Shown here piece after piece: positions 1 through 64,000 of a stretch of 64,000 nucleotides of DNA. The notes under the pieces were generated by a model. The model had not been told where the DNA came from, made no database searches, and worked only from the letters and a program-made list of their open reading frames with translations. The number at the start of each line of letters is the position of its first letter. The first letter of the stretch is position 1. The translations under genes were made by a program, and so were the position numbers. Origin of the DNA: an uncultured Coriobacteriia bacterium (GTDB lineage: Bacteria > Actinomycetota > Coriobacteriia > Coriobacteriales > QAMH01); the NCBI GenBank assembly GCA_948466335.1, contig CAOKAE010000003.1, positions 62,001-126,000 on the forward strand, written 5' to 3'.

Positions 1-1520
1 GGCGGCGTGATGAAGCTCGTGTACTTGTCGAGCAAGCCGGCGCGTTTGAGCCGATGGTAGGCCATGTAGTGCACGCAGAAGCGCGTGCCACCTTCCTTGG
101 TGGGCGGGTACACCTCGCAGTAGCCGTCCATGGAGCCACCGCAGGGGCCATTGCGTTCGCTCTTGGGGCACATCGCCATGGGACAGCTATAGGCGACGGC
201 CTCCAGGCCGCAGTCGCCGCAATCGATGCAGCCGTAGAGGAAGGTCTTGCCCACATGCTCGAGGCCGTGGGCGCGGTTGACGCCCTTCTTGCGATCCAGG
301 CGGTCCATGTTCCAGGCAAGCAAGCCGTTCATGCACTTGCGTCCGACGATATCGCCTTCGGCGTCGTATTCCTGGGTGAGGAAGAGCTTGTGGAAGAGGC
401 GCGAGCTGCGATAGCCCTTGAAGAGCTTGCGGCCGCTCACGTCCTCGCCCATGCCCGCATGCTCGCGTGTGTTCAGCCCGGTCGGTTGGCCGTCCTCGTC
501 AAGCTCGGGCGCGTAGACGTAGTAGCCGCCCTCCTTGCCGTAGGAAAGCTCGCGGGCATGGGCGCGCCAGTCCAGCGCGAGCTCCTTCGAGCGTTCGAGC
601 ACTTCGGCGACCGTCGTCGCGTCCAGGCCGACGCCGCCAATGTGCACGCCGGCGTAGCCCAACCCGTAGGCGACGGCCACCTGCTTGGCGGCACGTTCGA
701 TGCGCCTGGCGCGCGCATAGCCAGGCTTGAAGCTGTTGGTCGTGGCCTCCTCCTCGAGCTCGGCCATGAGCTCGTCGGTGACGGTGCATCCGGCGATACG
801 CCCCTCGCGCATCATGGCCGCCGAGGTCTTGGTGAGCAGGAAGATGTTGGCGATTATGGGGACGTCGTAGCCGCGCTCCTCGACGTAGAAGAGCTGTTCC
901 TGCATCTTGCGCGCATCGAAACCTAGCTGCTGGATGATGAACTTCGCGCCGCAGATGAGCTTCTTCTCGAGCTTGAGGTACTGCGGGATGGACTCGCCCT
1001 CGCGGTACTTGTAGGGATTGACCACGGCGCCGGGAAAGAAGTTCGCGGGCGTCTCGCGCACGTCGCCGTTCTTGCCGTGATAGACAAGGCCCTCGTTCAT
1101 GGCGCTCACCAGGCGCAGCGCGTTGGCGGGGTCGAGGTCGAAGTCGGGGCGTCCAGCTCCCTCGAAGCCCGAGCCCTGGTAATCGCCGGACATGATGAGA
1201 AGGTTCTCGAGGCCGCGCAGCTGCATCGCGTAGAGCTCGCCTTGCATCATGTTGCGCGAACGGTCCTTGCAGGTGTAGTGGATGATCGAGGGGATGCCCT
1301 CGCGCTTGAAGCGCCGGGCCACGGTCGGAGGGCTGATGGCGGGGTTGCCGCTCGGGCAGTCGGTAATCGAGATGGCGTGCACGAGACCCGTCTCGTAGAT
1401 GGCCTTCATCTTGAGGTGGTCTTCCTCCTGATAGGCCTCGAAGGCGCCACGCCCCGGGATCATCTCGCAGGTGATGGCGAACTCGCCCGTCTCAAGCGCC
1501 TCTCGAAACGCGTTTTCCAC
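1..1520 (-). CDS. metF: Methylenetetrahydrofolate reductase with fused MetV-like C-terminal domain (3' end outside window)
   Basis: Reduces 5,10-methylene-THF to 5-methyl-THF for methionine synthesis or C1 metabolism. No ATG opens this frame; I chose the GTG at 1520, preceded on the minus strand by GAGAGGG. About 506 codons are present and the frame is still open at base 1. The N-terminal half reads as the MTHFR TIM barrel (HYTCKDR, LIMSGDY, KFIIQQLGFD). The C-terminal part carries the cysteine-rich signature of the MTHFR_C/MetV domain: CIDCGDC, then SCPMAMCPKS and GPCGGS. In acetogens this domain is a separate subunit (MetV); here it is fused. It is divergent from carB, with no other folate gene visible. 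Family call is confident; electron donor unknown. Confidence 0.9.
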   Translation of the reverse strand, partial: MENAFREALETGEFAITCEMIPGRGAFEAYQEEDHLKMKAIYETGLVHAISITDCPSGNPAISPPTVARRFKREGIPSIIHYTCKDRSRNMMQGELYAMQLRGLENLLIMSGDYQGSGFEGAGRPDFDLDPANALRLVSAMNEGLVYHGKNGDVRETPANFFPGAVVNPYKYREGESIPQYLKLEKKLICGAKFIIQQLGFDARKMQEQLFYVEERGYDVPIIANIFLLTKTSAAMMREGRIAGCTVTDELMAELEEEATTNSFKPGYARARRIERAAKQVAVAYGLGYAGVHIGGVGLDATTVAEVLERSKELALDWRAHARELSYGKEGGYYVYAPELDEDGQPTGLNTREHAGMGEDVSGRKLFKGYRSSRLFHKLFLTQEYDAEGDIVGRKCMNGLLAWNMDRLDRKKGVNRAHGLEHVGKTFLYGCIDCGDCGLEAVAYSCPMAMCPKSERNGPCGGSMDGYCEVYPPTKEGGTRFCVHYMAYHRLKRAGLLDKYTSFITP

Positions 1521-1724
1521 GAAAAGACCCTCTCGTCATCCCCCGATACGGCATGGGAGCAGTATAGCAGTGCGACGCCCACCCCACCGCATCCACGAGA
1601 AAGTAGAATGACAGGCTCGCTCATCCCTCACCGCTTGCTTCGTTTCCACCGAATTGTGCGATTCGAGCCCGTGCACGCGCGGTATCATGTCTAAGATTGT
1701 AAGCTCTCGCAGAAAGGCGATCTC

Positions 1725-4955
<3,231 letters not shown>

Positions 4956-5061
4956 GGCTCGTAGAGGCGCATCGTCGATTGCCACGCGCCAGTATCCCCG
5001 CCGTCATCCCGTTGTAAAACGCGGTTGGTATCCTCTAGGAGCATTGAGTTGCACCGGCAAA

Positions 5062-5108
5062 GGAAAGGGTTGGGAGTCCCGATGGCTCCCGGCCCTTTCC
5101 GCCGTTTT
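5062..5108 (+). terminator. Rho-independent terminator after carB
   Basis: GGAAAGGG (5062-5069) pairs with CCCTTTCC (5093-5100). An inner GGGAG/CTCCC pair strengthens the stem, and GCCGTTTTGTC follows. It separates carB from the operon starting at 5221, so that operon needs its own promoter. Confidence 0.8.
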
Positions 5109-5144
5109 GTCACCCCCCCCTTCTCTCGAAATGACGGTCATTCA

Positions 5145-5173
5145 TAGAACACATGTTCGATATCGTGTATACT
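5145..5173 (+). promoter_or_regulatory. Promoter with LexA/SOS-type box for the TerB-ATPase-helicase operon
   Basis: AGAAC-ACAT-GTTCG (5146-5159) matches the Gram-positive LexA (DinR) consensus CGAACRNRYGTTYG at 13 of 14 positions. A -10 element TATACT lies at 5168-5173. Counting 17 bases upstream puts the -35 position at 5145-5150 (TAGAAC, a poor match), so the box would overlap the -35 region and a bound repressor would block polymerase. The coding start is 48 bases past the -10. The Y-polymerase box at 62935 in this same window supports a functioning SOS regulon. The site is directly visible; LexA control is inferred. Confidence 0.65.
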
Positions 5174-5220
5174 CTTGCGAACGGCTGCGGCATTTAGGAC
5201 CGGCAAGGAGGCGAGGTACG

Positions 5221-6927
5221 GTGGCAGGCTCAACACGGCAGCTCAGCGTTGACGAGCTGCGCACGCAGCTCTCCCAACGCCTGCGCTCCAACGCCGCCTT
5301 TTCCCAGACCGTCTACCAGGAGCAGCCCATCATCATGACGGGCAGCCAGCTCAAGAGCTTCGTGCCAGACGCCATACGCGAAGCCCACCAAATCGCGCGT
5401 CGCCAATACGCGCAAAACCACAGCGTCGCCGACGTCTTCTACGAGCAGGCGCGCCTGCTTGCCGGCTACGAGGACGATTTCGAGTTCACCGGCAGCTTCT
5501 CGCGCTACTTCCCCACCTACGAGGACATGAGCAACGAGCAACTGCGTGGCTACTTCGCCTGGCGCACCAAGGTCCGTCACGGGCAAATCGAAGAGGGTTC
5601 GCTCTCCTTTGCCTACGTCTACCTCTACGAGCTCATCAACCTCGTGGGCGTGACAAGCGCCCGGGAGGCCTACGATGTAATGCTCGCCTTCGGCTCCACG
5701 TACCGGCACTTCGATACGCGATTCGGCAAGCTCTTTGACGCCTGGCTCGATGACTTCGTCATCTACTATGGCCTGGATGCGGGCTTGCTGCACACACGCT
5801 CCTTCGCCCAGCGTGACGATGCCTTCGACGTACTGCTCCATCACGAGGAACATTCGGACGGCGTTCTCTTCGATGCCCTCGTCACGCTTGGCAGCTACGC
5901 CATCGGCGCGTCTCCCTTCTTCCTCGAACACGAGCCCGAGCTCAGGCAGCTCGTGGCCCATGGCTATCGCAGGGCCCACGAACATCACGCCAAGCTCAAG
6001 ACCACGCTTCCCGCCAAGCTTTCTGGTCGCATGAAAAACGAGCGCATCTGGCTCTTCGAGCGGGCCGTCTTCGCCAACCCGCTTGCCGTGGAGAATGCTG
6101 AATATCAAATTAGCGCCCATGACACGGTGTACTGCCGCAATGGGGCCTGGTTCAGGACACGCTACGAAAACCTCGAATACCCGCTTGCCTGGGTCACGCA
6201 CCTACTCGAGACTTGCGAATGCGTGCTGCGCGACGCCTATGCCTACCCCAACACGCTCGAGCGCACGCTCACCACCAAGTACCTCGTGAAGGCCGTCGAG
6301 AACCAGGCCGCGCAGATGGCCGAGGAGGCACGCCTGCGCGCACAACGGGCCGTGTCCATCGACTTCTCGCAGCTCGACCGCATCCGCAAGGCGGCAGACG
6401 AGACCTGCGAGAAGCTCATCGTGGAAGACGAGAGCGATGTGGCCGAGCCAGTACGTCCCTCTGTCATTTCGAGCGAAGTCGAGAAATCCCGCCCTTCGCG
6501 TTCCATTGGCAGTATCGGTGAAGATTTCTCCACTCCGGCGCTTCGCGCCTCCGGTCGAAATGACAATGGGGACGGGCTTCGCGCTTCCAACTCCTGTCAT
6601 TTCGAGCGCAGCGAACGAAGTGAGCGGAGTCGAGAAATCTCGTTCTTTGCCTCCGGTCGAAATGACAGCGAGCCGATAGATGTGCCATCCCCGTATGCGC
6701 CCACACTCTCATCCGAAGAATCCGAGCTTGTTACATGCTTGCTACATCGGTCTTCGGTGCGCGAGTTCGAACGCGCGCACCATTGCATGGCATCCGTGCT
6801 CGTCGACTCCATCAACGACAAGCTCTACGACGAGTTCGCCGACATCTGCATCGACGCGAGCGGCGATGAGCCCGTCATCATCGAAGACTACGCAGACGAG
6901 CTGCGATCCCTGCTCGGCATCGACTAA
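5221..6927 (+). CDS. TerB_N/TerB_C-domain protein, first gene of an ATPase-helicase operon
   Basis: The start is the GTG at 5221, preceded by AAGGAGG nine bases upstream; an earlier in-frame ATG (4948) lies inside carB. 568 aa. Residues from about 96 (YFPTYEDM...LRGYFAWRTKVRHG, then FAYVYLYELIN) match the TerB_N domain. The last 80 residues (NDKLYDEFADICID...DEPVIIEDYADELRSLLG) match TerB_C. Residues 414-483 are encoded by two family-1 palindromic repeats inserted without breaking the frame, in the linker between the domains. Its stop is eight bases before the ATPase start. TerB_N/TerB_C proteins are known near SF2 helicases and P-loop ATPases and are thought to belong to DNA-processing or defence systems; biochemistry is unknown. 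Confidence 0.85.
   Translation: MAGSTRQLSVDELRTQLSQRLRSNAAFSQTVYQEQPIIMTGSQLKSFVPDAIREAHQIARRQYAQNHSVADVFYEQARLLAGYEDDFEFTGSFSRYFPTYEDMSNEQLRGYFAWRTKVRHGQIEEGSLSFAYVYLYELINLVGVTSAREAYDVMLAFGSTYRHFDTRFGKLFDAWLDDFVIYYGLDAGLLHTRSFAQRDDAFDVLLHHEEHSDGVLFDALVTLGSYAIGASPFFLEHEPELRQLVAHGYRRAHEHHAKLKTTLPAKLSGRMKNERIWLFERAVFANPLAVENAEYQISAHDTVYCRNGAWFRTRYENLEYPLAWVTHLLETCECVLRDAYAYPNTLERTLTTKYLVKAVENQAAQMAEEARLRAQRAVSIDFSQLDRIRKAADETCEKLIVEDESDVAEPVRPSVISSEVEKSRPSRSIGSIGEDFSTPALRASGRNDNGDGLRASNSCHFERSERSERSREISFFASGRNDSEPIDVPSPYAPTLSSEESELVTCLLHRSSVREFERAHHCMASVLVDSINDKLYDEFADICIDASGDEPVIIEDYADELRSLLGID
6462..6565 (+). repeat. Family-1 palindromic repeat, copy 1, in frame inside the TerB gene
   Basis: 104 bp bounded by TGTCATTTCGA (6462-6472) and its exact reverse complement TCGAAATGACA (6555-6565), with inner GTCGAGAAATC / GATTTCTCCACTC arms. 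It is read as part of the protein (VISSEVEKSR...RASGRND) in a different frame from copy 2. Confidence 0.9.
6595..6667 (+). repeat. Family-1 palindromic repeat, copy 2, in frame inside the TerB gene
   Basis: 73 bp with the same terminal inverted repeats (TGTCATTTCGA 6595-6605, TCGAAATGACA 6657-6667). It is translated as CHFERSERSERSREIS..., the same peptide and frame as the copy inside ribF at 36362. Confidence 0.9.
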
Positions 6928-6935
6928 GGAGCATC

Positions 6936-8282
6936 ATGGCCACGAAGATTCCCAAGCGCATCGCATCCACCGTACTCAACTCCCTCAAGGGCGGCGTCGT
7001 GCCGCGCGTGGGGCTGCCCTACGTGGCCGTGGGCCGCGAGGCCGAAATCGACGCCCTGCTCCACGACGTCGACATCATCGCCGATGGCGGTGCGACCTTC
7101 CGCTTCATCGTCGGAAAGTACGGCAGCGGCAAGAGCTTCCTGCTGCAGACCATCCGCAACTACGCCATGGACCGCAACTTCGTCGTCGTCGATGCCGACC
7201 TCTCCCCCGAACGTCGTCTGCAGGGCAGCCATGGCCAGGGCCTTGCCACCTACAAGGAGCTCATCCGCAACATGTCCACCAAGACGCGCCCCGAAGGCGG
7301 TGCGCTCACCCTCATCCTCGACCGCTGGATTTCCGGCGTGCAGCAAGACGTGCTCGCCGAAGGGCTCGAACCAGGCACGGAGGCCTTCGCCCAACGCGTC
7401 GAGCTGCGCATTCACGAGGTCGTGGCCTCGCTGTCGGAACTCGTGCACGGATTCGACTTCGCCCAGCTGCTCGTCATGTACTACCGCGCCTACGTCAACG
7501 ATGATGACGACACCAAGGCCAAGGTCATCAAGTGGTTCCGCGGCGAGTACGCCAACAAGACCGAGGCCCGGGCAGAGCTCGGCGTGCGCATCATCATCAC
7601 CGATGACGACTGGTACGAGTACGTCAAGCTCTTCGCCTCGTTCCTCGTGCAGGCGGGCTACGCGGGCCTGCTCGTGCTCGTTGACGAGCTCGTGAACATC
7701 TACAAGATTCCCAACGCCATCACGCGCCAGTACAACTACGAGAAGATCCTCACGATGTACAACGACACGCTGCAGGGCAAGGCGCAACACCTCGGCATCA
7801 TCATGGGCGGCACGCCGCAATGCGTCGAGGACAAGCGTCGCGGCGTCTATTCCTACGAGGCGCTGCGCAGCCGCCTTGCCGAAGGCCGCTTTGCCGGTCA
7901 GCAGTACAAGGACATGCTCGCGCCCATCATCCGCCTCGTGCCGCTCACCCACGAAGAGCTCCTCGTCCTAACAGAAAAGCTCACGCACATCCACGCCCAG
8001 CTCTTCGACTACGAGCCACGCCTCACAGACGCGCAACTTGCGAGCTTCATCAAGACCGAGTTCGAGCGCGTCGGCGCGAGCACGCACATCACGCCGCGCG
8101 AGGTCATCCGTGACTTCATCGAGCTTCTCGACATCATGTACCAGAATCCCGATGCGCAGATGGACGATCTTCTTGCCAGCGACGAGTTCGCCTATGCGGC
8201 AGATGCAGGTGCACCCGATGGCATGAGCGTGAGCGCCCAGCAGGGCGAGCGCCAGGAAAACTTCTTCGAGTTCACGCTCTAA
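6936..8282 (+). CDS. BrxD/BrxC-like P-loop ATPase (DUF2791 family)
   Basis: 448 aa. The ATG follows GGAGCATC, with the RBS touching the previous stop, so it is translationally linked to the TerB gene. Walker A is GKYGSGKS at residues 60-67. Walker B is LLVLVDEL with Asp250-Glu251, followed by a conserved MYNDTLQGKAQHLGIIMGG region. This layout fits the BREX-system ATP-binding family (BrxD; PF10923), which in type 2 BREX pairs with the helicase BrxHI. No PglX, PglZ or other BREX effector is present here. Probable role: an ATP-driven DNA-binding partner of the next gene's helicase. Family membership is well supported; the role is inference. Confidence 0.88.
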   Translation: MATKIPKRIASTVLNSLKGGVVPRVGLPYVAVGREAEIDALLHDVDIIADGGATFRFIVGKYGSGKSFLLQTIRNYAMDRNFVVVDADLSPERRLQGSHGQGLATYKELIRNMSTKTRPEGGALTLILDRWISGVQQDVLAEGLEPGTEAFAQRVELRIHEVVASLSELVHGFDFAQLLVMYYRAYVNDDDDTKAKVIKWFRGEYANKTEARAELGVRIIITDDDWYEYVKLFASFLVQAGYAGLLVLVDELVNIYKIPNAITRQYNYEKILTMYNDTLQGKAQHLGIIMGGTPQCVEDKRRGVYSYEALRSRLAEGRFAGQQYKDMLAPIIRLVPLTHEELLVLTEKLTHIHAQLFDYEPRLTDAQLASFIKTEFERVGASTHITPREVIRDFIELLDIMYQNPDAQMDDLLASDEFAYAADAGAPDGMSVSAQQGERQENFFEFTL

Positions 8283-8295
8283 AGAAAAGGTGCCC

Positions 8296-10632
8296 ATGGA
8301 CGTCTTCAGCTCATACGCCCCCTTCATCCAGGACTTCATCTACCGTAACGGCTGGGAGAGCCTGCGCTCGGTGCAGGTCGCCGCCGCCGACGCCATCTTC
8401 AACACCGAAGATAACGTCCTTCTCGCCGCATCGACGGCCTCGGGCAAGACCGAGGCGGCCTTCTTTCCCATGCTCTCGAAGCTCGACGAGGACCCCTCGG
8501 CAAGCGTCGGCGTGCTCTACATCGCCCCGCTCAAGGCGCTCATCAACGACCAGTTCGGCCGTCTCAACGATCTGTGCGAAGAGGCCGAGATTCCCGTGTG
8601 GCGCTGGCACGGTGACGTCGCGCAATCGCGCAAGACCAAGCTGCTCAAGCACCCGCGCGGCATCTTGCAGATCACGCCCGAATCCCTCGAGGCGCTGCTC
8701 CTGCACAAGCACTCCCATATCCCCAAGCTCTTCGGCGACCTGCGCTTCATCGTCATCGACGAGATACACTCCCTCATGCGCGCCGACCGCGGAGGCCAAT
8801 GCCTCTGCCTCATCGAGCGCATGACGCGTCTGGCCGGCTGCAACCCCAGGCGCATCGGGCTATCCGCCACCATCGGCGACCTCGAGCTCGCCGGGCGCTT
8901 CCTGGGCGCGGGCTCGGGCCGCGACACCATCATTCCGCGCATCGAGGACACGCAGCAGCGCTGGCGCCTGTCCATGGCGCACTTCTACGTGGGCGAGGGC
9001 GCCGAGGAAATGGCCGCACCAATACCATCCGGCGTAAATGGCGACGAAGAGGATGCGAAGCGGAGGCTAAGGGAGCAACCCAGTGATTGTGCTGATGGAG
9101 AAACGCGCCTTCCCCCTGCCGAACCCGCGACCGACGCCGCGCCCCTCGCCGCCGACCCCGGCCTGGGGTACATCTTCGAGCATACCCGCGGCAAGAAGTG
9201 CCTCATCTTCTCCAACTCGCGCGAGGAGGCCGAGGGCGTCACCACCACCCTGCGTCACTACTGCGAGGCCACGCACCAGCCCGACCGCTTCCTCATCCAC
9301 CACGGCAACCTCTCGTCCGCCGTGCGCGAGAGCGCCGAGGACGTCATGCGCGACGAGGAGCTTGACCTCACCACGGTCACCACGGCCACCCTCGAGCTCG
9401 GCATCGACATCGGTCGCCTCGAGCGCGCCTTCCAGATCGACGCGCCTTTCACCGTAAGCGCGTTTCTGCAGCGCATGGGCCGCACGGGGCGCCGTGGCAC
9501 GCCACCCGAGATGTGGTTCGTCATGCGCGAGGACCGTTCCGAGCCACGCACCACGTTGGGCGCGACCATCCCCTGGAAGCTCTTGCAGGGCATCGCGCTC
9601 GTCCAGCTCTACCTCGAGGAACGCTGGGTCGAGCCACCGCGTCTGGACCGCCTGCCCTACAGTCTGCTCTATCACCAGACCATGGCCACACTTGCGAGCG
9701 GTGGCGAGATGACGCCGGCCGAGCTCGCCGCCCGTGTGCTCACCCTGGGCTACTTTCACCGCGTGAGCAGCGAGGACTTCCGCACCCTGCTGCACCACCT
9801 CATCGAGACCGACCACATCCAGCTCACCGAGGAGGGCGCCCTCATCGTGGGACTCGCCGGCGAGCGCGTCATCAACAGCTACCGCTTCTACGGGGTCTTC
9901 CAGGAAAACGAGGAGTACACCGTCCGCAGCGAGTCCCAGGAGCTCGGCACCATCGTGCTACCTCCGCCCGTGGGCGAAAAGCTCGCCATCGCGGGTGCCA
10001 CCTGGCTCGTCGAGGAGGTCGACCACAAGCGGCATCTCGTCTACGCCACGCAGGTCAAGGGACAGGTCGCGGCCTACTTCGGCGATGTCCCGGGCGACAT
10101 CAACACGGTCGTGCTCGAGCGCATGCTGCGCGTGCTCATGGAAGATGCCGACTATCCCTACTTGCTCGATAACGCCCGCGGCCGCCTTGCCCAGGCGCGC
10201 TCAACCGCCCGCGCGGCCCATCTCGATCACGTGCCCCTCGTGAGACTCGGCGGTGACACCTGGGGGCTCTTCCCCTGGCTCGGCAGCTACGCCTTCCTCG
10301 CGCTCGAACGCTTCCTCAAGGTCAAATGCGCAGACCAGCTCCAGCTCAAGGGCCTGGATTCGTCGCGCCCCTATTTCATGGAGTTTCGCATGAAGGGCGA
10401 CGAGCAAGACTTCTACGACGTGCTCGCGCAGCAGGCGCTCACGCCCTTCGACCCGCTCGACCTCGTCTACGACGGCGAGGTTCCCATCTTCGAGAAGTAC
10501 GACGAGTACGTGCCGGTCGAGCTCATACGCAAGGGCTTCGCGATGAGCGTCCTCGACATCGACGGCATGCTCAAACGCGTGCGCCAATGGTGCGGCCTGC
10601 CAGAGGAAGGGTCGCGGCAACTACCGGGCTAG
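8296..10632 (+). CDS. Lhr/BrxHI-like DEAD/DEAH-box SF2 helicase
   Basis: I prefer the ATG at 8296 (AAAAGG five bases upstream) over the in-frame GTG at 8290, which would sit on that RBS. 778 aa. Motif I TASGKT at 47-52, motif II DEIH at 155-158, motif III SAT in GLSATIGD, and motif VI GRTGRRG from residue 395 give a complete two-lobe helicase core. A long C-terminal Lhr-type region follows. Residues about 245-275 form an acidic, polar insert with codons unlike the rest of the gene (AAT, AGG, CTA, AGT, TGT, GGA). It is the third gene of the SOS-boxed operon, eight bases or more after the ATPase. No nuclease domain is seen. Confidence 0.9.
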   Translation: MDVFSSYAPFIQDFIYRNGWESLRSVQVAAADAIFNTEDNVLLAASTASGKTEAAFFPMLSKLDEDPSASVGVLYIAPLKALINDQFGRLNDLCEEAEIPVWRWHGDVAQSRKTKLLKHPRGILQITPESLEALLLHKHSHIPKLFGDLRFIVIDEIHSLMRADRGGQCLCLIERMTRLAGCNPRRIGLSATIGDLELAGRFLGAGSGRDTIIPRIEDTQQRWRLSMAHFYVGEGAEEMAAPIPSGVNGDEEDAKRRLREQPSDCADGETRLPPAEPATDAAPLAADPGLGYIFEHTRGKKCLIFSNSREEAEGVTTTLRHYCEATHQPDRFLIHHGNLSSAVRESAEDVMRDEELDLTTVTTATLELGIDIGRLERAFQIDAPFTVSAFLQRMGRTGRRGTPPEMWFVMREDRSEPRTTLGATIPWKLLQGIALVQLYLEERWVEPPRLDRLPYSLLYHQTMATLASGGEMTPAELAARVLTLGYFHRVSSEDFRTLLHHLIETDHIQLTEEGALIVGLAGERVINSYRFYGVFQENEEYTVRSESQELGTIVLPPPVGEKLAIAGATWLVEEVDHKRHLVYATQVKGQVAAYFGDVPGDINTVVLERMLRVLMEDADYPYLLDNARGRLAQARSTARAAHLDHVPLVRLGGDTWGLFPWLGSYAFLALERFLKVKCADQLQLKGLDSSRPYFMEFRMKGDEQDFYDVLAQQALTPFDPLDLVYDGEVPIFEKYDEYVPVELIRKGFAMSVLDIDGMLKRVRQWCGLPEEGSRQLPG

Positions 10633-10712
10633 CCCCCGTGTATCTACCACTTGCACATGCACCTTGTGGCATCGCGGGCCATCAAACTCGCAGAAGCAGG
10701 CGCCCGCCCCTC

Positions 10713-10718
10713 TATAAT
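10713..10718 (+). promoter_or_regulatory. Possible -10 element upstream of the MBL-fold gene
   Basis: A perfect TATAAT lies 33 bases before the ATG at 10751. No convincing -35 is seen 17 bases upstream, so this is suggestive only. It implies the MBL-fold gene can be transcribed separately from the helicase operon. Confidence 0.4.
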
Positions 10719-10750
10719 GACATCATCCGACGAGAGGGAGGGGCACGATC

Positions 10751-11569
10751 ATGAAGACCACGATTCTCACCGACAACGACGCCGCCGACGGTCTGGGCTG
10801 CGAATGGGGCTTCTCGGCCCTCATAGAGACGGACGACGCGAACATCCTGCTTGACGCGGGCGCATCCGGGCTCTTCGCCCAAAACGCCCACGAGCTTGGT
10901 ATCGACCTCGCCGCCATCGATTACGCCGTGCTCTCCCATGCGCACTTCGACCACGCCGACGGCTTCTGCGATTTCTTCGCGCTCAACGACCACGCACCGC
11001 TCCTGATTCAGCAGGCCTGCGAGGAAGACTGCTGGAGCGATGCCAAGGGTGACATGGCCTACATAGGCGTGCAAGAGGGCCTGCTCGGCCAGCACGCCAG
11101 GCGCATCGAGCGCGTACCCCGCAGCGAGGCCGTCGAGTTCGCACCCGGCGCCTGGTTGCTCGGCCACACGACCGAGGGCCTCGACAAGATCGGTGAGCGC
11201 GAGCACCTCTACCGCAAAGCAGGTGGTGAGCTCGTCAACGACGAATTCGCCCACGAGCAGAGCCTCGTCATCGAGACTCCCCGCGGCCTCGTCATCTACA
11301 ACAGCTGCTCCCACGGGGGCGTCGAGACCATCATCGACGAGGTGCGCACCGCGTTTCCCGGTACGCCCATCCTCGCCTTCGTCGGGGGTCTGCACCTGTT
11401 TCTGCGCAGCGACGACGAAGTGCGCGAACTCGCCAACGCCATTCGCGAGCTGGGCATCGAGAGAATCTACACGGGCCATTGCACGGGAGAACGCGCCCTC
11501 GAGGTACTGCAAGAGGAGCTGCCGGGCGTCGTCGAGAAGACCTACGCGGGACAGGCATTCGAGCTGTAG
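10751..11569 (+). CDS. Metallo-beta-lactamase-fold hydrolase, COG1237-like
   Basis: 272 aa, cytoplasmic, no signal peptide. The metal-binding signature HAHFDH is in LSHAHFDHADGF (near residue 60). Later metal ligands are in YNSCSHGGVETII and YTGHCTGERA. The start region TDNDAADGLGCEWGFSALIE and the overall layout fit the COG1237 group, whose archaeal member acts in methanopterin-type pterin synthesis; the bacterial substrate is generally unknown. RBS GAGGG precedes the ATG. It follows the helicase on the same strand after 118 bases, but a separate -10 (10713) makes co-function uncertain. Confidence 0.85.
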   Translation: MKTTILTDNDAADGLGCEWGFSALIETDDANILLDAGASGLFAQNAHELGIDLAAIDYAVLSHAHFDHADGFCDFFALNDHAPLLIQQACEEDCWSDAKGDMAYIGVQEGLLGQHARRIERVPRSEAVEFAPGAWLLGHTTEGLDKIGEREHLYRKAGGELVNDEFAHEQSLVIETPRGLVIYNSCSHGGVETIIDEVRTAFPGTPILAFVGGLHLFLRSDDEVRELANAIRELGIERIYTGHCTGERALEVLQEELPGVVEKTYAGQAFEL

Positions 11570-11601
11570 CTTCCATTTGTTGCCACCCACCACCCGCGCG
11601 C

Positions 11602-11709
11602 TTACTTCATCTTCTCTGAACGCCCGCAAAACAGGATTGCGAGCATCATGATGATGACGAACCACGCCATCGCGCTGGAGCCTGCGAGTAGTGCTGACAA
11701 GACGCCCAT
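11602..11709 (-). CDS. 35-aa single-pass membrane peptide downstream of the APC transporter
   Basis: The ATG at 11709 has an excellent Shine-Dalgarno (GAGGAGG, seven bases upstream), much better than any upstream in-frame start. The peptide has one hydrophobic helix (AMAWFVIIMMLAILFCG) and a short basic tail (RSEKMK). It lies 73 bases after the amino-acid permease stop, on the same strand. Small one-helix subunits accompany some amino-acid transporters (MetS with NSS carriers is the known analogue), so a transporter-subunit role is plausible. I do not recognise the sequence family. Confidence 0.6.
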   Translation of the reverse strand: MGVLSALLAGSSAMAWFVIIMMLAILFCGRSEKMK

Positions 11710-11782
11710 GGTGTTTCCTCCTCGTTTGACGTGAACGGCCAAATCGAGGGTATCAAGCGCCTGTGACACGCTTTTGGGAGCG

Positions 11783-13204
11783 CTACTCCATCTTGACGTC
11801 ACGATGCATGACGCGCGTCATGACGAGGTAGTACACGATGCCGACGCAAATCCAGGCAACGCCGATGATCTTGGCGGGAATGTCGAGCGAGACCAGCAGC
11901 GCGCCAATCACGATCATGCCCAGGATGGGGCATATCAGAAAGCGCACGGGGTTGCCGTGGTCCTTTTGCCGGAACCAGAACCATACGATGACGCAGAGGT
12001 TGAGCAGGAAGTACGTGGAAAGCGCGCCGAAGTTCACGACCTTGCCCAGGCCCTCCATGCCTATGAACAGGAAGGGCACGAGCAGGGCGAGCGAGAGAAG
12101 CGATACGAAGGTGGTCGCCACCTGGGGCACCTGGCGCTTCTCGTTCATCTTGGCGAGCGGCTTGGGAAGCGAACCGCTCTTGCCCATGACGTAGAGGATG
12201 CGCGAGACCGAAACCGTCGCGACGAGGCCGGTGAAGACGCCCTGGGCGAGCGCGACGGCCACGGCGCACGTCACGCCAAACCACTTGCCACCCACGAGCT
12301 CGGCGATGTGGTAGAAGCCGTTGTTCTCGTCAGCGCGGCAGATCTGCCCGGACGGGTCGATGCAGGTGGCGATGAAGCAGGTCACGACGAAGAGGAGCAT
12401 GAGGATGATGACCATGATCATCATGGCGCGCGCCGGGCCGTGCCGCTCGTCCTTGGCCTCGTCGGTGAGCGTCGCCACGCAACCAAAGCCCACGAAGGAG
12501 AAGACGGCCAGCGAGGCAGCCCCCATGACGCCGCCAAACGAGAAGGTCTGCGGATTGAACAGTGCCGTGAGCGAAAAGCCGCTCGTCTCGGGATGCCCGA
12601 TGATGTAGATCACGCCAAACACGACGAACATGCCGAGCACGATGAACTCGAGGATGAGCGCGATGCGGTTGACGGTCATCGTCGTCTGCATGCCCCGTGA
12701 CGCGACGACGAAGACGAAGGCGAGGAAGATGAGGCACCAACCCCAGACCGGCACCTGCGGCACGTAGGTGCTCAGCGCCTCGGCACCCATGATGAAGACC
12801 ATGTCGGGCGAGGCGAGGTACTGCAGGAGCATGAGCCAACCGGCGATGAAGCCGATTCCCTTGCCGATGGACTTGGTCGTGTAGACGTAGATGGACCCCG
12901 AGGACGGGAAGGTGCCAATCATCATGCCGAAGGACAGGACCGAGAAGAACATCGCGACGAAGGCGATGAGGTAGGCGAACGCCGCCATGCCCCCGGACGC
13001 GTTGGACACGCCGCCGAAGAGGCTGAACGTGGCAATGGGTACCATGAAGATGAGGCCGTATATGACCATGTCGAAGATGCCGAGCGTCCTCTTGAACCCG
13101 GTGGCCTCCTGCGCCGAGGACGCATCCGCCGGCTTTGCCGTGGCCTGCGCGTCACCTTGCGCAGGTCCGTCCCCCTTTGGGGCCGCTTTCCCCGTATCGG
13201 CCAT
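11783..13204 (-). CDS. APC-family amino acid/amine permease
   Basis: 473 aa integral membrane protein with about 12 predicted helices after a roughly 35-residue hydrophilic, Ala/Asp-rich N-terminus. The first helix region (IFDMVIYGLIFMVPIATF) and the SSGSIYVYTTKSIG motif are typical of APC transporters; the closest recognised style is the PuuP/YeeF-like putrescine or amino-acid importers. Substrate cannot be read from sequence. GGAGGGG precedes the ATG. It begins 12 bases after the MFS gene's stop, so the two transporters and the following 35-aa peptide probably form one operon. Confidence 0.88.
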   Translation of the reverse strand: MADTGKAAPKGDGPAQGDAQATAKPADASSAQEATGFKRTLGIFDMVIYGLIFMVPIATFSLFGGVSNASGGMAAFAYLIAFVAMFFSVLSFGMMIGTFPSSGSIYVYTTKSIGKGIGFIAGWLMLLQYLASPDMVFIMGAEALSTYVPQVPVWGWCLIFLAFVFVVASRGMQTTMTVNRIALILEFIVLGMFVVFGVIYIIGHPETSGFSLTALFNPQTFSFGGVMGAASLAVFSFVGFGCVATLTDEAKDERHGPARAMMIMVIILMLLFVVTCFIATCIDPSGQICRADENNGFYHIAELVGGKWFGVTCAVAVALAQGVFTGLVATVSVSRILYVMGKSGSLPKPLAKMNEKRQVPQVATTFVSLLSLALLVPFLFIGMEGLGKVVNFGALSTYFLLNLCVIVWFWFRQKDHGNPVRFLICPILGMIVIGALLVSLDIPAKIIGVAWICVGIVYYLVMTRVMHRDVKME

Positions 13205-13216
13205 GGTAATCCCCTC

Positions 13217-14677
13217 CTATCCGCTCTTGCCCGTAGCGCCCGCATCATCCTGCGCGGCAGCCGCCCTCCCCTTCTGGCGGTTCACGAGACGCGTATAGAC
13301 GAAGGCGAGAATAATCGCCACCACCAGTATACCTATGGCGATGAGCAGCGTATGCGAAAACCCGAACGCATAGGCATCGGCCTTGCTCATGCCACCTGCC
13401 ATGAGATGGATGACGTCACCGGACATGATGCCCACGAACAGGGCCGACGAGATGGAAGACCCGATCTGCACGATCGTCGAGTGAATGGATGACCCGTGCG
13501 AGGATATCTTTCGCGGCAGCGAGTCGAGGTCCACGGTCTTGACCGCCGGGAAGAAGGCGCCGAGACCCGCGTAGGCGACGGCGGCACTGGCAAGCAAGGC
13601 GAAGATGAGCAGCTGCGCGGAGGAGAAGTACATGCCGATGTAGCCGATGAGTATGACCGCGAACCCTGCGGGCACGAGCGGCCACACGCCATGTTTGCGA
13701 AGCAGACGACCACTGGGAAAGCAGCAGCATGCATAGCACAGGATGGGCACGATGCACATGCAACCGGCGATGAACGGCGAGTACGATGCCGCGCCCTCGA
13801 GATACAGGGGCACGAGCAGGCTCATGTACAGCGACGCCATGAAGGCGAACGTGACAAGAACCTCGCCGACCGTGAAGACGGGATACCTGAGGGGCGCCAG
13901 ATTGAGAAGGGGCTCGGCGATGTGCAGTTGGCGATGCACGAAGATGGCGAGTATCGCGATACCGACGAGCATGATGACGAGGGGCGGAAAGAGCTCATGC
14001 GAAATCTCGTTGAGGCCGTAGAGGAAGCAGGCCAGGCCGACGAAGCTCAAGAGCACGCTGGGGATGTCGATATGGGCCTTCCTGCGCGCATAGAGATTGT
14101 GGATAGCCGGTCTGCCCGCGATGATGAGAACAAGGGCAAGCGCCGCGGGAATGAGGAAGAGCGGGCGTAGCCCGACGTGGGTGATGATGAGGCCCGTGAC
14201 CGGCGGCGCAAATGCCAGGGCGACGCCGATGACGCCGCTGTTCACGGTAAGCAACGTCGCCGCCTTGCCCTTCGGCGCAATGGTGAGCAGCGCCTCGTTG
14301 ATGAGCGGGAAGCATAGGCCCGTGCACACGGCCTGCAGCGCACGGGCGGCGATCATGGCCGGATAGTCCCAGGCGAAGAAGCCCAACATGGACCCCGCAA
14401 AGGAGAACACGTATCCGATGGTCATGAGCTTGTGCAGGCCGATGCGCTCGAGGAGCTTCGCCGCCATGGTGATGGTCGTGGCGGTGACGATCGTGAAGGC
14501 GAGCACCATCCAATTTGCCTGGGAGAGCGTGATGTGAAAATCGGTCGCGACGTAATCGAGCGCGATGTTCATGAGCGACTGCGTGAACGATGCGAGGAGA
14601 TTGCTCGCGAACAGCACGACGATCATCGCCGTCCGCGCTGCGCCCGTCGGTGGGCTCGGTGTCCCCGCATCAGCCAT
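13217..14677 (-). CDS. MFS transporter, EmrB/QacA (DHA2)-like
   Basis: 486 aa with about 14 predicted transmembrane segments, the DHA2 drug:proton antiporter architecture. The N-terminus (LFASNLLASFTQSLMNIALD) and the first-loop region (ATDFHITLSQANWMVLAF) fit this group. The substrate is unknown; multidrug or metabolite efflux is likely. It is the first gene of a minus-strand operon with the APC permease. Its upstream region (14678-14780) is AT-rich, with a loose inverted pair TTTTGCCTAT / AAATAGGTAAAA about 50 bases apart that might be an operator. Confidence 0.88.
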   Translation of the reverse strand: MADAGTPSPPTGAARTAMIVVLFASNLLASFTQSLMNIALDYVATDFHITLSQANWMVLAFTIVTATTITMAAKLLERIGLHKLMTIGYVFSFAGSMLGFFAWDYPAMIAARALQAVCTGLCFPLINEALLTIAPKGKAATLLTVNSGVIGVALAFAPPVTGLIITHVGLRPLFLIPAALALVLIIAGRPAIHNLYARRKAHIDIPSVLLSFVGLACFLYGLNEISHELFPPLVIMLVGIAILAIFVHRQLHIAEPLLNLAPLRYPVFTVGEVLVTFAFMASLYMSLLVPLYLEGAASYSPFIAGCMCIVPILCYACCCFPSGRLLRKHGVWPLVPAGFAVILIGYIGMYFSSAQLLIFALLASAAVAYAGLGAFFPAVKTVDLDSLPRKISSHGSSIHSTIVQIGSSISSALFVGIMSGDVIHLMAGGMSKADAYAFGFSHTLLIAIGILVVAIILAFVYTRLVNRQKGRAAAAQDDAGATGKSG

Positions 14678-14782
14678 CTTCGCGTATCCTTTTGCCTATC
14701 ATGCAAATAATTTTCGTCAAGGATATTGTACTGCCAAATAGGTAAAAGGTAGCTAACTTTCTTTGCAAGGCATTCATGAACC

Positions 14783-14811
14783 AAAAAGGCCAGGAGCCTA
14801 AGCCCCTGGCC
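14783..14811 (-). terminator. Terminator of tRNA-Pro
   Basis: On the minus strand GGCCAGGGGC pairs with GCTCCTGGCC (one wobble) around the loop TTAG, followed by TTTTT (14787-14783). It lies just downstream of the tRNA. Confidence 0.85.
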
Positions 14812-14822
14812 TCGTCCTTTGC

Positions 14823-14899
<77 letters not shown>

Positions 14900-14964
14900 A
14901 ATCTGCGCGCGTCTCGCACGCGAGTTGCAATATTACCACAACGAAAACGGCATACCCAACGAAT

Positions 14965-16251
14965 TTACGAATCGCTTATGGCGAGTCCGTACGTGCGGCC
15001 CCTCCTCAGGTCAGCGACGATCTCGTCGGCACGGACGACGAAGCGCGAAGCAATCTGCACGGCCTGCGGCCCGCATATCTCGATGACGAGCTGCGCGTTG
15101 TTCCAGCAGTCGCACAGCTCGCCGAGCTTGTCCTGCACGGCCTTGGCCCGGACGTTGGTGGTGCCGGCGCTCTCGGGCAGGAGGCGCGAGAACTCGCGCG
15201 TCACATAGCGCAACGCCTTGGCCTCCTTGCGCACGTCGTGGACCGCTTCCTGGTCATCGTAGTCGACATGGGCCATGGACAGCTCGTAATCGGCACGCAT
15301 CTGCGCGACACGATCGACGAGGACCTGGCCATCGAGGCCGGATTGTCTGATAGAGCGACGCCAGGGCACATTCGCGATGCGCTTGACGACGCGGGCAAGC
15401 TCCTTCTGCGTCGCATCGCCCGCGAAGCGCTCGAGAAAACCTGCACGCAGCTGCGCCCGGGCCTCGCCCACGATGGCTGCCTCGGCAGTCTGCGAATCCA
15501 ACGCCTCATGCAGCATGTCGAGCTCGCGGACGCGGGACGTGGGATCCTGGAGCCGCTTGATGTCGCGCATGGTCTTCCTGACCGGAGCCCCCTTGCAGTA
15601 GGGCGCAACGAAGCCCAGAAGCGACCGAGCGATTCTGAGCGATATGCGGTACTGGTGCAGTGCCTCGGGATCGTCGGGATTCTCGAGCAGCGTGGCAGCT
15701 CGACGCGCGATGCGTTTCGCCGCGTCGGCAAGGCCGTCCTCCACGTCGGCGATGCTCTGCCAGAGCTCGACGCGCGGACCCTGCACGAACCACTCGAGCC
15801 ACGACCCCACACCGGCCAGGTGCTCGCCTGCCGCCGTGAAGCCGAACGACGCCATGGCACCCGTGCCCATATCCTGCGCCGTCCCGCTTAAACGACCGTA
15901 GAGCTCCTCCATGAAGGGGTTGTGTCCGACGACGATGAGCGTTCCGCTCTCCTCGGCAAGCTCGCCCATGAAGGTGTCGACGCTATCGGCGTAGAGCGAT
16001 TCCCTGATCTCGATGCCGCCGATGCCGAGTGAGCGGGCGACGACCTCGGCGGTCTGCATCGCACGCAGGGCGGGGCTGCTCCAGATCTTCACCTCGTCAA
16101 CGTTCTCTTCGGCCAAAAGCTGCAGGGAAACGGGGAAGCGCGCCTCGATGCTGCAGCGTCCCGCCCGCGTGAGCTGGCGGTCCTTGTCGATGATCTCGGG
16201 ATCGCGTGCCTGGGTCTTGGCGTGGCGAACGAGAACCAACCTGGAAACCAT
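14965..16251 (-). CDS. SixA-like histidine phosphatase fused to a CHAD domain
   Basis: 428 aa. Residues 1 to about 160 are a histidine-phosphatase domain: LVRHAK with catalytic His10, [14 protein letters not shown], and GHNPFMEEL carrying the second histidine. Residues about 195-420 are a CHAD domain: [17 protein letters not shown] and [15 protein letters not shown] supply the paired histidines and basic residues that bind polyphosphate. CHAD domains usually occur alone or with CYTH domains. The fusion suggests a polyphosphate-linked phosphatase or a phosphohistidine phosphatase tethered to polyphosphate granules (inference). Cytoplasmic. It starts 18 bases after the small membrane gene. Confidence 0.9.
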
Positions 16252-16269
16252 GGGAATCCCTCCTCGCGG

Positions 16270-16671
16270 CTACAGGGCCTCTGGATCTTCGCGTTTCAAG
16301 ATGAAATGATAGATGATGAGCACGACGCCCTCGACGGCCGCGGCGATGAGCGCGATCACGATGACGACATGGGCGTACAGGTAGATTCGCGCGAGCGCGG
16401 AGCCCGTGACGACGAGGATGGCGCCGATGACGACGGCGAGCGGAATGTAGTTCTTGCCCTTGCCGGGGTCGCAGGAGACGGCGTAGCCCGCCAGGGCGAA
16501 GACCACGGCCGACAGCCCGGAAAACCACGTGATCGACGCGATGAGGGTGCCTATTTCCTGTACCTGCATGAGGAGGCTGAACCCGCACGCCGACCCGCCG
16601 ATGCCCGCGACGATCACCGAGATGATGCGCGTCAGGACCTGTCTAGCCGAAAGTCGATACTCGTTATCCAT
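16270..16671 (-). CDS. Hypothetical four-helix membrane protein
   Basis: 133 aa with four hydrophobic segments (about residues 14-35, 40-65, 75-95 and 100-125) and short charged ends (MDNEYRLSARQ at the start, LKREDPEAL at the end). No family is recognised. It sits between the GNAT-PhnP gene and the SixA-CHAD gene with gaps of 18 bases on each side, so it is probably co-transcribed with both. Confidence 0.65.
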   Translation of the reverse strand: MDNEYRLSARQVLTRIISVIVAGIGGSACGFSLLMQVQEIGTLIASITWFSGLSAVVFALAGYAVSCDPGKGKNYIPLAVVIGAILVVTGSALARIYLYAHVVIVIALIAAAVEGVVLIIYHFILKREDPEAL

Positions 16672-16689
16672 GGAGCCTATGGTACCAGC

Positions 16690-17919
16690 TTACAGCGTGA
16701 ACTGCATGCCGTCTTCGGCCACGATGACGCGGCCATCGAACTGCGCGGCATAGGCGTAGATCTCGTCGATCTCGTTCACGCCCGGCTCGCACATGTGCGG
16801 CGCGAGGTGCGTGAGGTACACGTGCCCGGCGTCGAGGATGTCGATGCCCTCGCGCACGGTCTGGCGCACGTCGTGATGAGAGCGCGCGGTACCGTGGTTC
16901 TCCCAGAAGGTCGAGTCCATGACGAGGTTGTCGACGCCCTTGAGTATCTCGATGACCTCGGGCTTGAGGTCGGAGGTGTCGGGGGCGTAGAAGGTGCGCC
17001 GGCCTTCGGGCGTGGTGATGAGATAGCCGAAGGTACCCGGCGCGTGCTTGAGTGGCAGCGCCTGGATCGAAAGGCCATCGACCTCGCGAACGTCATAGGC
17101 CTCCATGACGTCGAGGACGAAGCAGTCGTCCATGTAGGCATATTCCTTGAGCGTCTCGGCAATGGCATGGTCGCTTGCGTGAAAGGGCATCGTGCCCATG
17201 AGGTAGAGACGGATGAAGTACTCGAACTCGCCCAGGCCGCCCATGTGGTCGTAGTGCGCGTGGGTAAGGAAGAAATCGTCGATGACATCGATGCCCTCGC
17301 GATTGAGCTGGTGGCGAATGTCGGGCGAGGCATCGATGACAGTCGTCCCATGGCCGCGCAGGGCCACGCCCGTGCAACCGCGACGCTTGGACGGGTCTTT
17401 GCGGGCGGCCTCGCACGCCGGACAGTGGCAGAAGAACGCAGGGACGCCACAGCCCGAGCTCGTTCCCAGGAAGGTGAAGGTACGCTCGATGGGAAGCGAG
17501 CGGAAGGGCAGCGGGCCGCAGGAGGCCTTGTCCGGGCACGCATCGCATTCGGCGCGGTACTCGGGGGCGATGGCATCCCAGCCGCAGCGCTCGAAGCCGC
17601 ACGACAGGTAGAAGGGCTCGATCGCACCGCGGGCCACGAGGCGCAGGTCCGGATGCAGGCGCAGCGCGTCCTTGAGCAGCGCGCGGCCCACGCCCTTGCC
17701 CTGCACGACGTCGAAGACGACGATGGGGCGCACGTTCCACGAGCCATCGCTGCCCTGCTCCAGGCGGCAAGCGCCGTACATCGTGTTGTCCGGCGTCACG
17801 GCCACGCGTATGCCCTCGGGACTCTGCAAGTCGCTGAAGCCCTCGACCGAGAACAGGTAGCGGATGAGGTCCATGTCCGCCTCGACGCAATCGCGGATAT
17901 GGTATTCGGGTGCGATCAT
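16690..17919 (-). CDS. GNAT acetyltransferase fused to a PhnP-like MBL phosphodiesterase
   Basis: The start is the ATG at 17919, overlapping the flavin reductase stop (ATGA). 409 aa. Residues 1 to about 130 are a GNAT domain (IRDCVEADMDLI; VVFDVVQGKGVGRALLKDAL as the acetyl-CoA loop; IEPFYLSCGFERCG). A cysteine-rich linker (CDACPDKASC) follows. Residues about 150-409 are an MBL fold with the PhnP/COG1235 signatures: GTSSGCGVPAFFCHCPACE (structural zinc site), THAHYDHMGG, and late metal ligands in DSTFWENHG and YLTHLAPHM. In E. coli the separate neighbours PhnO (GNAT) and PhnP do these jobs in phosphonate breakdown; no C-P lyase genes are nearby, so the substrate is open. Confidence 0.87.
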   Translation of the reverse strand: MIAPEYHIRDCVEADMDLIRYLFSVEGFSDLQSPEGIRVAVTPDNTMYGACRLEQGSDGSWNVRPIVVFDVVQGKGVGRALLKDALRLHPDLRLVARGAIEPFYLSCGFERCGWDAIAPEYRAECDACPDKASCGPLPFRSLPIERTFTFLGTSSGCGVPAFFCHCPACEAARKDPSKRRGCTGVALRGHGTTVIDASPDIRHQLNREGIDVIDDFFLTHAHYDHMGGLGEFEYFIRLYLMGTMPFHASDHAIAETLKEYAYMDDCFVLDVMEAYDVREVDGLSIQALPLKHAPGTFGYLITTPEGRRTFYAPDTSDLKPEVIEILKGVDNLVMDSTFWENHGTARSHHDVRQTVREGIDILDAGHVYLTHLAPHMCEPGVNEIDEIYAYAAQFDGRVIVAEDGMQFTL

Positions 17920-18485
17920 GCGGAAAATCCTTCCTCGAAGTGCCCGAAGCGCCCGCGCTGCCCCATGAGCAGCGCCGGTCGTGGCACGAGCTTGCCGTTC
18001 TCGTCCAGGTCGCCACGGGTCTCGGCGACAAGCGTGCGGCCGATGAAGAGTTCGTGGTCGCCATGCACCCGCGATTCCACGAGCTCGCACTCGATCCACG
18101 AAATCGCCTGCTCGACGCGCGCGGCATCCACCTGCGACGCCTCGCGCATCCTAAGCTCCGCCTCGGCAAGGCGGTCATCGACGCCCTGCTTCTTGCCGCA
18201 GGTCATGGCCATGGCAACGGATGCGTCATCGGCACCCAGCACGTTCACGACGAAGCAGCCCGCCTCGGCCATGGCCCGTGCGGTCTGTCCGCCGGGGCGT
18301 ATGGCGACGGCGATGAGACTCGGCTCATGCGAGATGGGCATGGCCCAGGCGATGGTCGCGACCTTGTCGGCGCCATCGCCGTCACGCGTCGTGACGAGCG
18401 TCACGGTCGTGGGGATGAGCAGCGTGGCAATCTCATTGCCCGAAAGCTCGTTCAATGCCCTTTCCTCTATGGGTTGGTCAGACAC
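17916..18485 (-). CDS. Flavin reductase-family protein
   Basis: 189 aa with the FMN-binding split-barrel pattern: VTLVTTRD, VATIAWAMPISHEPSLIAVA, FVVNVLG, and SWIECELVESRVHGDHELFIGR. It likely binds FMN and either supplies reduced flavin or acts as a ferric/flavin reductase. The start is a GTG at 18485; that codon and the next three (GTG TCT GAC CAA) are contributed by a truncated family-2 repeat. No better start is seen. Its stop overlaps the start of the GNAT-PhnP gene by four bases, so the two are translationally coupled. Confidence 0.85.
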   Translation of the reverse strand: MSDQPIEERALNELSGNEIATLLIPTTVTLVTTRDGDGADKVATIAWAMPISHEPSLIAVAIRPGGQTARAMAEAGCFVVNVLGADDASVAMAMTCGKKQGVDDRLAEAELRMREASQVDAARVEQAISWIECELVESRVHGDHELFIGRTLVAETRGDLDENGKLVPRPALLMGQRGRFGHFEEGFSA

Positions 18486-18499
18486 ATTCGTCTCATTTC
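18475..18499. repeat. Half copy of the family-2 palindrome over a start codon
   Basis: Read on the minus strand, AATGAGACGAATGTG then TCTGACCAA is the left half of the family-2 unit; the right arm is replaced by coding sequence. The GTG inside it is the flavin-reductase start. Confidence 0.7.
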
Positions 18500-18517
18500 C
18501 TCTTGGTACCAGTCACT

Positions 18518-18552
18518 AATGAGACAGTTTGGTCAGACCAATCTGTCTCATT
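18518..18552. repeat. Family-2 palindrome, copy 1
   Basis: AATGAGACAG and CTGTCTCATT arms (10 bp) enclose TTTGGTCAGACCAAT. It lies between the DUF169 and flavin-reductase genes, in reverse orientation relative to the copy at 50258. Confidence 0.88.
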
Positions 18553-18565
18553 TTATCGGCAGAGA

Positions 18566-19546
18566 CTACATGATCGGCGGGACGTAAATCTTCATGCGCG
18601 ACTGCGGGATGGCGCGCTTGGCAAGCTCGACGCAGCCCTCGACGATGGTATCGAGACGGTCGATCGGCACGCCCATGTACATCATGTCCTCGCCGATGTC
18701 GCTCGACGCGCGTCCGCCGTAGCAGCCAAACGAGATGTTCGGCTCGCCGTTCATGAGCGGCAGCAGCGTCGCCTCCACGCACTGCGCGTTGAATCCCGAG
18801 GCGTGGAAGTCGTGGCGATGGCCGTCGAAGTACGACATGCTCATCGACAGCCACATCATCTGTTCGGGCGTGCCCGTGAAGACGATGACCTCGGGGTGGC
18901 GCGTGCACTTGCCCAGGGGCTGCACGAGCGTCGCGCGCTTGGAGTTGGGCGGTAGCGTCGGGCGCTCCCCCACCATCTTCGCGGCGGCCTCGGCATCCAC
19001 GACCTTATGGAACAGCACGTAGATCTCGCCGGTGGCAAGCTTTTCCGGCACGCCGGTCATGCCGAAGATCGAGGTGCCGTCGGGGCAGGCATGGCAATGG
19101 GGCGGCATGAGAATGGACGCGCCGCGACGGGCGGCGTTCATGGACTGGCAGTAGCGCAGCTTCTCGGTGGGCATGGGCACGTCGGGCAACGGTTCGTCGA
19201 TGTCGATGAGACCGACGGCAACCGGATGCCAGCGCAGGTCGAGCGCCTCCATGATGGCCTTCTCGGCCTCGGCGTAATGGCGTTGCTCCTCGGCGCTGAT
19301 AGGCTCGGCACGCTCCTCGTCCGCATAGGGGTCGAACTCCGCCGCACCGGGCAGTGACTTGATGACGATGGCGCGCTGCGGGCACTGGCCCGAACAGGTC
19401 GTGCAGCCGACGCAGGTCTCCATGTCGACGGCCCTCGGCATGCCGTTCTCGTCAGCCTCGAGGCAATACTGCGGGCAAAACGCCACGCACAGGCCGCAGG
19501 CGACGCAGCGATCCGCGTCGTGTATGAACTCGTAATCAGCGCTCAT
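18566..19546 (-). CDS. Ferredoxin-type Fe-S protein with DUF169 domain
   Basis: 326 aa, cytoplasmic. Two N-terminal [4Fe-4S] motifs, CVACGLCVAFCP and CVGCTTCSGQCP (residues about 15-60), are followed by a DUF169 domain (HPVAVGLIDIDE; the Cys/His motif PPHCHACPDG; FGCYGGRASSDIGEDMMYMG). DUF169 proteins are uncharacterised and common in strict anaerobes; the ferredoxin extension points to electron transfer. It begins 18 bases after the radical SAM gene and reads as part of the same operon. Possible redox partner of the radical SAM or Mo enzyme nearby (inference). Confidence 0.82.
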   Translation of the reverse strand: MSADYEFIHDADRCVACGLCVAFCPQYCLEADENGMPRAVDMETCVGCTTCSGQCPQRAIVIKSLPGAAEFDPYADEERAEPISAEEQRHYAEAEKAIMEALDLRWHPVAVGLIDIDEPLPDVPMPTEKLRYCQSMNAARRGASILMPPHCHACPDGTSIFGMTGVPEKLATGEIYVLFHKVVDAEAAAKMVGERPTLPPNSKRATLVQPLGKCTRHPEVIVFTGTPEQMMWLSMSMSYFDGHRHDFHASGFNAQCVEATLLPLMNGEPNISFGCYGGRASSDIGEDMMYMGVPIDRLDTIVEGCVELAKRAIPQSRMKIYVPPIM

Positions 19547-19564
19547 GGGCTGCTCCTTGTCGTG

Positions 19565-20872
19565 TCAGGCGGTGGGGCCCGTGCCCCACATCTCGTAGAT
19601 GCGCTCGCCGGCGGAATTCGTCATCTGGTAGCTGCAAAACGGAATCACGCGCCCGTCCTTCATCGCCACCGTCATGGAGCACTCCGCCATGCGCTCGGTC
19701 GTGGTCGTCATCGCGTCCATGTAGTTCATGATGATGACGCTGATGCCACGAAAGAGGTTGACGCCCTTCTTGTAGAGAATGTCGGGCAGCACCGAGCCCT
19801 GCGGGGACGTCGGGTCGTAGTACTCCATGTACTCCTCGCTCGACAGGCCGCGCGTGGCCGGGATGTAGCCGCCGTTTTCGTCGGGCATGAGAAAGGTGCC
19901 CGTATCGCACAGCGGGTGCGAGCACCCCAGCGGCATGATGTCGGCGACCTTGATGCGTCCGTCGGTCTGCTCCTCGAGCGCGTAGATGGTATCGCCGGCC
20001 GTGTACGGCGCGTACTCGCTCGGCTCGAAGCGACCCGAGGTGAACGCGGGCTGCAGCGCGACGCCAATCACCACGTCGGAGTTCTCCCAGGCAAAGTCGA
20101 TGACCTCGCCCACGCGGTCGTCGTTCACGCCCTTGACGATGGTCATGCACAGCACCACCTGGATACCCACCTCGCGGCAGTTCTCGATGCATGCCATCTT
20201 GTCAGCGAGCATCGCGGCCTTGCCGCATATGGCCTCATAGGGCTCCTCGTCGATGCCATCGAAGGACAGGTAGATGCCCGTGATGCCCGCGTCGACAAGC
20301 TCCTGCAGGTACTTCTTCGAACGGCCGATGACGATGCCGTTCGTGTTGATCTCGATGCCGGTGAAGCCATGACGACGCGCGCACATGACGATTTCGGGCA
20401 GGTCGCTTCTCACCGTGGGCTCGCCGCCGGTGATCTGCAGACCCGTCTCGGGGCCGACCTTCTCGGCAAGGGTCTCGATGAGTCCCTCGATCTCGTTATA
20501 GGTGATGCCGTCGCTCGGGAAGTCCGCGCTCATGAAGCACACCGGGCACTTCGCGTTGCAGCGGCGCGTGACCTCGATCTCGACGAGCGTGCCGCGACGC
20601 AGATGGCGCTTGCACAGGCCGCAGCTCTTGGGACACTCGTCCTCGATGGGATAATCGCGGCACTTGGGCGCCGTGGGCGTGACGCGCATGGAGCGCAGCC
20701 ATTCGTAGTGCCCGGCATCCGGCCACACGTAGGTGACGGTCTCGCCGTGCTCGGGGCAGGTGCGCGTCATCCACACCTTGTCATCGGCGTCGGCGTAGAT
20801 GTCGGCCTTCAGTTGCTTGAGGCAATGAGGACACAGCGCATGCGCCGTATGTAGAGTCTGTCGTTCGCTCAT
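19565..20872 (-). CDS. Radical SAM enzyme of the COG1964 (Tes-like) type
   Basis: The start is the ATG at 20872, with GGAG six bases upstream; more upstream starts fall in a family-2 repeat. 435 aa. A zinc-ribbon-like N-terminus (CPHCLKQ...CPEHGE, then CPKSCGLCKRH) precedes the radical SAM motif CNAKCPVCF (CX3CX2C) near residue 100. LQITGGEPTVRSDLPEI follows as the SAM-binding GGE segment. The arrangement of the N-terminal cysteines plus the core is that of COG1964, which includes archaeal tetraether lipid synthase. The substrate is not deducible. Its neighbours are a DUF2064 transferase upstream and the DUF169 Fe-S protein downstream. Confidence 0.85.
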   Translation of the reverse strand: MSERQTLHTAHALCPHCLKQLKADIYADADDKVWMTRTCPEHGETVTYVWPDAGHYEWLRSMRVTPTAPKCRDYPIEDECPKSCGLCKRHLRRGTLVEIEVTRRCNAKCPVCFMSADFPSDGITYNEIEGLIETLAEKVGPETGLQITGGEPTVRSDLPEIVMCARRHGFTGIEINTNGIVIGRSKKYLQELVDAGITGIYLSFDGIDEEPYEAICGKAAMLADKMACIENCREVGIQVVLCMTIVKGVNDDRVGEVIDFAWENSDVVIGVALQPAFTSGRFEPSEYAPYTAGDTIYALEEQTDGRIKVADIMPLGCSHPLCDTGTFLMPDENGGYIPATRGLSSEEYMEYYDPTSPQGSVLPDILYKKGVNLFRGISVIIMNYMDAMTTTTERMAECSMTVAMKDGRVIPFCSYQMTNSAGERIYEMWGTGPTA

Positions 20873-20882
20873 ATAGCTCTCC

Positions 20883-20915
20883 ATGAGACAAACTTGTCTG
20901 ACCAATTTGTCTCAT
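20883..20915. repeat. Family-2 palindrome, copy 2
   Basis: ATGAGACAAA and TTTGTCTCAT arms around CTTGTCTGACCAA. It starts 10 bases upstream of the radical SAM start codon, in the leader. Confidence 0.88.
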
Positions 20916-20935
20916 TATCATCAGGCACCAGTGAC

Positions 20936-20972
20936 AAATGAGACACTTTGGTCAGACAAATCTGTCTCATTT
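20936..20972. repeat. Family-2 palindrome, copy 3
   Basis: AAATGAGACA and TGTCTCATTT arms around CTTTGGTCAGACAAATC, opposite in orientation to copy 2 and 20 bases from it. The pair fills most of the gap between the DUF2064 and radical SAM genes. Confidence 0.88.
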
Positions 20973-20979
20973 TCCCGCT

Positions 20980-21903
20980 CTAGCGCAGATGGCCTTCGGT
21001 CTCTTCGGGCTCGTGCGCGAAGGCGCCGGCGCCGTCTTCCTCGTCGTCAAGGTACTGACGCGGGTCATGGTTCTCGTTGGGCGCGGCATGGGGCTTGAGG
21101 CCGAGGAAGTCGGCCCACTGCAGGACGCGCTTGGGCACGTAGATGCCCGTCTGGTACTCGGATGCGGTGCGCAGGGCGCGGGCACACGACAGGCAGTGCG
21201 CAAGGTCTTCCACCTCGTCGACGTCGGCCACGGGCGCGAGGTAGGCGTTGGGAATGCCCTCCTCCACGAGCTTCTCGACATAGCCGTCGAGCGCGGGACG
21301 TCCGGTCATGTTGTAGTAGATGCCCTGGTGGTTGATGGGCGTGTCGAAGTTGAAGCCGACGAGCGAGGTGCCGCACTCCTGGCAGGGCGCCTGCACGAAG
21401 CCAGGCTGGCCGAGCACTTCGGCGAAGTAGATGAGCCACTGGAACGCCTGGGTCACGTGCGCGCGCGGCAAGGTGGGGATGTCGGCGCCGATGGACACGA
21501 TGGCCTCGTAGCCCTGGTCGAAGATCTCCTTGAACGCCATGTCAAAGTGGTCGTCGAAGGTGGCACCGCGGTCGTACATGTAGTGAATCTCGCGCGGCCA
21601 CTGACCAATCTCCTCGATCGTCTCCTTCATGAGGGCGACGTTCTTCTCGGGCGTCGTCGAGATGAAGAGGTCGTAGCGACGCTCGGGTGCGCTCGGGTCG
21701 GCCTCGCGCTCCTCGCGGTTGAGCGCCTCGAGGTCATCCATGCACCACATGGCGAGCTCGGTCACGTCCCACAGACTGCGCTTGAAGAACTGGGCGGCTT
21801 GCTCCTGGGTGAAGCCACCGCCGCGCTCGACGGTGAGGCGCGTCTTGACCAGGCCGGGAATCGGCGGCTTGGAGAAGATGAGGATCGCGTACTTCTTCTG
21901 CAT
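20980..21903 (-). CDS. DUF2064 / TIGR04282-type GT-A-fold transferase
   Basis: The start is the ATG at 21903 (GGAG upstream); 307 aa. The opening YAILIFSKPPIPGLVKTRL is the hallmark of the DUF2064 family, a GT-A nucleotidyl/glycosyltransferase-like fold also known as rSAM/selenodomain-associated transferase 1. EAIVSIGADIPTLP supplies the metal-binding acidic motif. A cysteine pair in QAPCQECGTS is unusual. It lies between the Mo oxidoreductase (5-base gap) and a radical SAM gene, the family's usual partner type. Predicted to transfer a nucleotide-activated group in the same pathway; the real reaction is unknown. Confidence 0.85.
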   Translation of the reverse strand: MQKKYAILIFSKPPIPGLVKTRLTVERGGGFTQEQAAQFFKRSLWDVTELAMWCMDDLEALNREEREADPSAPERRYDLFISTTPEKNVALMKETIEEIGQWPREIHYMYDRGATFDDHFDMAFKEIFDQGYEAIVSIGADIPTLPRAHVTQAFQWLIYFAEVLGQPGFVQAPCQECGTSLVGFNFDTPINHQGIYYNMTGRPALDGYVEKLVEEGIPNAYLAPVADVDEVEDLAHCLSCARALRTASEYQTGIYVPKRVLQWADFLGLKPHAAPNENHDPRQYLDDEEDGAGAFAHEPEETEGHLR

Positions 21904-21908
21904 GGGTG

Positions 21909-24128
21909 CTACTCCTTCTTTCTGATGCGGCAGGGAATGCCGTTGTAGATCCACGTTCCGATAAGCGGCTCGCGCACGCCCTCGGCGGTACCGCGCGTGA
22001 GCAGGTTGATGTTCGATACGAAGCAGGCGTCGAAGTCGGGACCGTCTTCGATTGCCTCAGGGTACCACCATCCGTATTCGGCGGAAGCGACATCGTCGAG
22101 CATATTCGTGATGTGCACATACTGGAGCACCTCGACGTCGGGCGTGTCCTGACGCGAGATGAGGCAGGCATCGCCTTCGGCAAGGCCCAGCCGGTCGGCC
22201 GTCGTCTGCGAGAGCTCGACGGTCGGCTGCGGATGACGTGCGCGCATGGAGGGAACCTCGAAGTACGAGGAAGCCCAGTACGGTTGCTTGCGAGCACCCG
22301 TGATGAGCGTGACGCAGCCGTCGTTATGGCACACGTCCTCGTGCACGCCGGGCACCGGCGTGAAGCGCGCGACCAGATCGGCGCCGCGTCGCTGCAAGAA
22401 CGGGATGGCGAGTTCGACCTTGCCGCTCTCGGTCGCGAAGCCGCGCGGCTTGCCCGTCGCCTCATCGACCTCGAGATGCTTGAGGTAGTGCGCTCCCCCA
22501 CCGCAGATGCCCGTGATGGTGAAGTCGTCCCAGTCCATGCCCGCAGGCGCGATGGTGCGCGCAAGCTCCTCGGTCAGGTCGCGGGCGGGCCACAGCGCCT
22601 CGTCGCAACCCATGCGCAGGGCGAGGTCGCGCAGGATCGCGTAATCCTCGCGGCGCTCGAACTGGGGCTCGACCGCGGCCGGTCCGCCATAGCAGAAGTC
22701 GGAGACGCCCCCCATGGCCTGGAAGCACGGGTGCTCGACGGCAGCGGCAGCGGGCAGGATGTAATCGGCCATGAGGGCCGTGGGGGTCTTGACGAACTCG
22801 AGCACGACGATGAGATCCATCGCCTCGAACGCCTCCTTGACGAGGCGGGTGTCGGCATAGGTGACGAGCGGGTTGGCACCGTCGACGATGAGCGCGCTCA
22901 CGCGATAGGGCTTGCCGGTGATGGCGGCATCCCACACGCGTGAGGGCAGCGCCGAGGTGAGGTAGCGCATGGGCAGATGGCGCCCGAGCTTGGCCGTACG
23001 CGCATCGGCGAGTTTCCAGCCTGTGTAGCTCTGGATGCCGCAGTCGGGCTCGTTGAGGCCATGGGCGCGCGCCTCGGCCGAAAGCAGCGCGCTGTCCTCG
23101 AGCTCGAGCTCGCTCATGAAGCTCGGCGCCTCGTTGAGCACGTTGCCACCGGGCACGTCAAGATTGCCGGTGATGGCGCGCAGGGCGGCGATGACGCGGT
23201 GCAGCGGCGCGGTGTTGGGACCGATCTGGTCCACGCCCCGTCCCGAGAGCAGGCCCGCCGGCTTGCTTGTCGCGTACATGCGGGCCGCCGCGCGGATATC
23301 CTCGGCGCTCACCCGCGTGATCTGCGCCGCCTCGTCAATGGTGCGCTCGAAGGCCGCGGCCTTGAACTCGTCGAAGCCATGGCACCACTCGTCGACGAAC
23401 TCGTGGTCGTAGAGGTCCTCCTCGATGATGACGCGAGCCAACGCATAGGCGAGGATGAGGTCGGTGCCCGGGAAGGGCGCGAGCCACAGCGACGCCTTGG
23501 TCGCCGTCATCGACAGACGCGTGTCAACGACGATGAGTTTGCCGCCGTTACGCGCGAATTCGGCGATGTTGCGCCAGAACAGCGAGTTATCCGATTCGGC
23601 CGGATTCGTACCCCAAAGCATGAGGCATTCCGTGAGGTCAGGCCTGAAGTCGCACTCGACCGACCAGCCATAGGTCATCGTGTCCATCCAGATGCGCGGA
23701 TTCCAGCATATGGGGCCGATGCCCATGTTGTTGGGGCTGTCTATGAAGCTCATGAAGCGATGCAGCGGCCAGTACACCGCATGGGGGCCGCCAATGGCGC
23801 TTGCCACTGTCCAGGGACCGTAGGCGTCGATGAGCAGGCGCAGGCGCGACGCGATGTCATCGAGGGCCTCGTCCCAGCTCACGCGGATGAAGCCACCGCT
23901 TCCGCGCGGTCCCAGACGCTTGAGCGGGTAGTTGACACGCGTCTCCTCGTCATAGAGCTTCTCAAGGTTGAGCGGCCAGCGGCAGCAGCGCGCGGCCACG
24001 CTCGCGTCGTAGGGATAACGTGACGGGTCCGGCGTGAAATCGACCACGCGTCCGTCCTCGAGCGTCGCGTCGAACGCGCACAGGTACCCACAGTAATGGC
24101 AGTTGGTTTTGCGAATCTCAGTAGTCAT
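21909..24128 (-). CDS. Molybdopterin-dependent oxidoreductase, cytoplasmic, 739 aa
   Basis: DMSO-reductase superfamily catalytic subunit. The N-terminal [4Fe-4S] site is CHYCGYLC plus Cys48/49 in RCCRWPLN. Cofactor-binding stretches include GPICWNPRIWMDTMTYGWS, LMLWGTNPAESDNS and VVDTRLSMTA. There is no twin-arginine signal, so it works in the cytoplasm. The cysteine in ICWNP lies where this superfamily often places its Mo/W ligand, and the larger enzyme at 27364 has the same CW-x-P pattern; ligand identity is inference. It has no own ferredoxin or membrane subunit; the CCG protein upstream may be its electron partner. Acetylene hydratase/hydroxytransferase-like members are an alternative to a true reductase. 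Confidence 0.88.
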   Translation of the reverse strand: MTTEIRKTNCHYCGYLCAFDATLEDGRVVDFTPDPSRYPYDASVAARCCRWPLNLEKLYDEETRVNYPLKRLGPRGSGGFIRVSWDEALDDIASRLRLLIDAYGPWTVASAIGGPHAVYWPLHRFMSFIDSPNNMGIGPICWNPRIWMDTMTYGWSVECDFRPDLTECLMLWGTNPAESDNSLFWRNIAEFARNGGKLIVVDTRLSMTATKASLWLAPFPGTDLILAYALARVIIEEDLYDHEFVDEWCHGFDEFKAAAFERTIDEAAQITRVSAEDIRAAARMYATSKPAGLLSGRGVDQIGPNTAPLHRVIAALRAITGNLDVPGGNVLNEAPSFMSELELEDSALLSAEARAHGLNEPDCGIQSYTGWKLADARTAKLGRHLPMRYLTSALPSRVWDAAITGKPYRVSALIVDGANPLVTYADTRLVKEAFEAMDLIVVLEFVKTPTALMADYILPAAAAVEHPCFQAMGGVSDFCYGGPAAVEPQFERREDYAILRDLALRMGCDEALWPARDLTEELARTIAPAGMDWDDFTITGICGGGAHYLKHLEVDEATGKPRGFATESGKVELAIPFLQRRGADLVARFTPVPGVHEDVCHNDGCVTLITGARKQPYWASSYFEVPSMRARHPQPTVELSQTTADRLGLAEGDACLISRQDTPDVEVLQYVHITNMLDDVASAEYGWWYPEAIEDGPDFDACFVSNINLLTRGTAEGVREPLIGTWIYNGIPCRIRKKE

Positions 24129-24215
24129 GACCCAAGATTGTACTGCATATCCCCAATGAACACGGGCACTCTCCGGTTACAACACGGCACCGGTGCCCTA
24201 TTCCATGACGAGGTA

Positions 24216-24369
24216 ATGCCCCGAATTGCAGGCATCTCGAGCAGACCCGACATGGACATGGTGCGGGCTTAGCGAAAGGTGTCTGAGCGTGTGCTCTTCA
24301 CGCGAGTTCTTTCGCGGCGCCATGCCCATGCCGGGTCGGGTGCGAGAGCCAGCCTGCAATTCGGGGCAT
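24216..24369 (-). repeat. Family-3 rod-like inverted repeat, copy A
   Basis: Outer arms ATGCCCCGAATTGCAGGC (24216-24233) and GCCTGCAATTCGGGGCAT (24352-24369) pair over 18 bp. On the minus strand the conserved parts are GGCTCTCGCACCCGA, then GCGAAAGAACTCGCG, CGCTCAGACACCTTTCGC and TCTGCTCGAGATG. Middle arms CCCGGCATGGGCATGG and CCATGTCCATGTCGGG pair with only G-U type deviations. It occupies most of the 252-base gap between the CCG gene's end and the Mo-enzyme start. Confidence 0.85.
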
Positions 24370-24380
24370 TGCATCGCTCC

Positions 24381-25535
24381 CTAGTCGATAAGCGTCAGCT
24401 CGTCGCTCGCGCACAGTTCCTCGTAGGCCGGGTCGGCAAAGAGCGCGTCGACGCCCGCGTACACCTCGCCCCAATCGACGGGGCAATCGAAGATCTGCTC
24501 GAGGTAATGCTGCACCGGCGTGCTGCCAATGCCACGCTGCAGGGAATTGACGCAGGAGAAGCAGGTCGAGAGCACGCGGTCCGCCGCGACCTCGTCAATC
24601 TCGGCCAGACGCTGGTTGCGACGGTACACGCAGTAGTCCGGCGCGTAGACGCTCACCATGCCGCCACCACCACAGCACAGGCTGTCGCGTTTCTCGTGGG
24701 GCATGGCCTTGATGTCGGCCTTGCCAAACAGGGCACGCGCGGCATTGCCAAAGACGCCCGCGCTGCGGTCATAGCATGCATCGTGGAAGGTCAGCGTCTC
24801 CTCGCTGTCCGAGGCCATGCCATGCTCGACGAGCAGGTCGGGAAGGCGCACGATGTCGATACCGGTACCCTGGACGAGCTGGGGAAGGATGTGCGCGCAG
24901 TGGGGACACGCCACGACGAGGCGCTTTATGCCGCGCTCGCGCAAGAACGCCTGGACGCGCTCGCGATAGGCGTCGAATTCGTCGTAGAAACCGACGTCAT
25001 AGAAGGTCGCCCCACAACAGATCACGAGCGTGCAGGCCGCGATCCGCTCGTCGCGCAGCCATTGCGAGACCTTGCCCGTGAGTTCGGGCGCATAGGCATA
25101 GAGCGCGCAACCGGGAAAGAAGGCAGTGTGGTCTGCCTCGCCTCCCAGGTCGGGGTCGCCTTGGACGTAGACGACGTTGGTGATGTCACCGTCGTTGCGG
25201 GCGCGCAACGACGAGAATATGTTGTGCTTGAGATCGGTCCTGAACTTGCGGTACAGGGGCCTGAGCTCGGGTTTCTGCTTGAGCAACAGCGCCCTGAGGG
25301 GCTTGTTGGCGCGAGAGGCACGCAGGTCGACCGGGCAGTTGATCGTGCAGCGGTTGCACAGGGCGCAGGTGAAGGGCGCGTAATCCCAGGTCTCCTCGCC
25401 GTTGAGAATGGACTCGCACAGCTCGCCGAGATTGGGCTCGCCATTCGAGAAGTTACCGCAGTCGGTCCGGGCGCACAGGCCACAGCGAATGCAGCTGTCG
25501 GCGTAGTCCTGCACGTCTTCCAGGGGGTGATGCAT
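24381..25535 (-). CDS. HdrB/GlpC-like CCG-domain iron-sulfur protein
   Basis: 384 aa, cytoplasmic or membrane-associated electron carrier. Two N-terminal [4Fe-4S] motifs (CIRCGLCARTDC and CALCNRCTINCP) are followed by two CCG cysteine-rich domains: FFPGCAL...VICCGATFYDVG...CPHCAHIL and FHDACYDR...SLCCGGGGMVS...CFSCVNSL. This is the architecture of GlpC, LutA and HdrD-type proteins that pass electrons between a dehydrogenase and quinone or thiols. A family-3 repeat separates it from the Mo oxidoreductase downstream, which makes it the best candidate redox partner in this cluster. Confidence 0.88.
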   Translation of the reverse strand: MHHPLEDVQDYADSCIRCGLCARTDCGNFSNGEPNLGELCESILNGEETWDYAPFTCALCNRCTINCPVDLRASRANKPLRALLLKQKPELRPLYRKFRTDLKHNIFSSLRARNDGDITNVVYVQGDPDLGGEADHTAFFPGCALYAYAPELTGKVSQWLRDERIAACTLVICCGATFYDVGFYDEFDAYRERVQAFLRERGIKRLVVACPHCAHILPQLVQGTGIDIVRLPDLLVEHGMASDSEETLTFHDACYDRSAGVFGNAARALFGKADIKAMPHEKRDSLCCGGGGMVSVYAPDYCVYRRNQRLAEIDEVAADRVLSTCFSCVNSLQRGIGSTPVQHYLEQIFDCPVDWGEVYAGVDALFADPAYEELCASDELTLID

Positions 25536-25620
25536 GCCAGGTCCTCTCTCGCGTCATGGTATGCGCCCGATTATACGCCACCTGCTCCAAGGGTCCGGCC
25601 CCCGGTCCATGGCAAAGGAA

Positions 25621-25651
25621 GACCCCCGCCTCCTCGTGGAAAGCGGGGGTC
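25621..25651 (-). terminator. Terminator after the NrfD gene
   Basis: GACCCCCGC (25621-25629) pairs with GCGGGGGTC (25643-25651). On the minus strand it is followed by TTCCTTTG, a weak U-rich tail. It closes the Mo-enzyme operon. Confidence 0.65.
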
Positions 25652-25695
25652 GTTCACGCCGGCATGTCCATGCAGGCGTTAGCTACACATGAATC

Positions 25696-26787
25696 CTACT
25701 GGGCGCCCGTCATGGCAGGGTTGGGGCCGGAGGTCTCGAAGACCTCGTCCGGACCATCGGCGGGAGCCGCATCGGCAACGGTGCCGGTGGGCGTAACCCA
25801 CGTCCAGTACTCCTTGCCAGACTCCCAGTAATCCATGAAGTCCTGATGGCTCTGCGGCAGACGCGTGTAGTACTTGAGCTCCGCCGGGGTGACGCGGCGC
25901 TGGTAGCTCCAGATAATCATGAAGCGCAGCAGGCAGCCACCCATGAGGGCGATGATCGCCGAGGCGTAGCCACCGATGTTCGTCACGTTGAGCAGGAACG
26001 GGATGACCAGACCACAGCAGACCATGAGGCCCCAGAAGTAGCCGGCCCACTCGCCGCGGACCCAGCGCTCGGCATGGGCCTTGGCGGTCTCGTTGGAGGC
26101 GCAGAACTGCAGCATCACGTACAGGAGCAGCACGACGAGCTCGAGCGCGATGAGGATCGCGTCGGCGATGTGCAGGATGTGACGCAGCTCCTCGGTGAGC
26201 AGCGCGGCAAGCGGCGTGGACAGGTTGACCTGCAGCCACTCGGCCGGGAAGGGCCAGACGCCGATGCACATGGAAAGCAGGGCCGCACCGGTGGAGCAAC
26301 CGGACACCATGAAGAGCACGGGCAGGACCGGCGTGTTCCAGAACGGACGGGACTTCATGCTCGAGAGCAGGACGCCCGTGTAAATCGTGACGCACAGGCC
26401 GAAGATGCCGGCAATGCCGAGCAGCACCTGGGCGCAGCCCTCATAGGGAATGAAGGGCAGGAACGTGAACCAGGAGAGCTCCCAGAAGATGAAGAGCACG
26501 CCCGCGATCATCGAGATGGACAGGAACACGGCACCCCACTTGATGACCGAGGTCCTCGTCACGAAGGCGCGGTAGAAGATCCACGGCTGGCCGAGCTCGA
26601 AGACGAGTAGGCCGGTGCCGATGCCCAGGATGAGGAAGGCGATGAAGACGCCCCACACGAGGGCACCGCTCGTCAGAGCGGATGGCGCAATGATCAATCC
26701 GACAACGGCGGCGGTCGCCATCATGCCGCCACCAAGGCCGCCCAAGAAGAGGTAGAGGGCGATAGGCCAAATCCAGAACTGTTTCAC
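25696..26787 (-). CDS. nrfD: NrfD/PsrC-type membrane subunit
   Basis: The start is the GTG at 26787, overlapping the ferredoxin stop (GTGA), with TTAGGAGG upstream; 363 aa. Eight to nine hydrophobic helices begin at WIWPIALYLFLGGLGGGM, the usual first helix of NrfD with its Gly-rich turn. The ELGQPWIFYRAF and FWNTPVLPVLFMVSG segments are typical. It anchors the Fe-S and Mo subunits to the membrane and exchanges electrons with menaquinone. The last 50 residues are soluble and acidic. It is the third gene of the operon, translationally coupled to the Fe-S gene. Confidence 0.92.
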   Translation of the reverse strand: MKQFWIWPIALYLFLGGLGGGMMATAAVVGLIIAPSALTSGALVWGVFIAFLILGIGTGLLVFELGQPWIFYRAFVTRTSVIKWGAVFLSISMIAGVLFIFWELSWFTFLPFIPYEGCAQVLLGIAGIFGLCVTIYTGVLLSSMKSRPFWNTPVLPVLFMVSGCSTGAALLSMCIGVWPFPAEWLQVNLSTPLAALLTEELRHILHIADAILIALELVVLLLYVMLQFCASNETAKAHAERWVRGEWAGYFWGLMVCCGLVIPFLLNVTNIGGYASAIIALMGGCLLRFMIIWSYQRRVTPAELKYYTRLPQSHQDFMDYWESGKEYWTWVTPTGTVADAAPADGPDEVFETSGPNPAMTGAQ

Positions 26788-27347
26788 TGTACCGTACCTC
26801 CTAAATCGGGGATGTAGTAGATCATGGGCTCGGTACCAACCTCGGGATAGACCTGCTCGGTGTAATACGAGTTCACGAGCTTCGAGACCTCGCTGTTGGG
26901 GTCGTCGAGATCGCCGAACGTACGGGCCTTCTGGTGGCACGTCATGACGCAGAAGGGCTGCTCGCCCTCGCGGACGCGGTCCTTGCAGAAGGTGCACTTG
27001 CGGATGTAGCCCTCGTGCTCGTTCATGTCACGGGCGCCATAGGGGCAGGCATTCGCGCAGACCTTGCATCCCATGCACTGAGAAGGCTCAACCCACACGA
27101 TACCGTCGTCGTCCTGGCGAGATGCGCCAGTCGGGCAGGCGGGCACGCAGGCGGGCTTGTCGCAATGCATGCAGATGAGCGGCGTGAAGGTCATGTGGAC
27201 ATGGGGCCACACGCCCTCTGCTCCGTTGGAGACAACGGGGTTGTAGATGATGTCAATGGGCAGCTCGTTCCAGGTGCGGCATGCGATGGTGCATGACGAG
27301 CAACCAATGCAACGACGCTGGTCCATAACCATTGCGTAACGGGTCAT
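26784..27347 (-). CDS. Four-cluster [4Fe-4S] electron-transfer subunit (DmsB/NrfC/PsrB-like)
   Basis: 187 aa. Four cysteine groups are visible: CIGCSSCTIAC, CMHCDKPACVPACP, CMGCKVCANACP, and CTFC paired with a late CVMTC. These give four [4Fe-4S] clusters that wire the Mo subunit to NrfD. It starts 17 bases after the catalytic subunit's stop and overlaps the NrfD gene by four bases. No signal peptide, as usual for this subunit. Confidence 0.95.
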   Translation of the reverse strand: MTRYAMVMDQRRCIGCSSCTIACRTWNELPIDIIYNPVVSNGAEGVWPHVHMTFTPLICMHCDKPACVPACPTGASRQDDDGIVWVEPSQCMGCKVCANACPYGARDMNEHEGYIRKCTFCKDRVREGEQPFCVMTCHQKARTFGDLDDPNSEVSKLVNSYYTEQVYPEVGTEPMIYYIPDLGGTVQ

Positions 27348-27363
27348 TCCAGTCCTCCTCTCT

Positions 27364-30249
27364 CTACTGGTTCGCTTCGACGTTCAGGTCAGCCAGACTG
27401 CAGGGCGCGTCGACGGGCTGCATGGAGAAGTCGTACCATGCGTTGTTCGCCTCGTCGACCAGGTAGTTGCCCTGGCCGTACTGCACGAAGCGGTAACCCG
27501 TGCCCGGCTGATAGTGGACGGACGTGGTCGGATCGATGATCCAGCCGCTGTCCTTGTCGTAGTAGCGACCCTTGTCATCCTCGGCCTTGAGCGTGATGGG
27601 GTTCCACGTCGTGCCGGCCGGCAGCTCGAAATCGGCCTGCGGGCCCTCGGAGGGCTGCATGGAGAAGTCGTAGAAGGTGCCGGTGGCCTCGTCGAGCAGG
27701 AAGTCGCCGTTGTAGGAGACGTACTTGTAGCCCGTGCCCATCTGGTAGAAGGCGCCCGTGGCGTCGTCGACCATCCAGCCGGAGGCCTGGTCGTAGCGGC
27801 GGCCGTTCTCGTCATAGCAGGCGCGCTTGCGGTAATCCCAGGTGAGACCCTCGGGAACCTCGAAGTCGGGCTGTGCGTAGACGGGCTCGGCGAACTCGAG
27901 TGCCATCTTCTGGGTGCTCGGCATGGCATGCACGCCGGGGCCCTCGGAGGCAAACGCGGAGCCGGGGATGGAGAACTGGCAGTCGCGCTCGGTGAACTCG
28001 TAGTCGATGTCGGTGCACTTGTAGACCTTGCACATCAGGCCGCGGTTGGCCCAGCAACCGGTCAGCGGATCGCAGTGCTCGTCGTCAACCGAGGTGAGCA
28101 CGTTGGTGTTGGACTCGAGGCAGCCGAAGGGCTCGGGGCCTTCGGGGCTGCGCTCGGGGAACCACCAGCCGCGCTGCGTGTAGACCGCACGCGGATCGAT
28201 GCCCGGCTCGACGTTGGCGCGCATCTTGATGCGGCCGCGACGCGTCTCGATCCAGCACCAGTCGCCCATCTCGATGCCCAGCGTGAGGGCGAGGTCGGGA
28301 TGGATGGTGAAGTACGGATCGGGCTTGATGTAGCGGATGATCGGATTGTTGAAGTGCTCCGAATGGTGGAACGGCATGAAGCCGCCGCCTGTGGTGAGCA
28401 CGATGGGATACTCGGCCGCGACCTCGGGGTCGTCGGTCTCGTTCTCGGCCGGTCCGATGTACTTCGGGAACGCCGGCAGGCCGAACTCCTCGAAGACCGA
28501 GCACTTGAGCTCGACCTTGCCCGAAGCGGTGCAGAACTGACCCTTCTGCAGGTACTTCTGGTACTGCAGCGGCGGATAGTACATGCGGAAGCGGGCAACG
28601 AAGTCGTTGTAATCGGTGATGGGGAGGCCGAGCGGCGACAGAACGTGGAAGTAGGCGTCCTCGAGCTCCGGCCAGGGCCAGTCCTCTTCGGTCTGACCGC
28701 AGGCAAGGCCCAGGTCCTTCCAGATGTTGTAGTCGGTCTTGCGCTCGTACATCGGCCAGATGGCACGCTCGGAGCAGACGATGGAGTCGGTGACACCGTA
28801 GTTGGTGTGGACCATCGGGCGCTCCATGGCGCCGGCAACCGGCAGCACGAAGTCGGCCATGAGGGCCGTCGGGGTCATGAAGTACTCGAGGACGACCAGG
28901 AACTCGACCTGCTTGCAAGCCTCGAAGACCATCTTCGCATCGCCGTAGGACGAAAGCGGATTGGAGCCGCTGACGAACAGCGCGCGGACCTGGTACGGAT
29001 CGCCCGTGAGAATGGCCTTGAAGACGGACGGGCCATGGGCCTCGCACATCCACTCGGCGGTGAAGGCCTTGCCCCACTTGTCCTTGGAGATCTGGGAGAG
29101 GCGCTCGTAGCCGGGCCAGGAGGTCATCTTGTACTTGTCGGCACCGATCTGCTTGGCGCGCATCTCCACGGGAAGGCGGTCGTTGGCCTCGAGCTCCTCG
29201 TCGGTGACGTAGGCTGCGGGGCCGGGCATGCCGTCGCCGCCGGGGCAATCAAGGTTGCCGCAGATGGCGCGCAGGATCGAGCGGGCATGCATGCCGGCGC
29301 CGGCCGTACGGCCGAGCTGGTCCCAGGTGCAGCCCCACTGGATGTTGCCGGGACGGTTGGTCGCGTACATGCGGGCCGCCTGGCGGATGAGCTCGGGATC
29401 GAGCCAGGTGAGGGGCGCTGCCCACTCCGGCGTGTAGGGCTCGATGTAGTCGCGGAGCTCGTCGAAGCCCTCGCACCACTGGTCGACGAAGTCCATGTCA
29501 TAGATGAACTCGTTCATGATGACGTTGATCATCGCCATGGACAGCGCGGTGTCCGAACCCGGACGCAGCGGCAGCCAGAGGTCGGCGTGAGCGGCGGTCT
29601 CGGAATAGCGCGGATCGACGACGATGAGCTTCATGCCCGTGGCCTTCTGCAGGTCGGTGTAGCCGTGCATGCCGGGCATGGAAGACGCACCGGGGTTGAA
29701 GCCCCAGAGGATGACGCACTTGGATGCGCCCAGGTCGGTCTCGAACGGAGACCAGCCGTTGATGGCGGTCTCGACCATGAAGGTCGGGATCCAGCACAGC
29801 AGGGCGTTGTGGAAGCCGTTGGGCGTTCCGAACATGTTGAGGAAGCGACGCCTTGCCCAGTCATCGGTACGCAGGGTACCGGCCGCGGCGGCGACTGCCT
29901 CTGCGCCAGACTCCTCCTTGATCTGGTTGAGCTTGGCCGCGATCTCGGTCAGGGCCTGATCCCAGGAGACGCGCTCCCACTTGTTCTCGCCCTTCTCGCC
30001 CGCGCGCTTCATCGGGTAGTTGATGCGCGACGGATTGTCCACGAACGTGTAGGCCTGGTTACCACGGGTGCACAGGCCACCAGCGTTGGTGGGATGATCC
30101 GGATCGCCTTCGGCGTAGATGAGCTTGCCGTCCTTGACGTAAGCCAGAACGCCGCAGTTCTGATGGCAGAAATAGCAGCATGACTTCTTGACCTCCACGC
30201 CTTCGGCGTGGATTTCATCCAACCATTTCGTCGATGAATAGTCTCTCAC
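27364..30249 (-). CDS. Molybdopterin oxidoreductase catalytic subunit with tandem C-terminal repeats
   Basis: I place the start at the GTG at 30249, because AAGGAGGAGG lies just upstream, inside what would be coding sequence from the GTG at 30279. 961 aa. The N-terminal [4Fe-4S] motif is CCYFCHQNCG with a later Cys in GGLCTRGNQ. Cofactor stretches include LLCWIPTFMVETAINGWS, ILWGFNPGASSMPG and VVDPRYSETAAHADLWLP. No Tat signal is present. After the normal C-terminal cofactor domain come two tandem ~74-residue repeats (794-866 and 872-945), each with GW-x2-D, TGYxxV and WYDFSMQP/FYDFSMQP. It heads a Mo/Fe-S/NrfD operon. Substrate unknown; catechol dehydroxylases, acetylene hydratase-like enzymes and reductases are all possible. 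Confidence 0.9.
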   Translation of the reverse strand: MRDYSSTKWLDEIHAEGVEVKKSCCYFCHQNCGVLAYVKDGKLIYAEGDPDHPTNAGGLCTRGNQAYTFVDNPSRINYPMKRAGEKGENKWERVSWDQALTEIAAKLNQIKEESGAEAVAAAAGTLRTDDWARRRFLNMFGTPNGFHNALLCWIPTFMVETAINGWSPFETDLGASKCVILWGFNPGASSMPGMHGYTDLQKATGMKLIVVDPRYSETAAHADLWLPLRPGSDTALSMAMINVIMNEFIYDMDFVDQWCEGFDELRDYIEPYTPEWAAPLTWLDPELIRQAARMYATNRPGNIQWGCTWDQLGRTAGAGMHARSILRAICGNLDCPGGDGMPGPAAYVTDEELEANDRLPVEMRAKQIGADKYKMTSWPGYERLSQISKDKWGKAFTAEWMCEAHGPSVFKAILTGDPYQVRALFVSGSNPLSSYGDAKMVFEACKQVEFLVVLEYFMTPTALMADFVLPVAGAMERPMVHTNYGVTDSIVCSERAIWPMYERKTDYNIWKDLGLACGQTEEDWPWPELEDAYFHVLSPLGLPITDYNDFVARFRMYYPPLQYQKYLQKGQFCTASGKVELKCSVFEEFGLPAFPKYIGPAENETDDPEVAAEYPIVLTTGGGFMPFHHSEHFNNPIIRYIKPDPYFTIHPDLALTLGIEMGDWCWIETRRGRIKMRANVEPGIDPRAVYTQRGWWFPERSPEGPEPFGCLESNTNVLTSVDDEHCDPLTGCWANRGLMCKVYKCTDIDYEFTERDCQFSIPGSAFASEGPGVHAMPSTQKMALEFAEPVYAQPDFEVPEGLTWDYRKRACYDENGRRYDQASGWMVDDATGAFYQMGTGYKYVSYNGDFLLDEATGTFYDFSMQPSEGPQADFELPAGTTWNPITLKAEDDKGRYYDKDSGWIIDPTTSVHYQPGTGYRFVQYGQGNYLVDEANNAWYDFSMQPVDAPCSLADLNVEANQ
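27415..27870 (-). repeat. Two tandem coding repeats (aromatic-rich, ~74 codons each)
   Basis: Unit 1 covers 27652-27870 and unit 2 covers 27415-27636, joined by SEGPQ. Both run D-F-E-x-P, then TW, then RRYD/RYYD, SGW, GTGYxxV, LLDEATGTFYDFSMQP or LVDEANNAWYDFSMQP. The pattern of Tyr/Trp with Asp-Gly turns recalls OCRE-type or cell-wall-binding repeats; I cannot assign a family. Confidence 0.85.
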
Positions 30250-30571
30250 TCTGCCTCCTCCTTCATTCTCTCTTGCCACATGTTTGCATTACCTGCTTTC
30301 CGCAGACCATGCAGTCATGCGGAACACCTCCTGCGAAGATGGTGACATCCTCGCACGTCAACGCCATCTGTCTGCATCTTCGCGCCCGCAACGGCGAGCG
30401 GACATGGCAATGCCGACGTCTAACGTCTAACTTCCGTATTAAATCACGGGATGGAGGTTATGTGAAGCTATGAAAACGGGGATTTCGCCCGTGAGCGCAA
30501 TCTGCGCCGCCTTCGGCAAAATCCCCGTTTCGTTCGGGTTATGAGCGCATTGCGCGCAAAGAGTCAAGTGC
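30250..30571. other. Intergenic region with an inverted repeat between Mrp and the Mo operon
   Basis: AAACGGGGATTT (30474-30485) pairs with AAATCCCCGTTT (30519-30530), with an inner GCCGCCTTCGGC hairpin. Following mrp on the minus strand, it could act as a weak terminator (tail GTTTTCATAG). Nearer the Mo operon a small CCGCA/TGCGG hairpin (30299-30321) and a direct repeat ACGTCTAACGTCTAAC (30415-30430) are seen. No clear promoter was identified. Confidence 0.5.
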
Positions 30572-31396
30572 TTAGAGCGATTCGATCTTGTCGACGATGG
30601 GCTTGAGCCAATCGCCCTTGATGTCCTCGACGTTGCCCGAATCGACCTCGGCCGAAATCTTCGGGTCCATGGGCACGCAGGCCCACGCCTCGATGCCCTT
30701 GCTCTTGGCGATGGCCTCGACCTCGGACTTACCGAAGATCTCGTGGCGACCTCCGCAATCGGGGCACTCGTAGTACGACATGTTCTCGACCAGACCCAGC
30801 ACCGGCACGTTCATGTGCTCGGTCATGCGTATGGCCTTCTCGACGATCATGTTGACGAGCACCTGCGGGGCGGTCGCGATGACGACGCCCTTGAGCGGGA
30901 ACTGCTGGAAGACGGTCATGGGAATGTCGCCCGTTCCCGGGGGCATGTCGACGATCAGATAATCGAGCTCGCCCCAGTTGATGTCGCTGTAGAACTGGGT
31001 GAGGATGCCGTTGAGCACCGGGCCGCGCCACAGGAAGGGCGTCGCCTCGTCGGCGGTGAGCATGTTGGTCGAGACGACCTTGATGCCCGTCTTGGTCTCG
31101 GCGGGCCTGAGCATGCCGTCGTCGTCAACGGCCGGCGGCTCGTGGATGCCGAAGGAGCGCGGGATGGACGGACCCGTGATGTCGCCATCGAGGATGCCGA
31201 CCTCGTGTCCGCGACGGCGCAGCTCACAGGCGAGCATGGCAGCCGTGAGCGACTTGCCGACGCCACCCTTGCCGCTGGCGACGGCAATGACGTTCTTGAT
31301 CTTCGTGCCTTCGTGAAGTTGCAGCGTCTGCGGAGCGGTGCGGTCAGCGCATCCGCTATCGCCACAAGCAGAGCAGTTCGAGTTGCACTCAGCCAT
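30572..31396 (-). CDS. mrp: Mrp/NBP35-type P-loop ATPase (Fe-S cluster carrier)
   Basis: 274 aa. The deviant Walker A GKGGVGKS sits near residue 43. VGILDGDITGPSIPR and LIVDMPPGTGDIPMTV are the Mrp signatures, and a CPDCGG pair near the C-terminus can bridge an Fe-S cluster at the dimer interface. The cysteine-rich start (CNSNCSACGDSGC) resembles the NBP35 N-terminal cluster site. It assembles or carries [4Fe-4S] clusters in the cytoplasm, a sensible neighbour for the Fe-S-rich operons downstream. Confidence 0.93.
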   Translation of the reverse strand: MAECNSNCSACGDSGCADRTAPQTLQLHEGTKIKNVIAVASGKGGVGKSLTAAMLACELRRRGHEVGILDGDITGPSIPRSFGIHEPPAVDDDGMLRPAETKTGIKVVSTNMLTADEATPFLWRGPVLNGILTQFYSDINWGELDYLIVDMPPGTGDIPMTVFQQFPLKGVVIATAPQVLVNMIVEKAIRMTEHMNVPVLGLVENMSYYECPDCGGRHEIFGKSEVEAIAKSKGIEAWACVPMDPKISAEVDSGNVEDIKGDWLKPIVDKIESL

Positions 31397-31522
31397 GTCG
31401 AATCTCCCTAAACCGTCCCGATCGTCCTCGGGACCTCTCTCATGTAAAGACGAGCCTCATGGTAATGCAAGGCCCGGACACGCACCAGTTACGAAACGGC
31501 AACCACCGGGGCCACGCGCGTA

Positions 31523-31553
31523 AAAAAGGACCGGGACGTGACGTCCCGGTCCT
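31523..31553 (-). terminator. Terminator of tRNA-Val
   Basis: GGACCGGGACGT and ACGTCCCGGTCC form a near-perfect stem at 31529-31553. On the minus strand it is followed by TTTTTT (31528-31523). Confidence 0.92.
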
Positions 31554-31564
31554 CAGCTTGTATC

Positions 31565-31639
31565 TGGTGGGCGTTACTGGGATCGAACCAGTGGCCTTTT
31601 CCGTGTCAGGGAAACGCGCTCCCGCTGCGCCAAACGCCC
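31565..31639 (-). tRNA. tRNA-Val (GAC)
   Basis: 75 nt with encoded CCA. Acceptor GGGCGTT/AACGCCC; anticodon stem TTTCC/GGAAA with loop CTGACAC (anticodon GAC); T arm GGTTCGATCC. Confidence 0.96.
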
Positions 31640-31740
31640 GTGGCAAAGTAGTCTAACAGAATGACAAATCATCGCAAGCACGATTTTTACAAGTTTCTCT
31701 TGCACCCTGCTCCAAGTTCCCCTAGAATACCGGTCTGCGC

Positions 31741-31816
31741 GCGGAAGTGGCTCAGTTGGTAGAGCACAACCTTGCCAAGGTTGGGGTCGCGGGTTCGAGC
31801 CCCGTCTTCCGCTCCA
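31741..31816 (+). tRNA. tRNA-Gly (GCC)
   Basis: 76 nt with encoded CCA. Acceptor GCGGAAG/CTTCCGC; anticodon stem CAACC/GGTTG with loop TTGCCAA (anticodon GCC). Confidence 0.96.
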
Positions 31817-31826
31817 TGCTAAGTCA

Positions 31827-31854
31827 AGAGCCGGCTTTCCAGTCGGCTCTTTTA
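31827..31854 (+). terminator. Terminator after tRNA-Gly
   Basis: AGAGCCG and CGGCTCT form a stem around GCTTTCCAGT, followed by TTTT. Confidence 0.8.
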
Positions 31855-31871
31855 CTCAAAGCACGAGGCAT

Positions 31872-31945
31872 GGCGACGTGGCCAAGCGGTAAGGCAGAGG
31901 CCTGCAAAGCCTTTATCACCGGTTCGATTCCGGTCGTCGCCTCCA
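31872..31945 (+). tRNA. tRNA-Cys (GCA)
   Basis: 74 nt with encoded CCA. Acceptor GGCGACG/CGTCGCC; anticodon loop CTGCAAA (anticodon GCA); T arm GGTTCGATTCC. Confidence 0.96.
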
Positions 31946-31957
31946 AGCTAACAAGAA

Positions 31958-31985
31958 GGGCCGGGAGCAATTCCCGGCCCTTTGT
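31958..31985 (+). terminator. Terminator after tRNA-Cys
   Basis: GGGCCGGGA and TCCCGGCCC (31958-31980) form a stem around GCAAT, followed by TTTGTT. Confidence 0.8.
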
Positions 31986-31992
31986 TATGCTT

Positions 31993-32068
31993 TGGTGGCC
32001 CCACCAGGATTCGAACCTGGAACCTGTCGATTATGAGTCGATCGCGCTAACCGTTGCGCCATGGGGCC
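31993..32068 (-). tRNA. tRNA with CAT anticodon (Met elongator or Ile2)
   Basis: 76 nt with encoded CCA. Acceptor GGCCCCA/TGGGGCC; anticodon loop CTCATAA. The GGCCCC acceptor and CGACTCATAATCG arm resemble tRNA-Ile2, whose C34 is modified to lysidine, but elongator Met tRNAs share the same loop. Sequence alone does not settle it. It lies 30 bases downstream of rpoD on the same strand. Confidence 0.9.
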
Positions 32069-32097
32069 AAGCGACGGCCATTATACCGTTTGCCCGC

Positions 32098-33564
<1,467 letters not shown>

Positions 33565-33579
33565 GTCAAAACCCCTTTT

Positions 33580-35439
33580 CTAGTCCTTTGGCTCGTCAGG
33601 CGCGCTGCCACGCAACCTCACGAGTTCCTTCTGCATGGACACGGTGTGCTCGAAGAGGCGGTCGAGTTCCTCGGGGGAAAGCCCGCCTTCCGAGCGCATG
33701 CGCGCCTTCGCATCTCGAATGCTTCGCTCGAGGTCACGCTCCCGCAGGGTGCGCACCATGAGCCGAGCCTGAAACAGCTTTTCCTCGCCGTCCTCCGTTT
33801 CGATCATCGCCTGCGCAAGCAGGGTCGAGGCATCGGGGCACGCCCTTTGGACCGACGCGAGCGCTTGGGCGGCAGATGCATCGTGATCAAGCGTGATGAG
33901 GGCATCGGCCATGCTCTCCGCCGCCTGGTCCATCCACCTGATGCGCACCAAGTCCTTCCCGATATGGTCGAGGAGATGAGCGTCCGTCACAACGAGCGCG
34001 ATGAGCCCGTACTCCATGCGGGCGGCTTGTTGGTCCGCCTCGATGATCTGCCTGGCTACAGGATCGACCGCATTCGATTGGGGCTCCGAGACGGCCTGTT
34101 CGTTTTGATGGCGGGCAGCCATAGGGGCTTTGGTCTCCTTGAGAGCCTTGAATACGGCAGTATACTCCACATTCAGGCGGTCGGCGATGATATTGACGTA
34201 ATCCGTCGCAGAAACGGATTCCCTGATGGGATACAGGATCTGCAGCGCCTCCGTCATGGCACGGGCCTTGTTCTCCGGACGCCGCAGGTCGTAGCGCTCG
34301 ATGCAACGGTTGATGGAAAACGCGAGCAGTGGCTCGGCGGCGGCGATGACGGCGCGCATCCCGTCGGCATCGTTGCTGCCGAGGAATTCCGCCGGGTCCT
34401 TGCCGTCGGGCAACACCACGACACGCAGGTCGATCGGGTCACGACGGCTCTCGACCGCCGATTGCCAGTCGATGAACTCGCTCGCGCGGTCAGCCGCCTT
34501 CTGACCCGCGGAATCGCCGTCAAAGAGGTAGACGATGCGCGTGGCGAAGCGGCTGATGAGCTTCACGTGCTGGGCCGTGAGCGCCGTGCCCAGCGTGGCG
34601 ACGACATTCTTGATGCCGGCCTGGTGCATGGCGATGACGTCGGTGTAGCCCTCCACGACGATGGCCTCGCCGCTGTTGACGATGGCGTTCTTCGCGATGT
34701 CGATGCCGAACATGTTCGATGACTTGTGGAAGACGGGCGTCTCGGAGGTGTTGAGGTACTTGGGTTCTCCGGCGCCCATGATGCGCCCGCCAAAGGCGAT
34801 GCTGCGTCCCTGCAGGTCGTGCACGGGAAACATCACGCGTTCGAAGAACCGGTCGACGAGGCGTCCTCCCTTGTTCACGTAGGCGAGGTTCGCGCCCACG
34901 ATTTCGTCACGGGTGAAGCCGCGGGACTGGAGATGCGCGACGAGCTTGCCATGGCCGGGGGCGTAGCCGAGCTTCCATTCGCGGGCGCACTCCGAGCCGA
35001 AGCCACGCTCGTGCAGGTAGGCACGGGCCTGCGAGGGCCCGGCATCGCGCGAGCGCATGAGCTCCATGTGGTAGAAGTCCTCGGCCGCGGCGCAGGCCTG
35101 CATCATGCGGTCCTTGATGCTGCGCGGGATGCCGCTTCCGCCCACCTCGGTGATCTCGATGTTGGCGCGGTCGGCAAGGGCGCGTACGGCCTCGGGAAAC
35201 TCGAGATGCTCGCTTTCCATGAGATAGCCGAACACGTCACCGCTCTTGCCGCAGCCGAAGCAATGCCAGTTCTGCAGGTCGGGATCGATCTTGAACGACG
35301 GGGTCTTCTCGTCGTGAAACGGGCAGCAGCCCCAGAACAGGCGCCCCTTCTGGTTGAGCACGACGCGTTCGTTCACGAGGGAGACCAGGTCGGTCGCCTC
35401 GCGCACGCGACGGATGTCGTCATCGGAGATGCGCGCCAT
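33580..35439 (-). CDS. dnaG: DNA primase
   Basis: 619 aa, full length. Makes RNA primers at the replication fork. The zinc-binding CHC2 motif is CCPFHDEKTPSF with NWHCFGCGKSGDVFG near residues 38-66. The RNA-polymerase core contains ERVMFPVHDLQGRSIAFGGR, and the TOPRIM fold carries VVEGYTDVIAMHQAG and YLFDGDSAGQKA. The variable C-terminal region that contacts DnaB helicase follows from about residue 430. The ATG lies 2 bases after the ribF stop, so ribF and dnaG are almost certainly translated from one message. Confidence 0.97.
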   Translation of the reverse strand: MARISDDDIRRVREATDLVSLVNERVVLNQKGRLFWGCCPFHDEKTPSFKIDPDLQNWHCFGCGKSGDVFGYLMESEHLEFPEAVRALADRANIEITEVGGSGIPRSIKDRMMQACAAAEDFYHMELMRSRDAGPSQARAYLHERGFGSECAREWKLGYAPGHGKLVAHLQSRGFTRDEIVGANLAYVNKGGRLVDRFFERVMFPVHDLQGRSIAFGGRIMGAGEPKYLNTSETPVFHKSSNMFGIDIAKNAIVNSGEAIVVEGYTDVIAMHQAGIKNVVATLGTALTAQHVKLISRFATRIVYLFDGDSAGQKAADRASEFIDWQSAVESRRDPIDLRVVVLPDGKDPAEFLGSNDADGMRAVIAAAEPLLAFSINRCIERYDLRRPENKARAMTEALQILYPIRESVSATDYVNIIADRLNVEYTAVFKALKETKAPMAARHQNEQAVSEPQSNAVDPVARQIIEADQQAARMEYGLIALVVTDAHLLDHIGKDLVRIRWMDQAAESMADALITLDHDASAAQALASVQRACPDASTLLAQAMIETEDGEEKLFQARLMVRTLRERDLERSIRDAKARMRSEGGLSPEELDRLFEHTVSMQKELVRLRGSAPDEPKD

Positions 35440-35441
35440 GG

Positions 35442-36491
35442 CTACTTGCCTCCCAGGTGCTCACGCACCCACGCGATATTGCCCATCACCGTCTCGATGA
35501 GCTCGTCCTTCGTCTCGAACACGCGCGGCCCGCGCAACCACTGCTCGAACTCGATGCGAATCTCCCTGCCGTAGAGATCGCCGTCGAAGTCGAGCAGATG
35601 CGCCTCGACGGGAGCGGTCGCCTCGGCAAAGCTCCTGGCGACGCCCACGTTGACCGCAGCCGCATAGCGCACGCCCTCGACGATGGCGTAGGCGCCGTAG
35701 ACACCCTCGCGCGGCAGCATCGTCTCGCAGCCCGAGAGGTCGAGGTTGGCCGTCGCGAAGCCGAAGCCGTCGCCCGCGCCGCGCCCGTGCACGATCGTGC
35801 CCGTAATGGCATGGAGCCTGCCGGCAAGGAGGCGCTTTGCCTGCGCGACCTCCCCCTCGCGCAGCTCGGCGCGTATGCGCGTGGCCGAGATGACCTCGCC
35901 ATCCTCCTCGACGAGCTCGCAGGCGACGTAGGTGCAGTCGTGCGCAAGAGCCCATCGCTCCAGATCCTCGGCCGTGCCGCTCGCCTTATAGCCGAAGCGG
36001 AAATCCGAGCCGGTGAAGATGGCGCGGGGTCGCACGACGCTGGCGAGGAAATCGAGGAAGTCCAAGGGCGGCATCGAGAACAGCTCGGGCCCCGTCGTCA
36101 ATGCCAGCACGCCGCCCGAGGTCTGCTCGGCGGCCATCGCGAGACGCTCCTCGTTGGAGAGGAGCTTGCCGAAGCTCGGATCGTCACGACGAAAGACCTC
36201 GTCGGGATCGCGGTCGAAGGTCACGGCGACGAGGGGTGCGTCGATTTCCCGTGCCAGTTCGCGGGCCTGGGCGAAGATGGCACGGTGCCCGATGTGCATG
36301 CCGTCGAAGACGCCTATGACGAGCACGGCATCATTGTCGTCTCGACCGAGCGGCCCCTTCCTGTCATCTCGACCGAGCGAAGCGAGTGGAGAGATCTCGT
36401 TCTTGCCCGTAGCGGTATTCGAGATTTCTCGACTCCGCTCACTTCGTTCGCTACGCTCGAAATGACAAAATTCGACCGGGTCGCAGCGCAT
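35442..36491 (-). CDS. ribF: Bifunctional riboflavin kinase/FAD synthetase with in-frame repeat insertion
   Basis: The start is the ATG at 36491, 14 bases after the truB stop; longer reading frames overlap truB. 349 aa. It converts riboflavin to FMN, then FAD. The FAD synthetase domain has VLVIGVFDGMHIGHR and ISATRIRAELREGEV; the flavokinase domain has GTIVHGRGAGDGFGFATANL and the catalytic EAHLLDFDGDLYGREI. The normal lead-in of about ten residues is interrupted: residues 9 to about 54 (CHFERSERSERSREI...) are encoded by a family-1 palindromic repeat and a partial echo of it, placed just before VLVIGVFDG. The enzyme core appears intact, so the extra N-terminal segment is probably tolerated. 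Confidence 0.93.
   Translation of the reverse strand: MRCDPVEFCHFERSERSERSREISNTATGKNEISPLASLGRDDRKGPLGRDDNDAVLVIGVFDGMHIGHRAIFAQARELAREIDAPLVAVTFDRDPDEVFRRDDPSFGKLLSNEERLAMAAEQTSGGVLALTTGPELFSMPPLDFLDFLASVVRPRAIFTGSDFRFGYKASGTAEDLERWALAHDCTYVACELVEEDGEVISATRIRAELREGEVAQAKRLLAGRLHAITGTIVHGRGAGDGFGFATANLDLSGCETMLPREGVYGAYAIVEGVRYAAAVNVGVARSFAEATAPVEAHLLDFDGDLYGREIRIEFEQWLRGPRVFETKDELIETVMGNIAWVREHLGGK
36362..36467 (-). repeat. Family-1 palindromic repeat, copy 3, in frame inside ribF
   Basis: 106 bp. On the minus strand it begins TGTCATTTCGA (36467-36457) and ends in the variant TCGAGATGACA (36372-36362). Its first 16 codons (CHFERSERSERSREIS) equal those of the second copy in the TerB gene, in the same frame and orientation relative to the gene. 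A short echo of the end (TCTCGACCGAGCG) recurs at about 36340. Confidence 0.9.
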
Positions 36492-36504
36492 GATGTTGCC
36501 CGTC

Positions 36505-37476
36505 CTAGCCAACGCCGACAACACCTCCGGGAATGACCGTCGCGGGACGACATGTCCCGGCGACGAAGCTGTAGACCGCGAGTAACCTGTGGTCACGCAC
36601 GCACGAGACCATACCCTCGCCCACGGCGACGTCCGTGAGCTCGCGACCGTTGGCCACGCATTCGGCCTGTCGCTCGCCAAGCTCGATGACGGGAAATCCC
36701 AGCAGCTTGGCCGGGTCACACCAGGGCAGGGCGCATCCCGCCTCGGCACAGTGCGCGAGGTCGGCAAGGGAGCAGGCCTCGCCGACGGCCGTGGTCGCGA
36801 CCGAGGTGCGGCGCAACGAGCCAAGGTGGGCGCCGCAACCCAGATACGTCCCGATGTCACGGGCCAGGGCGCGGATGTAGGTGCCCTTGCTCACGTCGAA
36901 GTGGACGTCCCAGAACGGGAGCTCGCGCACGAGCACGTCACCATCGGCCCGGACGATTTCGGCGTGTTGCACGCCCGTGCCCACGAGGCGCGCCCCGTAC
37001 ACGGTGACATGGCGCAGCTCGAGATCGAGGCAGGTCCCCTCGCGCGCCGCCTTGTATGCGACGACGCCGTTCTTCTTGATGGCCGAATAGGCGGGCGGCA
37101 GCTGCTCGAGCTCTCCCGTGAACTCGTCGAGGACGGCCCGGGCATCGGCCGCACCCATGATCTGCGCAAGCTCGTCATCGCACGCGCTGGCGAGCACACG
37201 CCCCTGGGCGTCATCCGTGTCCGTGGCAACGCCGAAGACGATGCGCGCGTCATACTCCTTGTCATGGTCGGTGAGATATTCGGACAGACGCGTGGCCGCT
37301 CCCACGCCCACGAGCATGAGACCGGTGGCGGCCGGATCGAGCGTCCCGGCATGGCCCACACGTCGCTCCCCCGTGACCTGGCGCACGCGGTTGACCACGT
37401 CGTGCGAAGTCATTCCGTAGGGCTTGTCGAGCGCGAGCACGCCGCATAGTCCGCTGGCACCACGCCTGCGGCTCAT
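36505..37476 (-). CDS. truB: tRNA pseudouridine-55 synthase
   Basis: The start is the ATG at 37476, overlapping the DHH gene stop (ATGA). 323 aa. It isomerises U55 in the tRNA T loop. GVLALDKPYGMTSHDVVNRVR opens the fold, and RRVGHAGTLDPAATGLMLV contains the catalytic Asp. DKEYDARIVFG and VSKGTYIRALARDIG are family-conserved. The C-terminal 60 residues form the usual PUA-like tail. It is translationally coupled to nrnA and followed closely by ribF, the order seen in many bacteria. Confidence 0.96.
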   Translation of the reverse strand: MSRRRGASGLCGVLALDKPYGMTSHDVVNRVRQVTGERRVGHAGTLDPAATGLMLVGVGAATRLSEYLTDHDKEYDARIVFGVATDTDDAQGRVLASACDDELAQIMGAADARAVLDEFTGELEQLPPAYSAIKKNGVVAYKAAREGTCLDLELRHVTVYGARLVGTGVQHAEIVRADGDVLVRELPFWDVHFDVSKGTYIRALARDIGTYLGCGAHLGSLRRTSVATTAVGEACSLADLAHCAEAGCALPWCDPAKLLGFPVIELGERQAECVANGRELTDVAVGEGMVSCVRDHRLLAVYSFVAGTCRPATVIPGGVVGVG

Positions 37477-38522
37477 GGCGTCTCCTCGCGAATCCTGCCG
37501 AACGCCGTCGTGTTGGTCATCTCGGCATCCGTCGTCATGGGGGCGCTCGGTTGCTCGGCGAATGACGCGCCGACGAGCTCCTCGACGATGGCGCGTGCCG
37601 CGGGAAGCTTGTCGTGGATGGTGAAGCCGGCCGCGGCCTTGTGGCCGCCACCGTTCATCTTCGCGGCGATGGCCGCGACGTCGCGATCGGTCTTCGAGCG
37701 AATGGACCCGCGCACGATGGGACCCTGCTCGCGGAGCATGACGGCCACCTCGACACCGTCGAGTTGCCGTATCGCGTCGATGAGCGAGTCGCCGTCCTCC
37801 TTGTTCGCGCCCAGCTCCTCGAAATCGGCCTCGCACGCCCAGGACAGGGCGAGCCTGCCATCGAACAGGAGCTCGAGGCGTCGTACGACGAGGGCCTCGA
37901 GCTGCAGGGCAGCCCAGCTGCGGCGCTGGTAGACGAAGCGCGCGACCTCGGACGGAAGGGCACCCGCCGCAGCCATGTCGGCTGCCGCCATGAGGGCGCG
38001 CGAGTCCGCATTCTGGAACTGGAAACGCCCGGTATCGGTCACGAGCGCGGTATAGCAGCAGGTCGCGATGGCCGGCGTCATCTCGACACCCGCCTGCTCG
38101 AGGAAGTCCCAGACGAGCATGCCGGCCGCGGCGGCCGTGCTGTCGACGTAGCCGACGTCGGCAAAGGACGCGTCGCCTTGGTGGTGGTCGATCGCGATCG
38201 TCTTCTTCGCGCGCTTGAGCACGTGCTCGCCATCGCCGGCACGGGCAGCGCTCGGCACGTCGACCAAGATGAAGACATCCGGGCGCGCGTGATACTCGCA
38301 CGCGGGCATGAAATCCCCGTAGCAGTCGAGAAAGTCGTAGAGCTTGGGTTGCTCGCGCGTCGCCAACAGGGGCGTGACCTCGTAGCCGAGGCTACGCAGG
38401 CCCAAGGTGAGGGCGAGCGCGCTGCCCAGGCAGTCGCCGTCCGGATTGACATGGCCGCAGACGGCGACGCTACGCGCCCCGTCCAGCAGCTCAATGCCTT
38501 GCGTGTAATCGAGCTTCGCCAT
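37473..38522 (-). CDS. nrnA: DHH/DHHA1 phosphoesterase (NrnA-type oligoribonuclease/pAp phosphatase)
   Basis: 349 aa, cytoplasmic. Degrades short oligonucleotides and 3'-phosphoadenosine 5'-phosphate. Metal-binding motifs: CGHVNPDGDCLGS, FILVDVPS, the DHH signature in IAIDHHQGD, and LVTDTGRF. The DHHA1 domain ends in MNGGGHKAAAGF. Some members also hydrolyse cyclic dinucleotides. It lies between rbfA (46-base gap) and truB (overlap), the standard place for nrnA in Gram-positive nusA operons. Confidence 0.92.
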   Translation of the reverse strand: MAKLDYTQGIELLDGARSVAVCGHVNPDGDCLGSALALTLGLRSLGYEVTPLLATREQPKLYDFLDCYGDFMPACEYHARPDVFILVDVPSAARAGDGEHVLKRAKKTIAIDHHQGDASFADVGYVDSTAAAAGMLVWDFLEQAGVEMTPAIATCCYTALVTDTGRFQFQNADSRALMAAADMAAAGALPSEVARFVYQRRSWAALQLEALVVRRLELLFDGRLALSWACEADFEELGANKEDGDSLIDAIRQLDGVEVAVMLREQGPIVRGSIRSKTDRDVAAIAAKMNGGGHKAAAGFTIHDKLPAARAIVEELVGASFAEQPSAPMTTDAEMTNTTAFGRIREETP

Positions 38523-38568
38523 TGATAATCCTTTGTCCTGTGTCGTGCCTCGGGCGCAGGGTGCGACG

Positions 38569-38904
38569 CTAGTCCTCGTCGGAGAACAGCGACGCGATGC
38601 GCTCGGCTGCGTCGACCGACGGATCGATGAAGAAACGCAGCTCGGGCGTGACGCGCCAACCGAGACTCTTGCCGACGAGAGAGCGGATGCGGCCCTTGGC
38701 GGCCTCGAGTCCCTCCATGACCTCGTCGTAGCGACTCGCGTCAGCGCTCACGTAGACGTTGGCGACCTCGCGGTCCTTCGAGACCTCGACGTCGGTGACC
38801 GTCACGAGCTCGAGACGCGGATCGGAGACCTGGAACAGGAGCACGTTGGCGATTTTCTCGCGCAGCTCCTCGTTGACGCGACGCGATGTGGGTGTCTGCT
38901 TCAT
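38569..38904 (-). CDS. rbfA: 30S ribosome-binding factor A
   Basis: 111 aa, the usual length. A single KH-like domain with the family pattern RRVNEELREKIANVL, DPRLELVTVTDVEVSKD and KSLGWRVTPELRFFIDPS. It helps mature the 5' end of 16S rRNA on the small subunit. It starts 2 bases after the infB stop; the acidic C-terminus (SLFSDED) is short. Confidence 0.96.
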   Translation of the reverse strand: MKQTPTSRRVNEELREKIANVLLFQVSDPRLELVTVTDVEVSKDREVANVYVSADASRYDEVMEGLEAAKGRIRSLVGKSLGWRVTPELRFFIDPSVDAAERIASLFSDED

Positions 38905-38906
38905 GT

Positions 38907-41465
<2,559 letters not shown>

Positions 41466-41473
41466 GTTCCCTA

Positions 41474-41773
41474 TCACCTATCCCCTGCTGACGTCGCGCC
41501 CACGGCGCTCATGTAGACGTCAAAATCGGCCCTGAGCCGTTCGTAATCGTCATGTCCCACCTTGGTGCGCAGACGGCCGCCCAAGAGGCGCTTGTCGCAT
41601 GCCCTGGCAAAGCACGCTTCGTCCGCGCAGACGTAGGCTCCCCGCCCCGCCGCCTTGCCGCTCGCATCGAGGGCAACCGTGCCATCCGCCGTGCGCACGA
41701 AGCGCACGAGAGCGCGCTTGTCCGAACTCGCATGGCAGGCGATGCAGGTGCGTATGGGAGCCTTCCGCGTCAT
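41474..41773 (-). CDS. ylxR: YlxR/RnpM-family RNA-binding protein
   Basis: The ATG at 41773 shares its A with the nusA stop (TAATG). 99 aa. The YlxR motifs TCIACHASSDKRALVRFVR and GRGAYVCADEACFARA are clear. It binds RNA; in Bacillus subtilis the homologue (RnpM) modulates RNase P. Its position between nusA and infB is universal in Gram-positive bacteria. Confidence 0.95.
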   Translation of the reverse strand: MTRKAPIRTCIACHASSDKRALVRFVRTADGTVALDASGKAAGRGAYVCADEACFARACDKRLLGGRLRTKVGHDDYERLRADFDVYMSAVGATSAGDR

Positions 41774-43044
41774 TAGATGAGGGACTCCTCTTCCTCGTCC
41801 GCGGCGGTCTCGGGCGCCTGGCCATCGGCATGGATGCCGCAGAAGCGCGAGCCGGGACGGGCATGGTTGCGGCAACGCACGCCCTCGGGGCTCACGTATT
41901 CGCAGCGCAGATCCACCGGCTCCTCCACCACGTCGTCTTCCTCGTCGATGAGCGAGGTCATGGAGGCCAGGGAGCCGCCGTCAGCCGCGACGAGGCTCGC
42001 CGACTTGATATCGATGTGCCAGCCGGTCAGACGCGCGGCGAGGCGGGCGTTCTGACCTTCCTTGCCGATGGCGAGCGAGAGCTGGTCATCGGGCACGACG
42101 ACGGTCGCGTAGTGCGTGTCCTCGTTGATGAGCACGTTGGAGACCTTGGCCGGCGAAAGCGCGTTGGCCACGAAGGTCACTGGGTCCTCGCTCCATTGGA
42201 TGACATCGATGCGCTCGCCGCGCAGCTCGCCCACGACCATGCGGATGCGCGAGCCCTTGGGGCCGACGCAGGCGCCGACCGGATCGAGGTTGGACTCGCG
42301 GGAGTGCACGGCGATCTTCGAGCGGGCTCCGGCCTCGCGGGCAACGGACTTGACCTCGACGACGCCATCGTAGATCTCGGGCACCTCGAGCTCGAGCAGG
42401 CGACGGATGAGGTCGGGATGCGTGCGGCTCACGATGATGCTCGGGCGGTTGCCGCCATCGCGGGTGCGCGTGGCGCCCTGCGTCTGCTGGCTCGGGTCGC
42501 GCACGTCGATGATAAGCGCCTTGATGCGCTGGTTGTGCTGGTAGTACTCGTTGCTGGGGCGCTCGTTGCGCTCGTTCTCGTTGCGGCGCCTGTCGAAGTG
42601 CGGCAGCTCGGCCTCGACGCCATCGCGAATCTTGATGATGGTAAAGTCGGGCGTGGTCTGGAGCACGGTGCCGGTGATGAGCTCGCCCTTGCGATCGGCG
42701 AACTCCTTGTAGATGCTCGCGCGGGCGGCATCGCGGACGATTTCGTTGATGACGCGCTTGGCGTTCTGGGCGGCGATGCGCGAGACGTTATCGGGCGTCA
42801 CGTCGCGCGGCTCGTAGTCCTCGTACTCGCCGGTCTCGGGGTCCTCTTCGCCCACGCCGACCATCTCGTAGACGAAGATGCGGCCGCTCTCGCGGTCGAT
42901 GGTGACCTGCGCGTCCCAATCGAGGTCGAGAATGCCCTTATAGCTGCGCGCAAGATCCTGCTCGAGGCGTTCGAGCACGGCGAGCTGGTCGATGCCACGC
43001 TCGGTGGCAAGATCGGTGAGTGCGCTGATGAGTTCTGATGACAT
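41773..43044 (-). CDS. nusA: Transcription termination/antitermination factor NusA with C-terminal zinc-knuckle-like tail
   Basis: 423 aa. The N-terminal RNA-polymerase-binding domain, S1 domain (ELITGTVLQTTPDFTIIKI) and tandem KH domains (REAGARSKIAVHS...DPVGACVGPKGSRIRMV; TVVVPDDQLSLAIGKEGQNARLAARLTGW) are all present. After the KH domains the last 50 residues hold a Cys/His cluster, CEYVSPEGVRC-x10-C-x2-H, which looks like the small zinc knuckle of DUF5763-type proteins, and then an acidic end. This tail is not part of textbook NusA. It is 13 bases after rimP and overlaps ylxR by one base. Confidence 0.96.
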   Translation of the reverse strand: MSSELISALTDLATERGIDQLAVLERLEQDLARSYKGILDLDWDAQVTIDRESGRIFVYEMVGVGEEDPETGEYEDYEPRDVTPDNVSRIAAQNAKRVINEIVRDAARASIYKEFADRKGELITGTVLQTTPDFTIIKIRDGVEAELPHFDRRRNENERNERPSNEYYQHNQRIKALIIDVRDPSQQTQGATRTRDGGNRPSIIVSRTHPDLIRRLLELEVPEIYDGVVEVKSVAREAGARSKIAVHSRESNLDPVGACVGPKGSRIRMVVGELRGERIDVIQWSEDPVTFVANALSPAKVSNVLINEDTHYATVVVPDDQLSLAIGKEGQNARLAARLTGWHIDIKSASLVAADGGSLASMTSLIDEEDDVVEEPVDLRCEYVSPEGVRCRNHARPGSRFCGIHADGQAPETAADEEEESLI

Positions 43045-43057
43045 GGTTCCTCCCTAT

Positions 43058-43573
43058 TTAGTTGTCCTGGCCAAGGGCCGCATCCTCGTCACCGAAGTTG
43101 CGGCTGCCAAAGTCGATTTGGCCGATGATGTGCGCCTTCTTGATGCGATCGAAGGCAAGGCGCTCCATCGTGCCATCTTCCATTTCGAGCACGAGCTCAT
43201 CACCATCGAGCCCCTGCGAAATTCCCGTGTACTTGCTGCGCGGTGCGCCTGGCTTGAGGTAGACCACCGTCGTCTCGCCCACGAAGCGGTCGAAGTCGTC
43301 GCGCTTGCGCAGTGGGCGATCGATGCCGGGTGACGAGACCTCGAGGTCGTAGGACTCGATGAAGGGGTCGGCCTCCTCGATTGCGGCGTCCACCCATTCC
43401 TGGGCGTCGACGAGCTCGTCAAGCGTGATGCCACCGGCCGGCGTGTCAAGGAACACGCGCAGGACGGGACGCTTGCGCGTACCGGCCACTTCGACCGTCA
43501 CCAAATCGAGACCATGCTTGACCGCAAGCGGCTCGAGCACCTCGATCAGCTTGTCCTCCCTGTTCACCTGCAC
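43058..43573 (-). CDS. rimP: Ribosome maturation factor RimP
   Basis: 171 aa. The N-terminal half has VTVEVAGTRKRPVLRVFLDTP, followed by SYDLEVSSPGIDRPLRKRDDFDRFVG, the RimP signature; the Sm-like C-terminal domain follows. It helps assemble 30S subunits. The start may be the GTG at 43573 (AAGGAG three bases away) or, better spaced, the GTG at 43567. It is the first gene of the 11-kb rimP-to-rpoD series. Confidence 0.95.
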   Translation of the reverse strand: MQVNREDKLIEVLEPLAVKHGLDLVTVEVAGTRKRPVLRVFLDTPAGGITLDELVDAQEWVDAAIEEADPFIESYDLEVSSPGIDRPLRKRDDFDRFVGETTVVYLKPGAPRSKYTGISQGLDGDELVLEMEDGTMERLAFDRIKKAHIIGQIDFGSRNFGDEDAALGQDN

Positions 43574-43711
43574 GTCTCCTTACAAACAAAGAAAGCGGGG
43601 CAAACCCACTTTCTCCTTAACCTCTACTAACTTAACGGCGGCGTAGAAAGCCATACCGTGGCTGCGAGCAGCCTCAAAGCGCACGAAACGGACGCTTTGA
43701 CAAGCTACCCT

Positions 43712-43739
43712 ATTTTACTCGGATTTTCCCATAACGCAA
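43712..43739 (-). promoter_or_regulatory. Candidate promoter of the rimP-rpoD gene series
   Basis: On the minus strand TTGCGT (43739-43734) and TAAAAT (43717-43712) are 16 bases apart, about 140 bases upstream of rimP. The leader below it holds no recognised riboswitch. Confidence 0.45.
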
Positions 43740-43743
43740 GCAT

Positions 43744-43912
43744 AAGAGAGACATGTCCGTACGAGGACTGGCTCTCGCACCCGATTCGCTATTTCTGCAA
43801 CGCCGCGAAAGAACTCGCGCGCAAAGAACGCACGCTCAGACACCTTTCGCTAAACCCGCGTTGCATACATAGCGAATCTGCTTGAGATGTCCTCCTACGG
43901 ACATGTCTCTCT
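43744..43912 (+). repeat. Family-3 rod-like inverted repeat, copy B
   Basis: Outer arms AAGAGAGACATGTCCGTA (43744-43761) and TACGGACATGTCTCTCTT (43895-43912) pair perfectly. Inside lie the conserved GGCTCTCGCACCCGA, GCGAAAGAACTCGCG, CGCTCAGACACCTTTCGC and TCTGCTTGAGATG. The middle arms TTCGCTATTTCTGCAA and TTGCATACATAGCGAA pair with each other but differ entirely from those of copy A. Opposite strand to copy A. Confidence 0.85.
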
Positions 43913-43926
43913 TAGTAGATAGGCCT

Positions 43927-44039
43927 GGGGCGGACGGGTGGTAGATGCACAAAGCGAGTTCTTTGCGAATGAAAGGCGCCGGTGGCGCCTTTCTCCGAGC
44001 AAAGGTGTCTGAGCGACTGCGCTACCACCCGTCCGCCCC
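43927..44039 (-). repeat. Family-3-related inverted repeat, copy C (permuted)
   Basis: Outer arms GGGGCGGACGGGTGGTAG (43927-43944) and CTACCACCCGTCCGCCCC (44022-44039) pair perfectly. On the minus strand CGCTCAGACACCTTTGC comes before an apical GAAAGGCGCC/GGCGCCTTTC hairpin and then GCAAAGAACTCGC. The two conserved strands therefore appear in the reverse order from copies A and B. It begins 11 bases after the leuS stop. Confidence 0.75.
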
Positions 44040-44050
44040 TAGAAGATCTA

Positions 44051-46564
44051 TTAGTTCGCCACGACGTTGACGACGGTCGGCGCGACGATGGTCTTGCGCA
44101 CGGTGAGGCCAGCGATGCGATCGGCCACTGCCTCGAGCGCCGCCGCGACGATCTCGTCCTCGCCGGCATCGGCTGCCGTCGTTATGTGCCCGCGCACCTT
44201 GCCGCCGATCATGACGGCGCGCTCCACCTCGTCGGCCTTGGTGGCCTCCTCGTCGAAGCTCGGCCACGCGACGCCGTAGGTGCTGCCCTCGTTGCCAAGC
44301 GCCTCGTTCCATAGCTCATCGGCCCAGTGCGGCGCATAGGGCGCGAGCAGGAGCACGAGCGCCGTGGCGACTTCGTGGCACAACTGCTCGTCACGGGCGT
44401 CTTCTGCCGTGGCGTTCAGATAGTCGGCGGTCGTGTTGACGAGCTCCATGATGGCCGCGAGCGCCGTATTGAAGTTGAAGCGCTCGATGTCGGCGCCCAC
44501 CTTCTTGATGGTCGCGTGCATCTGGCGGTTGAGCTCCTTGGCAAGCTGCCCGTCATCGGCCGGGCCCTTCGCGTCTGTGAGGCTCCACACCTGGCCCCAC
44601 GCGCGCTTGAGGAAGCGTGCCATGGCGGCACAGCCCTTGTCGTCCCATTGCAGGTCCTTGTCGGGCGGCGCCATGAACAGGATGCACGCACGGGCGGCAT
44701 CCACGCCGAACTCGTCGATGACCGCCTCGGGCGACACGACGTTGCCCTTGGACTTGCTCATGGTCTCGCCGCGCGCGTCCTTCACCATGCCCTGGCACAG
44801 CAGGTTGGTGAACGGCTCGTCGAAGTCGAGCATGCCGGCGTCGCGCGCGACCTTCGTCCAGAAGCGCGAGTACAGCAAGTGCAAAATCGCGTGCTCGATG
44901 CCGCCGATGTACTGGTCGACGGGCATGAAGCGGTCGGCCTTGTCCTTGGCGAACGGCAGGCTCGTATTATGCGGATCGGTGTAGCGCAGGTAGTACCACG
45001 AGCTGCACGTGAAGGTATCCATGGTGTCGGTCTCGCGATGGGCGGCCTTGCCGCACACGGGGCAGGTGCACTCGTAGAACTCCTTGGAGTCCTTGAGGGT
45101 CTGGCCGGCGGCGATGTCGATGTCCATCGGAAGGATGACCGGCAGGTCCTTTTCGGGAACGGGCACGAGCCCGCAGTCATCGCAGTAGATCATCGGGATG
45201 GGATTGCCCCAGTAGCGCTGGCGGCTGATGAGCCAGTCGCGCAGGCGGAAGTTCACGATACCACGGCCCAGGCCGCGCTCGGCGAGCCAGTCGATGACCG
45301 CCTGCATGCCCTCGGAGTCGTGGCCGCCGGGCATGCCGGTGAACTGCCCGGACTGCACCATGATGCCGTCACCGTTGAACGCCTCGTCCCAGTCGACGTC
45401 GGTCACCTCGAGCTCGCGTACGTCGGCGAGCTCGGCGGCCAGCGGGCTGTCGGCGGGCACGACGACCGGCGGAATGGGCAGGCCGTACTTGCGGGCGAAC
45501 TCGAAGTCGCGCTGGTCGCCGCAGGGCACGGCCATGACGGCACCGGTGCCGTAATCGGTGAGGACGTAATCGGAAACCCACACAGGCACCTTGCTGCCGT
45601 TGACGGGGTTGATGACGTAGCGACCCGTGAAGGCGCCGTGCTTCTCGCGGTCGCCCATGGTGCGCTCGACGGCCGTGGCCGCAGCCGCGACCTTCTGCAC
45701 CTCGCGCACCTCGGCCTCGTACTCGGTACCCGCGACCAGACGCTCGACGAGCTTGTGCTCGGGCGCGAGCATGAAGAAGGTGCAGCCAAAAAGCGTATCG
45801 GGGCGCGTCGTGAACACGGTGATCTTCTCGTCGGTGGGCTCGCCGGCCTCGTCGCACAGCGTGAACTCGACCTCGGCACCTTCGCTGCGGCCAATCCAGT
45901 TGGCCTGCATCTGCTTGACGCGCTCGGGCCAGCCGGGCAGCTTGTCGAGGTCATCGAGCAGCTCCTGGGCGTAATCGGTGATCTTGAGGTACCACTGGTC
46001 GAGCTCGCGACGCTCCACCGTGGAATGGCAGCGCCAGCACGTGCCCTGCTCGACCTGCTCGTTGGCAAGCACCGTCTTGCAGTCGGGACACCAGTTGACG
46101 GGGTTGGACTTGCGATAGGCCAGGCCCTTCTCGTACATCTTGAGGAAGAACCACTGGCCCCAGCGGTAATAGTCCTCCTTGCAGGTGATGACCGTGCGGT
46201 CCCAATCGTAGGAAAGGCCCATGCGCTTGAAGCTCGCCATCTGGGTCTCGATGTTCTCGAAGGTCCAGGTGGCCGGATGGCTGTGATGCTTGATGGCGGC
46301 GTTCTCGGCCGGCAGGCCAAAGGCGTCCCAGCCAATGGGGTGCAGCACGTCGTAACCGTTCATGTGGAGGTAGCGGGCGTAGACGTCGCCGATGGTGTAG
46401 TTGCGCACGTGGCCCATGTGGATGTCACCGCTCGGATACGGGAACATCTCGAGCACGTACTTCGCGGGACGCGTCGATGCCTCGTCTAGCTTGAAAAGCT
46501 CATGCTCCGCCCAGCGCTTTTGCCATTTGGGTTCGATGGAATGCGGATCATACGCCTCGTGCAT
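44051..46564 (-). CDS. leuS: Leucyl-tRNA synthetase
   Basis: The start is the ATG at 46564, with GGAGG six bases upstream; 837 aa. Class I synthetase: HIGH-type motif [17 protein letters not shown] near residue 45, KMSKS motif [11 protein letters not shown], a zinc-like CPDC/CWRCH insertion in the catalytic domain, and a CP1 editing domain ([17 protein letters not shown]). An anticodon-binding domain and C-terminal tail follow. The 67-base upstream gap is too short for a T-box and none is seen. Confidence 0.98.
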
Positions 46565-46632
46565 GGCCAACCTCCGATGTGCCGTCAGATAAAACAGTGC
46601 CTCATGATACCGCTTCGCCGCGGCATCGCATG

Positions 46633-47211
46633 CTAGAACGCGATGATACCCAGATGTTCGAGGAGTATCTTGAGGCCGATGACGACGAGCACGGCGCCCC
46701 CGATGACCTGAGCGGTCCTCTCGAAGCGCGCGCCGAAGCGGTTTCCCACGACGACGCCGATGATCGAAAGGCAGAAGGTCGTGATGCCGATGACGAACGC
46801 GGCCCGCACGATGTCGATCTGCAGAAACGAGAAGCTGATTCCGACGGCCAGGGCATCGATGCTCGTGGCGATGGCCAACATGAACAGCTCGCGCAGGTCG
46901 AGCTTGTCTGCACCTTCCTCGCAGCATTCATCGGGCTCGTCATGAAAGGCGTCCCAGAGCATCTTGCCACCCACGGCGGCGAGCAACACGAAGGCAATCC
47001 AGTGGTCTACGGCCGTGACGTAGACGGCGAAGGTGCTGCCCAGCGCCCAGCCGATGACCGGCATGAGGCCCTGGAAGACGCCGAAGAACAGCGCGATGAC
47101 CAACGCATGGCCGTAATTGACACGATGCATGCCCAGGCCCTTGCAGACGGACACGGCAAACGCGTCCATCGACAGCCCGACGCCGATGAGGAAAATCTCA
47201 ATGAGCCCCAC
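46633..47211 (-). CDS. mntP: MntP-type manganese efflux pump
   Basis: I prefer the GTG at 47211 (AAGGA six bases upstream) over a TTG at 47217; 192 aa. Six hydrophobic helices form two three-helix repeats. The family signatures are [11 protein letters not shown]-like ([18 protein letters not shown]) in the first and [16 protein letters not shown] in the second, carrying the paired Asp residues. A cysteine/acidic loop ([15 protein letters not shown]) replaces the usual middle loop. It starts about 10 bases after the preceding gene, so the two are co-transcribed. Confidence 0.92.
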
Positions 47212-47220
47212 GGGCAATCC

Positions 47221-48033
47221 TTACGCCACGGCGTCCGGTTCGCTTGGCTGGCCCGCGGCGCGATTCACGTCCATGAGCTCGCGCTGGAGCTGTTGCATGG
47301 TGGGCGGCACCCAGGTGATGGCATCGGCGCCTGCATCAATGGTGCTCTTGATGGAGGCCGCGTCCTTGCCGCCGCTCGCGATGATGGGCAGCTCGGGAAA
47401 ACGGGCGCGCACCGCCTCGACGACCGAAGGCGTGTCCCTGCCGGCGGCGACATTGACCACGCGGGCACCCGCCATGATCTTGGTGGCGATGAGCTCGTCG
47501 AAGGTGACGACGGTGAGAATGACCGGTATGTCGATGCTCGACGAAATCGCATGGACGTCATCGATGCTCGTGGGCGAGTTGACGATGACGCCAAAGGCGC
47601 CCTGCATCTCGGACTGGACGGCCATGGCCGCCGAACGCGCGCCCGTCGTGGTGGTGCCGGCCACGCCCGTGAAGACGGGACGACCCGCGGCGTTCACGAG
47701 CGCCTGCGTGATGACGGGCTGGCAGGTGAAGGGATAGACGGCGAAGACGGCGTCGGCATCGCAGTTGCAGATGATCGCGAGGTCGGTCGAAAAGACGAGC
47801 GACTTGACGCGACGACCGAAGAACGAGATACCCGGACACGCGTCGATCTGCGAGGGAATATGCAGCGCGGCAGGTGCATGACGATACGCGCCGTCGATGG
47901 CCTTGGGATCGCAGCGCGTGACGATGGCCTCGAGATGGGTGATCTCGGCGGACGAGGCGCCCTGATGCTCGGCATCATGAGCGCGCTTGCCCTTGAGGGC
48001 GCGTAGCTTGTGGAGACCCAACTTGTTCTTCAT
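47221..48033 (-). CDS. Uncharacterised TIM-barrel-like protein
   Basis: 270 aa, no signal or membrane segment. The second half alternates strand and helix in a (beta-alpha)8 manner, with phosphate-binding-like turns: PVFTGVAGTTTTGARSAAMAV, IDIPVILTVVTFDELIATKIMAGARVVNVAAGRD, PIIASGGKDAASIKSTIDAGADAITWVPP. This resembles class I sugar-phosphate or nucleotide-precursor barrels (NanE- or TrpC-like). No catalytic residues can be assigned. It is followed within about 10 bases by mntP. I do not recognise a specific family. Confidence 0.6.
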   Translation of the reverse strand: MKNKLGLHKLRALKGKRAHDAEHQGASSAEITHLEAIVTRCDPKAIDGAYRHAPAALHIPSQIDACPGISFFGRRVKSLVFSTDLAIICNCDADAVFAVYPFTCQPVITQALVNAAGRPVFTGVAGTTTTGARSAAMAVQSEMQGAFGVIVNSPTSIDDVHAISSSIDIPVILTVVTFDELIATKIMAGARVVNVAAGRDTPSVVEAVRARFPELPIIASGGKDAASIKSTIDAGADAITWVPPTMQQLQRELMDVNRAAGQPSEPDAVA

Positions 48034-48148
48034 AGACCTGTCCTAACTCGAAGCGCCCTGCGAGCCCTCTCCTAAGTTCGGACAATGATAGCAACTCGCA
48101 TCGCGTCTTCGATGCTCGCCGCCGATTTTTAAGATGTTTTAAGAACCT

Positions 48149-48733
48149 CTACGCCTTGGGGTTGCTCAGACGCAGGATGGACCGCCCGAACTCATAGCCA
48201 AAGGGCGGCTCGGCCACCCAATCGGGACGGAAGTCACGCGTGGTCGTGGCCACGCTCGGACCACGCCGCACAGTGAGGTACTCGTCGCTCCAGATGTCGC
48301 GGTCGAGAGCGAGCAGACTCCCGTCCTCGTTCTCGAAGAGCAGCGCCTGCACCCACCTGAAGTCGATGAGCTTGCGCGATCCCTTGGCGAGAATCGCCGT
48401 GTCCACCACGACGAGCACGTCAGCCACCATGAACCCGCATTCCACGCGCGTCACGGACTTGCCCGGCGGCGTCCACAGCTCGCCCTTGGCGGGCACCGCA
48501 CGCAGTATGGCCACCTGTTCCTCGTCGAAGTTCGGGCCGAGTGCCAAGGTCTCATGCTCGTTCACGAGATCCACCGAGAAGTCGTCGAAGGTGACGCGCG
48601 CCGTCTTGTATATGTGGTCCCCCTCGCCCTCGAGGCAATAGCCCTCGTAGGCGACGAGCTCGCGACCGATGCACGAGCGCAGGAGCTCGAGCGTCATGTC
48701 ATCGAAGCGCCTGCTGATTTCTATCAGACTCAT
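48149..48733 (-). CDS. Hypothetical protein
   Basis: I use the ATG at 48733, preceded by GGGAGG. 194 aa, acidic and soluble. It is mostly beta-strand-like: RVTFDDFSVDLVNEHETLALGP, VECGFMVADVLVVVDTAIL, FRWVQALLFENEDGSLLALDRDIWSDEYLTV. No motif is recognised. It is divergent from the M18 aminopeptidase gene, sharing an 83-base region that must hold both promoters. GC and codon use are normal. Confidence 0.6.
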   Translation of the reverse strand: MSLIEISRRFDDMTLELLRSCIGRELVAYEGYCLEGEGDHIYKTARVTFDDFSVDLVNEHETLALGPNFDEEQVAILRAVPAKGELWTPPGKSVTRVECGFMVADVLVVVDTAILAKGSRKLIDFRWVQALLFENEDGSLLALDRDIWSDEYLTVRRGPSVATTTRDFRPDWVAEPPFGYEFGRSILRLSNPKA

Positions 48734-48816
48734 GACAAAGATGCCTCCCGTTCGCGCGCTCGTAGTATATTGACGCACTAAGCATACTGCATCGACCACC
48801 ATATGGGAGGATGTTC

Positions 48817-50244
48817 ATGGAACGCGAGAACGCATGGAAGGCCTATACGGACGCGCAACTCGAGGAACTCGAGGCGCTGAGCCGTGATTACATCGACTTC
48901 ATCTCCGACAACAAGACCGAGCGCGAGTGCACGCAAAGCGCCATCGAGCTCGCCGAGAAGGCCGGCTACAAGCCGCTCGCCAAGGCCATCGAGTCTGGCC
49001 AGGCCCTCAAGGCCGGCGACAAGGTCTGGGCGCACACGCATGGCAAGGCGCTCATCCTCATGGCGCTCGGCACCGATCGGCTCGAGGACGGTTTCAACAT
49101 CCTCGGCGCGCATATCGATTCACCGCGTCTTGACCTCAAGCAAAACCCGCTCTTCGAGAACACCGACCTCGCCCTGCTCGACACCCATTACTACGGGGGC
49201 ATCAAGAAGTACCAGTGGGTCACGCTCCCGCTGGCCATCCACGGCGTCATCGCCAAGAAGGACGGCTCCATCGTCGAGGTCAACGTCGGCGAGGATCCCG
49301 CCGACCCGGTCTTTTGCATCTCCGACCTGCTGCCGCACCTGGGCCAGGAGCAAATGAAGAAGACGGCATCCGAGGTCATCGACGCCGAGACCCTCGACGT
49401 GCTCGTGGGCGGCTGGCCGCTGTCCGTCGACGAGGATGCCGAGGTCGCCGATGACGCACCCGCCTGGGAGAAGGTCGCCAAGAAGGAGCCCGTCAAGGCC
49501 CACGTGCTCAAGGTGCTGGCCCAGAAATACGGCATCGACGAGGAGGACTTCCTCTCCGCCGAGCTCGAGGTCGTGCCCGCCGGTCGTGCCCGCGAGCTGG
49601 GCTTCGACCGCTCCATGGTCATCGGCTACGGCCAAGATGATCGCGTCTGCGCCTACACTTCGCTCGTCGCGCAGCTTGCCATCGAGAACCCCACCCGCAG
49701 TGCCGTCACCGTGCTGGTCGACAAGGAGGAGATTGGCTCCGTGGGCGCGACGGGCATGGAGTCGCTGTTCTTCGAGAACACCATCGCCGAGATCATGGAG
49801 CTTGCCGGCGAGGGCGGCCAGATTGCACTGCGCCGCGCGCTCGCCAACTCCAAGATGCTGTCATCGGACGTCTCGGCCGGCCTCGACCCCTCCTACGCGA
49901 GCGTGTTCGAGCCCAAGAACGCCGCCTACCTTGGCCGCGGCCTCGTCTTCAACAAGTACACGGGTGCCCGCGGCAAAAGCGGCAGCAACGACACCTCGGC
50001 GGAATTCGTGGCCGAGGTGCGCAAGGTCATGGACGATGCGGACGTCGCGTTCCAGACCGCCGAGCTCGGCAAGGTCGACATCGGTGGTGGCGGCACCATC
50101 GCCTACATCCCCGCCAAGTACGACATGGACGTCATCGACAGCGGCGTTGCCGTGCTCTCGATGCACGCTCCCTGGGAGGTCACGAGCAAAGCCGACATCT
50201 ACGAGGCCCGCAAAGGCTACGAGGCGTTCCTCAAGAACGCATAG
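48817..50244 (+). CDS. M18-family aminopeptidase
   Basis: The ATG at 48817 is preceded six bases upstream by GGGAGG; an ATG at 48811 would touch the RBS. 475 aa. A two-zinc cytoplasmic exopeptidase, usually active on N-terminal acidic or neutral residues. GAHIDSPRLDLK has the first zinc His and Asp; LVDKEEIGSVGATGMES has the catalytic Glu pair; KVDIGGGGTIAYIPAKYDMDVIDSGVAVLSMHAPWE supplies the later ligands. The length fits the family. Two family-2 palindromes follow its stop. Confidence 0.93.
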   Translation: MERENAWKAYTDAQLEELEALSRDYIDFISDNKTERECTQSAIELAEKAGYKPLAKAIESGQALKAGDKVWAHTHGKALILMALGTDRLEDGFNILGAHIDSPRLDLKQNPLFENTDLALLDTHYYGGIKKYQWVTLPLAIHGVIAKKDGSIVEVNVGEDPADPVFCISDLLPHLGQEQMKKTASEVIDAETLDVLVGGWPLSVDEDAEVADDAPAWEKVAKKEPVKAHVLKVLAQKYGIDEEDFLSAELEVVPAGRARELGFDRSMVIGYGQDDRVCAYTSLVAQLAIENPTRSAVTVLVDKEEIGSVGATGMESLFFENTIAEIMELAGEGGQIALRRALANSKMLSSDVSAGLDPSYASVFEPKNAAYLGRGLVFNKYTGARGKSGSNDTSAEFVAEVRKVMDDADVAFQTAELGKVDIGGGGTIAYIPAKYDMDVIDSGVAVLSMHAPWEVTSKADIYEARKGYEAFLKNA

Positions 50245-50257
50245 GAATTGCCACCGC

Positions 50258-50292
50258 AATGAGACAAATGTGTCTGACCAATTTGTCTCATT
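50258..50292. repeat. Family-2 palindrome, copy 4
   Basis: AATGAGACAAAT and ATTTGTCTCATT arms (12 bp) enclose GTGTCTGACCA. It lies 14 bases after the aminopeptidase stop. Confidence 0.9.
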
Positions 50293-50320
50293 GCGCAGGT
50301 CAGGGCTGAAGACACTTCAC

Positions 50321-50353
50321 AATGAGACAAATACCCTGTGTATTTGTCTCATT
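50321..50353. repeat. Family-2 palindrome, copy 5 (variant loop)
   Basis: AATGAGACAAATAC and GTATTTGTCTCATT arms (14 bp) enclose CCTGT; this copy lacks the GTCTGACC core. It sits between two convergent genes and may serve as a bidirectional terminator. Confidence 0.85.
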
Positions 50354-50376
50354 TCATAGCGCGCCGCAGCGCTCCC

Positions 50377-53300
50377 CTATTCCGTGAAGTACCCCACGCC
50401 ACCTTCGATGAGCGGCTGGTAGCTCAGGTCGGGGATGTTGCGATACACGCCGTTGCTCCAACGCTCGGTGTGGCCCATCTTGCCAAGCACGCGCCCGTCG
50501 GGACTCGTGATACCCTCGATAGCGAGCACCGAGCCGTTGGGATTCACGTCGAGGTCCATGGACGGCATGCCGTCGAGGCCCACGTACTGCGTCGCGATCT
50601 GCCCGCTCTCGATAAGCTGCTCGAGCGTGTCGTCGTTGGCCACGAAGCGGCCCTCGCCATGGCTGATGGCCACGGTGTAGATGTCGCCCACCTCGCAGCG
50701 CGAGAGCCACGGCGACAGGTTGGACGCGACGCGAGTGCGCACGATGCGGCTCTGGTGCCTGCCGATGGTGTTGAAGGTGAGCGTCGGGCAGCCCGCATCC
50801 GTCGTGACGATGTCGCCGTAGGGCACGAGGCCGAGCTTGACGAGCGCCTGAAATCCGTTGCAGATGCCGAGCATGAGGCCGTCGCGGTCGTTGAGCAGGC
50901 GGCGTACGGCATCGGTGACGTTGGGGTTGCGGAAAAACGCCGTGATGAACTTTGCGCTGCCATCCGGCTCGTCACCGCCGGAGAAGCCGCCGGGAATCAT
51001 GATGATCTGGCTGTTGTCGATCTTCTCGACGAAGGCCCTGGTGCTCTCGGCCACCGCGTCCGGCGTCAGGTTATTGATGATGAAGGTCTCGGGCACGGCA
51101 CCGGCACGCTCGAAGGCAAGCGCCGTATCGTACTCGCAGTTGTTGCCCGGAAAGACCGGGATGATGACGCGGGGCTTGGCAAGGTTGCCACAGTAGGTAA
51201 GCGGCACATGGCTTGCATCGCTGATCATGTCGACACCGCCGCCGTCCTCGCGATAGGGGAAGACGTCCTCGAGCTCGTGCTCCCAGGCTTCCTGGAGCAC
51301 GGCCAGGCGCACGGTCTGGCCACCGGCGATGATCGCGTACTCGTCGATGGTCTCGCCCAGCTCGACGACATGCATGTTCTCCGTTGACTCGACGGGCTCG
51401 GCACCGGGCGCCAGCTCGACGACGAAGGAACCGTAGGCGTTGACGAAGAGCGTGTCGAGGTCGACGGCCTCGTTGATGCGCAGGCCGATGCCGTTGCCCA
51501 GGCACATCTTGAAGAGCAGCTCGGCGTCTCCGCCAAAGCCCGGCGCGCCCACGGCGAGCACCTGACCGCTGTCGATGAGACGTTCAACGGTATCGAGGCA
51601 TTCGAGCAGACCGGCCTTCTCGGGCATGAGCCCATCGGCCTCGTAGAAGGGATGGATGCAGAGCACTTCGTGACCGGCGCCCTTGAACTCGGGGCTCATG
51701 GCATGGTCGACCGTGCCCACGGCCGTCGCGAAGCTCACGAGCGTGGGCGGGACGTCCAGGTCCTCGAAGCTACCCGACATGGAGTCCTTGCCGCCGATGG
51801 AACCGACACCCAAGTCGATCTGGGCCATGAGCGCACCAAGCAGCGATGCGGCCGGCTTGCCCCAGCGCTCGGGCACGTCGCGCAGCGAGCCGAAGTACTC
51901 CTGGAAGGTCAGGTAGGCGTCCTTGCGCGAGAAGCCAGCGGCGATGAGTTTGGCGACGCTCTCGACGACCGCGAGATACGCGCCCTTGAACTGGTTGGCC
52001 GAAGACAGATACGGATTGAAACCCCAGGCCATGCCACTGGTCGTCGTGGTCTCGCCCAGAACGGGGAGCTTGGCGATCATCGCCATGGGCGCGGTGAGCT
52101 GGCGCGCGCCGCCAAAGGGCATGAGCACCGTGTTGGCGCCGATGGTGGAGTCGAACATCTCGACCAGACCCTTGTTCGACGCGACGTTGAGGTCGGTGAC
52201 GACGCTCTTCATGCGCTCGGCGAAGCTCTCGCCCTCCCAGTTCGGGATGTAGTCCTCGCCTGCGGCGATGTGGACGTCCATCTGCTTGGAGGCGCCGTTT
52301 GAGTTGAGGAACTCGCGGCTCACGTCGACGATCGTGTCTCCGCGCCAGGTCATGACCACGCGCGGCTCCTCGGTCACGGTCGCGATAACGACCGCCTCGA
52401 CGTTCTCCTCATCGGCGTAACGAAGGAACTCGTCGACGTCCTCGGCTGCGACGGCGCAGGCCATGCGCTCCTGGCTCTCCGAAATGGCAAGCTCGGTGCC
52501 GTCCAGGCCGTCGTACTTCTTGGGAACGCGGTCCAGGTCGATGAGCAGGCCATCGGCGATCTCGCCCGTGGCCACGCTCACGCCGCCGGCGCCGAAGTCG
52601 TTGCAGCGCTTGATGAGACGGCAGGCGTCCTTGCGGCGGAAGAGGCGCTGCAGCTTGCGCTCGACCGGCGCGTTGCCCTTCTGCACCTCGGCACCGCAGG
52701 TCTCGATGCTCGAGACGTTGTGGGCCTTCGAGGAACCGGTTGCACCGCCGATGCCGTCGCGGCCGGTACGACCGCCGAGCAGGATGATCTTGTCGCCAGC
52801 AACCGGCGTCTCGCGACGCACGTGGTCTGCGGGCGTCGCACCTACCACGGCGCCGATTTCCATGCGCTTGGCCGCGTAGCCGGGATGATAGAGCTCGTTT
52901 ACCTGACCCGTGGCAAGGCCGATCTGGTTGCCGTAACTCGAGTAGCCATGGGCCGCCGTGGTCACGATCTTGCGTTGCGGCAACTTGCCCGCAAGCGTCT
53001 CGTCGATGGGCGTGTGCGGGTCTGCGGCACCCGTCACGCGCATGGCCTGGTACACGTAGGAGCGGCCGGACAGCGGGTCGCGGATGCAACCGCCGATGCA
53101 GGTTGCCGCGCCGCCAAAGGGCTCGACCTCGGTGGGATGGTTGTGGGTCTCGTTCTTGAAGAGGAACAGCCAGTCCTCGTCGGTACCGTTCACGTCGACC
53201 TTGACCTTGACGGTGCAGGCGTTGATCTCCTCGCTCTCGTCAAGACCCGTCAGGATGCCCTGTTTCTTCAGGTACTTGGCGCCAATGGTGCCCATGTCCA

Positions 53301-54102
53301 TGAGGCATACGGGCTTCTCGTCGCGTCCGAGCTCGTGGCGCATGTCGAGGTACGTGTCGAAGGCGGCCTGCACGATTTCGTCATCGATCTGGACATCCAC
53401 AAGCTCGGTGCCGAAGGTCGTGTGACGGCAGTGGTCGGACCAGTACGTGTCGACCATCTTCACTTCCGTGATGGTCGGGTCGCGATGCTCCACGTTGGCG
53501 AAGTAATCTTGGAAGACCTTGATATCGGCCAGGTCCATCGCAAGGCCGCGTTCCTTGATGAAGATGCCCAGGACCTCGTCATCGTAGTCGATGAAGTGCT
53601 CGATGACCTCGACGTCGGCTGGCTCGGGATACTCCACCTTGAGCGTCTCGACCTCGTCAAGGGATGCCTCGCGCGCCTCGACCGGATTGATCAGGTAGCG
53701 CTTGACCGTGGCGACGTCCTCATCGCTCAGGTCGCCCTCGAGCAGGTAGAGCGTCGCGCTGCGCACTTCGGGACGCTCGCCACAGGAGACGAACTGGATG
53801 CACTCGCTCGCTGAATCCGCACGCTGGTCGAACTGGCCGGGCAGGTACTCGACCGCGAAGAGCACGGAATCGTCAGTGAGGGTGGGCAGGCGACGATGCG
53901 CCATGTCGACTTGGGGCTCGCTGAACACCGTGGGCACGCAGCGCTCGAAGAGCTCGTCGTCGATGCCCTCGACATCGTAACGATGGATGGTGCGCAGACT
54001 CTCGAGCCCCTCGATTCCGAGTAACGTGCGAAGTTCCGTCTCCAATTGTCTCGACTCGACATCGAATTCGGGCTTCTTTTCGACATAGACGCGAGAAACC
54101 AT
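50377..54102 (-). CDS. purL: Phosphoribosylformylglycinamidine synthase, single-chain
   Basis: 1241 aa, the large form combining synthetase and glutaminase. Converts FGAR, glutamine and ATP to FGAM in purine synthesis. Synthetase motifs: DTYWSDHCRHTTF, ETHNHPTEVEPFGGAATCIGGCIRD and IGGKDSMSGSFEDL. The glutaminase domain (from about residue 975) shows VFPGNNCEYDTALAFERAG, PGGFSGGDEPDG, the nucleophile in GICNGFQALVKLG, and the His/Glu pair in SHGEGRF. It stands alone and faces the aminopeptidase. A 10-bp perfect hairpin lies just above its RBS (54119-54144). Confidence 0.97.
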   Translation of the reverse strand: MVSRVYVEKKPEFDVESRQLETELRTLLGIEGLESLRTIHRYDVEGIDDELFERCVPTVFSEPQVDMAHRRLPTLTDDSVLFAVEYLPGQFDQRADSASECIQFVSCGERPEVRSATLYLLEGDLSDEDVATVKRYLINPVEAREASLDEVETLKVEYPEPADVEVIEHFIDYDDEVLGIFIKERGLAMDLADIKVFQDYFANVEHRDPTITEVKMVDTYWSDHCRHTTFGTELVDVQIDDEIVQAAFDTYLDMRHELGRDEKPVCLMDMGTIGAKYLKKQGILTGLDESEEINACTVKVKVDVNGTDEDWLFLFKNETHNHPTEVEPFGGAATCIGGCIRDPLSGRSYVYQAMRVTGAADPHTPIDETLAGKLPQRKIVTTAAHGYSSYGNQIGLATGQVNELYHPGYAAKRMEIGAVVGATPADHVRRETPVAGDKIILLGGRTGRDGIGGATGSSKAHNVSSIETCGAEVQKGNAPVERKLQRLFRRKDACRLIKRCNDFGAGGVSVATGEIADGLLIDLDRVPKKYDGLDGTELAISESQERMACAVAAEDVDEFLRYADEENVEAVVIATVTEEPRVVMTWRGDTIVDVSREFLNSNGASKQMDVHIAAGEDYIPNWEGESFAERMKSVVTDLNVASNKGLVEMFDSTIGANTVLMPFGGARQLTAPMAMIAKLPVLGETTTTSGMAWGFNPYLSSANQFKGAYLAVVESVAKLIAAGFSRKDAYLTFQEYFGSLRDVPERWGKPAASLLGALMAQIDLGVGSIGGKDSMSGSFEDLDVPPTLVSFATAVGTVDHAMSPEFKGAGHEVLCIHPFYEADGLMPEKAGLLECLDTVERLIDSGQVLAVGAPGFGGDAELLFKMCLGNGIGLRINEAVDLDTLFVNAYGSFVVELAPGAEPVESTENMHVVELGETIDEYAIIAGGQTVRLAVLQEAWEHELEDVFPYREDGGGVDMISDASHVPLTYCGNLAKPRVIIPVFPGNNCEYDTALAFERAGAVPETFIINNLTPDAVAESTRAFVEKIDNSQIIMIPGGFSGGDEPDGSAKFITAFFRNPNVTDAVRRLLNDRDGLMLGICNGFQALVKLGLVPYGDIVTTDAGCPTLTFNTIGRHQSRIVRTRVASNLSPWLSRCEVGDIYTVAISHGEGRFVANDDTLEQLIESGQIATQYVGLDGMPSMDLDVNPNGSVLAIEGITSPDGRVLGKMGHTERWSNGVYRNIPDLSYQPLIEGGVGYFTE

Positions 54103-54118
54103 CCCTGAGCCTCCAATT

Positions 54119-54144
54119 ATCTCGTGGCTTATTTGCCACGAGAT
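54119..54144. promoter_or_regulatory. Perfect 10-bp palindrome in the purL / lipoprotein divergent region
   Basis: ATCTCGTGGC and GCCACGAGAT pair around TTATTT. On the purL side it ends about four bases before TTGGAGG, so an RNA hairpin could influence ribosome access; as DNA it could be an operator shared by both divergent genes. No U-tract, so not a terminator. Confidence 0.5.
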
Positions 54145-54209
54145 ATCTTACATGAATGGAGCATGTGGTATGGTTTGCACAACGTCTCGACAATGCCAAA
54201 GGAGCCACC

Positions 54210-54836
54210 ATGAAGCGCTCGTTCATACTCGTCATCTCCTGCGTTTGCGCGCTTGCCATAGCACTGTTCGCCCTGACCGCCTGCGGTGGCGGTTCGTCGG
54301 ATTCCTCGAGCAGCTCGGCCTCGAGCTCCACGTCCTCCTCGGATGCGGGAGGCACGGACGGCTCCGAGGCGGTCAACCCCGATGACGTCACGGCCTCGAG
54401 CATGTCCGCCGACGAGATACGCGGCGTCTTCGAGCAGGCCGTCACCGGCATGAGCGAATACTACAAGGGCACGACGCCCGTGGGCGAAACGCTCTACTAC
54501 GCAGGTGGCGCCGATGGCGAAGGTGCCATCCTCGTCCTCATCGTCCCCGAATCCAACGCCTCGGCAATCTTCATCGGCCCGGCAACGGTGGGCGAAGACA
54601 ACAAGCTGACGGTCACCGACGAGACGACGGGTAGTTCCATCTCCTTTGCCGTCATCGACAACAAAGACGGCACGTACTCGTTCTCCATGGGCGACCAGTA
54701 CGGTGCGGCGGTGATGAGCAGATGCAGCTCCGCCGAGGTCATCGATGCGCTCACCGAGGTCGTCATGGCGACGAGCGCCGCCCAGGCCGCAGCGGCCCAG
54801 GATCCCTCCCAAAGCCAGGAGCAACCGCAAGAGTAG
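54210..54836 (+). CDS. Small surface lipoprotein
   Basis: The ATG at 54210 follows AAAGGAG; 208 aa. The signal peptide (KRSFILVISCVCALAIALFAL) ends in a lipobox LTAC, so Cys25 should be lipid-modified and the protein anchored outside the membrane. A serine-rich linker (SSDSSSSSASSSTSSSD) leads to a folded domain of about 120 residues (IRGVFEQAVTGMSEYYKG; GAILVLIVPES). The C-terminus is Ala/Gln-rich (AAQAAAAQDPSQSQEQPQE). The fold is unknown. It is the first of a possible pair with the lysozyme-like gene 41 bases downstream. Confidence 0.82.
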   Translation: MKRSFILVISCVCALAIALFALTACGGGSSDSSSSSASSSTSSSDAGGTDGSEAVNPDDVTASSMSADEIRGVFEQAVTGMSEYYKGTTPVGETLYYAGGADGEGAILVLIVPESNASAIFIGPATVGEDNKLTVTDETTGSSISFAVIDNKDGTYSFSMGDQYGAAVMSRCSSAEVIDALTEVVMATSAAQAAAAQDPSQSQEQPQE

Positions 54837-54877
54837 AAACGTTCCCGAAGCAGAAACGTCCCCGACCCACCTAACGC

Positions 54878-55666
54878 ATGAATCGAACTTCCAACCGAAC
54901 ACGCCGGAGCACTTCGAACCGCTCACGTTCGAACCGCCCGCCCATCACGGGCAAGCGCGGGTCGGTCAAGGCCGCCGCGCAACGGCAAGTCAATCGCAGG
55001 GGCGCCGTCAACAGCCGTAACCTCAAGCGTGTGAAGACGCCTCACCGGGCATCGCGCATGGTGCTCGTCATCGTGTTGTGCGTCGTCATCGCCATCGCCG
55101 GCGCGCTGGCCCTGCTCTCCCAGACCGACACGGCGAAATACGCCGCCTGCGAGCAGTACCGTCCCGTCGTCGAGCAGGCGTGCAAGGATTGCGGACTCGG
55201 CACGGACTGGGTGGACTGCCTCCTTGCGGCCATGGTCGTCGAATCGGGCGGCGATAAGAACGTGAAGAGCGTTCTCAACGTCGATGGCGACATCATGCAA
55301 GCGGCCGAGGGTGCCTACGGGTGGATCGTCATGAACGGCTGGCCCGAGCGCGGCATCTCCGCCGAATCGACCGAGGCGTCCATCTACGCGGGCGTCATGG
55401 AATTCAAGCAGAACCTCCAGCTCTGGGAAGGCTACCTCGGAACCATCACCCCCAACGACGCGACCGAGATCCAGCTCGTCATCCAGGGCTATAACTTCGG
55501 TGCGGATGGCTGGTTCACCTGGTGCAAGCAACGCGACGTCCATGCCTACACGGTCGAGCTTGCCCGCGAGTACTCCGAGACGAAGATGCCGGCGGACGCC
55601 AAGGGCACGCCCACGCACGCGCAGAAGTGGCTCACGGCTTACGACGCCATCCACGCGGGGCACTAG
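54878..55666 (+). CDS. Membrane-anchored lysozyme-like cell-wall hydrolase
   Basis: 262 aa. A basic, Arg-rich cytoplasmic N-terminus (about 60 residues) precedes one membrane helix (MVLVIVLCVVIAIAGALALL). The extracellular domain (about residues 85-262) matches the lysozyme-like module of CwlT-type hydrolases: CLLAAMVVESGGDKN (probable catalytic Glu), IMQAAEGAYGW and IQLVIQGYNFGADGWFTWC. It probably cuts the peptidoglycan glycan strands. The CwlT-type module is typical of conjugative elements, but no other transfer gene is nearby. Confidence 0.82.
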   Translation: MNRTSNRTRRSTSNRSRSNRPPITGKRGSVKAAAQRQVNRRGAVNSRNLKRVKTPHRASRMVLVIVLCVVIAIAGALALLSQTDTAKYAACEQYRPVVEQACKDCGLGTDWVDCLLAAMVVESGGDKNVKSVLNVDGDIMQAAEGAYGWIVMNGWPERGISAESTEASIYAGVMEFKQNLQLWEGYLGTITPNDATEIQLVIQGYNFGADGWFTWCKQRDVHAYTVELAREYSETKMPADAKGTPTHAQKWLTAYDAIHAGH

Positions 55667-55689
55667 CCCGAAAGCTCGCCGAACGAAAC

Positions 55690-55714
55690 GGGGCCGGTCA
55701 CGATGACCGGCCCC
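55690..55714. terminator. Bidirectional terminator-like hairpin
   Basis: GGGGCCGGTCA and TGACCGGCCCC pair around CGA. It lies between the convergent lysozyme-like and C1-protease genes. The minus side is followed by GTTTCGTT, the plus side by GCCAAAC, so only the minus direction has a weak T-tract. Confidence 0.7.
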
Positions 55715-55757
55715 GCCAAACACGCGCATCAGACAATCGGGCCAGGCCCGGCGTCCG

Positions 55758-58490
55758 CTACTTCATGCCGTACCAACCAACGCCCTCGTACCTCCAGCCA
55801 ACGCTCACGAGATGGTCACGTTCGGTCTCGCTCGTGGTGTAGTTGTGCGAGCCGGAATTGTTGAAGGCCGCGTTCGGGTCAACGTTGGGATTGAACTGGC
55901 GGTGCAGGGGGACACCCTGCGCATCATCGGAATACCAGCCGATGCCCTCGTCATCCCAACCTACCGAGACCAGATAATCACGCTCGACGACGGAGGTCGT
56001 GTAGTGATGATCGGTGCCCGAGTACAGGCGATAGACGGGCGTCTGGGACATATCCGGCGCAATCCAGCCGATGCCCTCGTCGTTCCAACCCGCCGCGACG
56101 GTGGCATCGCGCTCGATGGTGCTCGCGGTGTAGAAATGCTCGCCGCTGTTGGGGTTGTAGAGACGGTACATGGTGGCACGCTCGGGGTCATACGTACCCG
56201 CGGTACCCGCCTTACGCGCGTCCCTGAACTTCGTCATTCCCGCCGAAAGCTTCTCGTTCATCCTGTCGACGTTGAGCTGCGTGGGCTGCTCGGAGTCAAG
56301 CAGCTCCTTGCCCTGCTTGATCAGCGCCTCAAACTCGGTGTAGACATCGCTCGGCACCCAGAACCTGGATGCGTCGACGTCAGAGCCATCCTTGCTCGAA
56401 ACGGCGGTGCCCATCAGGTCCTCGGCCCACTTCACGTTGTTCTCGAGCTGCTTGATGCCATCCTCGGTTGCCTCGTCATTGTAGGAGTAGGCCTTGATGG
56501 GGAAGTTGTCGATCGCCATGTTGTAGACCTTGGCGGCCTCTGCATCCTCACTGAAGTCCCTCCACGAGGGATCGGCCTCGGGGTTATCGTCGGGGCTGGC
56601 AAAGATCCAGCTTTCGCCTGGGTTCACCACGCCATTCGAGTAGAAAGACGCCGTCATCCGGTCGAGCTGCTCCTCGGCAGCCGCCTTTGCAGCCTGCTTG
56701 ATTGCTTCCTGCTGCTCCTCGACGTACTTGTTCGCTGCTTCCTTCGCGGCATCCTCGCCGACGCCCTTCCCAAGCTCCTCCTGGTACTTGCTCTGCCAGT
56801 AGTTGTCTTCCGTCGTCTCGAGCGTCTCGGCGTAGATGGTGTCGAAGTACTTCTCGTAATTCTCCTTGCGGGCCTGCTCGATTGCCTCCTTGCTATGTCC
56901 GGCATCGAAGCTCACGTAGTAACTATCGTCATCCAGGCACTTCTGGGTCACCACCACCGAGAACTGCTCGCCCTTGTTCAACGAGAACGCCTGGTCGCCC
57001 AGGTCGACGGTGTGGAATCCGCCAAACTCATACGTCTTCTCAAGCGTGACGAGCTTCTCGCCCTCAGTCGGGTTGGTTGCATCCTTGTCGAGCTTGTAGA
57101 CCTCATAGGTCGTCTGCATGTTCGGACGCGTCGTCTCGCAGGTGAGCTTGCGCACCGTCTGGCCACCCTCGGCAGTGAAGACGTTTGCCTCGTGCAGCAT
57201 GCGCTCGTCGGTCATGACGCTTGCGTTTTGCGCCGGCAGATAATCGTACTGGTAGATGGAGTAGCTTTCGCGCTCGTCGAGAATCGACTCGACGTCGAAG
57301 TCAAATGCCTCGGGCTTGGTAATCGTCTTGTCGTAATACGACAGGTAGAAATAGCCCTCTCCGTTCGTGCCCCAGCCGCCTGGATAGCCGTTCGGAAAAT
57401 CGCTATCGGCACCCCAGCTGTTCTTGACGATCCACGCACCGTCCTTCGGCGGTTGCTTGGCTGGGTCAACCTTGCCCGTCTCCGGGTCGGGATTGCCGAA
57501 GTTATCCTTCGAGTACGTATCATCCCAGCCCACGATGGTCACGGCATGGCTAATGTTGACCTTGTCGTACGTGTAGTGCGCCCAAGTATTGGTGGCGTTA
57601 TTGCCCGGGTTCATGTAACCCGTCTGCGACACTTGACCGGGGCGCGACTGGTCGGCCATGAAGGCGATGGCAACGCCGCGGCCGGCGTAGAGCTGCTGCT
57701 TGATCGCCTCGTTCGCGCTCGCCACCCCCTCGAAATTCCAGCCTTCCGCGTCGACGTAATCGCCCGGAGAGGGAAGCTGGTAGGACTCCTGCATCTCAAC
57801 GCCCTGGACGAAGCGCCACTTCTCGTCTACCGTCCAGTCGTCGTCAGCGCTATAGCAGTAATTGAACTCCTTTTTGGTGTCGGGATCCCAGCCCGTTTCG
57901 ATCTTACCCTCCTTGCCACGATAGGGCACGTCCTCCTCGGGGACAGGACCAATTCCGGAGGAGAACAGGGAGGTGCCGTAGACCTGCCAGCCGCCGCTAT
58001 TGAGGCGCTGGCTGACGTCCTTGGTGCTCACCATGCCCTCGCCGCCCTGGCCCGAGTCATCGTCTTCGGGCAGAGGAGTGTAGGTGAACCACGCGAGGTG
58101 ATGCTCCGACAGGTCCGGTGTCTTGATGTCGATGTTCTTGGCCTTTGCCTCGGCCCAGATGCTCATCTCGGCCGCCGAGGCGACGGCGAACGACCAGCAC
58201 GCGCCCCACGGATTCTGGAGCTTGACCGGAGTGACCCACTTGTCACGCGGGTCAAACTTTTCAGGCAGGCTGCTTGCGGCACGCAGGCCATCGGCGGGAG
58301 CCGAAGCCGCCCAGCCATACGGATCCTGGTCGTTGTCAGCGGTGATCTGCGCGATGAGACCAGTGTGCCCCTGGCTCGGTGCAGCGAATGCAGCCGCCGG
58401 AACCCCGACCATGCTGGCGGCCAAGGCGGCCGACAGCGAAACCCGGCCTATCCAGGCACCGCGCGCTCTCATGCTTCCCATAACTCCCAT
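55758..58490 (-). CDS. Secreted papain-type (C1A, lectin-like) protease with three C-terminal DUF5648 repeats
   Basis: I use the ATG at 58490 (GGAAGGAAG seven bases upstream). 910 aa. A signal peptide (WIGRVSLSAALAASMVGVPAAAFA) is followed by the protease: PVKLQNPWGACWSFA with Cys98, NISHAVTIVGWDD with His, WIVKNSWG with Asn. A beta-rich domain follows (FHTVDLGDQAFSLNKGEQFSVVV). Residues about 530-760 are helical and charged (AAKEAANKYVEEQQEAIKQAAKAAA). The last about 135 residues are three repeats of the YRLYNP..GEHFYT..ERD....GW..EGIGW type (DUF5648), thought to bind surfaces or sugars. Likely cell-surface proteolysis. Confidence 0.9.
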   Translation of the reverse strand: MGVMGSMRARGAWIGRVSLSAALAASMVGVPAAAFAAPSQGHTGLIAQITADNDQDPYGWAASAPADGLRAASSLPEKFDPRDKWVTPVKLQNPWGACWSFAVASAAEMSIWAEAKAKNIDIKTPDLSEHHLAWFTYTPLPEDDDSGQGGEGMVSTKDVSQRLNSGGWQVYGTSLFSSGIGPVPEEDVPYRGKEGKIETGWDPDTKKEFNYCYSADDDWTVDEKWRFVQGVEMQESYQLPSPGDYVDAEGWNFEGVASANEAIKQQLYAGRGVAIAFMADQSRPGQVSQTGYMNPGNNATNTWAHYTYDKVNISHAVTIVGWDDTYSKDNFGNPDPETGKVDPAKQPPKDGAWIVKNSWGADSDFPNGYPGGWGTNGEGYFYLSYYDKTITKPEAFDFDVESILDERESYSIYQYDYLPAQNASVMTDERMLHEANVFTAEGGQTVRKLTCETTRPNMQTTYEVYKLDKDATNPTEGEKLVTLEKTYEFGGFHTVDLGDQAFSLNKGEQFSVVVTQKCLDDDSYYVSFDAGHSKEAIEQARKENYEKYFDTIYAETLETTEDNYWQSKYQEELGKGVGEDAAKEAANKYVEEQQEAIKQAAKAAAEEQLDRMTASFYSNGVVNPGESWIFASPDDNPEADPSWRDFSEDAEAAKVYNMAIDNFPIKAYSYNDEATEDGIKQLENNVKWAEDLMGTAVSSKDGSDVDASRFWVPSDVYTEFEALIKQGKELLDSEQPTQLNVDRMNEKLSAGMTKFRDARKAGTAGTYDPERATMYRLYNPNSGEHFYTASTIERDATVAAGWNDEGIGWIAPDMSQTPVYRLYSGTDHHYTTSVVERDYLVSVGWDDEGIGWYSDDAQGVPLHRQFNPNVDPNAAFNNSGSHNYTTSETERDHLVSVGWRYEGVGWYGMK

Positions 58491-58742
58491 GGCAACACTT
58501 CCTTCCATTCGCGTGGGGCGATGGCGCCGAAAGGCGCCCGTGCATCGATGCCACCATGGTATCGAAAACGGACCCCCCCCCTACGTTTTGGCAACTGGAG
58601 GGCGAATGGCCCCAGGGTGCTCGCAGGTGGAACTCGGTCCGTAAAAGCGGAAAGCCCACTGCCGCTCCGTGGGAGCGGGAGTGGGCTTTCTATGGCAGAT
58701 GCCCCCAGCGGCATCCGAGCGCGAGCGTTGCAGCGTCTAGGA
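58491..58742. other. Intergenic region upstream of the protease gene
   Basis: Contains a run of eight C (58571-58578, on the strand shown) and the hairpin at 58650-58690. No gene, promoter or repeat-family member was identified. Confidence 0.5.
58650..58690 (-). terminator. Terminator-like hairpin downstream of the antitoxin region
   Basis: GAAAGCCCACT and AGTGGGCTTTC form 11 pairs, with an inner CCGCTCC/GGAGCGG stem. On the minus strand it is followed by CGCTTTTAC. Confidence 0.65.
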
Positions 58743-58856
58743 TTAGCTGTAACGACGGCCGTAGGCTACGACGCCGGAGCTCCTCCTGTTGAAGATCCAG
58801 TGCCTGCGGATATAGATTGCGTTGTCTTCACGATTGAACAGTCTTGAAATCCACAT
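58743..58856 (-). CDS. Possible 37-aa basic peptide
   Basis: ATG at 58856 with AGGGTGG 6-7 bases upstream, directly downstream of the RelB-like gene; TAA at 58743. The product is basic and aromatic (MWISRLFNRED...YIRRHWIFNRRSSG). It takes the place where a RelE-type toxin gene would lie, but it is far too short to be one. Coding status is uncertain. Confidence 0.3.
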   Translation of the reverse strand: MWISRLFNREDNAIYIRRHWIFNRRSSGVVAYGRRYS

Positions 58857-58916
58857 TTAAACCACCCTTGTACTGCTATCCGTTCCCGCCTTGTATTTCC
58901 CGATGAAATCGGCTTC

Positions 58917-59117
58917 CTAGCACGCCTCTTCCCGCTTGCCCTCATCCTCCGACTGGGCGTCGGGGACGACGAGGTCAAACGGGATACGGTTTTGGGCAAC
59001 GAGTTGCTTCGTTGCCATGACGACGTAGGTGTTGAAGTTCAATCCGAGCGCATCGAGCTTTGCGCTGGCTTCCTTCTTCAGATCGTCGTCCATGCGTATG
59101 GTCGTCGACTTCATCAT
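58917..59117 (-). CDS. RelB/DinJ-like antitoxin without a recognisable toxin
   Basis: 66 aa. The ribbon-helix-helix start (KSTTIRMDDDLKKEASAKLDALGLNFNTYVVMATKQLV) is typical of RelB/DinJ antitoxins that dimerise on their own promoter. The usual toxin-binding tail is reduced to a short acidic end (SEDEGKREEAC). No RelE/YafQ-like gene lies downstream on the same strand; only a 37-codon frame is present. The promoter side is AT-rich, unlike its surroundings, a hint of transfer. Confidence 0.75.
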   Translation of the reverse strand: MMKSTTIRMDDDLKKEASAKLDALGLNFNTYVVMATKQLVAQNRIPFDLVVPDAQSEDEGKREEAC

Positions 59118-59235
59118 TGTTCTTGCCTTTGGCTACGTTTATGTAATATGTATATCTATTAGTAGTGCATTAGGCGTGCATAGTATATCTCATATATTTC
59201 ACTTTGACATATTTTTTTGGCCAGAAAGTCCATAA
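59118..59235. other. AT-rich promoter region of the RelB-like gene
   Basis: Strongly AT-rich against a GC-rich background, with TA-rich elements such as GTATATCTATTAG and AGTATATCTCATATAT that would suit an autoregulated promoter. No single -10/-35 pair stands out. Confidence 0.5.
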
Positions 59236-59267
59236 AAATGAAAGACCGGCCCCTCAGCGGGGCCGGT
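59236..59267 (-). terminator. Terminator of the TorD-like gene
   Basis: ACCGGCCCC (59245-59253) and GGGGCCGGT (59259-59267) form a 9-bp stem. On the minus strand TCTTTCATTTTT follows. Confidence 0.85.
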
Positions 59268-59314
59268 TGTGGTGTCTGCGGTATGTCTGGTGTATGTATT
59301 TTTAGACTTTTTGC

Positions 59315-59944
59315 CTAGTTACCCTCGAACGCATCGAGGTCCCATTGCAGCCAGGCCAAGGCGAGCTCGACGATGGCACGGTAGAAGCCCGTCCCCTCCT
59401 GGGCGGCACGATCGCCGTCGAGCATGCGCCGCAAAAGCGCAAGGGGATGCTCTTCGAAGAAGGCCGCCAGCGTCTTGAGCTGCTCGTCGCTGGGCCGCTG
59501 AAGATAGTCGAGGGGCACGAGCATGAACAGCTCGTTGGCGATGTGATCGTCGGGCAGGAATCGCTGGATGCTCGTCTCGACGCCCAGCTCGTGAGCGGCA
59601 TCGTATATCGCGCCTCCCCCGAGTCCGTACGCGCTCTCGAGCGGCGGCATGGGCGCATCGGGAAGCAGGAAGGTCTGGGCGTACTCGGCGTCCATGACCA
59701 TCTTGCGATGGTCCTCGGGAACCTCGGCGAGCTTCGCGACCGCCGCCTCGACATGGTCGAGGGCCTCGTGGGTCCGCTCGTTCTCGAGGCCGTCACGCAG
59801 CCCCGCCCAGAACGCCGGATCGCTCACGTTGTAGAGCAGCGTCTCGTCTAATGGGTATCCCAGAATGCTGCCGAGAAACTGGTATACGGGCATGCTTCCA
59901 TGCCCGTCGTGGTCATGGTCGTGATGGTGTTCATGTCCGCTCAT
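59315..59944 (-). CDS. TorD/DmsD-family chaperone for Mo enzymes
   Basis: The ATG at 59944 follows AAGGAG with seven bases between; longer frames read through a family-2 repeat. 209 aa, mostly helical. The YAQTFLLPDAPMPPLESAYG region matches the conserved TorD segment (E/D-Y-x-x-x-F). The N-terminus is histidine-rich (HEHHHDHDHDGHG), a likely metal-binding extension. TorD proteins insert molybdopterin cofactor and guard unfolded Mo subunits. The Mo enzymes of this window are 30 kb away, so its client is uncertain. Confidence 0.82.
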   Translation of the reverse strand: MSGHEHHHDHDHDGHGSMPVYQFLGSILGYPLDETLLYNVSDPAFWAGLRDGLENERTHEALDHVEAAVAKLAEVPEDHRKMVMDAEYAQTFLLPDAPMPPLESAYGLGGGAIYDAAHELGVETSIQRFLPDDHIANELFMLVPLDYLQRPSDEQLKTLAAFFEEHPLALLRRMLDGDRAAQEGTGFYRAIVELALAWLQWDLDAFEGN

Positions 59945-59962
59945 GGTGGTGCTCCTTTCGAA

Positions 59963-59999
59963 AAATGAGACAGATGTGTCTGACGACTTTGTCTCATTT
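59963..59999. repeat. Family-2 palindrome, copy 6
   Basis: AAATGAGACA and TGTCTCATTT arms around GATGTGTCTGACGACTT. It lies in the divergent region between the TorD-like and thioesterase genes, followed by CGCAGGTCA, a flank also seen after copy 4. Confidence 0.88.
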
Positions 60000-60021
60000 C
60001 GCAGGTCATGGTGCATGCGAG

Positions 60022-60027
60022 TATAAT
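60022..60027 (+). promoter_or_regulatory. Probable -10 of the thioesterase gene
   Basis: TATAAT lies 30 bases upstream of the ATG at 60058. The -35 position falls at the edge of the family-2 palindrome and has no good match. Confidence 0.4.
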
Positions 60028-60057
60028 GGCCCGAATCAGCAAACGACGGGAAAGCCC

Positions 60058-60795
60058 ATGATTGACACCGAACTGATAGTGGACCTTAAGGTGACCGTTC
60101 CCTTGCGCATCACCGACTTCGACCGCTATGGGCGCCTCAAGCCCTCCGCCGTCCTGGAGCTCTTCCAGGAAGCCGCGACCGTGCAGGCAAACGTCATGGA
60201 CATCGGCCATGACGCCATGGAGCGACGAGGCGTGTTCTGGGCGGTCATTCGCACCTATTACGAGGTCATCCGCCAGCCCGAGCTATATTCGAGCGTGCAG
60301 ATTCACACCTGGCCCCACTCCCCCTCGCGCTTCTCGTTCCAGCGCGACTACATCATGAGCTCGCTCGATGACGAACCGCTCCTGCGCGGCACGTCCGAAT
60401 GGGTGCTCATGAGCCCGCAGACACGTCAGTTCGTGAGCCTCGCAGACGTGTACGAGCCACCCGAAAACCTGCTCGAGGAGAAGAACTTCGAGAGAAAGCC
60501 CCGCAAGATTCGCGATTTCGACACGAGCGACGCGACGCCCTATGTCGTCGTTCCGCCCTACACCTCAGCCGACATCAACGGCCACGTCAACAACAGCGTC
60601 TACGCCAACTATCCCTTTGACGCCATCGAGCCGGGACCGGAGCACGACGTCAGGAGCTTCCAGATCGACTTCAGGCACGAAGTGCATACCGGCGATCCGC
60701 TTGGGATCTACACCGAACGCGACGAGGGAGCGCTGCTGGCCAAGGGCGTCGACGCGCACGGCGAAATCGTGTTCGCCGCCCGCACGGAATTCTAG
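60058..60795 (+). CDS. Acyl-ACP thioesterase (FatA/FatB-like)
   Basis: 245 aa, cytoplasmic. Double hot-dog fold: the first half holds TDFDRYGRLKPSAVLELFQEAATVQA and FWAVIRTYYEVIRQPELYSSVQIHTWP. The second half holds SADINGHVNNSVYANYPFDAI, whose Asn/His pattern is the catalytic signature of the family. It releases free fatty acids from acyl carrier protein and so sets chain length. GACGGGAAAG precedes the ATG. The stop codon TAG shares the palindrome CTAG with the stop of rnhA on the other strand (60792-60795). Confidence 0.88.
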   Translation: MIDTELIVDLKVTVPLRITDFDRYGRLKPSAVLELFQEAATVQANVMDIGHDAMERRGVFWAVIRTYYEVIRQPELYSSVQIHTWPHSPSRFSFQRDYIMSSLDDEPLLRGTSEWVLMSPQTRQFVSLADVYEPPENLLEEKNFERKPRKIRDFDTSDATPYVVVPPYTSADINGHVNNSVYANYPFDAIEPGPEHDVRSFQIDFRHEVHTGDPLGIYTERDEGALLAKGVDAHGEIVFAARTEF

Positions 60796-61253
60796 GACGC
60801 CCCCTCCCCGAGTTCGTCCATCGCGCGATTGGCCAGCTCGTCGGCGCGGATGTTTCCCTCGTTGTCCGCATGTCCCTTGACCTTGTGAAAGCGTATGTCA
60901 GCGAAGCGCCCGCGCTCCTCGTCGAGCGCGAGCCAGAGCTCCTTGTTGGCAACTGGTTGCTTCTTCGAGTTGACCCAGCCCTTGCGCTTCCAACCCTCGA
61001 TCCAGGACGTGATGCCGCCCAACACGTAGGCACTGTCGAGGTACACGTCGGTGGGCACCGCCTTGTTGCGTATGGCGCGCAGTCCCTCGATGGCGGCCGT
61101 CAGCTCCATCTTGTTGTTGGTGGTGTCGCGCTCGCCACCCCAGAGCTCCTTTTCGTGCTCGCCCCAGACGAGGTAGACGCCCCAGCCACCCACGTTCGAA
61201 TCGCTTTGGTTGCCACGGCACCCGCCATCGCAGTAGATCTGCAAGCTCGTCAT
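60792..61253 (-). CDS. rnhA: Ribonuclease HI
   Basis: 153 aa, full length. Degrades RNA in RNA-DNA hybrids. The four catalytic acids are visible in order: Asp in IYCDGGCRGNQ, Glu in NNKMELTAAIEGL, Asp in LDSAYVLGGI, and Asp in KGHADNEGN. Six bases after the aminotransferase gene on the same strand; convergent with the thioesterase gene, sharing CTAG. Confidence 0.96.
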   Translation of the reverse strand: MTSLQIYCDGGCRGNQSDSNVGGWGVYLVWGEHEKELWGGERDTTNNKMELTAAIEGLRAIRNKAVPTDVYLDSAYVLGGITSWIEGWKRKGWVNSKKQPVANKELWLALDEERGRFADIRFHKVKGHADNEGNIRADELANRAMDELGEGAS

Positions 61254-61259
61254 GGCCGC

Positions 61260-62777
61260 CTACTGACGGTAGTAGCTCAGGAAGTCTTCGATCGCGTCCA
61301 TGGCCTCGCCGAGCGTGCGCCGGCGCGGCAGGTAGACGATGCGGAAGTGATCGGTATCGGCGCAGTTGAAGCCACTTCCCTGGACGACGAGCACCTTCTT
61401 GTCCTTGAGCAGGTCGAGCGCGAACCGCTCGTCATCGGTGATGTTGAAGCGCTTCTTGTCGAGCTTGGGGAATATGTAGAACGCAGCCTTGGGCTTCACG
61501 ACGCTCACGCCGGGTATCTCGCACAGGCGTTCGTAGACGAAGTTGCGCTGCTCGTACACGCGGCCACCGGGAATCACGTAATTGCGCACGCTCTGATGCC
61601 CCCACAGCGCCGTCTGCACGACGGACTGCGCCGGCACGTTGGAACACAGGCGCATGTTCGTGAGCATGTTGAGTCCCTCGATGTAGTCACGCGCCAGGCG
61701 CTTGTTACCGGAAAGCGCCATCCAGCCGATGCGGTACCCCGCGATCATGTGCGACTTGGACAGACCCGAGAAGGTGATGCAGAACAGGTCCGGTGCGAGC
61801 GACGCGATGGAAAGATGCTCGCCCTCGCCCTCCATGACGAGGCGGTCGTAGATCTCGTCCGAGAAGATCATGAGCTGGTGCTCGCGGGCGATGTCGACGA
61901 TGCCCTGCAGCACCTCGCGCGGATAGAGCGCTCCCGTGGGGTTGTTGGGGTTGATGATGACGATGGCCTTGGTGCGGTCCGTGATCTTGGCGCGGATGTC
62001 ATCGAGGTCGGGGTACCATTCCGCCTCCTCGTCGCAGACGTAGTGTACGGGATGGCCACCGGCGAGCGTGGCACAGGCCGTCCACAGCGGATAGTCGGGC
62101 ATGGGAAGAAGGATCTCGTCACCGTCGTCGAGCAACGCCGACATGCAGATGTTGATGAGCTCGGAGACGCCGTTTCCCGTGTAGATATCCTCCATCTGCA
62201 CGTTTGGAAGCCCCTTGAGCTGGTAGTACTGCATGATGGCCTTTCGGGCGGACCACAGGCCCTTCGAATCCGAATAGCCCTCGCAGTCGGTGAGCTGAAG
62301 CGCCATGTCGTGCACGACTTCGTCAACGGCGCGAAAGCCGAAGGGGGCCGGATTGCCGATGTTGAGCTTGAGCACGTGCATGCCCGCCTGTTCCATGCGG
62401 TTGGCCTCGTCGAGCACGGGACCGCGCACGTCATAGAGAACGTTGTCGAGCTTCGATGACTTCTTGAACTGGCGCATGGGCGCGGGCTCCGCCTCCTCGA
62501 CGCTTGCCGGTTTCACGGATGCCTCGCTTACCGAGACCGCCGAAGCGCTCTCATCGCCTGCGTCCGAGATGAGCCATTCGGGTTCCACGCCAAGCGCCTG
62601 GGCGAGGAAGTTCAAAGTCGCGCGGCGTGGCGTGGTCTTGCCGCTCACGTATTGGCTTAGCTGGCTCTTGCCGAGCTTGGCTCCCTGAATCTCGGCCTGT
62701 CTTAGCAGGTCGACCTGTTTGAGCCCGCTTTTCTTCATGGCTTCCTTGAGCCGTTCGGCGAATGCAGGTGAGTTCAT
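61260..62777 (-). CDS. XRE-type HTH domain fused to an AlaA-like aminotransferase
   Basis: The start is the ATG at 62777, with GGAG six bases upstream; 505 aa. Residues about 5-70 form an XRE helix-turn-helix (KKSGLKQVDLLRQAEIQ, KLGKSQLSQYVSGKTTPRRATL). A flexible Ser/Glu/Ala linker (about 75-105) joins a fold-type I PLP aminotransferase of the AlaA type: KLNIGNPAPFGF, IVIINPNNPTGALYPREVL, SDEIYDRL, and the PLP lysine in FSGLSKSHMIAGYR. It should make alanine from pyruvate and glutamate while binding DNA. The GntR-type MocR fusions are the familiar parallel, but this HTH is XRE. Three AAATTGAAC-like boxes lie upstream. Confidence 0.9.
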   Translation of the reverse strand: MNSPAFAERLKEAMKKSGLKQVDLLRQAEIQGAKLGKSQLSQYVSGKTTPRRATLNFLAQALGVEPEWLISDAGDESASAVSVSEASVKPASVEEAEPAPMRQFKKSSKLDNVLYDVRGPVLDEANRMEQAGMHVLKLNIGNPAPFGFRAVDEVVHDMALQLTDCEGYSDSKGLWSARKAIMQYYQLKGLPNVQMEDIYTGNGVSELINICMSALLDDGDEILLPMPDYPLWTACATLAGGHPVHYVCDEEAEWYPDLDDIRAKITDRTKAIVIINPNNPTGALYPREVLQGIVDIAREHQLMIFSDEIYDRLVMEGEGEHLSIASLAPDLFCITFSGLSKSHMIAGYRIGWMALSGNKRLARDYIEGLNMLTNMRLCSNVPAQSVVQTALWGHQSVRNYVIPGGRVYEQRNFVYERLCEIPGVSVVKPKAAFYIFPKLDKKRFNITDDERFALDLLKDKKVLVVQGSGFNCADTDHFRIVYLPRRRTLGEAMDAIEDFLSYYRQ

Positions 62778-62789
62778 TTTTTCTCCAAA

Positions 62790-62863
62790 GTTCAATTTTC
62801 TAATCCGTAAAGTTCAGTTTTTGGCAGAATACCACAACAAACCAGCCAATCGGTTCAATTTCC
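62790..62863 (-). promoter_or_regulatory. Array of GTTCAATTTT boxes upstream of the HTH-aminotransferase
   Basis: GTTCAATTTT (62790), GTTCAGTTTTT (62812) and GTTCAATTTCC (62853) are same-strand repeats spaced 22 and 41 bases, close to two and four helical turns. A fourth, GTTCATTTTT, overlaps the start codon (62773). They are probable binding sites of the gene's own HTH domain. Confidence 0.6.
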
Positions 62864-62880
62864 AGAAATGAGAAACCTAG

Positions 62881-62919
62881 CGTCGGGCAGGCCATCGAGG
62901 CGAGGTGACCTGCCCGACG
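62881..62919. other. Hairpin CGTCGGGCAGG / CCTGCCCGACG
   Basis: An 11-bp perfect stem between the aminotransferase and polymerase promoters; no T-tract on either side. Possibly a transcriptional insulator between divergent genes. Confidence 0.5.
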
Positions 62920-62931
62920 TCGCCGTTCAGA

Positions 62932-62951
62932 ACACGAACGCTTGTTCGTGT
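62932..62951 (+). promoter_or_regulatory. SOS (LexA) box of the Y-family polymerase
   Basis: ACACGAAC-GCTT-GTTCGTGT is a perfect 8-bp palindrome with the core CGAACGCTTGTTCG (62935-62948), matching the Gram-positive LexA consensus at 13 of 14 positions. It ends 27 bases before the start codon. Confidence 0.88.
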
Positions 62952-62978
62952 CCCATCTCTCCCCTATACTCCCATGCC

Positions 62979-64000
62979 ATGGAAGAGAGAAACGACAAGC
63001 AGCGGTCCTACGTCGCCATTGACCTCAAGTCGTTCTACGCATCGGTCGAATGCGCCGAGCGCGGCCTCGACGCGCTCACCACCAACCTCGTCGTGGCGGA
63101 CGAGCGCCGCACCGAGAAGACCATATGCCTCGCCGTCTCGCCTTCCCTCAAGGCCCACGGCATTGCGGGCAGGCCACGCCTGTTCGAGGTCGTCCAGGCG
63201 GTCAAGGCCATCAATGCCCGGCGCAAGGCCCAGGCACCGGGCCATAGGCTCACGGGCTCCTCGAGCAACGCCGAGGAACTTGACCTCCATCCCGAGCTGG
63301 CCCTCGACTACGTCATTGCGCAGCCGCGCATGGCCCTCTACCTGCAACGCAGCACCGAAGTCTACGAAATCTACCTGCGCCACGTGGCACCCGAGGACAT
63401 ACACGTCTACTCCATCGACGAAGTCTTCATCGACGTGACGGGCTACCTGCGCACGGCAGCCATGACGGCCCATGAGTTCGCCGCCATGCTCGTGCGCGAC
63501 GTGCTCGCGCAGACGGGCATCACGGCAACCGTCGGCATCGGCACCAATCTCTACCTCGCCAAGGTCGCGATGGACATCGTCGCCAAGCACCTGCCCGCCG
63601 GCGCAGATGGCGCGCGCATCGCCGAGCTCGACGAGATGGGCTATCGTCGCCTGCTCTGGGACCATCGTCCCCTCACGGACTTCTGGCGGGTGGGGCGTGC
63701 CACGGCCCGCAAGCTCGACCAGGTGGGGCTGGGCACGATGGGGGAAATCGCACGGGCATCTATCGCCGGGCCAGACGCGCGCAGGAACGAGGACCTGCTC
63801 TACGAGCTCTTCGGCGTGAACGCCGAGCTTCTCATAGACCACGCCTGGGGGTGGGAGCCCTGTACCCTGGCAGACGTGAAGGCCTACCGTCCCGAATCCA
63901 CGAGCCTCGGTTCGGGACAGGTGTTGCAGCACCCCTACCCCGCCCAGAAGGCACGCCTCGTCATGCGCGAGATGGCCGAGCAGCTCAGTCTCGACCTTGT
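62979..64000 (+). CDS. Y-family (UmuC/DinB-like) translesion DNA polymerase, 3' end outside window
   Basis: About 340 codons are present and the frame is open at base 64000. The catalytic acids are in YVAIDLKSFYASVEC (Asp15) and VYSIDEVFIDVTGYL. GITATVGIGTNLYLAKVAMDIVAK is the typical palm segment. The thumb/HhH region contains FWRVGRATARKLDQVGLGTMGEIARA, and the little-finger region begins near the end (STSLGSGQVLQHPY). It copies past damaged bases. The SOS box upstream says it is damage-inducible. Confidence 0.93.
   Translation, partial: MEERNDKQRSYVAIDLKSFYASVECAERGLDALTTNLVVADERRTEKTICLAVSPSLKAHGIAGRPRLFEVVQAVKAINARRKAQAPGHRLTGSSSNAEELDLHPELALDYVIAQPRMALYLQRSTEVYEIYLRHVAPEDIHVYSIDEVFIDVTGYLRTAAMTAHEFAAMLVRDVLAQTGITATVGIGTNLYLAKVAMDIVAKHLPAGADGARIAELDEMGYRRLLWDHRPLTDFWRVGRATARKLDQVGLGTMGEIARASIAGPDARRNEDLLYELFGVNAELLIDHAWGWEPCTLADVKAYRPESTSLGSGQVLQHPYPAQKARLVMREMAEQLSLDL

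Follow-up and report, generated by a model that had tools for sequence, protein, structure and literature searches.

CGTC-tagged REPs (Di Nocera et al. 2013, PMC3733652) are built of small units that carry at one end an unpaired tag, often TGTC or CCTC, with a stem of 8-9 bp starting with AT, a loop of 4-5 nt and a CCA-like tail. They occur mainly as dimers, are mostly intergenic and have no transposase; many of their intragenic units lie in replication and repair genes, and the superfamily takes in RPE-4, RPE-6 and the Neisseria dRS3 repeat (PMC3733652). Rickettsia provides the best-known palindromes that code for protein, and scattered other genomes have been reported to contain them too. 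As summarised in a review of MITEs (PMC10969869), the Rickettsia palindromic elements (RPEs; Ogata et al. 2000, 2002) are palindromes of about 100-150 bp that sit in frame in unrelated genes, and the same review calls similar protein evolution in other prokaryotes conceivable. We describe here a palindromic family of Coriobacteriia found in the first gene of a Shango operon, a kind of anti-phage system whose activity has experimental support, shown for another Shango system (PMC10250203). Very probably the repeat is a non-autonomous mobile palindrome, present in frame in two copies in a predicted disordered loop of SngA, where it serves as tolerated filler.

Results

The window, a stretch of 64,000 nt from an uncultured Coriobacteriia bacterium (genome G000), contains a complete Shango operon at 5221-10632, with SngA, SngB and SngC all recognised by PADLOC in one operon. 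The first gene, sngA (5221-6927, + strand), has a GTG start and encodes a 568-aa protein with TerB_N and TerB_C domains (Pfam E 2e-25 and 1e-19; PADLOC SngA E 1.4e-59); it carries the insert and is followed on the same strand by intact genes for a BrxC/BrxD-type ATPase (sngB, 6936-8282; PADLOC E 2e-195) and a DEAD/DEAH Lhr-like helicase (sngC, 8290-10632; PADLOC E 1e-272). By these profile matches the TerB-domain gene at 5221 is the SngA of a complete Shango anti-phage system, which resembles the described one (PMC10250203; PADLOC SngABC) in combining a TerB protein, a BrxC/D-type ATPase and a DEAD/DEAH helicase, intact and in the same order, and differs from it in that its SngA linker is made longer by repeats.

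Two palindromic repeat copies lie within sngA, which confirms the observation in the first-pass annotation of two repeats with identical 11-bp terminal inverted repeats: exact arms (TGTCATTTCGA/TCGAAATGACA) occupy 6462-6472, 6555-6565, 6595-6605 and 6657-6667. Copy A of this TGTC-ATTTCGA element (6462-6565, + strand, 104 bp; match to the covariance model R1 with E 7e-15) codes for SVISSEVEKSRPSRSIGSIGEDFSTPALRASGRND and is nearly full length, being without 18 bp that are present in the orthologue of the sister species G006. After a 29-nt spacer (6566-6594, + strand) comes copy B (6595-6667, + strand, 73 bp; R1 match with E 6e-9), which has an internal deletion and codes for CHFERSERSERSREISFFASGRND. 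The copies have the same orientation and an identical 19-bp right end, 102 nt apart, and copy B plus the spacer amounts to 102 bp, or 34 codons. Together they encode residues 414-483 of the 568-aa open frame, in two frames as had been claimed: the first base of copy A is the third of a codon, and that of copy B the first. A single degenerate arm (CGTCATTTCGA, 5126-5136, - strand) is found in the intergenic DNA upstream of sngA; allowing at most one mismatch, the arm has seven matches in the window versus 0.77 expected from shuffles, of which 0 of 100 reached seven. Folded as RNA, copy A reaches -41.9 kcal/mol (z -4.3); one half-unit alone folded no better than shuffles.

The insert had been placed exactly between two domains, and this part of the first reading did not hold. 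Pfam envelopes extend over residues 65-230 for TerB_N and 363-562 for TerB_C, so the element-coded residues fall within TerB_C, in a variable internal loop. Among 45 aligned SngA proteins, the near-invariant residues end at L399 and resume at L496, and an AlphaFold2 model based on this alignment has pLDDT below 50 essentially only at 403-491, with values above 90 for most other residues. Because this low-confidence stretch is flanked by helices that end at 399 and begin at 498, the insertion site is predicted to be a disordered loop that joins two helical portions of TerB_C.

Comparison with orthologues that lack the insert bears out its extraneous character, the native linker being about 60 aa shorter in most. 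Across 75 sequences the linker measures 26-109 aa with a median of 36; that of the window protein is 99 aa long, of which 70 come from the repeats, and without the element-coded residues it would count 29 aa. The SngA of G006, 91% identical to that of the window, shares copy A and its frame; there copy A follows tandem 39-bp arm units and contains the additional 18 bp. Copy B is missing from G006 as far as the locus is assembled, the two halves of the gene lying on two contigs that each end in a repeat array. All readable differences between the two loci (18 bp, 102 bp and the 39-bp units) are multiples of 3. No empty sngA site was found in close relatives, because the nearest species carries the element as well and its locus is split over two contigs. 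In a second sister species, G005, the linker is unrelated and of nearly equal length (93 aa), which might have told against an insertion; about 46 of its residues, however, derive from another palindromic repeat with further copies in G005, and since that linker thus contains a different interspersed palindrome, the idea is strengthened and not refuted. In two other long linkers (106-109 aa; L153, L167) no palindromes were noticed.

A genome-wide search for the arm, a check proposed along with the first reading, identified a repeat family: the 1.89-Mb genome has 86 exact matches to TGTCATTTCGA (38 forward and 48 reverse) and none to the reversed control, and with one mismatch allowed there are 122 matches compared with 6 for the control. 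In a sample of 300 genomes of the class, with G005 and G006 outside it, the count of 86 in G000 stands against at most 5 in any of the 299 others. With the R1 model, G000 yields about 27 distinct full-length copies (49 matches before second-strand duplicates were dropped) and G006 about 48; G005 has three weak copies, and in four other genera of the family there were none. Judged by these counts, the TGTC-ATTTCGA family is a burst in one lineage. All the closely related genomes are drafts, two or more of them assembled from metagenomes, with contigs that break at these repeats. Searches of Rfam and of plasmids with the element gave no match, and a literature text search for the core TCATTTCGA yielded no description of such a repeat among the matches listed. 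A pattern scan found a similar half-unit, TGTCATTTCGA..GGAGAAATCTC, in seven IMG/VR viral contigs (L291-L297), so the repeat type exists beyond the genomes compared here.

In G000 the arms are paired in 24 distinct elements, most of them outside recognisable genes, with in-gene copies in five genes. A typical paired element of 104-128 bp consists of TGTCATTTCGACCGGAG-hairpin-GGAGTGGAGAAATCTC, a variable centre and then GAGATTTCTCGACTCCGCTCACTTCGTTCGCTTCGCTCGAAATGACA, and TGTC stands at both outer ends in 17 of 17 aligned full-length copies. The half-units begin with ATTTC and end with GAAAT, and they are bulged; their loops measure about 20-25 nt and their tail is CTC. Compensatory changes (GGCGC/GCGCC, GGGGC/GCCCC and GCCGC/GCGGC) occur in the inner stem of the left half. 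By these features the family comes closest to the CGTC/TGTC-tagged REP superfamily. The two share a CGTC/TGTC tag at the end, next to a stem that starts with AT, along with frequent dimers, a mostly intergenic distribution with some intragenic units and the lack of a dedicated transposase. The stem, loop and tail depart from the described pattern, the stem here being imperfect and bulged, the loops some 20-25 nt instead of 4-5 and the tail CTC instead of CCA, and the half-units of about 45 bp, the frequent tandem arm arrays and the Coriobacteriia host are further differences. As the tag, dimer and intragenic features are shared but the short loop is not, we class the family as a variant of that known kind.

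The likeness to RPEs drawn in the first-pass annotation held in one respect: a palindromic repeat of about 100-150 bp is found in frame in several unrelated genes, and more than one frame can be used. Descent from an RPE did not follow, the two being likened by habit and description only, and the present family differs in its host phylum, in that only a minority of copies lie in genes and in the growth of its in-gene arrays by steps of 27, 36 or 39 bp. That the repeat is a true RPE, or came from Rickettsia through horizontal transfer, we regard as extremely unlikely: the shared habit of an in-gene palindrome read in more than one frame, and the membership of RPE-4 and RPE-6 in a superfamily whose tag is often TGTC (PMC3733652), would suit such an origin, but long variable loops and 104-128-bp dimers contrast with the superfamily's stems of 8-9 bp and loops of 4-5 nt, and within the genomes searched its expansion is limited to two species of Coriobacteriia.

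Beyond sngA, the family is present in frame in dnaX, ftsY and ribF and twice in a CoA-activase gene (contig C18); these gene names were assigned from sequence motifs and orthology. Long frames that run antisense to genes and likewise cross the element (e.g., L012) and frames without a recognisable protein (e.g., L036 and L056) were left out of the insertion count. Within the window, the frame holding ribF (FAD synthetase/riboflavin kinase, recognised by sequence motif; 35445-36890, - strand) probably includes upstream codons that are not translated, and has a copy in the N-terminal part of RibF (36362-36467, - strand) that codes for CHFERSERSERSREISNTATGKNEISPLASLGRDDR, is common to G006 and is absent from G005, G001, G002, G003 and G004. 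A tandem extra arm (36335-36345, - strand) lies 27 bp, or 9 codons, from it. The ftsY copy is in the C-terminal tail, and the in-frame copy in dnaX of G000 (contig C1) is 125 bp long. A near-identical dnaX copy (L214/L215) lies after the motif DDTPPWE in G000 and before it in G006, where it has tandem arms at both ends, as if it had moved or been differentially lost within one linker. Where the region is readable, orthologues of dnaX, ftsY and ribF outside G000 and G006 are without the element. The orientation of in-gene copies relative to the gene is always the same; the frame VISSEANEVSGVEKS is used by most of them, and CHFERSERSERSREIS by the RibF copy and by SngA copy B.

Spacings between neighbouring same-direction arms are multiples of 3 in 13 of 13 in-gene cases (27, 36 or 39 bp) and in 10 of 41 elsewhere (Fisher p = 1e-6, or 7e-4 with each gene array counted once, a figure given because the units of one array are not independent); curation of the group from elsewhere was incomplete, and any in-gene cases left in it would make the test conservative. 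This pattern indicates a reading-frame constraint. Differences between G000 and G006 in three shared in-gene copies are distributed 7/5/9 over codon positions 1/2/3, with no clear third-position excess, and selection on the coded amino acids is not supported. Lengths that keep the frame, together with apparently unconstrained amino acids, fit a translated, tolerated filler, and the peptide is presumably both made in the cell and neutral. The proposal that few stop codons in several frames favour survival inside genes fared less well, as the 42 full-length copies have on average 2.14 of 6 frames open and dinucleotide shuffles 2.31 +/- 0.16, so that composition accounts for the open frames.

Alternatively, the element-coded segment might have been recruited as a useful linker that tunes SngA by its length or charge, so that its retention would be adaptive instead of tolerated. 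The element is retained in two species, and lineages without it also have long linkers, G005 having filled the same one with another palindrome; we nevertheless consider recruitment unlikely, given that the amino acids appear unconserved and that in most Shango systems SngA does with a linker of about 36 aa. The fold of copy A bears on a different possibility, in which the element splits or silences sngA, whether by a hairpin that halts transcription or translation, by production of SngA in two pieces or by decay to a pseudogene. Intergenic REPs may serve as RNA hairpins (PMC3733652). Against such an effect in sngA, the 568 codons are free of stops with conserved residues on both sides of the insert, and changes in in-gene arrays are always multiples of 3. 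The same elements also reside in dnaX and ftsY, which are essential in most bacteria, and we judge splitting or silencing to be very unlikely.

Evidence for mobility of the tolerated palindrome comes from G006, in which the joined flanks of 18 G000 copies were searched. Four copies have an empty site there, seen as a single match across the junction, and most of the other tested sites are filled in both genomes. At one empty site (L040) the two genomes agree exactly on the right as far as the junction and are similar on the left; at the remaining three the junction is imprecise, with additional short stretches that differ. None of the four empty/filled pairs shows a target-site duplication, so that of the features of MITEs the element has the perfect 11-bp terminal inverted repeats without the duplication. 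To the view that there is no mobile element, and that the palindrome formed in place through replication slippage in a low-complexity linker, we give practically no credence: the tandem 36-39-bp arm units suggest that slippage acts in these arrays, but a local origin is already contradicted by the genome-wide family, whose sequence recurs at unrelated loci by the dozen, has hairpins that covary and is absent from some of the corresponding sites of a sister species.

With RAYT-linked REPs and MITEs (ERIC, Coxiella QMITE1 and others) the family has in common that it is a small non-autonomous palindrome, and a second REP family of the same genome directly follows a RAYT-type gene; it differs from them in that no linked transposase and no target-site duplication were seen. 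The two Y1 transposase genes of the genome are at least 10 kb from the nearest copy listed, neither is flanked by the TGTC-ATTTCGA family and one is tied to another repeat. The RAYT-type genes of the genome find no support as movers of this family, RAYT1 being followed by the different REP AATGAGACAAA..TTTGTCTCATT.

Discussion

As a whole, the first-pass interpretation is partly supported. We propose that a REP-dimer-like element of about 104-128 bp, in which two imperfect hairpin half-units face each other with TGTC at the outer ends, reached high copy number in two closely related species of Coriobacteriia, presumably moved by a trans-acting enzyme such as an HUH/RAYT-type transposase, with slippage presumably generating the tandem arms. 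Most copies lie between genes, and those seen within genes leave the frame intact and are found in linkers, loops or termini. One copy may have entered the disordered internal loop of the SngA TerB_C domain and been read through as filler, and a second, deleted copy would then have joined it in frame, by either insertion or local duplication.

The family offers a clear case from Actinomycetota, with the element in an anti-phage gene as well as in the housekeeping genes dnaX and ftsY. Array steps that are multiples of 3 in genes and not outside them provide a simple sequence-only test for inserts kept as translated sequence, and annotators should be aware that such linkers are repeat-derived. 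The repeats also help to explain the contig breaks at repeat-bearing genes in these genomes.

Two other palindromic families of these genomes likewise sit in frame within genes. The second family, AATGAGACAAA..TTTGTCTCATT, is found directly at the stop of the RAYT-type Y1 transposase gene (L032:892-2300, G000 contig C1) and in the window at 20884, 50260-50294, 50323-50353 and 59989. It has 43 perfect copies in G000, 48 in G006 and none in five other genomes of the family, and lies in frame within comF and the CoA-activase gene. The comF genes of G000 and G006 (L282/L283) have different subtypes in the same loop, two REPs in G000 and a 33-bp subtype in G006; the loop has no insert in G003 (L284) and other extra residues in G001, G002 and G004. 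A third family, with the core GTTCCGCACGAGC..GAGCTCAGGACTG (L091, L100, L094, L096, L093), occurs in frame in several genes: sngA and sngC in G005, a membrane-protein gene in G001, and hemW in G000 and G006, the orientation in one of these two genomes being opposite to that in the other. It is tempting, though doubtful, to suppose that in this Coriobacteriaceae clade unrelated palindrome families are a standing source of disordered segments that recur in the loops of SngA, ComF and HemW across species and grow or shrink in codon steps. If so, they would give rise to fast length variation in proteins, an anti-phage defence protein included. A further short repeat, GGGGACAGACCC, recurs between genes (flanks of L006 and L008; G000 contig C1) and may be the REP of the second Y1 transposase gene (L033).
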